Source of the DNA: Desulfoscipio geothermicus
GTDB taxonomy: Bacteria > Bacillota > Desulfotomaculia > Desulfotomaculales > Desulfallaceae
Assembly: GCA_016841205.1 (NCBI GenBank)
Contig: JAENZP010000019.1
Span: 1 to 47,509, forward strand
Direction: 5' to 3'
DNA length: 47,509 nt
Of this stretch, positions 1 through 47,509 are shown one piece after another (within the stretch, counting starts at the first letter, position 1; each line of letters starts with the position of its first letter). The notes under the pieces were generated by a model that saw only the letters and a program-made list of their open reading frames with translations, did not search any database and had not been told where the DNA came from. Position numbers and translations under genes: made by a program.

Positions 1-61
1 AATTTAACTGGAAATTCTTCGAAAAGAAGATTCTAAAAATACTATACGAGGAGGACAAGTT

Positions 62-1642
62 ATGAGGCGAAAGATTTTTGTTTTGTGGTTAGCGTTGGCG
101 ATGGTTCTCGCATTTGCATTACCAGCTATGGCAGCGCAGGTGTTTGTGGACGGTTCGCAATTGAAGGTTTCAACTGCCAGCGAATACAATACCACCTTGG
201 TACCACTGCGGTCAATATTCCAGGCGCTCGGTGCCACTGTTGGCTGGGATGCATCCACGCAAACAGTCACTGCTACAAAAGCGCAAACCTCGGTAAAGCT
301 CCAGATTGGTTCTAGAACAGCTTACGTTAACGGTCAGGCGGTAACCCTGCAGGTACCCGGTAAAATAATCCAGGGTAACACTATGGTTCCGCTCCGCTTT
401 GTATCCGAAGCTTTGGGGGCCAGTGTTGAGTGGGATGGGACTACCCAAACTATCAATATCGCTTCGCAAGTGATGGGGGCAGCAGTTACCGGCACTCTCA
501 AAGTACATATCATAGACGTTGGCCAGGCAGACGCTATTTTGATCCAATTACCTTCCGGCCAGAATATGCTGATAGATGCAGGCAAAAGCAGTGATGCTTA
601 CACGGTAGTAAACTATCTAAAAAATAAAGGTATCAATAAGCTTGACCACGTGATTGGAACCCACCCCCACGAGGACCACATAGGTGGCCTTGATGTTGTT
701 ATAAAGTCTTTTGATATCGGTAAAGTATATCTGCCCAGAGTTACCCAAACCACAGAGACCTATGAAAATTCAGTATTAGCGATAAAAAACGAAGGGCTAA
801 AGGTTACAGAAGCCAAGGGTGGCTTAAAGCTTGCTGTAGGCCAGGGGGCAACAGCAGAACTGCTTGCACCTAACGGTACCGGCTACGAAGAATTAAACAA
901 TTACAGCGCTGTGTTAAGGCTAGTATTTGGTAATACCAGCTTCTTATTTGCTGGTGACGCTGAGGATATCTCTGAAGCTGAAATGATCAGTGCCGGTTAT
1001 AACCTTAAAGCTGACGTTTTAAAGGTTGGCCATCACGGGAGCTCAAGCTCCACCTCAGCAGCTTTTATAAAGGCAGTCTCACCCAAGCATGCTGTCATTT
1101 GTGTGGGTAAGGATAACGATTACGGTCATCCACATGTAGAAACTTTAGCTAAATTATCAACAGCCGGCATTAAGCTCTTTCGCACAGACTTACAGGGCAC
1201 TATTATTGCCACCAGTGATGGCAAGACAATAACTTTTAACACACAGCCAACAACAGTAGGAGTAAGTTCCGCAAATACAGGGACAATAAACCCGGTCGTA
1301 TTACCGGGCAGCGCAGCGTTGCCAGGAAGCAATGCAGCTGCTAACGTTATTATAGCAAATATTGATTTAAAGTCTGAATTGGCCACCATTAAAAATAATG
1401 GCGCTAATGCGGTTAATATCTCTGGCTGGAAGCTGGTCAGTGAGAAAGGAAATCAGGAATTTATTTTTCCTGCCGGGATGACACTGGCAGCAGGTGCAGC
1501 TGTTAAAGTAGCAACCGGCCCTAATGCTGCGTCAGCACCAGGCTTTATTGTTTGGACAACAACGAATATATGGAATAATGATGGCGACCCCGGTGCTCTT
1601 TATGATTCAGCTGGCAAGTTAGTATCAAGGTATCCGAGGTAA
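62..1642 (+). CDS. Secreted MBL-fold hydrolase with copper-amine-oxidase-like N domain and lamin-tail C domain
   Basis: The 526-residue protein opens with a signal peptide (about residues 1-24, ending AMAA). Residues about 28-135 form a copper amine oxidase-like N-terminal domain, with the repeated pattern VPLR(S/F) followed by a GA.V.WD stretch that Firmicutes use on exported enzymes. Residues about 145-400 are a ComEC/Rec2-type metallo-beta-lactamase domain with the metal motif HPHEDHIGG, a later FAGDAE and a GHHGSS segment. The last 95 residues resemble a lamin-tail domain (NISGWKL, FPAGMTL). The start has a strong GAGGAGGA site 5-12 bases upstream. Known relatives are extracellular hydrolases, probably acting on nucleic acid or phosphodiesters; the substrate here is inferred only. 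Confidence 0.85.
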   Translation: MRRKIFVLWLALAMVLAFALPAMAAQVFVDGSQLKVSTASEYNTTLVPLRSIFQALGATVGWDASTQTVTATKAQTSVKLQIGSRTAYVNGQAVTLQVPGKIIQGNTMVPLRFVSEALGASVEWDGTTQTINIASQVMGAAVTGTLKVHIIDVGQADAILIQLPSGQNMLIDAGKSSDAYTVVNYLKNKGINKLDHVIGTHPHEDHIGGLDVVIKSFDIGKVYLPRVTQTTETYENSVLAIKNEGLKVTEAKGGLKLAVGQGATAELLAPNGTGYEELNNYSAVLRLVFGNTSFLFAGDAEDISEAEMISAGYNLKADVLKVGHHGSSSSTSAAFIKAVSPKHAVICVGKDNDYGHPHVETLAKLSTAGIKLFRTDLQGTIIATSDGKTITFNTQPTTVGVSSANTGTINPVVLPGSAALPGSNAAANVIIANIDLKSELATIKNNGANAVNISGWKLVSEKGNQEFIFPAGMTLAAGAAVKVATGPNAASAPGFIVWTTTNIWNNDGDPGALYDSAGKLVSRYPR

Positions 1643-1825
1643 GCTGGAAATGTTATTTATTGACCGCTTAGAAGAAAGTGGACGGTCATTGAATATTGTG
1701 ATGTAACCTTAATTTATCAAAGTGGCCTCTTACCTAATGGGGCTAAGGAAGGTGATTGAAAAATATAATCCCTTCTGGGAGGTTCCAACCCTGGAGATCA
1801 AAGGGGTAATTCCTGATTGACTGAA

Positions 1826-1876
1826 AAAGCCGTAGTTCCTTGTGGGAAAGGATCTACGGCTTTGCTGCTTTTTCTG
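1826..1876 (+). terminator. Intrinsic terminator
   Basis: A 10-bp perfect stem (AAAGCCGTAG at 1826-1835 with its complement at 1854-1863) closes an 18-base loop and is followed by a T-rich run (CTTTTT). It lies in the 336-base gap between the MBL hydrolase and the CotH gene and probably ends the first transcript. Apart from this hairpin I see only a possible 27-codon reading frame in the gap. Confidence 0.65.
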
Positions 1877-1990
1877 TAAATACCATAAAGAAAGCTGAAA
1901 TTGGTCTGAAACGCCTTTTTCAGGTTATTTTCAGCTATGCGTTGTATGATAGGGTAAATAAAATTAGCTAAGGGAAAGGTGCTAACCAAT

Positions 1991-3745
1991 ATGGGAAAAA
2001 TTGAGCCAAGCAAACTTAGAAAACGCAGTGTTGTAATAGTCCTTATTTTTTGTTTATCTATCATGACAGGGATTTTATCAGGCTGCAGTAGCAGTAAATC
2101 AAGCGCCAACGAAAGCGCTAGTGCAACCCCGGAATATGTCGAAAAAATATTTGGCGCAAACATAATCTCTATTGATATTCTTGCTGATGAAACTGAGTGG
2201 CAAACCATGCTCGATAATGCTACAAAGGAAGAGTATATCAAGGTGGATGTCGTGGTTAACGGGACCAAGTTTACCGATGTGGGTATTCGTCCGAAGGGTA
2301 ATTCCAGCTTGAAGCAGGTTGCCGCCTCGGACAGTGACCGTTACAGCTTCCGACTAAAATTTGACGAATATGTAGAAGATCAAACTTGTTTTGGTTTGGA
2401 GAGCTTTGTGGTCAACAATATGCTTGGTGACAACACCTATATGAAGGAGTATATCTCCTATGACCTAATGAAAACCATTGGCGTTGATTGCCCGTACTTT
2501 GGTTATACCAATATTACCGTAAACGATGAGCCATGGGGTTTATACCTGGCGGTGGAATTATACAACGACAGCTATGAAGAGCGGGTTTACGGCGACACAT
2601 CCGGCATGCTTTATAACGTTAAAATGAGCATGGGCAATATGGGTGAGTTTGGCGGTAATCCTCCAAATAGGCCACAGGATATGCCGCAAGCCCCCAACAA
2701 TCAAAATATAGAAAACAACAGTACACCAAAAGCAGCCCCCGGCATAAATAATGATGAAAAGCTACCAAACGGGGGAGGCGGTAAAATGGGTGCCAGCGAT
2801 ACCGGTGGTTCTTTACAATATAGCGATGACAGCTCCTCCAGCTATAGCGCTATTTTTGAAAATGCTGTTGGTAAGAGTGACGAATCGGATTATCAGCGTG
2901 TTATAACAGCGTTAAAAGCACTATCCAATGGAACTGATCTGGAAAAATATTTTGACGTAGATGCCATTTTACGTTACCTTGCCGCACACACCATTGTGGT
3001 AAATCTGGATAGTTATTCATCCCGGATGGCTCAAAATTATTACCTCTATGAGAATGAAGGAAAGCTTACCATTTTGCCTTGGGACTACAACCTGGCCTGG
3101 GGCGGTTTTCAAAATGGGGATGTTTCAGCGGTGATAAACTTCCCGATTGATACACCGGTCAGCGGCGTCGAAATGTCCTCTCGTCCGCTTATAGATAAGT
3201 TATTTGCCAACAGCGAGTATCTGGAAACATACCATCTGTATTTACAGGAACTTATCGACAGTTACTTTGCTGACGGCAAATTTGAAGCTAAAGTACAGGA
3301 ATTGAATAAACTTATCTCTGATTATGTGAATAATGATCCAACAGCCTTCTGCACCTATGAGGAATACGAAAAAGCGTTTAAATCCTTTATTACCCTGGGG
3401 AATCTTCGTGCCGAGAGTGTTCAGGGACAGCTTGAAGGCACGGTTCCAATCACTACTGCCGAACAAACGGCAAATCCTGATCAACTAATCAAGGCCGGAA
3501 CCTTGAACTTAAGCGATTTGGGGTCAATGATGGGTGGTAGAGGTCCAAATGACGGACCGGATGGCAACATGCCAGATAGGGAAACAATGCAAAAGGTAAT
3601 GCAAATCCTTCAAGATGCCAATGGCAGTATAACCAATGAAGTCAAGATCAAATTAAAAGAGCTTGGTTTAAATGATAACCAAATTTCAATGTTAACAAAT
3701 ATGCAAAGACCCGGACAAAACGGAAACACTCAAAATAAACTGTAA
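1991..3745 (+). CDS. CotH kinase family lipoprotein
   Basis: The 584-residue protein begins with a lipoprotein signal: a hydrophobic stretch ending in the lipobox LSGC. The body matches the CotH family (atypical protein kinases first known from spore coat CotH): FVVNNMLGDNTYMKEYISYDL, then EPWGLYLAVE, and the hallmark PWDYNLAWG. Between the two halves lies a low-complexity Asn/Pro/Gly/Ser insert (about residues 215-290). The C terminus is also Gly/Asp/Met-rich. The ATG at 1991 is preferred over GTG 1979 because AGGGAAAGGTG sits 9 bases ahead of it. It stands alone, with its own terminator. It probably acts outside the membrane; the phosphorylated target is unknown. Confidence 0.85.
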   Translation: MGKIEPSKLRKRSVVIVLIFCLSIMTGILSGCSSSKSSANESASATPEYVEKIFGANIISIDILADETEWQTMLDNATKEEYIKVDVVVNGTKFTDVGIRPKGNSSLKQVAASDSDRYSFRLKFDEYVEDQTCFGLESFVVNNMLGDNTYMKEYISYDLMKTIGVDCPYFGYTNITVNDEPWGLYLAVELYNDSYEERVYGDTSGMLYNVKMSMGNMGEFGGNPPNRPQDMPQAPNNQNIENNSTPKAAPGINNDEKLPNGGGGKMGASDTGGSLQYSDDSSSSYSAIFENAVGKSDESDYQRVITALKALSNGTDLEKYFDVDAILRYLAAHTIVVNLDSYSSRMAQNYYLYENEGKLTILPWDYNLAWGGFQNGDVSAVINFPIDTPVSGVEMSSRPLIDKLFANSEYLETYHLYLQELIDSYFADGKFEAKVQELNKLISDYVNNDPTAFCTYEEYEKAFKSFITLGNLRAESVQGQLEGTVPITTAEQTANPDQLIKAGTLNLSDLGSMMGGRGPNDGPDGNMPDRETMQKVMQILQDANGSITNEVKIKLKELGLNDNQISMLTNMQRPGQNGNTQNKL

Positions 3746-3780
3746 TTTAATTTGACGCTACTCAAAGTGTGCCAGTCAAA

Positions 3781-3812
3781 AAGGCTTCCGAATTATCGGA
3801 AGCCTTATCATT
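3781..3812 (+). terminator. Intrinsic terminator after cotH-like gene
   Basis: Perfect 10-bp stem AAGGCTTCCG / CGGAAGCCTT with a 6-base loop, A-rich before and T-containing after, 36 bases past the CotH stop codon. Confidence 0.75.
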
Positions 3813-3893
3813 TGGAGGCGTTGACAATTTAAAGTGGGTGTGTCCTGAATTTTGAGTTAAGTCCAAATCCGATGCCCAAATAAGGCAAAATAT

Positions 3894-4174
3894 TTACCTA
3901 TACCAACCCAGTTTTCTGCTAATCGTATTTTGGTATGAGATCATAGCGTTGTTTGATCTAGCTTTCCTTTTTTCCATCATCATATCGTAGCGCAGCATCT
4001 TTTCAGTTAGTTTTTTCTTTAGCGAATTAAAATGTAGCTAGCTCGAAGTTCTTCCGGAACATGTGAGAGATCATCAATCTGCAAGGGCTTGCCCTGACCC
4101 TGCAGGTCCTCAAATTCTTCCTTCAGCATAGACTCACGAATTTTATTTTCAGCTATAATGGCGAACATGTCCAT
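3894..4174 (-). pseudogene. Truncated second copy of the DUF1992 (DnaJC28-like) gene
   Basis: This stretch and its upstream flank (to about 4305) match 5480-6003, the intact DUF1992 gene and its flank, at high identity. The N-terminal part (from MDMFA) and the C-terminal end are kept. A net loss of about 112 bases in the middle, between the segments coding the LRASYI and LNEKMLRY regions, removes about a third of the gene and breaks the frame because 112 is not a multiple of three. It is a recent local duplication that has decayed. It lies 1.6 kb from the intact copy, with the nudC fragment and the NRDE gene between them. Confidence 0.85.
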
Positions 4175-4400
4175 TAATCCTCACCCTTACGATTAAAGAT
4201 TTATAAATAATCCTGATGTGATAGCTGTAAAATAGTACTGCCTTTAATTTTATATTCGGACCAGTTCTAAGAAATTCCTTGTATACTTTCTATAATGCTC
4301 CCAAATAGTGAGACACAATATTAAAAATGTGAGTTGTACTGGAAACATGTCAAAGAGAAATCATTATTCAGCCGAGTTGAACACAACTAATACAGTGCGC

Positions 4401-4572
4401 AGGGAGGTCATGGAGGAAGTGGCCTGAAGGTTAAAAATATCCGCTATTATAAAAGCCAGCCCTTGCCGTTTACCGACACCATCCTGGCGGGTTTTTATGC
4501 TGAACTTGATGGTGATGATACGATTCGTCTTAATGAGGATGAGCTGGCTATTGGAGTTTGGCTGCTTAAGAC
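4401..4572 (+). pseudogene. nudC: Fragment of an NADH pyrophosphatase (NudC-type Nudix) gene
   Basis: Read in frame, 4401-4421 gives REVMEEV, the C-terminal half of a Nudix box (REUxEExGU). One base is then missing; reading on in the next frame gives GLKVKNIRYYKSQPLPFTDT and on to GFYAELDGDDTI and a VWLL end. SQPLPFTDT is a variant of SQPWPFPxS, the array that marks NudC enzymes, which hydrolyse NADH and decap NAD-RNA. The first two thirds of the gene (zinc ribbon and the front of the Nudix box) are absent, as is the C terminus, where the converging NRDE gene begins. It is a non-functional remnant. Confidence 0.75.
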
Positions 4573-4575
4573 AGT

Positions 4576-5334
4576 TTACAGCAAATTGAAGGCAAAAGTG
4601 GAAAGCTGCCGGTTATCCTGGCCCACTAATGCTTTCTCATAAAATTGCACTTCTCCACTGGTGCTAATCAGAATGATTGTTTGAAATTGGGTGCCATAAT
4701 TAGTGGTGTCCACATAAATAGTAGACAAAGCTCGCTCTTTTTCTAAAGTAAGGCCGGTATGGGGAAGCGCTTCATCCGGAGGAACTTCAGTATCTTCTAA
4801 AATATTGAAGAGCTGTTGGACCGAAAAATTAGTAGCTAAGAGACTAACCAACCGTTCCTTGGCTTTAGTTACTTTAAGCCAGGGAGTGTCCAACAAAGCG
4901 TTGCTTAAACCATACACCCCTGGTTGAACGGGACGAATTTGATTTTCCATATTAGAATAATAATATAACTCCGTCTGTGTACCCACTACTAAATTAAAGG
5001 GATCATAAGCTTTCCGCTGCCCCTGGATATCTTGCAGGTATTCTATCGGTGCGGCGGAATCAATTAAAAAATCACGGGTTAAGGCGCCTCGCGAAAGGGT
5101 AGCGTTTCTAGGTATAGAAAAATCACGGTAGTTGGTGACAAAAGCCAAGCGTCCTTCTTTGGTTATACCAGTCCAGGTGCCGCCTTTGGACAAATCAACT
5201 CCAGCCAAAAGGATCGGGTAGGCCGGCCAAAAATGGGCTGCCCTGGACGGCCTGTCTTTGTATTCATCTCTGTTGCCGAGAAAAATAAAATTATATGCAG
5301 GATGAAATTTATATGCCATGAGCATTGTACACAT
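4576..5334 (-). CDS. NRDE/TANGO2 family protein
   Basis: The 252-residue protein begins MCTMLMAYK and continues to LGNRDEYKDRPS, the NRDE motif that names the family. The conserved Cys directly after Met supports ATG 5334 rather than GTG 5343; an AGGTG site lies 7 bases ahead. TGITKEGRLAFVTNYRD and the GALTRDFL segment are also typical. The family is an Ntn-hydrolase-like fold (N-terminal Cys as possible nucleophile) linked to Golgi/mitochondrial haem handling in eukaryotes; the bacterial role is not established. It converges on the nudC fragment with only three bases between. Confidence 0.85.
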   Translation of the reverse strand: MCTMLMAYKFHPAYNFIFLGNRDEYKDRPSRAAHFWPAYPILLAGVDLSKGGTWTGITKEGRLAFVTNYRDFSIPRNATLSRGALTRDFLIDSAAPIEYLQDIQGQRKAYDPFNLVVGTQTELYYYSNMENQIRPVQPGVYGLSNALLDTPWLKVTKAKERLVSLLATNFSVQQLFNILEDTEVPPDEALPHTGLTLEKERALSTIYVDTTNYGTQFQTIILISTSGEVQFYEKALVGQDNRQLSTFAFNLL

Positions 5335-5479
5335 GCTTTTCACCTCAGCTAATTATAGCAACCTGGCTTTATCGTTCTCTTTCCTGTGCCTTGGTATCTT
5401 CTAGTATCTCTTTCTATAAAAAGTTAAATCCCACCTGCGTTAATTTTGGTGGGATTAGAATGAAAATTCTAACATGCGA

Positions 5480-5872
5480 TTACTTATACCGACCTAGTTT
5501 TCTGCTAATCTTATTTTGGTATGAAATCATAGCGTTGTTTGATCTAGCTTTCCTTTTTTCCATTATCATATCGTAGCGAAGCATCTTTTCATTTAGTTTT
5601 TTCTTTAGCGATTTAATTTCACCATCATCGGTCTGGTCTTCATAGCAGCAGTTTATTAGATTTTGTAAATTCATAATTTCTTTCTGTAATTGCATTTCCT
5701 CCGGCAGAACCCCGGAGTTTTTTAATATAATGTAGCTAGCGCGTAGTTCTTCTGGAACACGTGAGAGATCATCAACCTGTAAGGGCTTACCCTGACCTGG
5801 CAGATCCTCAAATTCTCCCTTCAGCATAGCCTCACGAATTTTATTTTCAGCTATAATGGCGAACATGTCCAT
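5480..5872 (-). CDS. DUF1992 (DnaJ-homologue subfamily C member 28-like) protein
   Basis: The 130-residue protein matches the DUF1992 family: it opens MDMFAIIAENKIREAM, then GEFEDLPGQGKPL, DLSRVPEELRASYIILKNSG and LPEEMQLQKEI. The rest is a charged helical stretch rich in Lys and Leu. The length is usual for the family. Its function is unknown; eukaryotic homologues carry a J domain, which is absent here. A damaged copy lies at 3894-4174. It is downstream of prs on the same strand, 221 bases away with a hairpin between. Confidence 0.8.
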   Translation of the reverse strand: MDMFAIIAENKIREAMLKGEFEDLPGQGKPLQVDDLSRVPEELRASYIILKNSGVLPEEMQLQKEIMNLQNLINCCYEDQTDDGEIKSLKKKLNEKMLRYDMIMEKRKARSNNAMISYQNKISRKLGRYK

Positions 5873-6021
5873 TAATCCTCACCCTTACGATTAAAGATTT
5901 ATAAATAATCCTAATGTGATAGCTGTAAAAATAGTACTGCCTTTAATTTTATATTCGACCAGTTCTAAGAAATTCCTTGTGCACTTTTTATTAATGCGCC
6001 CATAATGATTAATCAGCACAG

Positions 6022-6058
6022 ACGCCACGATTGGTCCTTGCGGATCATATCGTGGCGT
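6022..6058 (-). terminator. Hairpin between prs and the DUF1992 gene
   Basis: A 10-bp perfect stem ACGCCACGAT / ATCGTGGCGT with a 17-base loop lies 36 bases past the prs stop on the minus strand. No U-run follows, so it may be a processing or stabilising hairpin rather than a true terminator. Confidence 0.4.
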
Positions 6059-6093
6059 TGTTGCGATGGACATCCTTGCCTTGCGGACTTATT

Positions 6094-7038
6094 TCAGTCA
6101 AAAAGTGTACTTACCGGCAGATTCTCATGTATGTGCATAATAGTCTCTCCCAAAAGCGGTGCTACTGACAGTATTTTTATTTTATCAATTCTTTTGCTTT
6201 CCGGTAGGGGGATAGTATTAGTAACAACTACCTCCCGTATGGGTGAACGCGCCAGCCGATCCACGGCAGGACCGCTGAGCACGGGGTGGGTGCAACAAGC
6301 ATAAACATCTTCCGCTCCCAATTCTTTAAGGGTTACCGCTCCCTGGGTAATAGTACCGGCCGTGTCTATGATATCATCAATCATAATTACATTCTTACCG
6401 CGAATATCACCAATGATATGCTTGATTTCAGCTGCATTTGGTTCAGCGCGTCGCCTATCGATAATGGCGAGAGGGGCGCCAATTATTTCCGCAAATTTCC
6501 GGGCTCGTTGTACACTACCCAAATCGGGGCTCACCACCACGACATTGTCCAGTTTCTGCTGAATAAAATACTGGGCCAAAAGCGGTACGCCCGGTAAATG
6601 ATCCGCCGGAATATCAAAAAATCCCTGAATCTGCCCGGCATGTAAATCCATAGTAACAACCCGTTTGGCACCGCTGGCGGTGATTAAATTAGCCACCAGT
6701 TTGGCGGTGATGGGATCACGTGCCCGAGCCTTACGATCCTGCCGGGCATATCCGTAATAGGGAGTTACCGCCGTAATTCTGCGGGCTGACGCCCGGTGCA
6801 CGGCATCCACCATGACAAGCAGCTCCATCAAATGCTGGTTCACCGGCTCGCTGGTGGGTTGAATGATAAAGACATCCGCTCCCCGCACACTTTCGTTTAT
6901 TTTTACCTGTATTTCCCCGTCACTAAAATGAGTAACCTTAGCAGATCCCAAGGAAACACCGAGGTAGTGGACAATCTCCTCTGCTAAAGCGGGATTGGCA
7001 TTTCCGGTAAATATTTTTAGCTGTTGTCGGGATGACAT
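6094..7038 (-). CDS. prs: Ribose-phosphate pyrophosphokinase (PRPP synthetase)
   Basis: The 314-residue protein is full length for class I PRPP synthetase, which makes PRPP from ribose 5-phosphate and ATP for purine, pyrimidine, His and Trp synthesis. Visible motifs: [40 protein letters not shown] (ATP loop), [19 protein letters not shown], and the PRPP loop [13 protein letters not shown]. The start is ATG 7038 with GGAGGT 9 bases upstream. Unlike many Firmicutes it is not directly preceded by glmU. The adenine deaminase gene is divergent just beyond, which suits a purine salvage context. Confidence 0.97.
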
Positions 7039-7120
7039 GTGCGCGTACCTCCAAATAATTATTCTTTAGTCTTACCCAGATGGCCTTTCTTTTTTGAGCG
7101 TGATGATTTATTATACAATT

Positions 7121-7279
7121 CTAACCAATTTCCAATTTTCCTTCTGTGAAAGTAAGTGAATAGCGATTTACAATTTTGTTTTGCTCTTTCGTGCAGGTAC
7201 GATGCTTTTTTTTCCCGTTGCGGTGGCAATTTGGTACGGGCGACCAGTTCATAGGATAGTCTTCAATATTGACAGGCAT
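7121..7279 (-). CDS. Small hypothetical protein (52 aa)
   Basis: The start is placed at ATG 7279 because GGAGGAGAC lies 6 bases ahead; an in-frame upstream ATG at 7315 has no such site. The product begins MPVNIEDYPMNW and is rich in Lys, Asn and Thr with two Cys (NCHRNGKKKHRTC), a spacing that could bind metal. I do not recognise a family. It lies upstream of prs on the same strand, 82 bases away. Confidence 0.5.
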   Translation of the reverse strand: MPVNIEDYPMNWSPVPNCHRNGKKKHRTCTKEQNKIVNRYSLTFTEGKLEIG

Positions 7280-7560
7280 TTTGTTGTCTCCTCCGTATAA
7301 TTGTTTTGCATGCAATTATACCATTGTGTGCAAACCACTACAATTGATATAATAAACAACAAAAAACGTGTTTATTTTTAGTTAAGCTTACCTCTATTTC
7401 GCTATACTCGTTAAGAAGCTTGGTAGGCGGTTTCCCGGTGGCACCCAGGTCGGTACTATGCTTGGGATGTAATTAATTATGGGTAATCACCATCTTTTTA
7501 AGGAAACTGACTCAACAAATATTCAAATAAATATTAAATTAAGAAATCAGGTGCTTGCTA

Positions 7561-9345
7561 ATGAGTTCTGAGTTTGATCTCTATAACGTGAACATGGAAG
7601 AGTACAAGGCTTTAATTCAAGTGCCCTTGGGCAGAGCTTACGCCGATAAAATCATAATCAATGCTAAATTAATTAATGTCTACGCCGGGAAAATACAGTC
7701 CGGGCTGAATGTGGCTATTAAGGGCAGCCGAATTGCTTATGTGGGTACCAAGGATAACATGATAGGTGAGGCAACAGAAATTATAGACGCCAAAGGCTTG
7801 TTTTTGGCGCCGGGTTATATCGATCCTCACGGACACACCGATTTCGGTGCCAATCCCATTGCTTTGGCAAACGAAATACTTCCCCACGGGACAACGACTA
7901 TTTTGACAGAGACTAAATCGCAAACGGCGGCTCTTAAGACGCGGGGTATCCAGGCCATGCTGGATATGACTGAACATCTACCATTGAAATTTTTTTATTG
8001 TATTACTGCCACCAATCCACTTTTCCCCCATCTGGAGGGAGAAGATAGCCTTCCGATGGAGGAGTTCGCCAAATTTATTCAGCACCCCAGGGTGCTGGCA
8101 GTTAGCGAGCTAGTTGCCTTTGTCAGAGCTCTTGATCTTGATGAAACGTTATTAAGCAAGCTTGATCTGGGGCGCCGTATGAAAAAACGCTTGGAAGGCC
8201 ACGGAGCAGGCTGCTCGCCTGAAACATTAAATGCTTTGATCAATGTTGGTATAACATCTTGTCATGAGGGCATGACCGCCGAGGAAATACAGCAGCGGGT
8301 TTATCTTGGCTTGCCCGCTATGCTGCGGCACGGGTCTATTATAAGTGACATGGAACCCCTGGTGCGCGCAGTTACCTCGGACCCGGAGCTGGATACCAGA
8401 TGGTTGATGTTAACCCCGGACTGGTTTAGCCCGAGCGATATTTTAGCCACGGGGTATATGAAATTTTTGGTGGAAAAGGCTATTGAGTATGGCATACCGC
8501 CTATAAAAGCGATCCAAATGGCTACCATAAATGCAGCTCAGTACCTGGGGCTTGACCGGCTGGTTGGGGGGATTGGGCCGTCGCGGTTTGCCGATATATT
8601 GTTCTTGGAAAGCCCGTCTTTGCCTGACCCGGTAAAAGTAATGGTTAACGGTGAGATAATAGCAGAGCAGGGACGGCTAAAACAAAAATTACCCTTAAAC
8701 TGCCCTCGTTTTAATACCAAAGACTGGCGACCCGGACGGGTACCCACCTTTAAGGCTACCGCCGAGCATTTTGCCGTTAAGGCCACCGCAGCTGAGGGAG
8801 AATATGAGCAGGTCCCTGTGGCTAAAATTATTAACCGCACGATTACCAAGTTGGACCATGCCAATCTTCCGGTAAAGTCCGGTAAGCTCGTAGTTGAAGG
8901 TGAAGATATACTAAAAATTAGTATGTTGCATATCAGTAGGGATAGGTTTGCTAATGCCTTTCTGAAGGGTTTCGGTGCTTCTATTGGCGGCCTGGCCACC
9001 AGCACCGCCCATGACCACCATACGCCCTATGTAATCGGCAATAATGATGCTGATATGGCCCTGGCCTTTAACCGGATGCTGGAGATAAACGGTGGGCTCG
9101 TGCTGGTGGACGGGGGTGTAATCAAGGCGGAATATCCAATGGTGGTAGGCGGAATTACGTCGGACCAGGATGTAAGTAGCATGGATAAAGAATTAAAGGT
9201 GATCGAGCAGTATCTGCTGGACCGGGGCTGCCAATCCGGCCCAGTGGTTACACTGTACTTCTTGAGCCATACAGGGGTTCCTTTTATCAGAATAACCCCT
9301 TCGGGACTTTATGATGTGCGCAGTAAACAGATTTTATTTTCCTAA
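7561..9345 (+). CDS. ade: Adenine deaminase
   Basis: The 594-residue protein matches adenine deaminase of the amidohydrolase superfamily, which converts adenine to hypoxanthine and ammonia for purine salvage. Features: ADKIIINAKLINVYAG at the N terminus, the metal motif PGYIDPHGHTD, the GAGCSPE segment, CHEGMTAEE, and the C-terminal TSTAHDHHTPYVIGNND with two adjacent His that is typical of Ade. ATG 7561 is chosen over TTG 7555 because AGGTG is 7 bases upstream. The 281-base upstream region holds GC-rich short hairpins but no riboswitch class that I can name. Confidence 0.95.
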   Translation: MSSEFDLYNVNMEEYKALIQVPLGRAYADKIIINAKLINVYAGKIQSGLNVAIKGSRIAYVGTKDNMIGEATEIIDAKGLFLAPGYIDPHGHTDFGANPIALANEILPHGTTTILTETKSQTAALKTRGIQAMLDMTEHLPLKFFYCITATNPLFPHLEGEDSLPMEEFAKFIQHPRVLAVSELVAFVRALDLDETLLSKLDLGRRMKKRLEGHGAGCSPETLNALINVGITSCHEGMTAEEIQQRVYLGLPAMLRHGSIISDMEPLVRAVTSDPELDTRWLMLTPDWFSPSDILATGYMKFLVEKAIEYGIPPIKAIQMATINAAQYLGLDRLVGGIGPSRFADILFLESPSLPDPVKVMVNGEIIAEQGRLKQKLPLNCPRFNTKDWRPGRVPTFKATAEHFAVKATAAEGEYEQVPVAKIINRTITKLDHANLPVKSGKLVVEGEDILKISMLHISRDRFANAFLKGFGASIGGLATSTAHDHHTPYVIGNNDADMALAFNRMLEINGGLVLVDGGVIKAEYPMVVGGITSDQDVSSMDKELKVIEQYLLDRGCQSGPVVTLYFLSHTGVPFIRITPSGLYDVRSKQILFS

Positions 9346-9403
9346 CCTAAGGTCTATCACCTTAGACAGACCGGCTACTTAATGTTTTAGCCAAGGCAGA
9401 TAA

Positions 9404-9517
9404 AAGGATGGTTTTGAAGCAGGCGTACAGCAGTTTTTGGAAAAGTTTATGCTCATGAGTCCGCTAGTGCCGGTGTACACTAAAAAAGCCGTGAAGGTCG
9501 GCATGAATAAGATGTAA
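9404..9517 (+). pseudogene. C-terminal coding remnant, possibly of an enoyl-CoA hydratase-like protein
   Basis: A 37-codon open stretch without a start codon (a stop lies directly before it) reads GFEAGVQQFLEKFMLMSPLV and then TKKAVKVGMNK, ending in TAA. The pattern (helix, SPxxxxxTKKAV, stop) resembles the end of crotonase-fold enzymes, but this is a weak match by eye. A hairpin follows at 9527. The rest of the 637-base gap up to 9982 holds the MarR remnant and its promoter. Confidence 0.35.
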
Positions 9518-9526
9518 AACATCCTT

Positions 9527-9557
9527 CTACCCCTTCGGCATATTCCTGAAGGGGTAG
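9527..9557 (+). terminator. Hairpin, likely terminator
   Basis: Perfect 10-bp stem CTACCCCTTC / GAAGGGGTAG with an 11-base loop, followed by ATTTAATTTG. It lies just past the coding remnant and downstream of ade. Confidence 0.55.
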
Positions 9558-9803
9558 ATTTAATTTGTTTATTTAGTAATTCTTAAGCAGATATTTGGTT
9601 CTGAGCAGGTCCAAAGAGTAATAACCCTACTCGGGTTGGTATTATTCTTTTAATTTATCCTTGGCCCATTCCTGGGCTATTATCCACATCCTTTAAACTT
9701 TAAATTCCTACACCACTATTCCGGGTGCCGGGATGGGTTTTATTTTGCTTGCGGGCTGTCGCCAATTCAAACAGGTTAAGCTTAATAGGTGGTGTATAAA
9801 TAG

Positions 9804-9832
9804 TTGACACTGGAAACCAAAGCCCATATAAT
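9804..9832 (+). promoter_or_regulatory. Consensus sigma-A promoter (duplicated MarR promoter, copy 1)
   Basis: TTGACA at 9804-9809 and TATAAT at 9827-9832 are separated by exactly 17 bases: a fully consensus vegetative promoter. The sequence from about 9797 to 9963 is a diverged copy of 11971-12142, the promoter and start of the intact MarR gene. With the MarR reading frame here ruined, the promoter most likely now drives the cysteine desulfurase and scaffold genes. Confidence 0.8.
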
Positions 9833-9874
9833 GGTTGATAGCGGAAACTAAATTATGCTAAGAATGGAGTACTA

Positions 9875-9962
9875 ATGGATAAGGATTTTATCATTATTTA
9901 TAATCCAATCTGAGAATTATCCTGAGTTTGGCGCCCATGGTATTAATGGCGAGTGCTACGGA
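9875..9962 (+). pseudogene. Remnant of a MarR gene start
   Basis: The segment begins MDKDFI and, through small indels and two stops, follows the first 30 codons of the intact regulator at 12049 (MDKDFINIYNLIQELS...GECCGD). The homology ends about 20 bases before the cysteine desulfurase start. Only the N-terminal piece remains, so no functional repressor is made from it. Confidence 0.8.
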
Positions 9963-9982
9963 GACTGGACGAGGTGGAACAC

Positions 9983-11320
9983 ATGGATAGCAGAAAATCC
10001 ATCGAGGAAAGTAGAGAAGACTTTCCCTCACTTAAGAGACAGCGCAAGGGGAAACCCCCCATTTACCTGGATAATGCGTGCACAACCCTGGTACCCAGAC
10101 AGGTTTTTGAGTCAATTCAAGAGTATTATACGGAATACCCCTCCTGCAGCGGCACAAGAAGCCGTCACTGGTTTGCCCAAGAGGTTTCCGATCACATTGA
10201 AGGAAATCCCGGGAAGGGTATTAAGGGCTCACGGCAGATCATCGCCGAGTTTATCAACGCCGGTTCTAAAAAAGAAATCATCTTCACCCTGAATACAACT
10301 CATGCCCTCAACATGGTGGCGCTTGGTTTCCCGTTTCAGCCCGGGGATGTTGTTTTACTAACCGATACGGAACACAATTCTAATTTGCTTCCCTGGCTGA
10401 AGCTGCAGAAAGCAGGACGTATCAAGGTTGATTTTACAGTAACAAATGATCGCTTTGACCTCGATGCTTTCGAGTGGAAGCTGAAAACCGGCCGGGTCAG
10501 ACTGGTCAGTATGGCCTACACGTCAAACGTAACCGGTTATACCATCCCAGCCAGAGAAATAACCAAAATAGCACATCAATACGGTGCCCTGGTACTCCTT
10601 GATGGCGCTCAGGCCGTACCCCACCAAACGATTGACGTTCAGAACCTGGACGCTGATTTCTTGGCATTTTCACTGCATAAGATGTGTGGGCCGCGAGGGG
10701 TGGGTGTACTTTATGGGAAAAAAGAACTACTTGGGCAAATGCCCCATGAAGAGGGTGAGGCGGAGCATGTGATAGTACCTGTCATCCAGGGTGGGGGCAC
10801 GGTTGCCGATTCGACATATTATTCCTACACATTAATGCTTCCACCGGATAGATTCGAAGCAGGAATCCAGAATTACCCTGCCCAGATTGCCTCAGGAGCA
10901 GCTGTCCAATACATACAGCAGATTGGTATGGACAGGATAAGGGACCATGAGGCTAGCTTAAACCATTTTTTGTCCGAGGAACTTATGAACCGTTATGGTG
11001 ATACGGGCTGGTTCAGCATTGTCGGCCCACAAGATGCGGCGCAAAGGGGTGGAATCTTGACCTTCGAGGTCAAAAGACCGAATGCGATGGGGATAGCCGC
11101 CGACCTTAGCGAAAAGAACAACGTCATGATCAGGGACGGTGTTTTCTGTGTGCATGCCTATTTTAACGAGAAATTCGGACCGGAATGGACCCGTCCCATA
11201 TCGCACAGTGAGCATAGAATGGTATATCGGGTATCTAGCTACTTCTACAATACCATGGAGGAATGCCGGGTATTCCTGGAAGCGCTGGATGAGATATTCA
11301 AAGAGCGCGGCTATATCTGA
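9983..11320 (+). CDS. Cysteine desulfurase-like class V aminotransferase (SufS/CsdA type)
   Basis: The 445-residue protein carries the class V PLP fold: YLDNACTTLVP at the front, TEHNSNLLPW (His131 over the PLP ring), LLDGAQAVPH (Asp207, Gln210) and SLHKMCGPRGVG, where Lys233 should form the Schiff base. A Cys in RDGVFCVHAYF (Cys389) occupies the place of the catalytic Cys in SufS (RxGxxC). It is therefore likely to take sulfur from cysteine and pass it to the scaffold gene directly downstream. GAGGTGG lies 5 bases before ATG 9983. It is about 40 residues longer than usual SufS. The pair is flanked by two copies of a MarR promoter, which suggests insertion as a unit. Confidence 0.8.
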   Translation: MDSRKSIEESREDFPSLKRQRKGKPPIYLDNACTTLVPRQVFESIQEYYTEYPSCSGTRSRHWFAQEVSDHIEGNPGKGIKGSRQIIAEFINAGSKKEIIFTLNTTHALNMVALGFPFQPGDVVLLTDTEHNSNLLPWLKLQKAGRIKVDFTVTNDRFDLDAFEWKLKTGRVRLVSMAYTSNVTGYTIPAREITKIAHQYGALVLLDGAQAVPHQTIDVQNLDADFLAFSLHKMCGPRGVGVLYGKKELLGQMPHEEGEAEHVIVPVIQGGGTVADSTYYSYTLMLPPDRFEAGIQNYPAQIASGAAVQYIQQIGMDRIRDHEASLNHFLSEELMNRYGDTGWFSIVGPQDAAQRGGILTFEVKRPNAMGIAADLSEKNNVMIRDGVFCVHAYFNEKFGPEWTRPISHSEHRMVYRVSSYFYNTMEECRVFLEALDEIFKERGYI

Positions 11321-11351
11321 GATTTAAGTTAAGCAGGGAAAGGAGAACGAA

Positions 11352-11744
11352 ATGCACGAAGCAATTATGGCGTATTACCGGGGATTAATAAAAACGGGGT
11401 TTGAGTATGTCGGCAAAATCGAAAATGAATCCATATTCCTGAGAACTTTCGGAGAAGTAAGCCCCGTCTGTGGAAATACGGATGATTTCTTGTATCTCTA
11501 TATCCAGGTGGACAACAACCGCATTTCTGATATTAAGTATCAATGTATCTGTGATCCAGCATCCAACGTTGCCATAGAGGTTTTTTGTACATTGGTGAAA
11601 GGGAAGACTTTGGACGAAGCCGCCCTTATAAAGGAAGATGCGTTTTCTCAATTTCTGGGCTGCGAGGACGAATTAATGCAAGAAAAAGCCAAGTTCTTGT
11701 TGGAATTCCTCAACGAGGGAATCCTGCGCTATAAAAAACCCTGA
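11352..11744 (+). CDS. Iron-sulfur cluster scaffold, IscU/SufU/NifU N-terminal type
   Basis: The 130-residue protein has the three-cysteine layout of U-type scaffolds: PVCGNTDD (Cys40), QCICDPASN (Cys65/67) and FLGCEDE (Cys104), with the LYIQVDNNRISDIKYQ strand pair in front. The extra Cys in CIC and the Asn-Thr-Asp after the first Cys are departures from standard IscU. It lies 31 bases after the cysteine desulfurase with AAAGGAG before ATG 11352, so the two are one operon and probably partners: sulfur donor and acceptor. Confidence 0.75.
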   Translation: MHEAIMAYYRGLIKTGFEYVGKIENESIFLRTFGEVSPVCGNTDDFLYLYIQVDNNRISDIKYQCICDPASNVAIEVFCTLVKGKTLDEAALIKEDAFSQFLGCEDELMQEKAKFLLEFLNEGILRYKKP

Positions 11745-11775
11745 ATAAACATGGCAAGGTTATTCAGGGTTTTAG
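11737..11775 (+). terminator. Intrinsic terminator overlapping the scaffold stop codon
   Basis: Stem AACCCTGAATAA / TTATTCAGGGTT (about 12 bp) with an 11-base loop and TTTT after it. The 5' arm contains the TGA stop of the scaffold gene. It closes the two-gene unit that began at the promoter at 9804. Confidence 0.75.
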
Positions 11776-11977
11776 AGCCGGAATGCACTAATTACTCGAA
11801 CGAATTAAAAAAGCACCAGCCCTAATATTCGTTAAGTTTAGCTACATATTTTAAATATAATGAGCTGCCTATAACCTACGCTCCGGAAGCAATTTGATAG
11901 GCATGCATTCTTACATCAAAACTCTTTGAAAGTATTTTTGCATGCATGTGAGAACTCTTTAACATATAATGTAATAG

Positions 11978-12006
11978 TTGACACTGGAAACTATAGCCCG
12001 TATAAT
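11978..12006 (+). promoter_or_regulatory. Consensus sigma-A promoter of the intact MarR gene
   Basis: TTGACA 11978-11983, 17-base spacer, TATAAT 12001-12006. The same promoter, with a nearly identical spacer, stands at 9804. Direct repeats of GGAAA(C/G)T flank the -10 box, and TAGTTGACACTGGAAACTA around the -35 has imperfect dyad symmetry; both could be repressor contacts. The strong core suggests that a repressor keeps it off. The rest of the gap 11776-11970 shows nothing else. Confidence 0.8.
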
Positions 12007-12048
12007 GGCTGATAACGGAAAGTAAATTTACTAAGGAGCATAACTTTA

Positions 12049-12543
12049 ATGGATAAAGATTTTATCAATATTTATAACCTGATCCAAGAATTATCCTGGC
12101 TTTTTGGCGCTCATAGCATTAATGGCGAGTGCTGCGGGGATTTGTCTTTAGTGGAATACATGGCTCTTAAAAAAATTAAAGATTCGGAAAATATCACTAT
12201 TCAAGAAATAGGGAATGCCTTAAATTTTACCAAAAGCGGGGCCAGCAAAATCATTGATCGTTTAGGAAACAAAGGTTACGTGACACGTGAGATATCTTCA
12301 GTAGACGGACGCGTGTGCTGTGTAAATACAACCGCCAAAGGGGAAGAAATGGCCTCGGAAATAGTTCATAGGTATTCGGCTTATGTATATGAAATGTTGA
12401 AAGAGCAGGATGCTGCTACGATCGAGAATATTAAAGCTGTTTTAGAGATCCTAGTAAATTCTGCGCATAGACAGGAAAATACCTTGAACGGTAAATATAG
12501 TCAGGGAGGAGGCAGGATGTCGATATTTGAAATGAATAACTAA
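12049..12543 (+). CDS. MarR family transcriptional regulator with two vicinal Cys pairs
   Basis: The 164-residue protein has the MarR winged helix: LSLVEYMALKKI, then TIQEIGNALNFTKSGASKIIDRL (recognition helix) and the wing with SSVDGR. Two adjacent-cysteine pairs stand out: Cys28-29 (GECCGDL, just before the DNA-binding domain) and Cys90-91 (RVCCVN, after the wing). Paired thiols of this kind bind As(III) or react with oxidants in other regulators, and the downstream genes are of arsenic type. TAAGGAG lies 9 bases before the ATG. It probably represses its own promoter and the following operon; the ligand is inferred. Confidence 0.85.
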   Translation: MDKDFINIYNLIQELSWLFGAHSINGECCGDLSLVEYMALKKIKDSENITIQEIGNALNFTKSGASKIIDRLGNKGYVTREISSVDGRVCCVNTTAKGEEMASEIVHRYSAYVYEMLKEQDAATIENIKAVLEILVNSAHRQENTLNGKYSQGGGRMSIFEMNN

Positions 12544-12551
12544 CTGTTCCC

Positions 12552-12722
12552 ATGACTGTTGGTTTTTTACAGACTATGATTTTCGGAACCCTGCCGATTG
12601 TTGAGGCCCTGGTGGGCAAGGGAGTAGGACTAGGTACGGTGCTGTCCCTGATGATGGCCGTAACTGCGCTTTTACTGAACAATTTGTTGTGGTTTGCTAA
12701 ATGTCAAGGTTTACACCAAGGA
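12552..12722 (+). pseudogene. C-terminal fragment of an ArsP-like (DUF318) permease
   Basis: The stretch GTLPIVEALVGKGVGLGTVL followed by SLMMAVTAL matches the conserved end of DUF318/ArsP-type permeases (the usual form is PVVEALxxKGVPLGTxLAFMMAVTALSLPE). The roughly 250 residues that should come before it are missing, and the sequence diverges after TAL into the leader of the next gene. A good ribosome site and ATG at 12516, inside the end of marR, may be what is left of the original permease start. Confidence 0.55.
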
Positions 12723-12731
12723 GGTACGCAT

Positions 12732-13072
12732 ATGGCAGGAAACAAGACTAGCATTTACGTTTTCGGCGTTGTTGCACCAGGTATTTCCGTAGAATGTTGC
12801 TGCGGCGAAGGGTGCTGCGAAGAACCTGCAAAAACCATGCAGCAAGAGGCCGAAGAACTTAAAGGATGTTTTCGGCAACTGTATTGATTATAAATTCATT
12901 GATGTTAGAACCAGCGAAATTAAAAACTATCCCGAGGTAGTAAAAAATTAGACCGGGTACGCCTGCCGCTGACGGTGACTGATGGCAAGCTAAGGTTCTA
13001 CGGTGGTTTGGATGAGACCTGATCATTGACGCTGTTAAGGAAAAACTGGTAATAAGAAATGGTAGCCAATGA
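12732..13072 (+). pseudogene. Frameshifted small Cys-rich thioredoxin-like protein of an arsenic operon
   Basis: ATG 12732 has AAGGAGGT 6 bases upstream. The frame runs for 51 codons (TSIYVFGVVAPGISVECCCG, then GCCEE) to a stop at 12885. Reading in neighbouring frames recovers the rest: CIDYKFIDVRTSEIKNYPEV, then VRLPLTVTDGKLRFYGGLDE, then LIIDAVKEKLVI, ending at 13072. At least three single-base shifts are needed, so the gene is dead. The layout (beta strand, Cys cluster, helix, P-L-T strand, helix) is that of small thioredoxin-fold proteins found next to ArsP-type permeases. Confidence 0.65.
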
Positions 13073-13416
13073 CTACGAGGCTTACGGTGTAATGGAGGAT
13101 CTAACAGAAGTTAACATATCTTTCTGTATTAGTTCCGGGCATGCCAATGAGGAAATTACACAATTCTTAAGAACCATGATCCAATACTTACCCGAAAAAT
13201 ATAAACAGGCGCTTTATCTTAACGGAGTTCCAGAATCAAACCCAGAAGGAATTGGGGGAAAGAATGGGTTTATTGGTATCCGGTGCGAAATCGAGGGTGC
13301 AAAGGGCACGGGGAAAGTTGAAGGAAATGCTTTTTGACTGCTGCTACTTGGAATTTAACCGTTTAGGGAATGTAATAGATTATAGACATAAATGCAGTGA
13401 TTGCAAATACTGCTAA
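13059..13416 (+). pseudogene. Broken SigZ-like RNA polymerase sigma factor, C-terminal part
   Basis: The first frame gives NEEITQFLRTMIQYLPEKYKQAL, the start of sigma region 4. After one frameshift near 13212 the other frame gives ILTEFQNQTQKELGERMGLL, then SGAKSRVQRARGKLKEMLFD, and a cysteine tail CCYLEFNRLGN...HKCSDCKYC ending at TAA 13416. The SGAKSRVQRAR helix and the Cys tail are typical of SigZ-type ECF factors found near arsenic genes. Region 2 is missing entirely, and the ATG at 13059 overlaps the end of the previous dead gene. It cannot be functional as it stands. Confidence 0.8.
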
Positions 13417-13461
13417 AATAAGGGTATATAAATATGTAGTACTTTATAAGAGGTGATAATT

Positions 13462-13899
13462 ATGAGTAAATTAGAAACGGCTTTATCACGGTTTAATAAT
13501 GGATTTTATTGTTCTCAGGCTGTTCTTGCCGCCTTTGCTCCACAACTAGGCCTGGACGAGGAAACAGCTATAAAGCTTGCTGGTGCCTTTGGGGGTGGAG
13601 TAGCCAATAGAGGGGGCATATGCGGTGCTGTTAGTGCTGCCTTTATGGTATTAAGCTTAAAATATACGGATGCGGATACCATGACTAATAGGTCCACAAA
13701 AGAGACCTTTGCCACTGTGCGGCAATTTATTAAGGATTTTGAAACCCGGAACGGATCTATAGTTTGTAAAGAGTTAATAAATTGTGACATTGGTACTGCT
13801 GAAGGCTTTAAATACGCGCTAGATAATAAACTCTTTACCACCGTATGCCCGAAATTTGTACAGGATGCAATGGAAATCCTGGATTACCAGCTTATATAG
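13462..13899 (+). CDS. C_GCAxxG_C_C family protein
   Basis: The 145-residue protein shows the pattern that names the family: an early Cys in FYCSQAV, then GGICGAVSAAF (GxCGA), then single Cys near the end (VCKELINCD and TTVCPKF). Around them are an LAGAFGGG segment and the helix TFATVRQFI. Such proteins are putative redox or metal-related and often sit beside methyltransferases and oxidoreductases in anaerobes; function is unknown. ATG 13462 is preferred over GTG 13453 because AAGAGGTGA precedes it. It is one of two intact members left of the arsenic-type cluster. Confidence 0.85.
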   Translation: MSKLETALSRFNNGFYCSQAVLAAFAPQLGLDEETAIKLAGAFGGGVANRGGICGAVSAAFMVLSLKYTDADTMTNRSTKETFATVRQFIKDFETRNGSIVCKELINCDIGTAEGFKYALDNKLFTTVCPKFVQDAMEILDYQLI

Positions 13900-14086
13900 C
13901 ATTAATCCTTGATACATGCAACTCTAATCCGGTAAAAGAAAATTAGCTTTTAATTTAAAATAGCGGTAGATTATAACATAAAGGCAGTCATTCTAAAAAA
14001 AAAAGATGTAATAGTATGCGTCCTTTTTTCTTGCCCTGCGTCTTTATAAATGAAGAGCTTATAAACAAAAAAAATGGGGTGAGTTA

Positions 14087-14875
14087 ATGGAAGATAAGGA
14101 AGCCATCAGGGAATTTATTCGCAAAAATTATACCGCCATTGCGGTAAACGGGTCCGGGGGAAGCTGCTGCAGTGGAGACAGCGGCTGCAGCCCTGTGCCG
14201 CTGGATATCAGTGAAGCATCTCTTCAGATAGGGTATACAGAAGCTGATCTGGCCAATGTACCGCCGGAAGCCAACATGGGTCTAGGTTGTGGGAACCCGA
14301 TTGCCATAGCGGCGCTTAAAGAAGGAGAAACTGTTGTTGATCTGGGCAGTGGCGGAGGTTTTGATTGTTTCCTGGCCAGAATGCAGGTAGGCGAAACTGG
14401 TCATGTAATTGGGGTTGATATGACTCCGGATATGATTAAGTTGGCCAGAAAAAATGCTGAGAAAAGTGGCTATGCTAATGTGGAGTTTAGGTTGGGGGAA
14501 ATTGAGCATTTACCTGTAGCCGATGCATCAGTGGATGTGATCATCTCCAATTGTGTAATCAATCTTTCCTTGGATAAACAGCAGGTATATAAAGATGCTT
14601 TTCGGGTTCTCAAGCCCGGCGGCAGGCTATCCATATCAGACGTTGTGGCTATAGCGCCAATACTGCAAAATATAAAGGAAGACTTGGCCTTGATTTCATG
14701 TTGTATTGGTGGCGCTGAATATGTTGGTGATATCGAAGCTATGCTTCGTAATGCCGGCTTTAGAGAGGTTAAAATGGCCCCCAAAGAGAACAGTAGAGAG
14801 ATTGTAGCCACTTGGGCCCCAGGTAAGCATATTGAAGACTTTGTTGCTTCTTATATAATCGAGGCCACTAAGTAA
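14087..14875 (+). CDS. arsM: Arsenite S-adenosylmethyltransferase
   Basis: The 262-residue protein matches ArsM, which methylates As(III) with SAM to volatile or less bound forms. Cys27/28 and Cys34 sit in the N-terminal SCCSGDSGC segment. GLGCGNP (Cys68), the SAM motif VVDLGSGGGFDCFLA (residues about 83-97), IISNCVINL (Cys156) and LISCCIGGAEY (Cys205/206) give the conserved thiols that hold arsenite. The length is usual for bacterial ArsM. GGGGTGAG precedes the ATG. The 187-base gap to the previous gene holds only AT-rich DNA. With neighbouring arsenic genes broken, ArsM may be the surviving function of the island. Confidence 0.93.
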   Translation: MEDKEAIREFIRKNYTAIAVNGSGGSCCSGDSGCSPVPLDISEASLQIGYTEADLANVPPEANMGLGCGNPIAIAALKEGETVVDLGSGGGFDCFLARMQVGETGHVIGVDMTPDMIKLARKNAEKSGYANVEFRLGEIEHLPVADASVDVIISNCVINLSLDKQQVYKDAFRVLKPGGRLSISDVVAIAPILQNIKEDLALISCCIGGAEYVGDIEAMLRNAGFREVKMAPKENSREIVATWAPGKHIEDFVASYIIEATK

Positions 14876-15045
14876 AATAGCCAAGTGAGCAAAAGGGTAT
14901 CTAGGGTACGATCATAGCTATCCGACGGAGACTACACATTACCAGCCCAGCTAATGGGTCAAATCTTACTGGTCGTGCCTGGTCATGTGTGGCTTGATTC
15001 AACGTTAATGTTCGGACACCGGGGTCCTTTCAACCCCCAGCCCCC

Positions 15046-15086
15046 AACCCTTCGCCCCCCAATCGTGGGGGCGGAGGGTTTTATTA
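15046..15086 (+). terminator. Intrinsic terminator after arsM
   Basis: A long GC-rich stem AACCCTTCGCCCCCC / GTGGGGGCGGAGGGTT (one or two mismatches) with a 4-base loop, then TTTTATT. It lies 170 bases past the arsM stop. Confidence 0.75.
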
Positions 15087-15238
15087 ATGCCGAGTTTGCT
15101 GCCTCCATCTCTAGTTTAATCTTTATATCCGCATCTATTAAACTTTGCTGCACCACTTTTCCGGGTGCCGGCCCGTTATCCTCTTCGGTAAAGGTCAGAA
15201 AGGCAAACCTTAAAACAGGTTCTATTTTTTTGCTTGAT
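15081..15238 (-). pseudogene. Unidentified coding remnant on the minus strand
   Basis: Read on the minus strand the segment is open and protein-like: KKIEPVLRFAFLTFTEEDNG, then PAPGKVVQQSLIDADIKIKL. It has no start codon and runs into the arsM terminator. A related, more damaged sequence lies at about 9677-9736 (same strand, around PAPG.VV). I do not recognise the family. The two copies bracket the arsenic/Fe-S island. Confidence 0.35.
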
Positions 15239-15278
15239 TGATTCCATTATTGGAAATATAATTAAAAATGGAATCAAT
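15234..15278 (+). promoter_or_regulatory. Promoter framed by an 11-bp inverted repeat (operator)
   Basis: TTGATT (15234-15239) and TATAAT (15257-15262), 17 bases apart, form a good promoter. ATTGATTCCAT (15237-15247) and its exact complement ATGGAATCAAT (15268-15278) frame the -10, one arm over the -35 and the other over the expected +1. The arm centres are 31 bp apart, about three helical turns. The HTH gene begins 11 bases later, so it is probably autoregulated. Confidence 0.7.
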
Positions 15279-15289
15279 GGAGGTGTAGT

Positions 15290-15817
15290 ATTACGAAAGA
15301 CATAAATGAGGTTATGTTAAATCCTGTCCGAATGAGAATTATACAAGAGCTTTCCACAAGACGAAGCATTACTGCGACAGAGCTTTGTGAAATAATCAGT
15401 GATGTTCCGCGGACCACCATGTACCGTCATATCAATATTTTATTGGACAACAACATCTTATCTGTTGTATCCGAAAAAAAGATTCGAGGTAGCCTTGAAA
15501 GAACCCTTGCCTTGAATATAGGGGAAATATCAAAGCATAACACCCTTGGAAATGCTTCTCAGAATGCATTGGGTTTTTTGATGAACAGATATGCAAGGTT
15601 TCACTACTATTTTAGCGGCGAAAATCCGGACCCTGCTAAAGATAAAATTTTTTTGAACAATTCAGTACTGATGATGGATGATAATGAGTTCGACCAATTT
15701 TTATCGGAGCTGCGTGGGCTTCTCATAAAATACAATTTTGAAGTTGCAAACGGAAGAAAAGCCAGAGATATTTCTGTGATATCTGCACCCACAGAAAATG
15801 ATGAGCAAAATGGATAA
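15290..15817 (+). CDS. ArsR-like winged-helix regulator
   Basis: The protein shows NPVRMRIIQELSTRRSITAT then ISDVPRTTMYRHINILLDNN: a winged helix of the type seen in HTH-domain regulators next to alpha/beta hydrolases. The 167-residue frame from ATG 15314 has only a badly placed ribosome site. GGAGGTG at 15279-15285 points to ATT 15290 (product begins xTKDINEVMLNPVR, 175 residues), and the extra residues fit the family N terminus. ATT is a very rare start codon; alternatively ATG was mutated. The operator at 15234 suggests autoregulation. The hydrolase follows 26 bases later. Confidence 0.75.
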   Translation: MTKDINEVMLNPVRMRIIQELSTRRSITATELCEIISDVPRTTMYRHINILLDNNILSVVSEKKIRGSLERTLALNIGEISKHNTLGNASQNALGFLMNRYARFHYYFSGENPDPAKDKIFLNNSVLMMDDNEFDQFLSELRGLLIKYNFEVANGRKARDISVISAPTENDEQNG

Positions 15818-15843
15818 AATTAAAACGAAGAGGTAAAAAGATA

Positions 15844-16767
15844 ATGACTGTTTTTGCAATTATCTTAGGAATCATTATTTGTCTTAATATAATCGGATTT
15901 GCAATCAACAAAATATTTTTTTCAAATGAGCTTGAAGCTGTCTCACCTTATGGACAGATAGTAGAAGTAAACGAACGAAAGATGAATGTGTATTCTATGG
16001 GCGATGGTGAGAAAACAATTGTGTTGTTACCGGGTTTTGGGGTGTCCTTACCAAGTGCGGACTTTGGTCCACTGATGGGAGAACTTTCTAAAGAATATAC
16101 TGTTGTTTGCATTGAATATTTTGGTATTGGCTTCAGCGACCTGGCAGATACACCACGAACAAATGAAAACTACACGGAAGAAATTAGAACTGCATTGTCC
16201 TCGGCTGGCTTTAAGACGCCTTATGTCTTAATGCCTCACTCCGCGTCCGGCATTTACAGTGAATATTATGCCGCAAAATATCCTGATGAAGTGTCTGCGA
16301 TTATTATGCTGGACACAACATCAACTGCAAAAACAGTAGCTAAAAATCCACCCAAATTCTTATACGGAATAGCCAAGTGGCAGCAAGCCTGTGGATTAAC
16401 ACGCATTTCATATGGATTGATGCCTCCTTCTCAAAAAGCCGAAAATGGATACACTGAAAAAGAAATCAGTGACTATAAATTGTTTGCTTATCATGTTCTC
16501 AATGATACTATAATCGACCAGTCGTATCGCATGCTTGAAAATATCAAGGAGGTAAATGCAATAGCTTTCCCTCAAGAAATACCGGTATTGAAACTAATAT
16601 CCTCACAAACGGAGAAAAAAGCAGGAGTAGAATATCAAACAAATCACTTAAATAGACTGGGAGTAAAAGCTGAATCAAAAATTATTGATTGTTCTCATTT
16701 CATTTATCAGACTAATGTTACAGATATTTGTGATGCAACAAGTGCTTTCCTTGAAAAAATCAACTGA
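15844..16767 (+). CDS. Alpha/beta hydrolase, membrane-anchored
   Basis: The 307-residue protein starts with one hydrophobic segment (residues about 3-25), then an alpha/beta hydrolase core: IVLLPGFG (oxyanion strand), VVCIEYFGIGFSD, the nucleophile elbow MPHSASGIYSEY (Ser in a P-H-S-A-S-G setting rather than strict GxSxG), IIMLDTTS, and a late DCSHFIYQT with the candidate catalytic His. The substrate cannot be told. It is the second gene of the unit led by the HTH regulator, so that regulator likely controls it. Confidence 0.8.
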   Translation: MTVFAIILGIIICLNIIGFAINKIFFSNELEAVSPYGQIVEVNERKMNVYSMGDGEKTIVLLPGFGVSLPSADFGPLMGELSKEYTVVCIEYFGIGFSDLADTPRTNENYTEEIRTALSSAGFKTPYVLMPHSASGIYSEYYAAKYPDEVSAIIMLDTTSTAKTVAKNPPKFLYGIAKWQQACGLTRISYGLMPPSQKAENGYTEKEISDYKLFAYHVLNDTIIDQSYRMLENIKEVNAIAFPQEIPVLKLISSQTEKKAGVEYQTNHLNRLGVKAESKIIDCSHFIYQTNVTDICDATSAFLEKIN

Positions 16768-16799
16768 CAGTATTTATATTTCGCGAGGAGAAAAACGAT

Positions 16800-17024
16800 A
16801 TGCACAAAAAGAAGATGATCGCCCCGATTGTGATAACCGCTGTTATTGTATTGTACTATATCGGATTTGCGTGTGTATGTGTCTTTTTGGACGGTATCCC
16901 GTTGCTCGCTAAAATATTTGGCGGTGTGATCCCTTTTCTTTTAGCATGGGTTTGCATATATGTTCTTGTGGAACGAATCAAAGAAATAAGGAGTGGTGAG
17001 GAAGATGATCTTAGTAAATACTGA
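16800..17024 (+). CDS. Small membrane protein (74 aa) ahead of the YbjQ gene
   Basis: There are two hydrophobic segments (about residues 7-30 and 37-56), a charged KKK start and a tail ERIKEIRSGEEDD. GCGAGGAG lies about 10 bases before ATG 16800. Its end overlaps the YbjQ start by 20 bases, so the two are translationally coupled. I do not know a function; coupling suggests that it works with the YbjQ protein. Confidence 0.7.
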   Translation: MHKKKMIAPIVITAVIVLYYIGFACVCVFLDGIPLLAKIFGGVIPFLLAWVCIYVLVERIKEIRSGEEDDLSKY

Positions 17025-17322
17025 TTATATTACAGGGAAAGAGTTGGAAATGCTAGGTCTTGTGAAAGGCAGTACGATCCAGTCGAAAAACATCGGTCGT
17101 GATATCACACAAGGTTTTAAAACACTTGTCGGCGGCGAATTGAAAGCATATGCAGAAATGATGAATGCCGCAAGAGCTCTTGCTACAAAACGCATGGTCG
17201 CTGAAGCAGAAGAGTTGCAGGCAGATGCCGTCATCAATATTCGATATGCCTCTGCTGCGGTCATGAAGGGTGCCGCTGAGGTCATGGCGTATGGTACTGC
17301 GGTTAAATTCAGTGAGCGATAA
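17005..17322 (+). CDS. YbjQ/DUF74 family protein
   Basis: The 105-residue protein follows the YbjQ family throughout: MILVNTDYITGKELEMLGLV, GSTIQSKNIGRDI, MMNAARALATKRMVAEAEEL, ADAVINIRYASA, and the final AYGTAVKF. The family forms pentamers and was once called heavy-metal-binding; its role is unsettled. ATG 17005 with GTGAGGAAG just ahead fits the family N terminus better than GTG 16993. It is the last gene of the HTH-hydrolase unit. Confidence 0.85.
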   Translation: MILVNTDYITGKELEMLGLVKGSTIQSKNIGRDITQGFKTLVGGELKAYAEMMNAARALATKRMVAEAEELQADAVINIRYASAAVMKGAAEVMAYGTAVKFSER

Positions 17323-17614
17323 ACTGTGCAAGATTTTACAATTTCGACTGCAGCCCGGTTGGTTTCTTATATACTATAAGCTAGACCATTAATAATAGAA
17401 TAGATAATCCCAGCCAGAGGTTGTATAACAGGTAGACTAATGCCACGACTGTGGAGTGAGTAAAATTCTGGTTATGCTTTTGGTAACTTCATGTTTTAAG
17501 ATTAGGGGCGGTAGTGTTGGCAGAGCAGACAAAGAGTTGGCAAACTGGTTGGAAAAAAATGAAATATCCTGAATCTAATGGAAAGAGAGTCCTTGGTGAG
17601 TGTTGAAGGTGGTC

Positions 17615-17647
17615 CGGGAAACGCACCGTATCCGGGAGCGTTTCCCG
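17615..17647. terminator. Hairpin between ybjQ-like gene and serC
   Basis: CGGGAAACGC at 17615-17624 pairs perfectly with GCGTTTCCCG at 17638-17647. No U-run on either side. It could stop or protect the serC message, which ends 51 bases away. The remainder of the 375-base gap shows no gene that I can support. Confidence 0.35.
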
Positions 17648-17697
17648 TAACTTAAGACAATATAAATGCAAACCGCCGTGGTACTATGGGTACCCTT

Positions 17698-18771
17698 TTA
17701 CTTATTTTCCATTTCGAATTTCTTCATAAAATCAACCAATTTCTTGACGCCCTCAAGCGGCATGGCATTATAAATACTAGCCCTCATGCCGCCTACCGAC
17801 CGATGCCCGGCCAGCGTGATCAAGCCTTCCTTTTCTGCCTCGGCAATAAACTTCTTATCTAAATCATCGCTTGGGCTAACAAAGGGGATGTTCATCAGTG
17901 AACGATACCGTTTGTCCACCGGTGAAGAAAAAAGTTTGGACTCATCGACAAAATCATATAACAGATTGGCTTTTTCCCGATTCATTGCTTCAATCGCTTT
18001 TACACCGCCTAATTGGTCGATCCATTCAAACACCAGGCCGGCAACATAGATACTGTAGCAAGGGGGCGTATTGTACAGTGACTTTTCTTTGTCATGGGTA
18101 CCATAGCGGAAAATTACCGGTGTGTCCTCTGAATGTTTGCCAATCAAATCATTACGTATAATGACCACCGTCACGCCGGCGGGACCCAGGTTCTTCTGGG
18201 CACCTGCAAAGATTAGCCCAAATTTGGTCACATCAATTTCCTGAGACATAATATTGCTGGACATATCGACGACTAAAGGGATACTTCCCGTATCCGGTAT
18301 CTGTGCATATACGGTCCCTTCAATGGTATTATTAAGGCAGATATGCACATAGTCCGCATCTGGAGAGAATTGATAGTCTTCCGGAATATAGGAGAAATTT
18401 TTATCCTCAGAAGAGGCTACTATATTAACGGTTGCCACCACTTTAGCTTCATCAATGGCTTTTTTCGTCCACTGTCCAGTATGAATAAAATCAATTTTCT
18501 TGTTTTTCATCAAGTTCATCGGAACCATGGCAAACTGCTGTGATGCGCCGCCCTGGAGAAATAAAACACTATAGTTATCCGGGATATTCATCAGTTTCCG
18601 CAATAAAGCTTCAGCATTTTCATGAATCGACATATAGACTTTGGAGCGGTGGCTCATTTCCATTACGGACATGCCGCTACCTTTGTAATCAAGCATTTCC
18701 TCCGCCGCTTTTTTTAATACAGGTTCGGGGAGCATTGAGGGACCAGCTGAAAAATTATACACTCTGCTCAT
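17698..18771 (-). CDS. serC: Phosphoserine aminotransferase
   Basis: The 357-residue protein begins MSRVYNFSAGPSMLPEPVL and has the SerC signature through GSGMSVMEMSHRSK, FLQGGASQQFAMVPMN, VVDMSSNIMS and the PLP lysine in FAGAQKNLGPAGV, then RYGTHDKEKSLYNTPPCYSIYV and GHRSVGGMRASIYNAMP. It converts 3-phosphohydroxypyruvate to phosphoserine using glutamate (serine synthesis; also the PdxF step of B6 synthesis). ATG 18771 has AAGGAG 8 bases upstream; the upstream extension to 18858 is not coding. No serA follows within the window. Confidence 0.96.
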   Translation of the reverse strand: MSRVYNFSAGPSMLPEPVLKKAAEEMLDYKGSGMSVMEMSHRSKVYMSIHENAEALLRKLMNIPDNYSVLFLQGGASQQFAMVPMNLMKNKKIDFIHTGQWTKKAIDEAKVVATVNIVASSEDKNFSYIPEDYQFSPDADYVHICLNNTIEGTVYAQIPDTGSIPLVVDMSSNIMSQEIDVTKFGLIFAGAQKNLGPAGVTVVIIRNDLIGKHSEDTPVIFRYGTHDKEKSLYNTPPCYSIYVAGLVFEWIDQLGGVKAIEAMNREKANLLYDFVDESKLFSSPVDKRYRSLMNIPFVSPSDDLDKKFIAEAEKEGLITLAGHRSVGGMRASIYNAMPLEGVKKLVDFMKKFEMENK

Positions 18772-18927
18772 TTTTATTCTCCTTTTTTTTAGAATTATAA
18801 CTGCTGTGTTTTTAATACCAACGATACCACTGAACAGTTTTTTCAATAAACTGTTCATTTGTGTTTCCGTTTAAAACCGGACAACCTTATTATAATACAT
18901 AAATAACACTAGTCATCAGGAAATTGA

Positions 18928-19089
18928 CAGAAAAAAAATAAATTCTTCGAGACCGATGACGGAGACTGGCATACTGTATGGATTATAGACTCTGATACGA
19001 CAATTGCAAGGGTGGAACAGGCATGTCTTAATCCTATTACCTCCATTCAAATAATTCAATCAACAAAGATACAATTTGAATCATTTTGA
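18928..19089 (+). pseudogene. Unidentified coding remnant
   Basis: An open stretch of 53 codons with protein-like content (FFETDDGDWHTVWIIDSDTT, then EQACLNPITSIQ) follows a stop codon at 18925 and has no start codon. I do not recognise it. The rest of the 554-base gap between serC and the acyl-CoA ligase is AT-rich with no clear gene. Confidence 0.25.
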
Positions 19090-19325
19090 AAAAGGTAGTT
19101 CTTTATAATTTTGTATTTAAGTAATTTTTCAATTGTTTTAGGTACAGTGAAATTGGTTAACTTGGGATTATAATATAGTAAAATATATAAAAAGAAAATA
19201 TTTAAATATTTTACAGCGGAGATATTCTTAATGCTGTTATTTTGTTACTAAGTCATGTATAGTATAATTTGTTTGTTATATTTGTGCAAACCGGTATATT
19301 CATTTTAGTATATTATGGGGGTATT

Positions 19326-20807
19326 ATGTTAGGAAACATTTATAAAAAAGTATATAAGGCCAATTCTATCGCGCTAAAATTCAAGGGAAATAGTATCACC
19401 TATGAACAGCTGAATGAAACAGTTAATCAATATTCAAGTCTATTATTAAAGCTGGGAGTAAAAGCCGAAGAACGAGTGCTACTGAGTTGCCCGAATTCAC
19501 CTGAGTTTATCTATTCTTATTTGGGCGTGGTAAAAATAGCAGGAATTATAGTTCCAATTAATACACAGCTTACCATGGATGAAATTGAATATTTTATTCA
19601 GGATTCTGAAGCTAATTTTATGATGATCCATCCTGCAATTATGCAAAAATTGAATCAAACTAAAGATTCTATCCAAGAGCTTTTGGGCATCAAGGTTATT
19701 GTACTGGATGAGGAGTTTCAGAGAGCTATTTCTGAAATCTCGCTTGAAGTATTTGAGGAATTTTCGGATGAGAATGCTGTATCCACATTTTTATATACCT
19801 CTGGTACTACAGGAAAACAAAAGGCTGCGATGCTTACTCACAAAAATCTTGTTACAAATGCTGAACAGTGCCGGCTTGCATTTCATATAACAGCAAATGA
19901 CAACTGTATGTGCGTGCTTCCAATGTTCCATGTTTTTGGATTTACAACCTGTGTTCTGAGCCCGTTATTGAGCGGTGCAACGGTGACAATAATAGAAAAA
20001 TTTCATCCCAAAGAAGTCATAGAGTCTTTATTAAATGATGACATTGCGGTTTTTATGGGAGTTCCATCCATGTATGTATTATTGTTGGAGGCGTGCAAGA
20101 ATAATATTACTTTCCCTAAGCTTCGCTTAGCGGTTTCCGGGGGAGCAGCTCTGCCTGTTGAAGTACTGCGACAGGCTAAGGATATTCTGAAGCTTCCTGT
20201 CGTTGAAGGATACGGTTTGACGGAAGCAGCCCCTGTAGTATGCTCTAATCCTTTGGATGGAATAAACAAAGAAGGCTCTATAGGTCTGCCTATTCCTTTT
20301 GTTGCGTGCAAGATTGTTGATGAAAACGATATGGAACTAGCTGTTGGTGATGTCGGTGAACTTGTAGTGCAGGGCGAAAATGTAATGTTAGGTTACTTCA
20401 AGCAGGAGAAAGAAACAAAAGAGACATTGAAGAATGGGTGGTTGCATACTGGAGACCTAGCGAAGAAAGACGAAGACGGATATATTTTTATTGTAGACAG
20501 GAAAAAAGATATGGTCATAACAGGAGGCCTGAATGTATATCCAAGGGAAGTAGAGGAAGTTATATATCAGTATCCGAAGGTGAAAGAGACTGCGGTTGTA
20601 GGAATTGGCGACAAATTAAGAGGCGAGTATGTGAAGGCATTCATTGTTCTTAAAGATGGTGAGAAATGTACTGCAAAGGAAATATCTAAGTATTTAAAAG
20701 AACATATTGCAGGTTATAAGGTACCTCGTGAAATTCAATTTGTTTCTGAGCTTCCCAAAAATAGCACCGGTAAAATATTGAAAAGAATGCTTAGATGCAG
20801 TGATTAA
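19326..20807 (+). CDS. Acyl-CoA synthetase (AMP-forming, long-chain fatty acid ligase type)
   Basis: The 493-residue enzyme has the adenylate-forming motifs in order: FLYTSGTTGKQKAAMLTHKN (phosphate loop, near residue 158), VLPMFHVFGFT, AVSGGAALP, EGYGLTEAAPV (near 295), LHTGDLAKKDEDGYIFIVDR (hinge) and the C-terminal ELPKNSTGKILKR with the catalytic Lys. It activates a carboxylic acid with ATP and CoA; a medium- or long-chain fatty acid is likely but not proven. ATG 19326 after GGGGGT is chosen; the 19269 start adds a non-family leader. Base use is more AT-rich than in the leuS region. Confidence 0.88.
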   Translation: MLGNIYKKVYKANSIALKFKGNSITYEQLNETVNQYSSLLLKLGVKAEERVLLSCPNSPEFIYSYLGVVKIAGIIVPINTQLTMDEIEYFIQDSEANFMMIHPAIMQKLNQTKDSIQELLGIKVIVLDEEFQRAISEISLEVFEEFSDENAVSTFLYTSGTTGKQKAAMLTHKNLVTNAEQCRLAFHITANDNCMCVLPMFHVFGFTTCVLSPLLSGATVTIIEKFHPKEVIESLLNDDIAVFMGVPSMYVLLLEACKNNITFPKLRLAVSGGAALPVEVLRQAKDILKLPVVEGYGLTEAAPVVCSNPLDGINKEGSIGLPIPFVACKIVDENDMELAVGDVGELVVQGENVMLGYFKQEKETKETLKNGWLHTGDLAKKDEDGYIFIVDRKKDMVITGGLNVYPREVEEVIYQYPKVKETAVVGIGDKLRGEYVKAFIVLKDGEKCTAKEISKYLKEHIAGYKVPREIQFVSELPKNSTGKILKRMLRCSD

Positions 20808-20934
20808 AGTGCTATATTATTTGCTTCATGATACCCAATCCTAAGATGACTTCATTTGTATTCAAAGAAACCTCATTTTAGCGTACCGTTGTTAGTGTTT
20901 AATTGCGCAAAAAGTACAAACTGCAAAATTTAAT

Positions 20935-20968
20935 GACCCCCCTAGCTATTAGGGGGTCTACTTTTTTG
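20935..20968 (+). terminator. Intrinsic terminator after the acyl-CoA ligase
   Basis: Stem GACCCCC / GGGGGTC extended by TA pairs, with a small loop, then CTACTTTTTT. It lies 128 bases past the ligase stop. Confidence 0.75.
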
Positions 20969-21102
20969 TCTAGCGTATTAAAAATATTTTGATAATTGTG
21001 GTGATTTTTGAAGGGTTTTCAATTTGGATGTTGAATATGAACGTCGAGCCAAAATTAGCTAATTGATCGCGCTCACTATAATTTATTATTAGGAGGGTTG
21101 CT

Positions 21103-21792
21103 ATGTCAAATGATAATCAAGTAAAGGTTTCGGGGCAGGTGCAGGAGCTGGTTGGTAATCCTTCCCCGCTGGGTCTGCTGGGTCTTGCAATGGTCACATT
21201 AATTGCTTCTTCTCAAAAACTGGAGATTACCTCGGGTGTAGCCTATATAGTTCCCTGGGCTATTTTCCTGGGGGCTGCAGCTCAATTTGTAGCTGGTTGG
21301 CTGGATTTTAAACACAATAATACTTTCGGAGCTACTGCCTTTTGCGGATATGGTTTGTTCTGGTTTGCAGTTGGTTCGACCTGGTATATGCAGACCACCG
21401 GCATCATTGGCAAAGGGGCCGGATTTGATGCCCATCAACTGGGCTACGCCTTCCTGGGCTATTTTATTTTCACAATGTTTATGACGATAGGTTCCATGGG
21501 CACTAACAAGGTGCTATTTATAATCTTCGTGTTAATCGACTTGCTATTCCTGGGTTTATTCATGAATAATTTGGGTTGGGGTGGGGAGTTATGGCATAAA
21601 CTGGCCGCCTACTCCGAAATGGCAATTTCTTTAATGTCATTCTACGGTTCTGCAGCTACATTATTAAATACTCATTACGGATTTACGGTTCTTCCGGTAG
21701 GAGCACCTTTTGGAAGCCTGCATCGCAAAGCGATGGAGCTTAAAGCATCCAAATTAAATTCATCCGGACAGGAGGGGGGACTAGCTCTATAA
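21103..21792 (+). CDS. satP: Acetate transporter of the GPR1/FUN34/YaaH (SatP) family
   Basis: The 229-residue membrane protein has the family signature NPSPLGLLGLAMVTL near the N terminus (usual NPAPLGL), followed by six hydrophobic segments and the FGATAFCGYGLFWFAVG stretch. The family carries acetate or succinate with protons as hexameric channels. GGAGGG lies 6 bases before ATG 21103. With pta-ackA in the same window it fits acetate excretion or uptake, although it stands alone with its own terminator. Confidence 0.88.
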   Translation: MSNDNQVKVSGQVQELVGNPSPLGLLGLAMVTLIASSQKLEITSGVAYIVPWAIFLGAAAQFVAGWLDFKHNNTFGATAFCGYGLFWFAVGSTWYMQTTGIIGKGAGFDAHQLGYAFLGYFIFTMFMTIGSMGTNKVLFIIFVLIDLLFLGLFMNNLGWGGELWHKLAAYSEMAISLMSFYGSAATLLNTHYGFTVLPVGAPFGSLHRKAMELKASKLNSSGQEGGLAL

Positions 21793-22000
21793 AAGTTGTT
21801 AAAAAAGGACCTGAAAAATCTCTTTTATTTTTAGAATATTTAAAAAAAGATATGGGATACACAGAAAAGTACTAAAACTTAAATGTAGCCTAACAGTCAA
21901 CGTTGTTTATAAACAGCCAAATTGTACCAGCGTTCCCAAAACAGTCCCCAATTAGCATTTATTACTTGATTAGGTCACTTTTCTATGTTAACTTTAACTT

Positions 22001-22026
22001 GGCCGAAAGAATTTTCGGCCTTTTTT
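22001..22026 (+). terminator. Intrinsic terminator after satP
   Basis: Stem GGCCGAAA / TTTTCGGCC with a short loop, followed directly by TTTTTTG: a classic terminator. The group II intron remnant starts at the end of its T run. Confidence 0.85.
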
Positions 22027-22195
22027 GTTTGCCCGGCATGTCTGCCGAGCCGATGGGTTGAAAGAAACCCTGTCACCTAACCAGCGGGAAGACAACCCGT
22101 AGGCAAGGGCGTCACTGGTAACGGTGGGGTCTGAAGGAAGCCGAAGGGGGAACTTGGAACATAGCGCAAGCGAACCGGTGTTGGCCTACTAGATG
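22026..22195 (+). mobile_element. 5' fragment of a group II intron (domain I)
   Basis: From 22026 the sequence starts GTTTGCCCGGCATG (a GUGYG-like intron 5' end) and continues with stem-loop rich motifs of bacterial group II intron domain I: GGGTTGAAAGAAACCC, GGCAAGGGCGTCAC, GGGGTCTGAAGGAAGCCGAA and GCGCAAGCGAACCGGTGTTGG. No reverse transcriptase and no domain V/VI are seen, so only the front part remains. It abuts the T run of the satP terminator, which is where group IIC introns insert. Class assignment is by position only. Confidence 0.6.
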
Positions 22196-22219
22196 GGTAA
22201 CCTTGCAAAAAATAAAACG

Positions 22220-22239
22220 GTGTCGAGGTCTGACCCCAA
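22220..22239 (+). repeat. Half of the REP-like palindrome
   Basis: GTGTCGAGGTCTGACCCCAA resembles the right arm of the palindrome at 26260-26322 (GTGTC, then AGGTCTGACCCCAA). Both are followed by ACGTG and both stand just ahead of dinB sequence. Confidence 0.65.
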
Positions 22240-22258
22240 CGTGCCCAACGTGACACCG

Positions 22259-22336
22259 GTGCTGGATTTTCTTGCTCCGCTGCCCGTTAATAAAATATGG
22301 GGGATGGGCGAAAAGACCGCTGCAAGCTTTAGCCGA
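22259..22336 (+). pseudogene. dinB: Internal fragment of a dinB gene
   Basis: The 78 bases match 26881-26958 of the intact dinB (coding LPVNKIWGIGEKTAASLN) with a handful of changes; here the frame reads LAPLPVNKIWGMGEKTAASF before diverging. Together with the REP half just upstream it looks like a REP-dinB unit in which the first 540 bases of the gene were deleted. The gap on to 22598 shows no further gene. Confidence 0.8.
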
Positions 22337-22598
22337 CCGTCTTATGTTTGTAGATTTGCATCAATCAATGCGTTGTTCCAACAGACTCACCCATCAGTAG
22401 AGAACGAACAGTTTTAACAATGGACGTCATAGGCTGATTTTCATATAAATTTGCAGTGTAACAAAATTTTTAAACTAACTATTCTTTTAAGACTTCTTAC
22501 GAATTTCTTAAGCTTTGCATGTAAGAAACGGGAAAGAGGTTAAGAGTAGGCTGGCGTGAAAAAAACATTGCGACATAATTACTTTTTGTGTAATATAA

Positions 22599-22618
22599 TA
22601 TATAACAAGTGTTATATA
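22599..22618 (+). promoter_or_regulatory. 20-bp palindromic operator ahead of the TetR gene
   Basis: TATATAACA-AG-TGTTATATA is a perfect palindrome around a two-base centre, 30 bases before the TetR start. Size and place fit a TetR dimer site for self-repression and for control of the serine hydrolase downstream. Confidence 0.7.
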
Positions 22619-22647
22619 ATACATGTTATTAAAAGGAGCAGACTTTT

Positions 22648-23226
22648 ATGGGACCTAAGATTAAATTTACAAAAGAGCAAATAATTGATGCAGCCTTTGA
22701 AATAGCTAATACAGAAGGAATTGATAATATAACAATGCGAAAAATCGCAGAAAAAATGGGCAGCTCTGTGGCGCCCATCTATCTAAATTTTAAGGACGTT
22801 AATGAGCTGATTGAGGCTTTAATGGATAGGATTGTAGGCGTCAGTCAACAGCTATTAATTGAAGAAAGCACAGGTAACCCGTTCGATGATATAGGGAGGG
22901 CAAGTCTGAGATTTGCCAGGGAGTACAGCGTACTTTTTAGAAATTTAGTTATGAAAAATAACAGCTACATGAAAGGCTATAATGAACAAATGCTGCCTGT
23001 CTTAATTCAAGAGATGAAAAACGACCCTGAACTGGAAGGTTTCACGGTTGATGAATTAAATACAATATTGTTAAAAATGAGGATATTTCAATTAGGGCTT
23101 TCGGTAATGGTTGCCAACGGCTTATTGCCGGAGGATTATAAAAACCAAGATTTAATGGACATATTGTCAAGTACGGCTGATGATGTAATACTGTCAGCCA
23201 GAATAAGAAAAAGCCAATTAAAATAA
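22648..23226 (+). CDS. TetR/AcrR family regulator
   Basis: The 192-residue protein has the TetR HTH at the N terminus: FTKEQIIDAAFEIANTEGID then NITMRKIAEKMGSSVAPIYL and NFKDVNELIEAL. The C-terminal ligand domain is helical and without a name. AAAAGGAGC precedes the ATG. The serine hydrolase starts 22 bases after it, so they form one unit behind the palindrome at 22599; the regulator most likely represses both until a ligand binds. Confidence 0.88.
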   Translation: MGPKIKFTKEQIIDAAFEIANTEGIDNITMRKIAEKMGSSVAPIYLNFKDVNELIEALMDRIVGVSQQLLIEESTGNPFDDIGRASLRFAREYSVLFRNLVMKNNSYMKGYNEQMLPVLIQEMKNDPELEGFTVDELNTILLKMRIFQLGLSVMVANGLLPEDYKNQDLMDILSSTADDVILSARIRKSQLK

Positions 23227-23248
23227 ATATTGAAAATGGGGTCATCTA

Positions 23249-25198
23249 ATGATTAAAAAAATTAGCCATTTAGTATCAATAAGCTTATTGATAGTTTTTG
23301 CATTAACCTTAACCACAACTGCTGCTTACGCCAAAGACATTCAAGCTACTGATTTGGATGTTTTTTTAGACAATATGATGAATACTAAAATGAAGAAGTA
23401 TTATATTCCCAATGCCACAGTAGCGGTGGTTAAGGAAGGTAAAATTATATATAAAAAGGGGTTCGGCTTTGCGGATTTAAAAAGAAATATTCCTGTTAAT
23501 GCTGACACTACCCTTTTCCGTATCGGCTCCACTTCAAAACTAATTACCTGGATGGCAGTAATGCAGCTTGCTGAACAAGGTAAGCTGGATTTAAACGCAG
23601 ATGTTAATTCCTACTTGGATTTTGAAATACCACCACAGCTAATAAAATCATTAAACCAAACCACAACAGAGCCAATAACCTTAACCCATTTGATGACCCA
23701 TACACCAGGCTTTGAAGATTATCCCGATATGCTGTTCAGGCTTTCAGCGGATGGACTCCTGCCGCTAAATGAATACATAAGGAATTACCTGCCTGCAAGA
23801 ATATTTCCGGCTGGCGAAGTAGCTGCATATTCGAATTATGGCGCAGCTTTGGCGGGTTATATTGTAGAACGGGTATCTGGTTTGCCATTTTCAGAATATG
23901 TGGAAAAGAATATTTTTCTGCCTCTACAGATGAATAAAAGCACTTTCCGGCAGCCTCTACCATTAGGCTTGTCTGCTAGCACTGCCAAGCCCTATAGATT
24001 TATTAACGGGGCGTATGTTGAAGGAGGCTTTGAATACATATTGCCCGAACCGGCAGGTAGCATGAGCAGTACTGCCACGAACATGGCCAATTTTATGATA
24101 GCCCACCTAAATGGTGGTGTTTATAGTGGAGAGTCGATCCTTAGGGAAGAAACGCTTAAAAAAATGCATGAGCAGCACTTTACCCATCACCCGGATTTAG
24201 GCGGTATGACCCTGGGGTTTATGGAAGGTGTCTTCAATGACAAAGGTGTGCTTTTCCACGGGGGAGGCACCATGCTCTACAGCACCGGTCTTTACTTATT
24301 GCCGGAAGAGGATACAGGCATTTTTATTTCCTATAGTGGTGCTAACCAGCTTCTTCATTCCGAGGTTTTTCAAGAGTTTATGGATTATTACTATCCTGTT
24401 GAAGCTTCACTTAAAGAAGAGTCTCGTGAAGGCAGCAAGAATAGGGCCAAAGAATTTCTAGGGGAATACCAGATGAACCGAAGAAATATTACAACTGATG
24501 AGAAGGTAAACAGCCTATTTGGTGGTGTTATTAATATTGATGTGGATGAAGATGGATATCTTCTGGTAACTAATGGTGGAGAAACAAACAAATTCATGGA
24601 AATTGAGCCTGGTGTGTATCAAAATCTTCGAGAAGGTAGAGCCCAGGATTATTTCGGGCCGTTTCACAAAATTGTTTTTAAAATGGATCCCTATGGTAGA
24701 GTGATGATGACCACTGATGGCCCCATGACATATTCAAAAGCCCCCTTTTATTCAACTAGAAGTTTTACAGCATTAGCTTTAACAGTCTCGTTATTAATCA
24801 TCATAAGTTCACTCGTCTACTGGATAATTGTAAAGTTATTAGGTTTGTTTAAACCGAAAAAACCTCAGCACCTAAAGTTAGCTTACATTGCCGACTGGAT
24901 TGGAATTTGCGCTGGTATTGTTGTCTTGATTCTATTAGCTTGCCTTCTTTCTTCGGGAGGCATTGATCCTGTTTACCAATTGCCCAAAGAGGCATATGCA
25001 CCTGGAAAAGGAAGTTCATTACTGGATTTTATACCAAAGCTTATATTGATTTTTAGTATTTTTTTGGTAGTTTTTATGGCAATCACCTGGTGGAAGGGTT
25101 TTTGGGGGAAGCTCGCCCGCATTCATTATACGCTATTTACTCTGGCAACTCTGGGATTGCTGTGGATGTTTAATTATTGGAATTTATTTAATTGGTAA
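23249..25198 (+). CDS. Serine hydrolase, class C beta-lactamase/penicillin-binding protein fold, membrane-bound
   Basis: The 649-residue protein has a signal peptide (about 1-28), then a beta-lactamase-type domain: FRIGSTSKLITW with the SxxK pair Ser94/Lys97, AYSNYGAALAG (YxN motif near 194) and HGGGTMLYST (HxG motif near 337). A beta-rich linker follows and then three to four membrane segments in the last 150 residues. Relatives are esterases, D-aminopeptidases or D,D-peptidases, often wrongly called beta-lactamases. Co-transcription with TetR suggests inducible expression. The active site faces outside. Confidence 0.85.
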   Translation: MIKKISHLVSISLLIVFALTLTTTAAYAKDIQATDLDVFLDNMMNTKMKKYYIPNATVAVVKEGKIIYKKGFGFADLKRNIPVNADTTLFRIGSTSKLITWMAVMQLAEQGKLDLNADVNSYLDFEIPPQLIKSLNQTTTEPITLTHLMTHTPGFEDYPDMLFRLSADGLLPLNEYIRNYLPARIFPAGEVAAYSNYGAALAGYIVERVSGLPFSEYVEKNIFLPLQMNKSTFRQPLPLGLSASTAKPYRFINGAYVEGGFEYILPEPAGSMSSTATNMANFMIAHLNGGVYSGESILREETLKKMHEQHFTHHPDLGGMTLGFMEGVFNDKGVLFHGGGTMLYSTGLYLLPEEDTGIFISYSGANQLLHSEVFQEFMDYYYPVEASLKEESREGSKNRAKEFLGEYQMNRRNITTDEKVNSLFGGVINIDVDEDGYLLVTNGGETNKFMEIEPGVYQNLREGRAQDYFGPFHKIVFKMDPYGRVMMTTDGPMTYSKAPFYSTRSFTALALTVSLLIIISSLVYWIIVKLLGLFKPKKPQHLKLAYIADWIGICAGIVVLILLACLLSSGGIDPVYQLPKEAYAPGKGSSLLDFIPKLILIFSIFLVVFMAITWWKGFWGKLARIHYTLFTLATLGLLWMFNYWNLFNW

Positions 25199-25205
25199 TA
25201 AGCAT

Positions 25206-25325
25206 TTAAGCAAAAGAAGCAAAGGATGGTCTTCGCACAGTAAAATAAATTTTATCAAGCACTTTCAGGTCCTTATAGGATTTTTCAAGATCATTGACAG
25301 AAATAGCTGTATCAGTTTGGAGCAT
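25206..25325 (-). pseudogene. N-terminal stub of an ABC transporter ATPase
   Basis: After GGGGGTGAG, ATG 25325 begins a 39-codon frame: AISVNDLEKSYKDLKVLDKI then YFTVRR, the standard first strand pair of ABC ATPases. The text then departs where GxxFALLGPNGAGKTT (Walker A) should come, and a stop follows. It sits directly downstream of PadR on the same strand, the normal order for PadR-controlled ABC exporters. The rest of the transporter has been deleted. Confidence 0.65.
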
Positions 25326-25409
25326 AGTCTCACCCCCTAAATAACTGTTACATTAGTTAAGTCTGCTTTGCTGCCTAAACTTTTCATTCATTGTTTTACC
25401 GCCTTTTCC

Positions 25410-25739
25410 TTATAGTAATTGATCTAGAATGCGCTTGGCGTACTCCCAATTTTTTTTGTTTTTAAAATAAATCTTTTTTCCCTTTTCGGTAATTTTATAG
25501 TACTTGCGCCTGCTCCCCTGGGTTTCATTACCCCAATATGAGATAATTCCGCCGTCATTCTCCAGCCTTTTCAGGCTTGAATACATGGTAGCCTCTTTTA
25601 GTTCATACTCACCATCGGTGTTTGCTTGGATCAATTTCGATATCTCATACCCGTATTTATCACTATCCATCAATAACTTCAGGATAATTGTATCCGTATG
25701 TCCCCGGAGGAGGTCTGAGGAGATTTTAATAGCGACCAT
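25410..25739 (-). CDS. PadR family transcriptional regulator
   Basis: The 109-residue protein has the PadR core LLRGHTDTIILKLLMDSDKY then GYEISKLI, ELKEATMYSSLKRLENDG and GSRRKYYKITEKG. GGAGGTGAC lies 3 bases before ATG 25739. It most likely repressed an ABC exporter whose ATPase survives only as a stub downstream, leaving the regulator an orphan. Confidence 0.88.
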   Translation of the reverse strand: MVAIKISSDLLRGHTDTIILKLLMDSDKYGYEISKLIQANTDGEYELKEATMYSSLKRLENDGGIISYWGNETQGSRRKYYKITEKGKKIYFKNKKNWEYAKRILDQLL

Positions 25740-26259
25740 TAAGTCACCTCCGCAAATACAATATACGCTATAGTACTATGACTGTCAAGGTAATTTTATA
25801 ATGTGATGGGTCCATCGGGCGCAACCCCGGTAGTTAATGCGTTTTGCGAGTGACATGGGTATATCTTAGTACGGTTTCTTATGGAGCGAGAAAGGGTTAT
25901 TCCTTTGGTTAACGAAAATATACATTATAGATAAAAACGAGGAAATAGCATCGCTGGGGAAATTAGTGATGGCTGGTCAATAACAGCAGTCGGTGAGTGA
26001 AACCACATGAGCAAAGGGGAAAAAAATAAAGATGAATTCTCGCCAATAATTGACTAGGCGCAGAACAGTTGTGCTTCTATTATGAAGAAGAATGTCTGGA
26101 CTTCGAAACAACACTACCGTCTCCCCCTGGGAAGGGATGATCGGTTAGGAACGCGTGATGAAGGCTATAGATTTCGGCCTGCATACGAAAAATACAAGCA
26201 ATAATATCTTTGTTTAAAGTTCACGCAGACTTCGACGTGCAGATGGATAATAAGTGGTG

Positions 26260-26322
26260 TTGGGGTCAGACCTTGACTTTTGACACGCTGGTTAAGTGTC
26301 AAATGTCAAGGTCTGACCCCAA
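26260..26322. repeat. REP-like palindrome, 27-bp arms
   Basis: The arms 26260-26286 and 26296-26322 are inverted copies with one mismatch, around a 9-base loop. The outer parts read TTGGGGTCAGACCTTGAC and its complement. A half copy stands at 22220. Palindromes of this kind are moved by RAYT (Y1 transposase) proteins; none is in the window. The 500 bases before it (25760-26259) hold no gene that I can support. Confidence 0.75.
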
Positions 26323-26381
26323 CGTGGTTGATCAAAACAGGTTGGAGATTAGGTATAAAAGGTTTAGGGAAGTCGGTTCGT

Positions 26382-27536
26382 ATGCATATCATTCACATTG
26401 ACATGGATGCCTTTTTCGCGTCTGTTGAACAACGAGATAACCCGGAACTAAAAGGCAGGCCAATCGCGGTGGGTGGTAGACCGGAAAGCAGAGGAGTAGT
26501 GGCCACCGCGTCATATGAGGCGCGCAGGTACGGCGTTAAGTCAGCCATGCCTATGGCCACTGCCCTAAAACTATGCCCCGGTTTGACGATCCTGCCGGTT
26601 AACCATCATAAATACCGCCAGGTATCCGAAGCTGTAATGGATATTTTCCGTTCATATACCCCTCTAATCGAACCTATTTCGCTGGACGAAGCGTTCTTAG
26701 ACGTGAGGGGCAGTGAGAAGTTGTTTGGCCCGGCAAAGGTAATCGGGATGGCCATACAAAAGCGCATAAAAGAAGAATTACAATTATCCGCCTCGGTGGG
26801 GATTGGGCCCAATAAATTTATTGCCAAACTGGCTTCTGATTACCAAAAGCCCAATGGTTTTACGGTGATCCCTCAGGATAAGGTGCTGCAATTTCTTGTT
26901 CCGCTGCCCGTTAATAAAATATGGGGGATTGGCGAAAAGACCGCTGCAAGCTTAAACCGCGTTGGTATTAAAACAATTGGCCAGCTCAGGGATTTACCGC
27001 TGGAATTTTTGGAAGGTAAATTCGGGAAACACGGAAAAATTTTGTACGGATTCGCCCGGGGTGAGGATACCAGGCCGGTGGAGCCGGAACGTGAAGTAAA
27101 ATCGGTGGGTAAGGAAATAACCTTTGCCGGGGACATTGGCGATATGGAGGAACTGCGCCATACTTTACAAGAATTAGCGGGAAAAGTAGCTCACCGTTTG
27201 CGACAGGAAAACCTAAAAAGCGGCTCGGTAATGCTGAAAATTAAATACCCTGATTTTCAGTTGGTCACCCGCACGGAAAGCCTACCGGAACCGACCAACT
27301 TGGCCGGCCCCATTTATCGAGCAGCTAGCCAACTGTTGGCTAAACACTGCAAACCGCCGGTAAGGTTAATAGGCGTAACCTGTGGGAAGCTAACCGGGGA
27401 GCGGCAAATAACGTTGTTCCGGGATGAACAGCTAGTAAGGGAGGAAAAGATAACCTCTGCGTTGGACAAACTCAGGGATCGTTATGGAGAAGATGTTGTT
27501 AAACTTGCAAGCTTGCTAAAAAAAGACCGGAAATAA
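26382..27536 (+). CDS. dinB: DNA polymerase IV
   Basis: The 384-residue Y-family polymerase begins MHIIHIDMDAFFASVEQRDN (first metal Asp), followed by ATASYEARRYGVKSAMP, the catalytic PISLDEAFLDV, SVGIGPNKFIAKLASDYQKP, the helix-hairpin-helix KIWGIGEKTAASLN, and a full little-finger domain. It does low-fidelity bypass of DNA damage. ATG 26382 matches the family start; the longer frame from 26280 runs through the REP palindrome. No lexA box is obvious. Two damaged copies lie at 22259 and 29312. The ribosome site is weak (AGGGA, 12 bases away). Confidence 0.95.
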   Translation: MHIIHIDMDAFFASVEQRDNPELKGRPIAVGGRPESRGVVATASYEARRYGVKSAMPMATALKLCPGLTILPVNHHKYRQVSEAVMDIFRSYTPLIEPISLDEAFLDVRGSEKLFGPAKVIGMAIQKRIKEELQLSASVGIGPNKFIAKLASDYQKPNGFTVIPQDKVLQFLVPLPVNKIWGIGEKTAASLNRVGIKTIGQLRDLPLEFLEGKFGKHGKILYGFARGEDTRPVEPEREVKSVGKEITFAGDIGDMEELRHTLQELAGKVAHRLRQENLKSGSVMLKIKYPDFQLVTRTESLPEPTNLAGPIYRAASQLLAKHCKPPVRLIGVTCGKLTGERQITLFRDEQLVREEKITSALDKLRDRYGEDVVKLASLLKKDRK

Positions 27537-27596
27537 CACTATAATCTATATTGGTCATGACACCGGTAATCTCAAAGAAGGAAGGGCGGTTTTTTT

Positions 27597-28280
27597 ATGA
27601 ACAAACCTGAGCAAGTTGCTGAAGGTGTGTATATCGTAGGGGGGCCTCAGATAACGGATGGACGTGATTGTTGTGTTTACCTGGTTGACGGCGGCACAGA
27701 GCTGGCTCTGGTGGACACAGGACTGGGTTATTCTACCCGGGCTATTTTAGGGAACATCGAAAAACTTAGCCTGGACAATTCCCTGTTGAAGTATATCATC
27801 GTCACTCACGGACACATTGATCACATAGGAGGTTTGCATTATTTTCATCAGGAGCGGGGAGCCCAGGTGGTATGCCACGAACTGGACAGCAGCGCGGTTT
27901 CCGGGGACAATCCTAAACTGACTGCGGCCTGGTACTACCGGGTCAATTACCGTCATGTGCCGGTGGATAGATTATTAACTGGTGATACGGAGGATGTGGT
28001 CGTGGGAAACACGGTTTTACATTGCCTGCATACCCCAGGCCATACGCCGGGGGGAATCAGCCCCTACCTGGACGTAAAGGGGACCAGGATTTTATTCGGC
28101 CAGGACATCCATGGGCCATTTGACCCATCCTGGGGGTCGAATATGAAACTATGGCGGGAATCCATGCGCAAGCTGATCAATTTAAAGGCGGACATCCTTT
28201 GTGAGGGTCACTTTGGGATCTATCAACCGGCTAATAAAGTCCGTAATTACATAGAGTATTACCTAAGTCAACACTCCTGA
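27597..28280 (+). CDS. MBL-fold metallohydrolase
   Basis: The 227-residue protein carries THGHIDHIGG (His71, His73, Asp75, His76), then HTPGHTPGGIS, FGQDIHGP and a terminal CEGHFG, the full metal set of the glyoxalase II-like MBL family. The substrate could be a thioester, lactone or phosphodiester; nothing decides. AAGGAAGGGCGG precedes the ATG. It lies 60 bases after dinB and 21 bases before the methyltransferase, so it may be co-transcribed with the latter. Confidence 0.85.
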   Translation: MNKPEQVAEGVYIVGGPQITDGRDCCVYLVDGGTELALVDTGLGYSTRAILGNIEKLSLDNSLLKYIIVTHGHIDHIGGLHYFHQERGAQVVCHELDSSAVSGDNPKLTAAWYYRVNYRHVPVDRLLTGDTEDVVVGNTVLHCLHTPGHTPGGISPYLDVKGTRILFGQDIHGPFDPSWGSNMKLWRESMRKLINLKADILCEGHFGIYQPANKVRNYIEYYLSQHS

Positions 28281-28301
28281 TGTGAATAGAGGGTGAAAAA
28301 G

Positions 28302-29297
28302 ATGGATAATCAGAGAAAGGCTTCTGAAACAGCTGTTGTTATAGCTTCACTAAGAGCTTTGGCTTGCTATGAGGATGATGCCAATGTGCGGGGTAAAGAT
28401 GAACTAGCCGTATTATTCTTATCGGATGAGAAAAGGGGACCATTAAAGAGTAGTGATTTTCGCAATAGCATTAAAAAAGCAATTCCTGAAGGGCTGTATG
28501 AATATGTAATTGCCAGGACCGGCTATTTTGATGACTTATTTGTTTCTTTCCTGAAAGAAGGAATTCCCCAAATAGTTATTTTAGGAGCAGGATATGATAG
28601 CAGGCCTTACCGGTTTGAAAATTTTATTGAAAATACATTGATATATGAAGTAGATGCTTTAGAAACTCAGGAACTAAAGCGATCAATTTTACAAAACAAT
28701 AAAATACATAGCCATAAAAACGTAAGGTATGTGGATCTTGATTTTGAACAAGATGTTTTAATGTATAAACTTTGCGGTAAAGGATTCAATCCTGCACTGA
28801 AGACCTTGTTCATCTGGGAAGGTGTTACGTTTTATCTGCATCCTGATACGGTTAGAACTATATTGCAATCCTTGAGAACAAATTCAGCTTTGCACAGCAT
28901 ATTGAGTTTTGATTTCCAAAGTATTGATCATGGGCAAGGACTTATAGATACCGGTTTGCAGGAAGAAGTTATTTTATTTGGCATTGAATCTGAAAAAGTA
29001 AGTGAGTATTTGAATGACTTGGGGTATGCTGTTTTAGAACAGGTCAATTCAGAAGAAATGTGTAAACGCTACTTAACTTGCAGCGATGGAAGTTGTTTCG
29101 GTAGTATTAAGTCAATGATGCATATTGTGAAAGCGGAAATGGTAGAAGACCGGGCGGCCCCAAAAGACAGCAGCGGTCAAACGGAAGGGCGGCTGCGGTT
29201 TTATCTATGCCGTACCTTGGATTGTATCATGGAAAAAAATATCAGGTCCTGCTACGAATGTGATGAATTTCCCTGTCCTAAATTGCAAGATTACTAA
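28302..29297 (+). CDS. SAM-dependent methyltransferase (leucine carboxyl methyltransferase-like) with Cys-rich tail
   Basis: The 331-residue protein has features of the TIGR00027/LCMT family: KASETAVVIASLRALA, ELAVLFLSDE, QIVILGAGYDSRPYRF (SAM site), IYEVDALETQELKR, FIWEGVTFYL. The last 40 residues are different: LCRTLDCIMEKNIRSCYECD, then EFPCPKL, a Cys pattern like DUF3795 zinc-type proteins. This looks like a fusion or read-through of a second domain. ATG 28302 after GAGGGTG is preferred to GTG 28293. Substrate unknown. It ends 15 bases before the frameshifted dinB copy. Confidence 0.75.
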   Translation: MDNQRKASETAVVIASLRALACYEDDANVRGKDELAVLFLSDEKRGPLKSSDFRNSIKKAIPEGLYEYVIARTGYFDDLFVSFLKEGIPQIVILGAGYDSRPYRFENFIENTLIYEVDALETQELKRSILQNNKIHSHKNVRYVDLDFEQDVLMYKLCGKGFNPALKTLFIWEGVTFYLHPDTVRTILQSLRTNSALHSILSFDFQSIDHGQGLIDTGLQEEVILFGIESEKVSEYLNDLGYAVLEQVNSEEMCKRYLTCSDGSCFGSIKSMMHIVKAEMVEDRAAPKDSSGQTEGRLRFYLCRTLDCIMEKNIRSCYECDEFPCPKLQDY

Positions 29298-29311
29298 AAT
29301 GGCGAATAAGT

Positions 29312-30465
29312 ATGCATATTCTACACATTGACATGGATGCCTTTTTCGCGTCCGCTGAACAAAGAGACAACCCGGCACTAAGAGACCGGCCGGTAGCGGT
29401 GAGTGGTAGGCCGGAAAGCAGAGGAGTAGTGGCCACCGCGTCGTATGAGGCGCGCAGGTATGGCGTTAAGTCGGCCATGCTTATGGCCAGTGCCATAAAA
29501 CTATGTCCCGATTTGATGATCCTTCCGGTTAACCATAATAAATACCGCAAAGTATTCGAATCTATAATGGGTATTTTTCGTTCGTATACACCTTTAATCG
29601 AACCTATTTCGTTGGACGAGGCGTTTTTGGACGTGAGGGGCAGCGAGAAATTGTTTGGCCCAGCAGAGGTAATCGGGATGGCCATACAAAAGCGAATTAA
29701 AGAAGAACTACAATTATCCGCCTCGGTAGGTATTGGGCCCAATAAATTTATCGCCAAACTGGCTTCTGATTACCAAAAGCCAAATGGTTTTACGTGATCC
29801 CTCAGGATAAGGTTTTGCAATTTCTTTCTCCAATGCCCGTTAAGAAAATGTGGGGTATTGGTGAAAAGACTGCTGAAAGCTTAAACCACATTGCTATAAA
29901 AACTATTGGACAGCTCAGGGATTTACAACTTGAATTTTTGGAAGGTAAATTTGGGAAGCACGGAAGGATTTTGTACGAGTTCGCCCGCGGTGAGGATACA
30001 AGGCCGGTGGAGCCGGAGCGTGAAGTAAAGTCGGTGGGCAAGGAAGTCACCTTTGCCGAGGACATTGGAGATATGGATGAACTGCGCCATAAATTACGCG
30101 AACTGGTGGAAAAAGTAGCTCGCCGTTTGCGCCGGGAAAACATAAAAAGCGGCTCGGTAACACTAAAAATTAAATATCCTAATTTACAACTGGTAACCCG
30201 CACAGAAAGCTTGCCAGAACCGACAAACCTTGCCGGCCCCATTTATAGAGTAGCCGGCCACCTGTTGGATAAACACTGTAAACCGCCTGTCAGGCTGATA
30301 GGCGTAATCTGTGGAAAGCTAACCATGGAGCGGCAAATAACTCTGTTCCGGGATGAACAGCTGGTGAGGGAGGAAAAGATTACCTCTGCTTTGGACAAAC
30401 TCAGGGATCGCTATGGCGAAGATGTTATTAAGGCTGCAAGCCTGATAAAAAAAGACCGGAAATAA
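29312..30465 (+). pseudogene. dinB: Second dinB copy split by a one-base deletion
   Basis: The DNA is closely related to the intact dinB at 26382 from start to stop, with homology beginning at the ATG and ending at the stop. One G is missing near 29795 (ACGTGATC here, ACGGTGATC in the other copy), so the first frame ends at TGA 29795-29797 after 161 residues and a second frame of 223 residues starts at GTG 29794. The first holds the catalytic acids (MDAFFAS, SLDEAFLDV), the second the HhH and little finger. The GTGA overlap would allow re-initiation, so a split protein cannot be excluded, but decay or a sequencing error is simpler. Confidence 0.8.
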
Positions 30466-30608
30466 CTTCAGGCGTATTCCGGTATTCAAGCGGATTATAA
30501 AGTTGGTGGCGGAGATAAAAGATAATGCGGTTATGATAGTGGGTTAAAGTTATGATTGAAATTTGAAATGCACAGTGGGGAGCAGGGAACATTCGGGGGG
30601 GGATGCAC

Positions 30609-31163
30609 ATGGACATAGACGAGTTAAAACAATTCATGCGGCAGAACGGGTTAAAAGTTGACCTGTTACAAATCCGGGAGAATGATACAAACACAACTTA
30701 CGCTTATCAGGGCTACCAGGGGGACAAACGCTTATTTGTCCTTAATGAATTTAACATTAAAAAGGCCGTCAGACTTGACGTTATGGGGACGGATATCTGG
30801 GACATAATAGACTTCCTACATCATAAAAACTGGCTTTATGATATATTCATTCAGCATGAAGGAGTAAAGCCGCTGGAGAAATATGCCGAAGGGCGGATGT
30901 TATTTATAAAAGCTCTTAACGTATGGGGGCCGCCTGTAATATGGAGAAGTCACGAAGGGGCCAGGCTACAAATTATCACAGATGATTTTAATACTGATGA
31001 TGGCTTTACTTTTTATTCAGATGGGCACAAGGTAGCGGAAATATTAGTACATGCCATTATCACGCCCAAACCTATAGAGTTAACTTATCCTAACCATTTT
31101 AAGGCGAGGTTTGACGTCAGGGACGCACACGATTTTATATGTGAGATATTTTGGCCCAGGTGA
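30609..31163 (+). CDS. Hypothetical protein (184 aa)
   Basis: I do not recognise the family. The protein is soluble, acidic and rich in aromatic residues, with no signal or membrane segment: DIDELKQFMRQNGLKVDLLQ at the front, NVWGPPVIWRSHEGA in the middle and a final FDVRDAHDFICEIFWPR. A run of eight G ends directly before ATG 30603, too near for it, and is well placed for ATG 30609. It stands between the dinB copy and the CoA-binding gene, same strand, without tight linkage. Confidence 0.65.
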   Translation: MDIDELKQFMRQNGLKVDLLQIRENDTNTTYAYQGYQGDKRLFVLNEFNIKKAVRLDVMGTDIWDIIDFLHHKNWLYDIFIQHEGVKPLEKYAEGRMLFIKALNVWGPPVIWRSHEGARLQIITDDFNTDDGFTFYSDGHKVAEILVHAIITPKPIELTYPNHFKARFDVRDAHDFICEIFWPR

Positions 31164-31214
31164 TGGAACAGTAATCCATGTGGCGACGCAAAAATTGTGA
31201 TGGGGGGATTGTCC

Positions 31215-31640
31215 ATGAACGACTTCTTTTCCAGGTTCAAAAGTTTGGCGGTACTTGGGTTATCACGAGATCCGAAGTCTTTTAGCAGGCAGGCGTTTTC
31301 CTTTTTACAGTCCAAGGGATATGAGTTGTACCCGGTTAATCCTCATGTAGAGTCAATCGATGGCCAGGTATGTTTTGAGTCAGTTGAGGCTCTACCTGAG
31401 GTACAGGCGGCTATCTTTTTTACCTCACCCGGGGTAAGTTTGGAATTATTGCTTTTGTGTAAAGAGAAGGGGATTGTTAACGTTTGGTTCCAGCAAGGTT
31501 CAGCCGATCAGACAGTGCTAAAAGCAGCGGACGAACTCGGAATAACGTATACCAAATCATGCGTCTTCCTGCACCATCCCGGAGCTGGATTTCCACATAA
31601 TGTTCACAGGTTTTTGGCCGGTGCGTTTGGGAAGCTATGA
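31215..31640 (+). CDS. CoA-binding domain protein (YccU type)
   Basis: The 141-residue Rossmann-fold protein matches the CoA_binding_2 family: LAVLGLSRDPKSFSRQAFSF, GYELYPVNPHVESIDG, FFTSPGV, VWFQQGSAD and the end CVFLHHPG. The family is related to the CoA-binding domain of succinyl-CoA synthetase; its role is unknown. Start at ATG 31215 after GGGGGGA; the upstream ATG at 31197 has no site and adds residues not seen in the family. Confidence 0.85.
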   Translation: MNDFFSRFKSLAVLGLSRDPKSFSRQAFSFLQSKGYELYPVNPHVESIDGQVCFESVEALPEVQAAIFFTSPGVSLELLLLCKEKGIVNVWFQQGSADQTVLKAADELGITYTKSCVFLHHPGAGFPHNVHRFLAGAFGKL

Positions 31641-31730
31641 GCGGAGGCGAGGGCTACAAACTACGCCAAAAATAGCTATATACTTTGTCGTATTCTTAGG
31701 TATACTTAAAGTATAAAGGGGGTTTTGCAA

Positions 31731-32039
31731 ATGAATATAGGCGATGACATGAAAAAGGTTATTCTGGCTGGGATAGGGGCTATGGCTACTACAGCGGAAA
31801 GAACCAAGGAGTTTATTGATGCGTTAATTGAAAAAGGTGAGCTTACCGTAGAACAAGGTAAAATCATTAACGAAGAATTAAAACGCAATCGTGAGAACAA
31901 GAAAAAAGATGCCAATGCCGAAAGCATGGAAGATCTCCTGAAAAAACTTGCAACTCTTAGTAAAGAAGAAATTTCTACTTTAAAAGAGAAGCTCTTGGAG
32001 ATGGAGAAAAAAGATAATGAACAAAGGAACATCGATTGA
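31731..32039 (+). CDS. Phasin-like helical protein
   Basis: The 102-residue protein has a hydrophobic first helix (VILAGIGAMATTAERTKEFI) followed by charged helices: VEQGKIINEELKRN and DLLKKLATLSKEEISTLKEK. This is the pattern of phasin-superfamily proteins (PhaF/PhaI-like), which in many Firmicutes sit beside UbiB-type kinases. AAGGGGG precedes ATG 31731. Its last 23 bases overlap the start of the kinase gene, so the two are translationally coupled. Confidence 0.75.
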   Translation: MNIGDDMKKVILAGIGAMATTAERTKEFIDALIEKGELTVEQGKIINEELKRNRENKKKDANAESMEDLLKKLATLSKEEISTLKEKLLEMEKKDNEQRNID

Positions 32040-33609
32040 TAATAAGTCATCAGCCGCCAGATTCAAGGAAATGGTCAGTGTTCTTAAGCGCCATGGAGTA
32101 ATCCACGGCGTTTCTCCTGAGAAACTGAAATTGATTTTGGAAGACCTGGGCCCGACTTACGTCAAGTTTGGACAGATTATGTCCATGCGCGCCGATATGC
32201 TTCCGAAAGATTATTGTAATACGCTCGCTAAACTGCGCACTGCTGCAAAACCGGTGCCTTATGAAGAGATAGTCGGGGTGATTGAAGCTGAGTATGGTAT
32301 TGGGGCTGACGAGGTATTTCGGGAGATTTCGCGGGATTCTCTTGGCTCAGCATCAATAGCTCAAGTGCACAAAGCAATATTAAATAATGGGAAAACTGTT
32401 GTTCTAAAGGTGCAGCGTCCTGGTATTTATCAAATGATGGAACAGGATATCAAATTACTGAAAAAAGCGCTTTCCTTTATAAAGGTATTAAAAATTCAGG
32501 TTGGTCACATTGACTTTAAAATGATCATTAACGAAATGTGGTCGGCTGCTCAACAAGAAATGGATTTTATTGCGGAAGCGAATTATATTCAGGAGCTTTG
32601 CGATTTAAACGCTGACATTAAGTACGTGGCTTTTCCCCGGGTAGAGCGTAATTTAACTACACCAAGAGTCCTGGTTATGGAGTACATCGATGGTGTCCAA
32701 ATTGATGATCTTGAAAATCTAAAAATGCTTGGCTACGACATCAATGAAATCGGTATCAAGCTAGCGGAAAATTATGTAAAACAAATTGTAGATGATGGCC
32801 TGTTTCATGCTGATCCTCATCCGGGGAATATCTATATCCATGATGGAAAAATTGTCTGGCTCGATTTAGGTATGGTTGGAAGAATTAATAATCATGATAG
32901 AAGGCTTTTAAAAAAGACAATTTTGTCTATTGTTAAGCGAGATATTCAGGGTTTGATTGATGTATTCTTAGCAATGGATACGATTAAAGGAAGTGTAAAC
33001 TACACTAAGCTTTATGAAGATATTGAAAGCCTGCTTGCGCGATATGGTGATCTGGAGCTTGCTGATCTACATTTGGGTCCAATCATGGAAGAGGTTAAGG
33101 ATATACTTAACTTCCATCAGATATCTTTGCCCTCAGGAGTATCTATGCTGGTACGAGGTATTGTTACAATTGAAGGTGCCCTGGCTGCTTGCAGCCCTCA
33201 GGTTAATCTTGTACAAATTATGGCGAATCATGCTTCCGGAAGTATATTTAGGGAATTTGACCTTAAACAGGAATTGCTGTCAACAGCGATATTGTTAAAT
33301 AGTTTTGCCAAAAATAGCCTTGCTATACCGGAACAATATTCAAATATCCTCAAAATGGCCATAAAAGGACAAACTAAAATAAATATCGATTTGACCAGCG
33401 CGGATGAACCTGTGCGCCGGGTTGATTTGATTATGGACAAGCTGTTGATCTGCCTGCTCAGTGCATCATTCATAATAGGCTCAAGTATTATTTGTATTTC
33501 GGATATAACCCCTCGTTTGTACGGCGTCCCGGTTTTAGGCTGGGCCGGATACATGATTGCTTTTCTTTTGGCTGGTTGGTTAATTAAAAAAATAATTCGT
33601 AAAAAATAA
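32017..33609 (+). CDS. AarF/UbiB (ABC1/ADCK) family atypical kinase
   Basis: The 530-residue protein has the UbiB-type signs in order: the KxGQ motif in YVKFGQIMSMRADMLP, the Ala-rich nucleotide loop LGSASIAQVHKA, the Lys in VVLKVQRPGI, FHADPHPGNI (near residue 263) with the catalytic region, and WLDLGMVGR (metal Asp near 282). Two hydrophobic segments at the C terminus anchor it to the membrane. The family has ATPase activity linked to isoprenoid quinone synthesis; Peptococcaceae make menaquinone, so a quinone role is plausible but unproven. It overlaps the phasin-like gene. Confidence 0.9.
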   Translation: MNKGTSIDNKSSAARFKEMVSVLKRHGVIHGVSPEKLKLILEDLGPTYVKFGQIMSMRADMLPKDYCNTLAKLRTAAKPVPYEEIVGVIEAEYGIGADEVFREISRDSLGSASIAQVHKAILNNGKTVVLKVQRPGIYQMMEQDIKLLKKALSFIKVLKIQVGHIDFKMIINEMWSAAQQEMDFIAEANYIQELCDLNADIKYVAFPRVERNLTTPRVLVMEYIDGVQIDDLENLKMLGYDINEIGIKLAENYVKQIVDDGLFHADPHPGNIYIHDGKIVWLDLGMVGRINNHDRRLLKKTILSIVKRDIQGLIDVFLAMDTIKGSVNYTKLYEDIESLLARYGDLELADLHLGPIMEEVKDILNFHQISLPSGVSMLVRGIVTIEGALAACSPQVNLVQIMANHASGSIFREFDLKQELLSTAILLNSFAKNSLAIPEQYSNILKMAIKGQTKINIDLTSADEPVRRVDLIMDKLLICLLSASFIIGSSIICISDITPRLYGVPVLGWAGYMIAFLLAGWLIKKIIRKK

Positions 33610-33672
33610 TTGATACATGTTTGCGCCAAATAGCCTGCCTTTGCATAAAATTATAATTATGCAACTGATATA

Positions 33673-33843
33673 TTAAAGATTCGCTGGCTGCCAGAGGCCG
33701 TCGATAAGTTGCTCGAGGTAAATTTTTTTCCCCATTTGTCTATAGGTTTGCAGGTAAAGTTCCGCAATCCATCTGGAATAGAGGTGGTATTGGCGCTGAT
33801 TGGCCCCGCTTATGGTTAGCCGGTAAATATTATTTAGTTTCAT
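33673..33843 (-). CDS. Small protein (56 aa)
   Basis: ATG 33843 follows GGAGGTGG at 5 bases. The product MKLNNIYRLTISGANQRQYH then LYSRWIAELYLQTYRQ, ending in LIDGLWQPANL, is rich in Tyr, Gln, Arg and Leu and looks helical. I know no family. The strong ribosome site and the good coding look argue that it is real. Confidence 0.55.
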   Translation of the reverse strand: MKLNNIYRLTISGANQRQYHLYSRWIAELYLQTYRQMGKKIYLEQLIDGLWQPANL

Positions 33844-33887
33844 TAAATCCACCTCCGTTTAAAATTTATATTATACACATTATACAT

Positions 33888-33930
33888 ATAACTATTAAAT
33901 TAGGCAACTACTTAATAGTTATATTTTTTG
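33888..33930 (+). terminator. AT-rich hairpin with T run
   Basis: ATAACTATTAA (33888-33898) pairs perfectly with TTAATAGTTAT (33912-33922) and is followed by ATTTTTTG. On the plus strand it can end the kinase transcript; on the minus strand it lies ahead of the 56-aa gene. Confidence 0.5.
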
Positions 33931-34012
33931 TTTAGTGGCAACTTAAACAAACTGACGAACTATAATATGAAAGGCCAAATTACTGCGAAACAGGAACGCT
34001 GCTTTGTTGCCA

Positions 34013-34029
34013 TACGTTAATTTAACGTA
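34013..34029. promoter_or_regulatory. 17-bp palindrome, possible operator
   Basis: TACGTTAA-T-TTAACGTA is perfectly symmetric. It is about 130 bases ahead of the 38-aa gene at 34160. No regulator is nearby, so its role is open. Confidence 0.35.
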
Positions 34030-34159
34030 CGAAAATAAATAATTGTTGATTTTTAAAAAATTATTTGAATTTTTACACGGATCATATATAATTAGCATAT
34101 AATAAATGTTAAATGCATACATTTATTAAATCACATTAAATAAGGAGGCAAAAATAAAT

Positions 34160-34276
34160 ATGTCAAAAGATTTAATTGACCAAATCTTAAGGGATATCGG
34201 CTTGGAGAAAATTGACGTAGACCCCGAGGAAATCAGGCGGGAAGCCGTGTCCGAGAATGAAGTCATCAGTAAATAG
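34160..34276 (+). CDS. Small acidic protein (38 aa)
   Basis: ATG 34160 follows a perfect TAAGGAGG site (10 bases). The product is MSKDLIDQILRDIGLEKIDV then DPEEIRREAVSENEVISK, charged and helical. A strong terminator follows at 34316, giving a complete small gene. No family is known to me; it lies next to a spore coat gene. Confidence 0.6.
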   Translation: MSKDLIDQILRDIGLEKIDVDPEEIRREAVSENEVISK

Positions 34277-34315
34277 AATTAGGGAGGGATTAACGTGTTC
34301 ATCGGGGATATATAG

Positions 34316-34354
34316 CCGGGGGCTGGTTAAAAAACAAAACTGCCCCCGGTTTTT
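34316..34354 (+). terminator. Intrinsic terminator after the 38-aa gene
   Basis: Perfect 8-bp GC stem CCGGGGGC / GCCCCCGG with an 18-base A-rich loop, then TTTTTAATTTT. It may also serve the converging coat gene, which ends at 34359. Confidence 0.8.
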
Positions 34355-34358
34355 AATT

Positions 34359-34964
34359 TTAGCTCATAAAACCCCGGTTTTCAAAAGTACCCGCCGATCT
34401 CATCATGTTCATTGTCCCGGAAATACCTACAGGTTGAAAGGTATTAATAAAGTTGGTCTGGGTTTTGTCCTGCATAGTTGGCACTTGGTACATGCCCTTT
34501 TGATTCATATAGGTGAACAACTCGTAAGCTTTTTCGGCGCAGGACATGGCACCCTGCATCATCATATGCCTGAGTTGCGCATCAGCACATTCCAGGGCGG
34601 CCATCATCTTGCGGGAAGCGCTGCATTTGTTTACACTCAGCATTATGGATGTCACATCCCGGTCGGTTAGCCTGCCGGTCGTTTCATGAGGGGAAACAGG
34701 TGATGGGCTGCGCAGTCCATAATTAATAGAGGGAGTTCTCCGGGCGTGGTAAGTATCTGAACTAATCCCGTGGCGATTTGATAAAAAGGAAACCATATCG
34801 TTATATTCCTTTTCTGCAAAGCTCAGCTGCCTGTCCATTATTTCGCTAAGCTGCGGGTCGGAAACGTGCCTGCGCAGCAGTTCAAAAGTATTAATGCCAT
34901 CAATGGTACTGGTTATAACCTCATGGGTTTCCACAATTTCATGGGCACCGAAATCGTGTTGCAT
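34359..34964 (-). CDS. Spore coat protein, CotF-like
   Basis: The 201-residue protein resembles CotF-type coat proteins: ETHEVITSTIDGINTFELLR, LSEIMDRQLSFAEKEYNDMV, then DRDVTSIMLSVNKCSASRKM and ALECADAQLRHMMMQGAM, with a Met/Gln-rich C terminus. These form helical bundles of the ferritin-like kind in the spore coat. ATG 34964 has AAGGAGGAG 6 bases upstream; the longer frame to 35024 is not needed. Expression late in sporulation in the mother cell is expected from the family, not seen. Confidence 0.75.
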   Translation of the reverse strand: MQHDFGAHEIVETHEVITSTIDGINTFELLRRHVSDPQLSEIMDRQLSFAEKEYNDMVSFLSNRHGISSDTYHARRTPSINYGLRSPSPVSPHETTGRLTDRDVTSIMLSVNKCSASRKMMAALECADAQLRHMMMQGAMSCAEKAYELFTYMNQKGMYQVPTMQDKTQTNFINTFQPVGISGTMNMMRSAGTFENRGFMS

Positions 34965-35164
34965 AAGAGTCTCCTCCTTATAATATTTATTTCTTCCGTG
35001 AAATCCTCCACACGCCCAAATCAAAATTTATACGTTATTCCAGGCGCTCTTCAGAGAATTCCATTGAGTATTTTTCTTCGGGTTTTTGATAAATATTCAA
35101 GCTGATTTAATTAATCTTGTTAATATTCTCTTTATAAGTTGGATCCATCAGATACTATAGACTG

Positions 35165-35875
35165 CTAATCCTCAACCTTCTGGACATAATCCATTTGATC
35201 TTGCTTCAAGTCCAGGTAAAGAGTGCCGTCCGTATTTAAGGAAGCTAAAAATACATCATGTACATCGCGTATGCCGTTCCGGTTCAGCTCGTTGTATAGC
35301 CAAGCAAAATCTAGGTTGTTTTGCCGTAGGTTTTGCGCTAGTATATCCCCGTCTTTGATTAATTCTGTGGGCAGGCCTTTGTACTTGCTGGGTTTACCAA
35401 TGTCTTGTACTGTTACCGGCTGGAATTGGGATTTCTTTTGCACACTGAGCTTGCCGTTTGGTTCAAGTACGGCGAACTCCACTTCATTTAAATTAAAGAC
35501 TTTCTTTTGCCTCAGTTGCATTTCCAGGTCATCAACGTTATAGCGCATTTTTAACATGTTGTTTTCCAGAACTCTGCCGTTTTGGACAACTACCACTGGT
35601 TCCCCTTCAATAATTTTGCGGGCAGCCAAGCTTTTAGTGGTTATTAACGAAGTAATTACGGCGGCTAACGACAGGAATACTATACTTAATAATACCCATA
35701 CCTTCTGGGTAGTGGTGGCTACGAAGGATCCGGCAATGGTACCTATGGTAATGGCTACGGTAAAATCAGCAAAATTCATCTGAGAGAGTAATTTTCTACC
35801 AATTAGTCTCGAAAGCGTGATTAATAGCAAGTAAATAGTCATGGATTTCCAAAAAATTTCCCAGAGTTCTACCAT
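35165..35875 (-). CDS. DUF421 (YetF/YrbG type) membrane protein
   Basis: The 236-residue protein has three hydrophobic segments in the first 90 residues, with RLIGRKLLSQMNFADFTVAI and TIGTIAGSF, then a cytoplasmic domain EGEPVVVVQNGRVLENNMLK that is typical of DUF421. ATG 35875 with AGGTG 6 bases ahead is better than GTG 35884. Members have been linked to spore properties in Bacillus; function is not settled. Confidence 0.87.
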   Translation of the reverse strand: MVELWEIFWKSMTIYLLLITLSRLIGRKLLSQMNFADFTVAITIGTIAGSFVATTTQKVWVLLSIVFLSLAAVITSLITTKSLAARKIIEGEPVVVVQNGRVLENNMLKMRYNVDDLEMQLRQKKVFNLNEVEFAVLEPNGKLSVQKKSQFQPVTVQDIGKPSKYKGLPTELIKDGDILAQNLRQNNLDFAWLYNELNRNGIRDVHDVFLASLNTDGTLYLDLKQDQMDYVQKVED

Positions 35876-36051
35876 GATGTACACCTGCCGTTATATAATT
35901 TAGTCTAGTTTTTCTTCCTAATGTTAAGAATATCCCTTGATATCAGAACAATACTTCGCATGATTAGCCACATAAACCATTAACTTCCAGGGCATAGTGG
36001 TTTAATTTGGTTTATCATCTATATATGATATAATTTTCATGGAGGAACAAA

Positions 36052-36639
36052 ATGCAGCATAAGTATTACATAGAGCGCTTACAGGGTATGCTTGGTAACA
36101 AAAGACTTGAGCATTCATTGGCAGTTAGTGATATGGCGGCCGGGCTGGCCGAGTTATACGGCGCTGACCGCCAGCAGGCTGCATTGGCAGGTTTGCTGCA
36201 CGATTGCGCCAGGGATCTGCCGAGCGAGGAACTGCTGGCTATGGCCCGGCAAAACGGTGTGCCTGTTGATGATGTAGAGGAGGTCATGCCGGTGCTTTTG
36301 CACGCCCCGGTGGGAGCACTGCTGGCCAGACGGCGGTTTGGCGTGCAGGACAAAGCGGTACTGCGGGCCATTGCTCTGCATACACTGGGCGACGAAACAA
36401 TGACATTGCTGGATAAGATAGTATTTGTTGCGGACAAGGTAGCACCCGGGCGTAGATTCCCGGGTGTGGAAGAACTGCGTCAAATAGCGCAGCAGAATCT
36501 GGACCGAGCTCTGCTATGCTGTTTTGACGCCGCTATCATACTCTCTGTGCGCAGGGGCGAACTAATTCATCCCAGAGCTGTGCAGGCCCGCAATGGAATC
36601 AATATTTTTAGCCGTCAGGTAGGAAATAATAAACTTTAG
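36052..36639 (+). CDS. yqeK: HD-domain Ap4A hydrolase
   Basis: The 195-residue protein shows the HD layout of YqeK: RLEHSLAVSDMAAGLAELYG (His21), AALAGLLHDCARDLP (His50-Asp51), LHAPVGALLARRRFG and ALHTLGDETMTLLDKIVFVADKV. YqeK splits Ap4A symmetrically to two ADP. GGAGG precedes ATG 36052. It leads the conserved block yqeK-rsfS-leuS; rsfS follows after 54 bases. Confidence 0.92.
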   Translation: MQHKYYIERLQGMLGNKRLEHSLAVSDMAAGLAELYGADRQQAALAGLLHDCARDLPSEELLAMARQNGVPVDDVEEVMPVLLHAPVGALLARRRFGVQDKAVLRAIALHTLGDETMTLLDKIVFVADKVAPGRRFPGVEELRQIAQQNLDRALLCCFDAAIILSVRRGELIHPRAVQARNGINIFSRQVGNNKL

Positions 36640-36693
36640 GCGAATATCAATTAATATGGAAAGAAAATATACTAAAATTAATAGGGGGATTGC

Positions 36694-37053
36694 TTGTTGA
36701 TAAATGAACCGGATGTTCTTGTGCAGTTGGCTGTTGAATCGGCGGAAGGGAAAAAAGCCCTGGATATCACTGTGCTAAATATAGGTGAAGTTTCCGTGGT
36801 GGCTGATTACTTTATTATTTGCAGCAGCAGGTCACAGGTGCATGCCCGGGCCATTGCCGATGCAATTGAAGAACACTTGCAGCAGCACGGAGCTGGTCAA
36901 CCACGCAGGGAAGGGTTCAAGACAGCGCAATGGTTATTGCTGGACTTCGGTTCCGTGGTGATACACATTTTTCAGGAAGAACAACGTCGTTTTTATAATT
37001 TGGAGCACTTGTGGGGGGACGCTCAGATTGTTAAAACCCCGGCAAATATGTAA
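36694..37053 (+). CDS. rsfS: Ribosomal silencing factor
   Basis: The 119-residue protein (118 if TTG 36697 is used) matches RsfS: KKALDITVLNIGEVSVVADY, FIICSSRSQVHARAIADAIE, REGFKTAQWLLLDFGSVVIH and FQEEQRRFYNLEHLW. It binds L14 and blocks subunit joining when nutrients are short. There is no ATG; TTG 36694 and TTG 36697 both follow AGGGGGA, and the second has the better spacing. Position behind yqeK is the usual one. Confidence 0.93.
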   Translation: MLINEPDVLVQLAVESAEGKKALDITVLNIGEVSVVADYFIICSSRSQVHARAIADAIEEHLQQHGAGQPRREGFKTAQWLLLDFGSVVIHIFQEEQRRFYNLEHLWGDAQIVKTPANM

Positions 37054-37104
37054 ATGTTTTTAACATTGACTTTAAATATTAATTAATTTATAATAATCTT
37101 CAGT

Positions 37105-37400
37105 TTAAGGGGAGTAGTAAAAATCTCTGTTTTACTCTGAAGGGAGCCGCCGGTTTCTGCGAGGCGGTGGTAAGGCGAGTGAACTCGCCCCGGAGTTGCC
37201 CGGTGGAATCCGGGACGGTATGTACCGTTAACACACCAAGTGGGTAAAGTCATGGGGGTGTAGCTCAGCTGGGAGAGCGCCTGAATGGCATTCAGGAGGT
37301 CAGGGGTTCGAGCCCCCTCATCTCCACCAAAAGGCTTTATCAATTAGGGTGGTATCGCGAGATAAACCTCTCGTCCCTTTGCGGGAAGAGAGGTTTTGTT
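37105..37400 (+). promoter_or_regulatory. T-box leader of leuS, interrupted by a tRNA gene
   Basis: Stem I is seen in AGTAGTAA (37113), AGGGAGCC...GAGGCGG (37141-37168) and GTGAACTCGCCCCGGAG, where CTC at 37184-37186 is the likely leucine specifier. A Stem II-like part follows, with CCGTTAAC. The T-box proper AGGGTGGTATCGCG stands at 37346-37359, and the competing terminator AACCTCTC / GAGAGGTT plus T run at 37365-37400. Between Stem II and the T-box lies a whole tRNA-Ala gene, framed by TAAAG (37245) and CTTTA (37335). Uncharged tRNA-Leu should allow leuS read-through. Confidence 0.85.
37254..37329 (+). tRNA. tRNA-Ala (anticodon GGC)
   Basis: The 76 bases fold as a canonical tRNA: acceptor GGGGGTG / CATCTCC with the G3-U70 pair that marks alanine, D arm GCTC / GAGC, anticodon stem CCTGA / TCAGG with loop ATGGCAT (anticodon GGC), a 5-base variable loop, T arm AGGGG / CCCCT with TTCGAGC, then A and an encoded CCA. 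It is on the same strand as leuS and sits within the leuS T-box leader. Confidence 0.95.
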
Positions 37401-37486
37401 TGTTTTCATAATCATCCAAAATGTGATAATATTGGAGTTAGGTATCAAAAAAACGCAAATTTGTTACAGCGTTACGGGAGGAAGCA

Positions 37487-39970
37487 ATGAAGGATCGCTA
37501 TGAATTTAAAGAAATAGAGGCCAAGTTGCAGCAAAAATGGGTACAACAGGATATCTATGTTGTGCCGGATTCCAGCGACCGGCAAAAATATTACTGCCTG
37601 GAGATGTTCCCCTATCCTTCGGGTAAATTGCACATGGGGCATGTGCGCAACTATTCCATTGGTGACGTGGTGGCCCGGTTTAAAACGATGCAGGGATATA
37701 ATGTTCTGCACCCCATGGGCTGGGACGCCTTTGGCCTGCCGGCGGAGAATGCTGCCATCAAGCATGGAGCAATGCATCCGGCTCAGTGGACTATGGATAA
37801 TATTGATACCATGCGGGCTCAGTTAAAACAATTGGGTCTTAGCTATGACTGGAACCGGGAGGTGGCTACTTGTCACCCCGGTTATTATAAATGGACTCAG
37901 TGGCTGTTTTTACAGCTTTATCACCATGGACTGGCCTACAAAAAGAAATCTGCCGTAAACTGGTGTCCCTCCTGCGCCACCGTACTGGCCAACGAGCAAG
38001 TCAAGGAAGGTTCTTGCGAGCGCTGCGACAGCGTGGTGGAAAAAAGGGAATTGGAACAGTGGTTTTTAAAAATCACTGACTACGCCGACCGGTTGCTGGC
38101 TGACCTTAAAAAGTTGGGCGGCTGGCCGGACAAAGTCAAAATTATGCAGGAGAATTGGATCGGGCGCAGTGAAGGCGCCGAGATTACTTTCCCCATTATC
38201 GATGGTGGAACCATCACTGTATTTACTACCCGACCGGATACCGTTTACGGCGTTACCTATATGGTGTTGGCACCCGAGCATCCCCTGGTGGAAAAATTAA
38301 TTGAGGGTAAGCCTCAGGCCGGTAAAATCAGGAAATTTGTGCAAGAGGTACGTAATTTGAGTGAACTGGCCCGTACCTCCACTGAGACGGAAAAAGTCGG
38401 GTTATTTACCGGCGCTTATTGCATTAACCCGGTAAACGATGAAATAGTGCCTATTTTAGTGGCCAATTATGTGCTGGTGGAATACGGTACCGGTGCTGTT
38501 ATGGCGGTACCGGCCCACGATCAGCGGGATTTTGAATTTGCCCGTAAGTACAGCCTGCCCATCCGGGTGGTCATTCAGCCCGAGGGTGTTACCCTGGATC
38601 CCGACGCCATGACCGAGGCCTACGAGGCCGAAGGGTTGATGGTTAATTCAGGACCGTTCAGTGGTATGTCGAACCGGCGGGGCATTACCGCCGTGATAAA
38701 ATATTTGCAGGAACGGGGGTTGGGAGAAGGGCGGGTCAACTATCGCTTGCGGGACTGGCTTATTTCCCGGCAGCGTTACTGGGGCGCGCCTATTCCCATT
38801 GTTTATTGCGATAAGTGCGGCGTAGTGCCGGTGCCTGATGAGGATTTGCCTGTTATGCTGCCCATGGATGTGGCCTTTAAACCTACCGGTCGTTCCCCGC
38901 TTGAGGATCATGCGGACTTTGTTAATACCATTTGTCCCACGTGTGGAGGCCCTGCCCGCCGGGAAACCGACACAATGGATACCTTTATGTGTTCTTCCTT
39001 TTATTACTACCGTTATACCAGTCCCCGGAATGAAGACAATGCTTGGGATCTTGACAAGGTAAGGCAATGGCTGCCGGTGGATCAATATATCGGCGGTGTG
39101 GAACACGCTATTTTACATCTGCTGTACAGCCGGTTTATCACTAAAGTACTTTGTGACCTGAAACTGGTTGATAATGATGAGCCTTTTACCAACCTGCTTA
39201 CCCAGGGCATGGTGCTTAAAGACGGGGCTAAGATGAGCAAGTCCAAGGGTAACGTGGTAAGCCCGGAGGATATTGTGGCCAAATATGGTGCTGACACTGC
39301 CCGGCTGTTTATTTTATTTGCTTCACCCCCTGAACGTGATCTGGAATGGAGCGACCAGGGAGTGGAAGGCTGTTACCGTTTTCTAAACCGTGTGTGGCGC
39401 TTGGTGGCACCCCTGGGCAACATACTGGCGGTAGGTGGGACCCCTGACCGGACCACGAATTTGGTAGGGGTCAACAAAGATATGCGCCGGATGACCCACT
39501 TGGCTATCAAAAAGGTTACTGAGGACGTGGGCAACCGGTTTAATTTTAATACAGCGGTGAGCGCCATTATGGAACTGGTTAACGCCATGTATCAGTACCG
39601 GGAAGTGCCCGAGTGCGACCGGAATGCCGGAGTTTTACGCGAGGCGGTGGAGGTTCTGCTGCTGCTCTTGGCTCCCTTCGCCCCGCATATCACTGAGGAA
39701 TTATGGGCATTAACCGGACACGAGGGCAGTATTCATGCCCGGTCGTGGCCTGAATATGATCCTGAGGCTACTATTGAAGATGAAATCACCATCGTTGTGC
39801 AGATTAACGGCAGGGTGCGCGACCGCATTCTGGTACCCGCTGATATTAAGCCCGATGTTATGCGGGAACTGGTTATGCAGCAGGAAAAAGTACAGGAATT
39901 GATCGGTGATCAAAAGGTGATTAAAGTAATACCGGTGCCTGGGAAATTGGTTAATATTGTGGTTAAATAA
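37487..39970 (+). CDS. leuS: Leucyl-tRNA synthetase
   Basis: The 827-residue class I synthetase has HMGH at 49-52 (HIGH signature), KMSKS at about 582-586, a Cys4-type zinc segment CPSCATVL...CERCD near 160, the editing domain ([20 protein letters not shown]), and a second CDKCG pair. Length is usual for Firmicutes. The message is preceded by the T-box leader. GGGAGGAAG lies ahead of ATG 37487. It follows yqeK and rsfS and is likely read from its own leader promoter as well. Confidence 0.98.
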
Positions 39971-40028
39971 TAGCCGGCACTGCTGCTTAATTGTTTATAT
40001 CAAGTGAAAAGGCATATGAAGAACCGGA

Positions 40029-40068
40029 GCAGTTCTGTTAAGGGTAAATAAACAGAACTGCCCATTTG
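40029..40068 (+). terminator. Terminator after leuS
   Basis: An 11-bp perfect stem GCAGTTCTGTT / AACAGAACTGC with an 11-base loop, followed by CCATTTGTTT; the T run is weak. Confidence 0.6.
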
Positions 40069-40115
40069 TTTAATGGAGTTTTATTCGATCATAACAAATT
40101 ATTACTTAAATACAC

Positions 40116-40145
40116 TTGACAGTTTTTATAGCACTGGTATATACT
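40116..40145 (+). promoter_or_regulatory. Probable hisG promoter
   Basis: TTGACA at 40116-40121 and TATACT at 40140-40145 with an 18-base spacer, 63 bases ahead of hisG. An alternative -10, TATATA, lies two bases closer. Confidence 0.5.
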
Positions 40146-40207
40146 ACTTAAAGTTGCTTTAATATGCTAAATAGATAACGAGATAAAGCAAGGGGGTTAT
40201 ATTTTTA

Positions 40208-41083
40208 ATGAGCAATATATTAAGATTGGGCTTGCCCAAAGGTAGCTTACAAGAATCCACTTTTGCGCTGTTTAAAAAGGCGGGTTTTAATATTTCCGTG
40301 AGCAGCCGTTCTTACTATCCATCGATAGATGATCCGGAAATTGAAGTTGTGCTGATGCGGGCACAGGAAATCCCCCGCTATGTGAATGAAGGGGTATTGG
40401 ACGCCGGCTTAAGTGGACTGGATTGGATTACGGAAAATGAGGCGGATGTGGTAGAAGTAGCTGATCTGGCTTATTCAAAGCAGACCACCAACCCCATCCG
40501 GGTAGTGCTTGCCGTGGCGGAAGACAGTGGCATAAAGACTGTAAAGGATCTTGAGGGCAAACGCATAGCTACCGAGCTGGTACTCTTGACCCGTAAATAT
40601 CTGGAGAAAAACGGTGTTACCGCCTCAGTTGAATTTAGTTACGGGGCCACAGAGGTTAAGGTGCCGAACCTTGTGGACGCTATTGTGGACATTACCGAAA
40701 CGGGTAGCTCACTGCGGGCCAATAAGCTTACGGTAATTGACACTATTTTGGTGTCCACCACCCGGTTGCATGCCAATCGTAAGGCCTGGGAGAATCCGTT
40801 TATTAAGGAAAAATTGCAAAACCTGGCGGTGCTGCTACAGGGCGCGCTGCGTGCGGATTCCAAGGTGGGGTTGAAAATGAACCTGCCCAAGGATAAATTG
40901 GACAATATACTGGATATATTGCCGGCCATGAAGCATCCTACTGTGTCGCAGCTTATCAACAGCGATTGGGTTGCTTTGGAGGCCGTGCTGGATGAGAAGC
41001 AGGTGCGCGATCTAATCCCGACGTTGCGCCGGGGGGGAGCCCAGGATATTATTGAGTACCCGCTGAATAAAGTAATTCCTTGA
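40208..41083 (+). CDS. hisG: ATP phosphoribosyltransferase, long form
   Basis: The 291-residue protein begins [20 protein letters not shown], has [13 protein letters not shown], the phosphoribosyl site [21 protein letters not shown] (PRPP binding), and a C-terminal HisG_C domain ([20 protein letters not shown], then PTVSQL) that marks the long, hexameric form with feedback inhibition by histidine. It catalyses the first step of histidine synthesis from ATP and PRPP. It stands apart from other his genes: its own promoter and terminator frame it. No hisZ is needed for this form. Confidence 0.95.
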
Positions 41084-41125
41084 GCCGTGCAAAAATTCAT
41101 TGGGTTAGACTAATTTATATTGTTT

Positions 41126-41168
41126 AAAAGAGGACGGTGTTTCTTCATGAACGCCCTCCTCTTTTTAT
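41126..41168 (+). terminator. Intrinsic terminator after hisG
   Basis: AAAAGAGGACGGTG-type arm pairs with CGCCCTCCTCTTTTT (one bulge) around a loop TTTCTTCATGAA; the T run is part of the stem end. It lies 43 bases after the hisG stop. Confidence 0.7.
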
Positions 41169-41387
41169 ATAATCTCATACATGAAAATGGACGGTCTTTG
41201 TAAACAATAAAGAAGAAAGGCTTTTGATCAGCCAACCTTTAATTGCCTGGTATTAAAATTGGTGGTCTAATTTAGGTGGCGAATTACATCGGGTTTGTTA
41301 AAATATATCTATATAGTGCACAAATTGTGCTAAAATAGTATATTATTCTTATAAGCTAAACTCCCTAATCAGAGAGGAGAGGGGTAA

Positions 41388-42074
41388 TTGATTCCACTTA
41401 GGGATAGCACCAAGTCACAAACTTTTCCTATAGTTAACCTGACTATTATAGTTTTAAACATTCTTATTTACTTTATGGAGGTAAGCTTTGAGCCGTACCA
41501 ATTGAACCAGATTTATTATGCGTTTGGCCTTGTGCCGGCTGAAGTGATGAATACCATTTTCACCGGGACATCCTTGACACCGGTACTGGTTAGTTTTGTT
41601 ACGGCTATGTTCATTCATGGCGGTTGGCTTCATGTCATTGGTAATATGCTTTTTCTTTGGGTATTTGGTGATAATGTGGAGGACCGCCTGGGACATTTAA
41701 AATACCTTTTGTTTTACTTGGTTGCCGGGGCTGCGGGAAGTTTGGCGCATATTATAAGCAATCCTTTTTCCACTGTTCCCATAGTGGGTGCCAGCGGAGC
41801 GGTGGCCGGAGTGCTTGGTGCATATATTATTGCTTTTCCTCGTTCACGAGTACTGGCCCTGGTGCCCATTTTTATTATTTTTACTTTAATGGAAATACCG
41901 GCAGTGGTTTTCATTGCCCTCTGGTTTGTGCTGCAGCTATTTAATGGTGTGCTTTCTCTGGGGGGCAATGCCCAAACGGTGGCTTACTGGGCCCACGTGG
42001 GTGGTTTTATCATGGGTGCTATATTGATTAAAACAATGTCCCCGCGGGTTGTTAAGGATTACTACCTGCGTTAA
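41388..42074 (+). CDS. Rhomboid family intramembrane serine protease
   Basis: The 228-residue protein has six hydrophobic segments and the rhomboid catalytic pair: Ser136 in [14 protein letters not shown] and His203 in [29 protein letters not shown] in the second segment is the conserved HxxxN region. It starts with TTG at 41388 after AGAGGAGAGGGG. It cuts membrane proteins within the bilayer; substrates are unknown. The PspC gene follows 34 bases later, so they are likely one unit. Confidence 0.9.
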
Positions 42075-42108
42075 GTTTGAAAGTCCTTTAGTAAAGGAGA
42101 TTACGTTT

Positions 42109-42309
42109 GTGGCTAGACAAATTAAACGTTTATGTCGTTCCAGCCGGAATTGCATCCTTGGTGGTGTTTGCGGCGGGTTGGCGGAATATTTGGGGGTTGA
42201 TGCCACCCTAGTACGTATAGTATATGTTTTAATTTCCGTAGTTTCCGTAGCTTTCCCAGGGATTCTTATTTACTTAATTGCCTGGCTGGTTATTCCCCGA
42301 GATTTTTAA
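42109..42309 (+). CDS. PspC domain protein (66 aa)
   Basis: The product is a single PspC domain: [36 protein letters not shown], and a hydrophobic end [14 protein letters not shown]. The start is GTG 42109, 8 bases after AAAGGAGA; the longer frame from 42049 overlaps the rhomboid gene and has no site. PspC domains are membrane-stress parts; a lone small one is common in Firmicutes. The link with a rhomboid protease next door suggests a shared membrane role, which is inference. Confidence 0.85.
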
Positions 42310-42334
42310 TCCTTGGCTTGTGGTTCATTTAGTA

Positions 42335-42373
42335 TAGATTTTTCCTATGAAATTACCTTTAAGGAAAAATCTA
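42335..42373. terminator. Hairpin between pspC-like gene and pta
   Basis: A perfect 12-bp AT-rich stem TAGATTTTTCCT / AGGAAAAATCTA with a 15-base loop. The T run is not outside the stem, so termination strength is uncertain. Confidence 0.5.
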
Positions 42374-42499
42374 ATACAAAAGCATGTCGAAAAATAATGC
42401 CAATAATTATACACTCTGTAGTGCATTTATGCTAGAATTAACACAGAATGACAACTTTAAAACAATCTAAAAATGTCTAAAAATTGGGAGGGGAAAATG

Positions 42500-43492
42500 A
42501 TGAGCTTAATAGAGCAAATCAGAGAGAAGGCAGCTGCTAAGGGTAAAACCATAGTACTTCCAGAAGGTACCGAAGAAAGAACACTAAAAGCTGTCAAGAC
42601 AATTGTGGATCAAAAAATTGCCCATCCAATTCTGTTGGGTGACGAGAGTGCCGTCAGGGGGGCAGCAAGCAGCATTGGTGCCGACTTATCCGGCGCCGAA
42701 ATTATTAATCCAGCTACAACACCATTGCTGGATGATTTTGTACAGGCATTTTATGAAATGCGTAAGAACAAGGGTGTTACTCTTGACAAAGCTAAAGCTA
42801 CTATGTTAGATCCGTTATTCTTTGCTTCCATGATGGTTAAGATGGGCAAGGCTGACGGAGAGGTAGCCGGAGCTCAAAACACCACTGGTAACGTATTGCG
42901 CCCAGCTCTGCAGATTATCAAGACTGCTCCGGGCATGTCTGCTGTGTCTGGAGCTTTTATTATGATTTGCCCGGACAAGACCTATGGTGACGATGGTATC
43001 CTTGTATTTGCTGACTGTGCCGTAACTATTGATCCGTCTGCTCAGCAGCTGGCTGAATTTGCTAAAGCATCCGTACAAACCGCAATCGATGTATGCGGCT
43101 TTAAAGATCCCAAAGTTGGCATGCTGTCCTTCTCCACCAAAGGTAGTGCCAGCCACGAGTTGGTAGACAAAGTTGTATCAGCAGTTCAGATTGCCAAAGA
43201 AAGATTCCCCGAAATTAAAGTGGATGGCGAGTTCCAGTTGGATGCCGCTATTGTTCCCAGTGTAGGCGCTTCCAAGGCTCCTGGCAGTGAAATTGCTGGC
43301 AGTTGTAACGTCTTGGTATTCCCTGACCTTCAGGCAGGTAACATCGGCTATAAATTAGTGCAGAGACTGGCCGGAGCAGAAGCGGTCGGGCCGATCCTGC
43401 AAGGCATGGATAAACCCGTTAACGACCTTTCCAGAGGATGCAGTGTCGATGACGTTATAAACGTGGTAGCCATGACAGCCCTAAAGGCATAG
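42500..43492 (+). CDS. pta: Phosphate acetyltransferase
   Basis: The 330-residue protein matches the short (single-domain) Pta: GKTIVLPEGTEERTLKAVKT, KNKGVTLDKAKATMLDPLFF, DGEVAGAQNTTGNVLRPALQ, FADCAVTIDPSAQQLAEFA, SFSTKGSASHE and the terminal LSRGCSVDDVINVVAMTAL. It interconverts acetyl-CoA and acetyl phosphate. Two ATGs (42497, 42500) follow GGGAGGGG; the second has the better spacing. ackA follows after 73 bases: together they make ATP by acetate formation or activate acetate. Confidence 0.96.
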   Translation: MSLIEQIREKAAAKGKTIVLPEGTEERTLKAVKTIVDQKIAHPILLGDESAVRGAASSIGADLSGAEIINPATTPLLDDFVQAFYEMRKNKGVTLDKAKATMLDPLFFASMMVKMGKADGEVAGAQNTTGNVLRPALQIIKTAPGMSAVSGAFIMICPDKTYGDDGILVFADCAVTIDPSAQQLAEFAKASVQTAIDVCGFKDPKVGMLSFSTKGSASHELVDKVVSAVQIAKERFPEIKVDGEFQLDAAIVPSVGASKAPGSEIAGSCNVLVFPDLQAGNIGYKLVQRLAGAEAVGPILQGMDKPVNDLSRGCSVDDVINVVAMTALKA

Positions 43493-43565
43493 CCTTAAGA
43501 TTTAATTTTGCATCCCACAGGGGTCAAATGAATAAATGAGTAGATTTCAAGGAGGAAGGATTTAA

Positions 43566-44759
43566 ATGAAGGTTTTGGTCGTTAATGCCGGCAGCTCTTC
43601 CATTAAATATCAAGTAATTGATATGACTGACGAATCAGTTCTGGCGGTTGGCCTGGTAGACAGAGTCGGCATTCCGGGGAGCACCCTGAAACATGAGCCG
43701 GCAGACAAAGAAGCTGTTGTGATCAAGAAAGATCTCCCAGATCATACTGCAGGTATGGAGTTAGTTCTGGAAGTTCTGGTCAACCCCGAATACGGCGTAG
43801 TGAAGAGCATGGATGAAATCGGGGCAGTTGGCCACCGTACCGTTCATGGCGGTGAAGCTTTTGCCCAATCCGTAGTTATCGATGATGCTGTAATCAAAGT
43901 CATCAAAGAATGCTTTGACATTGCTCCGCTGCACAACCCCCCCAACTTGATGGGCATTGAAGCTTGCCAAAAACTGATGCCCAATGTTAAACACGTGGGA
44001 GTATTTGACACCGCTTTCCATCAGACTATGGAACCGGCCAATTACATGTATGCCCTACCTTATGAAGTATATGAGAAGTACCGTATCAGAAGATATGGAT
44101 TCCATGGCACATCTCATTACTACGTTTCCCACCGGGCAGCTGATATGCTGGGCAAGAAATACGAGGACTGCAAGATCATCACCCTGCATCTGGGCAATGG
44201 CGGCAGCATGGCTGCCATCAAAGATGGTAAGGTAGTCGATACCAGCATGGGCTTCACTCCTTTGGAAGGCCTGGTAATGGGGACCCGCTCCGGTGATATT
44301 GACCCCGGTATCGTTTTCTACTTAATGGACAAACTAGGTATGGGTCCAGCTGAAGCTAACAACTATTTCAATAAGAAGTCTGGTCTGCTGGGCCTCTCCG
44401 AAGTTTCCAACGACATGCGCGACATAGAAGAAGCAGCCAAGGCTGGAAATGCCAAAGCACAGATAGCCCTTGATGTATATTACAATCATGTAAAAGGCTA
44501 CGTCGGCAACTACTTTGCCAAGCTGAATGGCTGTGATTGCATCGTTTTCACCGCTGGTGTCGGTGAAAACGGCATTGACATCCGCCGTCACATCTGCGAA
44601 GATCTGGATGCATTAGGCATCAAGATGGACGTTGAGAAGAACAAAGTGCGCGGGAAAGAAGTTGATGTTGCTACCGAGGATTCCAAGGTACGCATATTCA
44701 TCATCCCCACTAACGAAGAACTTGTTATCGCTCGTGATACTTATCGACTGGCTAAGTAG
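43566..44759 (+). CDS. ackA: Acetate kinase
   Basis: The 397-residue protein begins MKVLVVNAGSSSIKYQVIDM and has GHRTVHGGEAF, FDTAFHQTM, RRYGFHGTSHYYV, HLGNGGSMAAI, SMGFTPLEGLVMGTRSGDID and FTAGVGENG, all acetate kinase signatures. It converts acetyl phosphate and ADP to acetate and ATP. AAGGAGGAAGG precedes the ATG. A 77-base piece of a second copy (two differences) stands at the end of the window. Confidence 0.98.
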   Translation: MKVLVVNAGSSSIKYQVIDMTDESVLAVGLVDRVGIPGSTLKHEPADKEAVVIKKDLPDHTAGMELVLEVLVNPEYGVVKSMDEIGAVGHRTVHGGEAFAQSVVIDDAVIKVIKECFDIAPLHNPPNLMGIEACQKLMPNVKHVGVFDTAFHQTMEPANYMYALPYEVYEKYRIRRYGFHGTSHYYVSHRAADMLGKKYEDCKIITLHLGNGGSMAAIKDGKVVDTSMGFTPLEGLVMGTRSGDIDPGIVFYLMDKLGMGPAEANNYFNKKSGLLGLSEVSNDMRDIEEAAKAGNAKAQIALDVYYNHVKGYVGNYFAKLNGCDCIVFTAGVGENGIDIRRHICEDLDALGIKMDVEKNKVRGKEVDVATEDSKVRIFIIPTNEELVIARDTYRLAK

Positions 44760-44790
44760 CATATTCTTAAAAAGAGTTGGGCGGCGATAT

Positions 44791-45375
44791 CTTGAAACCC
44801 GGCACTGAACCGGCGGCCAAGGCTGGGATTCCTTCCTTCACCTTCTCCGAGCCGGCTATTGCCTGCATTAAGGCCATGGTAGATTCAGTAAAAAGCAAAG
44901 CGCTCCCATTGAAGACAGTGGTGCTCCTTTAACAGATCTCGATAGAGCAGGTGTCAAGACTGTATTTGACGAAGTTATTGCGGACAACCGTACTGTCTGC
45001 TGGGCAGCGAAGCAGTTAGAGTAGCCAATTGCTACGGTATCTCGGCTTGTCCGATTGTGATGACCAGAACCGCCGAGGAAGCTGCGGCTGAAGCCGATAA
45101 GATGGGCTACTCTGTAGTGCTGAAAATTGTCTCTCCTGAAATCCTGCATAAGACCGACGTGGCGGCGTAAAAGTTGGCATGAAGTCTGCTGACGAAGTTA
45201 AGTCGTCTTTTGATGAGATCATGGCCAATGTGAAGAAAAATATGCCCGATGTGCGTATCTACGGCACAGAAGTGCAGAAGATGATGCCTAAATGGACATC
45301 AACCCGATCTTTGCTTATGAAGACAGCGTTTCCGCTTTGGATATCAAGATCTCCCTCAAGAATAAACCTGCTTAA
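44791..45375 (+). pseudogene. Ruined ADP-forming acyl-CoA (acetyl-CoA) synthetase
   Basis: Pieces of one protein lie in changing frames: PGTEPAAKAGIPSFTFSEPA and ACIKAMVD (end of the alpha part), then VANCYGISACPIVMTRTAEE and SVVLKIVSPEILHKTDV (start of the ATP-grasp beta part), then VGMKSADEVKSSFDEIM and IYGTEVQKMMP, then directly MDINPIFAYEDSVSALDIKI, the C terminus. Several frameshifts, a missing G near 45171 and a deletion at about 45290 of most of the ATP-grasp domain make it dead. This family makes ATP from acetyl-CoA directly, so its loss leaves pta-ackA as the local route. Confidence 0.85.
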
Positions 45376-45379
45376 TACA

Positions 45380-45416
45380 AAGAAGCTTCCCTTGATTGGG
45401 AGGCTTCTTTTTTTAT
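45380..45416 (+). terminator. Intrinsic terminator
   Basis: Stem AAGAAGC.TCCC / GGGAGGCTTCTT with a short loop and a run of seven or more T. It lies 5 bases after the last codon of the ruined gene and still marks its original end. Confidence 0.85.
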
Positions 45417-45422
45417 CTGATG

Positions 45423-45662
45423 TTATAAACTAAGCTGATTGAAATAGTCCTGCGCTGCCGAGGCGATTTGTTGTTGCACTTGTTTTCTTGCTGCCGGCGG
45501 AATGTTTTCGCTAACCGGAATATCATTACAGCTGGCTTGCCGGTTATACTCGACTATACCGTTACTAATAAAAGCACCGTCCTTGGTTACCTGGTAGTGT
45601 ATAATATAGCTGGGATCGATGGAAAGATCTTTATCTACCCTAATCTCAATCTTATAGTCCAC
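45423..45662 (-). CDS. Hypothetical protein (79 aa)
   Basis: The small acidic protein starts at GTG 45662 after GGAGGTG (6 bases). It reads MDYKIEIRVDKDLSIDPSYI and ends in QQQIASAAQDYFNQLSL, a strand-rich front with a helical tail. I know no function. It converges on the ruined CoA ligase. Confidence 0.65.
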   Translation of the reverse strand: MDYKIEIRVDKDLSIDPSYIIHYQVTKDGAFISNGIVEYNRQASCNDIPVSENIPPAARKQVQQQIASAAQDYFNQLSL

Positions 45663-45810
45663 TTTTGCACCTCCGTGTTTTTAGCTTATTGTTTACTCGG
45701 CAGGACATATTTATATCCAGCCTTGAGTGAATAATTATATATAGCAAAAGGAATAACCGGGGCCTTGGAGAGAATTAACTCTTTGGAGATAGCAAAAAGG
45801 GGGGAGTAAA

Positions 45811-46554
45811 ATGCCATTATTGCGAGCAGGTGGCAGGGAATTTGATTGTGATGCCATCCTGTTGGATAAAGACGGTACTTTGCTTGATTTTAAAGCAATG
45901 TGGTTGGAGTGGTCCAGGTATGTAATTGAGGGAATTATGACGGTAACCCAAAAGGATATACAGCAGGGGACCTTGGAACAGGCGATGGGGATAGATTTGA
46001 CCGCGTGGCATGTTGATCCGCACGGTCCGCTGGCCGGGGGAACGATGGAAGGTTTGCGCAAATCCCTGGTGCAGGTTTTGCGTGAATACGGGATGGGCGA
46101 AACGGTGGCGCATGGTCTAATCACCGAAGTATATAAAGCATCCGAAACTGCCATGAATTGGGAGGCGTTAACTAAACCGTTGCCCGGTTTACAGGAGTTA
46201 CTGGTAAGGCTGCGTGCCAATAATTTTAAATTGGCAGTGGTGACTGCCGATGCCACAAAAAGGGTTAAGCTTTCGCTGCTCTCCCTGGGGTTGGTTAATT
46301 ATTTTGATTGCGTTATAGGCTCGGATTTAGTGGAAAAGACCAAGCCCGCCCCGGATATGGCGCTGTTAAGCTGCCGCTTGCTGAATGTGGAACCGGAGCG
46401 GGCGGTGGTTATCGGGGACACGCCCCGGGATATACTGATGGCTAAAGAAGCGGGTGCGGGCGGCATCGGGGTGCTGTCCGGAGTTTGCGTGCGGGAACAG
46501 CTGGATGCCGCCGGAGCTGATGCCGTTATCGAAGCAGTGACGGAATTAGGTTAG
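45811..46554 (+). CDS. HAD-family phosphatase (phosphoglycolate phosphatase-like)
   Basis: The 247-residue protein has the HAD motifs: LLDKDGTLLDF (Asp19 nucleophile, Asp21), VVTADATKR (motif II with Thr), KTKPAPDM (Lys) and VVIGDTPRDILMAKEAGAG (acid pair region). The cap is a C1 helical type. Substrate is unknown. AAAAGGGGGGAG precedes ATG 45811. Its end overlaps the converging ATPase gene by four bases. Confidence 0.88.
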   Translation: MPLLRAGGREFDCDAILLDKDGTLLDFKAMWLEWSRYVIEGIMTVTQKDIQQGTLEQAMGIDLTAWHVDPHGPLAGGTMEGLRKSLVQVLREYGMGETVAHGLITEVYKASETAMNWEALTKPLPGLQELLVRLRANNFKLAVVTADATKRVKLSLLSLGLVNYFDCVIGSDLVEKTKPAPDMALLSCRLLNVEPERAVVIGDTPRDILMAKEAGAGGIGVLSGVCVREQLDAAGADAVIEAVTELG

Positions 46555-47405
46555 TTTTCCCATAGCAAGCTGTCCTTATCGGGTCTTTCTTCAATGCCGC
46601 CTTCCAAAAGTGCTTTAAGATCTTTAATATCCGTTTTATTTTCTTCAAAGGATAAGTCATCCACAAACAAAATAAACCGGTGCTTGCGGTGGCGCAGCTC
46701 TTGGATAATTAACTGGTAATCCGCCAGCTGATTTTTAGGCACTTCTATCAGACGTAAACCCATCGGCCAATATTCGTTGAGCAGTGCTTTGATAGTAGAA
46801 GATTTGCCTGTGCCCCTGTCGCCGTAAAACAGCAGGTTGTTGGCAGGATAACCGTGTAAAAATTGTAGTGTATTATCAATAATTTGTTCACGCATATCCG
46901 TATAGTCTATCAATTCGCTTAGCTTTATAGTGTCTGGCCGGCTTATGCCGTGCAATGCACCGTTTTGCCATCTAAAGGCGATATAACGGCCAAAGACACC
47001 GCAGCCATAGGTGGCATAATGATGAGCCAGCTCTTCTTCTAACATGTCCCATTGTGATGAAGCCGCCAATTCCTCTTTAATTTGCATGTAATCGTTATTA
47101 AAAATCAAGCTCTTCTGATCCACCACCGGTTGGGAGCCTACCAATGGTGGTAATGGAACGTCTTCTTCTGTAGCATGAAAGAAACACTGTAGTACGGACA
47201 TGGTGGCGTCGTGCATATAAACTGCGCTGAGTTCAAATAAACTTCGTAAAATTGATAAATCCCAACGAATGGCCTCGGAAAAAACGGTGTAATTCTCTCC
47301 CGGTGTATATGCTGCCCGGCTGAACGGGTTTACGTCGCTTAAAATAAGATCAAGCAGGTGGTTTTGCCACGCATCCACGTCGGTTTCAAAAGGATTACTG
47401 GTCAT
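46551..47405 (-). CDS. ATP-binding protein, DUF815-like, 5' end cut
   Basis: The frame has Walker A LLFYGDRGTGKSSTIKALLN, Walker B RFILFVDDLSFEENKTDIKD and the ALLEGG segment typical of DUF815 AAA-type ATPases. Family members are usually over 400 residues; here about 285 are left. The ATG at 47405 has no ribosome site, and the frame stays open upstream through YSYSEFCHLL until about 47436, where ackA-like sequence takes over and a stop follows at 47448. The gene has therefore lost its front, by rearrangement or by misassembly, and may not be functional. Confidence 0.65.
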   Translation of the reverse strand: MTSNPFETDVDAWQNHLLDLILSDVNPFSRAAYTPGENYTVFSEAIRWDLSILRSLFELSAVYMHDATMSVLQCFFHATEEDVPLPPLVGSQPVVDQKSLIFNNDYMQIKEELAASSQWDMLEEELAHHYATYGCGVFGRYIAFRWQNGALHGISRPDTIKLSELIDYTDMREQIIDNTLQFLHGYPANNLLFYGDRGTGKSSTIKALLNEYWPMGLRLIEVPKNQLADYQLIIQELRHRKHRFILFVDDLSFEENKTDIKDLKALLEGGIEERPDKDSLLWEN

Positions 47406-47432
47406 AGACAGCAAGTGACAGAACTCGCTGTA

Positions 47433-47509
47433 ACTGTAGGTATGGAGTTAGTTTTGGAAGTTCTGGTCAACCCCGAATACGGCGTAGTGAAGAGCATGGA
47501 TGAAATCGG
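47433..47509 (+). pseudogene. ackA: Partial second copy of ackA at the window edge
   Basis: The last 77 bases match 43747-43823 of ackA (coding GMELVLEVLVNPEYGVVKSM) with two differences. The sequence before 47433 is unrelated to ackA, so the copy starts about 60 codons into the gene. It runs off the window, so whether more of ackA follows is unknown. Confidence 0.8.

Follow-up and report, generated by a model that had tools for sequence, protein, structure and literature searches.

How a complete tRNA gene can lie inside a riboswitch that itself senses a tRNA, and whether the two elements work together, is the question raised by the leader of leuS in Desulfoscipio geothermicus (assembly GCA_016841205.1, contig JAENZP010000019.1). 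The window, that is the whole stretch of DNA analyzed, comprises 47,509 nucleotides. A sequence-only reading had placed an intact tRNA-Ala(GGC) gene with CCA in Stem III of a leuS T-box carrying a CTC (Leu) specifier and an antiterminator/terminator pair. Both elements were recovered here, the T-box as a complete RF00230 match of 95.7 bits in an Rfam search and the tRNA by ARAGORN (37254-37329) and Rfam (62.4 bits); the full model match and the canonical tRNA fold agree with the earlier view that neither has decayed.

Anatomy of the leader

The gene order in the window, from Pfam and open reading frames, is an HD-domain gene, which we take to be yqeK-like, then rsfS, the leader, leuS and hisG. 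The features of the locus are the following.

36694..37053, + strand: rsfS, the gene upstream of the leader (Pfam PF02410)
37066..37094, + strand: candidate sigma-A type promoter-like site of the leader, TTGACT-17-TATAAT (11/12 consensus positions)
37094..37381, + strand: T-box riboswitch RF00230, complete model 1-219 (Rfam, 95.7 bits, E 7.3e-20)
37100..37197, + strand: Stem I, limits approximate (Rfam alignment)
37184..37186, + strand: specifier CTC (Leu), after TGAA (Rfam alignment)
37198..37231, + strand: Stem II and Stem IIA/B region, limits approximate (Rfam alignment)
37238..37242, + strand: AAGUG, which fits the RRRxG purine string preceding Stem III (sequence; motif as in PMC7583486)
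37243..37251, + strand: Stem III 5' strand, GGTAAAGTC (sequence)
37254..37329, + strand: tRNA-Ala(GGC) gene with encoded CCA, inside Stem III (ARAGORN)
37333..37341, + strand: Stem III 3' strand, GGCTTTATC (sequence)
37346..37378, + strand: antiterminator (Rfam alignment and sequence)
37350-37353, + strand: start of the T-box bulge, TGGT (Rfam alignment and sequence)
37364..37407, + strand: competing terminator hairpin and T-rich tail (read from sequence)
37364-37377 and 37383-37396, + strand: terminator arms (read from sequence)
37403-37430, + strand: weaker promoter-like site between terminator and leuS, TTTTCA-16-GATAAT with TG (sequence scan)
37487..39970, + strand: leuS, the predicted target gene of the leader (Pfam)

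The T-box score lies above the RF00230 gathering cut-off of 93 bits, and the alignment places 82 inserted positions in the Stem III loop. The CTC specifier would pair with tRNA-Leu(GAG), for which the genome has one gene, tRNA-Leu(gag), and its amino acid matches leuS downstream. PMC7583486 describes a purine string 5' and an AA 3' of Stem III in ordinary T-boxes, and Stem III of the window is preceded and followed in the same way. The frame TAAAG/CTTTA that had been proposed around the tRNA is real but longer than claimed: GGTAAAGTC can form 9 possible pairs with GGCTTTATC, leaving 2 unpaired bases 5' and 3 unpaired bases 3' of the tRNA. The strands of antiterminator and terminator are complete and mutually exclusive. 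An unconstrained MFE fold of the leader includes a hairpin at the terminator position, while a simple terminator scan of the leader gave no call there; a full tRNA cloverleaf together with Stem III is absent from that unconstrained fold.

A promoter scan of 701 bases returned 3 sites, as against 1.2 expected from shuffles. It found no second promoter-like site 5' of the tRNA on the + strand in the leader region of the window, and a promoter of its own for the nested tRNA was rejected. By eye the site at 37403-37430 can be seen in four of the seven genus members, counting the window, and is not visible in the other 3; from its sequence it is a possible T-box-independent basal promoter of leuS. 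On the - strand an ORF of 86 aa (37083-37343) runs antisense to leader and tRNA; ORFs opposite tRNAs are often misannotated as protein, and this one is of such a kind.

The nested tRNA

The fold, the GGC anticodon and the encoded CCA are all present (ARAGORN; Rfam RF00005 match 37254-37326), as is the pair G3:U70, the identity pair of AlaRS. Rfam finds 55 tRNAs in the genome: the nested copy, 52 others that could be named and two that were left unnamed. Among the 52 other named tRNAs there is no Ala(GGC), while Ala-CGC and Ala-TGC are present; of the 115 Ala codons in three genes of the window, 83 are GCC or GCT. A GGC anticodon-arm pattern matches the nested copy and nothing else in 40 of the 43 genomes of the order that show nesting (see below); the pattern is not exhaustive and misses GGC tRNAs found by ARAGORN in G031, G050 and G058; the exceptions are G015 and G022 with two copies and G018 with none, its nested tRNA being deviant. 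The tRNA looks functional by sequence, and from its sole-copy status and the U at position -1 we infer that it is processed and used in translation.

Occurrence in other genomes

The leader was used as a DNA query against 60 genomes, its own included, and the best 30 loci were inspected: 24 (L022-L045) carry a tRNA-Ala(GGC) whose flanks look like a T-box by eye, and the rest (L046-L051) are ordinary tRNA-Ala genes. A search pattern was then defined as the 3' half of any tRNA, its type unspecified, with a T-box antiterminator 5-35 bases downstream; it is blind to tRNAs without an encoded CCA or more than 35 bases from the antiterminator. It gives matches in 43 of the order's 113 genomes, with that of the window counted, and the reversed control gives none. 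Genomes G019, G052, G066 and G067 are nested too, one base off the pattern; in each the tRNA lies within an Rfam T-box call of 120-127 bits. In a sample of 398 genomes from the phylum, a slightly looser pattern matches 79, one of which (G311) is not tRNA-Ala-like by eye.

Among named genomes at least 119 stretches match the pattern, and ARAGORN identifies a tRNA in 108 of them, each time tRNA-Ala(GGC); no other tRNA type nested in a T-box occurs among these 108 calls at the matches listed. The 11 of 119 listed stretches without a tRNA call were dropped; 8 look like chance matches by eye, and in L065 and L149 the sequence begins inside the tRNA. In a Symbiobacterium bin (L099, 205-279) just the 3' half of the tRNA precedes the antiterminator, and there is no Rfam T-box; by its sequence this would be either decay or an assembly error. 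The submitter labels of the 108 are Bacillota (73), Chloroflexota (12), Thermomicrobiota (6), Atribacterota (4), Armatimonadota (3), Coprothermobacterota (2), Actinomycetota (2), Caldisericota (1), Pseudomonadota (1), Thermodesulfobacteriota (1) and none (3); many of these are metagenome bins, and odd labels may reflect misbinning. For example, L147 is labelled Desulfovibrio, yet a quick LeuS tree places its LeuS within Bacillota. Spread beyond the phylum of the window rests on these matches listed from named genomes.

Rfam was run on 21 of the 108 loci and the T-box spans the tRNA in 18. Only 4 of 17 named nested loci pass the gathering threshold; by E-value, all 10 loci picked from the failures show a T-box with scores of 40 to 92 against the cut-off of 93, which may explain why such T-boxes have been overlooked. 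One of these 10 is an unlabelled bin, and the others represent seven phylum labels. In a further set judged by E-value, 4 of 7 have a T-box spanning the tRNA, the matches at L072 and L085 being weak; no Rfam T-box was found around the tRNA of L152 and L170, and L079 has a weak partial match beside its tRNA. L152, an Atribacterota bin, has a tRNA-Ala (2713-2788) before an antiterminator with no T-box called around it; elsewhere on the locus (6581-7451) a run of tRNA matches is followed by a separate T-box. In the named isolates Syntrophomonas palmitatica and Tengunoibacter tsumagoiensis the Rfam T-box spans the tRNA. Nesting of a tRNA in a T-box is widespread and not a local oddity.

Sequence conservation

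Conservation was scored over 130 loci, composed of the 108 matches listed and 29 loci of relatives (window included) minus 7 exact duplicates; the upstream sequence is cut short in L142 and L168, the latter possibly from a genome already represented, and L152 and L170 were kept despite having no recognisable T-box around the tRNA. All seven acceptor pairs are present in 130/130 loci, spread over 77 distinct tRNA sequences, as is G3:U70. The tRNA ends in ACCA in 130/130 loci and the T-box bulge TGGT is found in 128/130; the search pattern itself contained the CCA, the core of the antiterminator and a portion of the T arm, so these do not count as independent support. A U occupies position -1 in 107/130 loci, compared with 22% T in bases further upstream; the 52 other tRNAs of the window genome have it in 34 cases and resemble the nested tRNAs over bases -3 to -1.

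On the T-box side, AA precedes the antiterminator in 129/130 loci (58 expected from shuffles) and its partner CGYCCC is present in 127/130, followed by a T4 run in 116 of these 127 and by none in the other 11 where it was looked for. Of the 126 loci whose sequence reaches far enough upstream, 108 have the strict specifier context GAA-(N)-CTC-R-B-C, as against 0.85 in shuffles, and a triplet-blind context matched 93/126, with CTC among the readings in 93/93. A looser CTC regex hits 127/130 loci but also about 38 of 126 shuffled sequences, hence our preference for the strict counts. The flanks of a tRNA pair with each other at a mean of -8.8 kcal/mol compared with -5.5 kcal/mol for swapped flanks (sd of swap means 0.2), and own pairing beats the mean swap in 104/130 loci. 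To judge from these sequences, tRNA and T-box both look selected.

Genes downstream

By motif, leuS lies downstream in 86 of the 108 matches listed, and by eye the downstream gene looks like leuS in three more (L069, L072, L115) and like a branched-chain aminotransferase in L077, L093 and L130. In ten of the 108 the first downstream gene is AMP-binding synthetase-like by eye; five loci are truncated, and L117 is ambiguous. Since leuS follows the synthetase-like gene in G007 and G009, roughly 2 kb past the leader, leucine is the common theme where examined.

T-box and tRNA apart

The region of leuS was examined in 30 genomes of the order, mostly chosen for absence of the strict pattern. Ten have a T-box without a called tRNA (G011, G013, G025, G026, G027, G038, G039, G046, G048 and G077), which in G013, G025, G026, G038 and G048 is separated from leuS downstream by roughly 1.8 to 2.5 kb. 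Fourteen have a tRNA-Ala(GGC) upstream of leuS without an antiterminator motif, and Rfam by E-value found no T-box at the 11 of these tRNA-only loci on which it was run. Both modules were found in two genomes and neither in three (G028, G036 and G054, the last a partial gene); G024 was unscored. Relatives with only one module are natural controls. The tRNA-less T-boxes near leuS in the order score 103 to 149 bits, as against 95.7 for the window, and by eye Stem III also pairs in those of G027, G039 and G077.

G011 and G013 hold a fossil tRNA, its acceptor stem still pairing and its anticodon and T arms shrunken, within T-boxes that score 105.8 and 105.9 bits; a DNA search of both genomes found Ala-TGC or Ala-CGC genes and no Ala(GGC). 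The T-box therefore persists after decay of the tRNA, and does not need a working one. The leuS T-box of G046 (L266, 119.7 bits) has a long Stem III insert with no ARAGORN tRNA, possibly a decayed tRNA to judge from its sequence. In G077 a tRNA-Ala(GGC) lies between RNase P RNA and a cobalamin riboswitch (425-773, 880-955 and 1072-1263 of L199). L189, L191 and L194 have a tRNA-Ala(GGC), with no T-box called, flanked by sequence like rsfS on one side and like leuS on the other; by eye a promoter-like box directly precedes the tRNA and a T-box-terminator-like hairpin directly follows it. These are possible T-box remnants. Elsewhere in the window genome (G000), T-box matches overlap or adjoin at C36:307442-307825, C35:5869-6256 and C9:14986-17516, and possibly represent tandem T-boxes.

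In a quick LeuS tree nested loci cluster largely by phylum label. On a tree of 98 LeuS, nested versus not nested takes 4 changes (23 in shuffles) and all four states take 8 (25 in shuffles); non-nested rows come only from the order of the window, and a single origin and a direction are not proven thereby.

Explanations for the nesting

The anatomy, the recurrence, the sole-copy status of the tRNA here and the separate occurrence of the modules were observed directly. The account that we consider probable is that one promoter always produces a leader with tRNA-Ala, that the T-box decides on leuS only, and that processing comes afterwards. The promoter would transcribe a leader that is both a leucine T-box and a precursor of tRNA-Ala(GGC); Stem I would bind tRNA-Leu(GAG) through the CTC specifier, and Stem III would tolerate the tRNA-Ala as an apical extension. 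Uncharged tRNA-Leu would stabilise the antiterminator so that leuS is transcribed, charged tRNA-Leu would lead to termination, and RNase P and 3' processing would excise the tRNA-Ala after the decision, from the terminated or the extended product. Antiterminator and terminator lie about 15 to 80 bases downstream of the tRNA; the decision is therefore expected within seconds and excision later. Because transcription reaches the tRNA before the terminator, terminated and read-through transcripts would both carry it, and the earlier proposal that tRNA-Ala supply is tied to leuS read-through is at odds with this arrangement. Steady tRNA-Ala expression is expected, since a T-box leader should be transcribed even with ample leucine. 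The suggestion that processing splits the leader is likely as chemistry, given the ordinary RNase P leader signature, yet pairing in Stem III could keep the halves joined. According to PMC9433436, leader bases that pair with RCCA inhibit RNase P; short linkers beneath a flanking helix could slow it, which counts against the account. So do the absence of the cloverleaf from the unconstrained fold, the three Rfam-tested loci with no T-box spanning the tRNA and the 11 loci lacking a T4 run. A single old insertion, frozen by the need for both genes, would also account for the conservation with no advantage involved.

Functional coupling would make the nested tRNA a working part of the switch, through its folding, its cleavage by RNase P or its presence; this strikes us as rather unlikely, and we say the same of its variants (time gained for tRNA-Leu docking, a two-piece T-box splinted by Stem III, or processing status setting leuS read-through). 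Nesting under several phylum labels among the matches listed speaks for it, as does the better pairing of tRNA flanks with each other than with those of other loci. Stem III pairing is also seen in tRNA-less T-boxes, however, and may serve the T-box alone; the T-box outlives the death of the tRNA in G011 and G013; and the need for both genes could by itself give the association. A quite doubtful extension makes Stem III a splint, with the tRNA-Ala lifted out by RNase P and 3' processing while sensor and decision hairpin stay joined; just as doubtful is its corollary that leucine sensing and tRNA-Ala maturation would be interdependent, in an old composite RNA present in several phyla.

Were RNase P to cut the nascent leader before the decision, the T-box would be idle and leuS would be transcribed from a promoter downstream of the terminator. 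The promoter-like site at 37403-37430, seen in four of seven genus members, and the ordinary RNase P signature at -1 fit this order of events, but the site is not visible in the other three, and an idle switch would not be expected to keep specifier context, TGGT, AA and antiterminator partner in most loci; we hold it to be improbable. That the tRNA was inserted by chance in one leader, or is the assembly insertion the sequence-only reading had allowed for, is close to inconceivable: no point in its support was found, and we reject it on the recurrence of nesting across genomes (43/113 in the order, 79/398 in the phylum, control 0), including the two named isolates.

If the favored account of a constant tRNA-Ala and a T-box acting on leuS is true, many bacteria make the tRNA for common Ala codons, often from the sole gene found, inside a leucine riboswitch, and the leader is therefore not expendable. 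The nested leader also offers a direct test of the order of tRNA processing and co-transcriptional riboswitch decision.

Comparison with known systems

Curious insertions are known in every domain of T-boxes, including Stem III of translational T-boxes (PMC7583486). These insertions of unknown role are similar to the present case, and the term 'tRNA gene' is absent from the main text of that paper. Among the open-access papers searched, none describes a tRNA gene inside a T-box by its title or the start of its abstract, though subscription papers may contain such a case; the earlier statement that no case was known agrees with this result, yet the arrangement is widespread in genomes.

Dicistronic operons of tRNA and mRNA include metY-nusA and tufB of E. 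coli. The leuS leader resembles them in having a tRNA before a protein gene on one predicted transcript that processing would part, and in the window one strong promoter-like site precedes the leader and a weaker one follows the terminator. In those operons the tRNA is not known to lie in a riboswitch, whereas here it stands between sensing stem and decision hairpin. The closest class is the leuS T-box of RF00230, with which the leader shares Stem I, CTC, Stem II and IIA/B, the succession RRRxG-Stem III-AA, the TGGT bulge, antiterminator and terminator, and the position upstream of leuS. It differs from that class in a Stem III that bears a whole tRNA-Ala gene; we file the leader as a T-box, with the tRNA nested in Stem III as its new feature.
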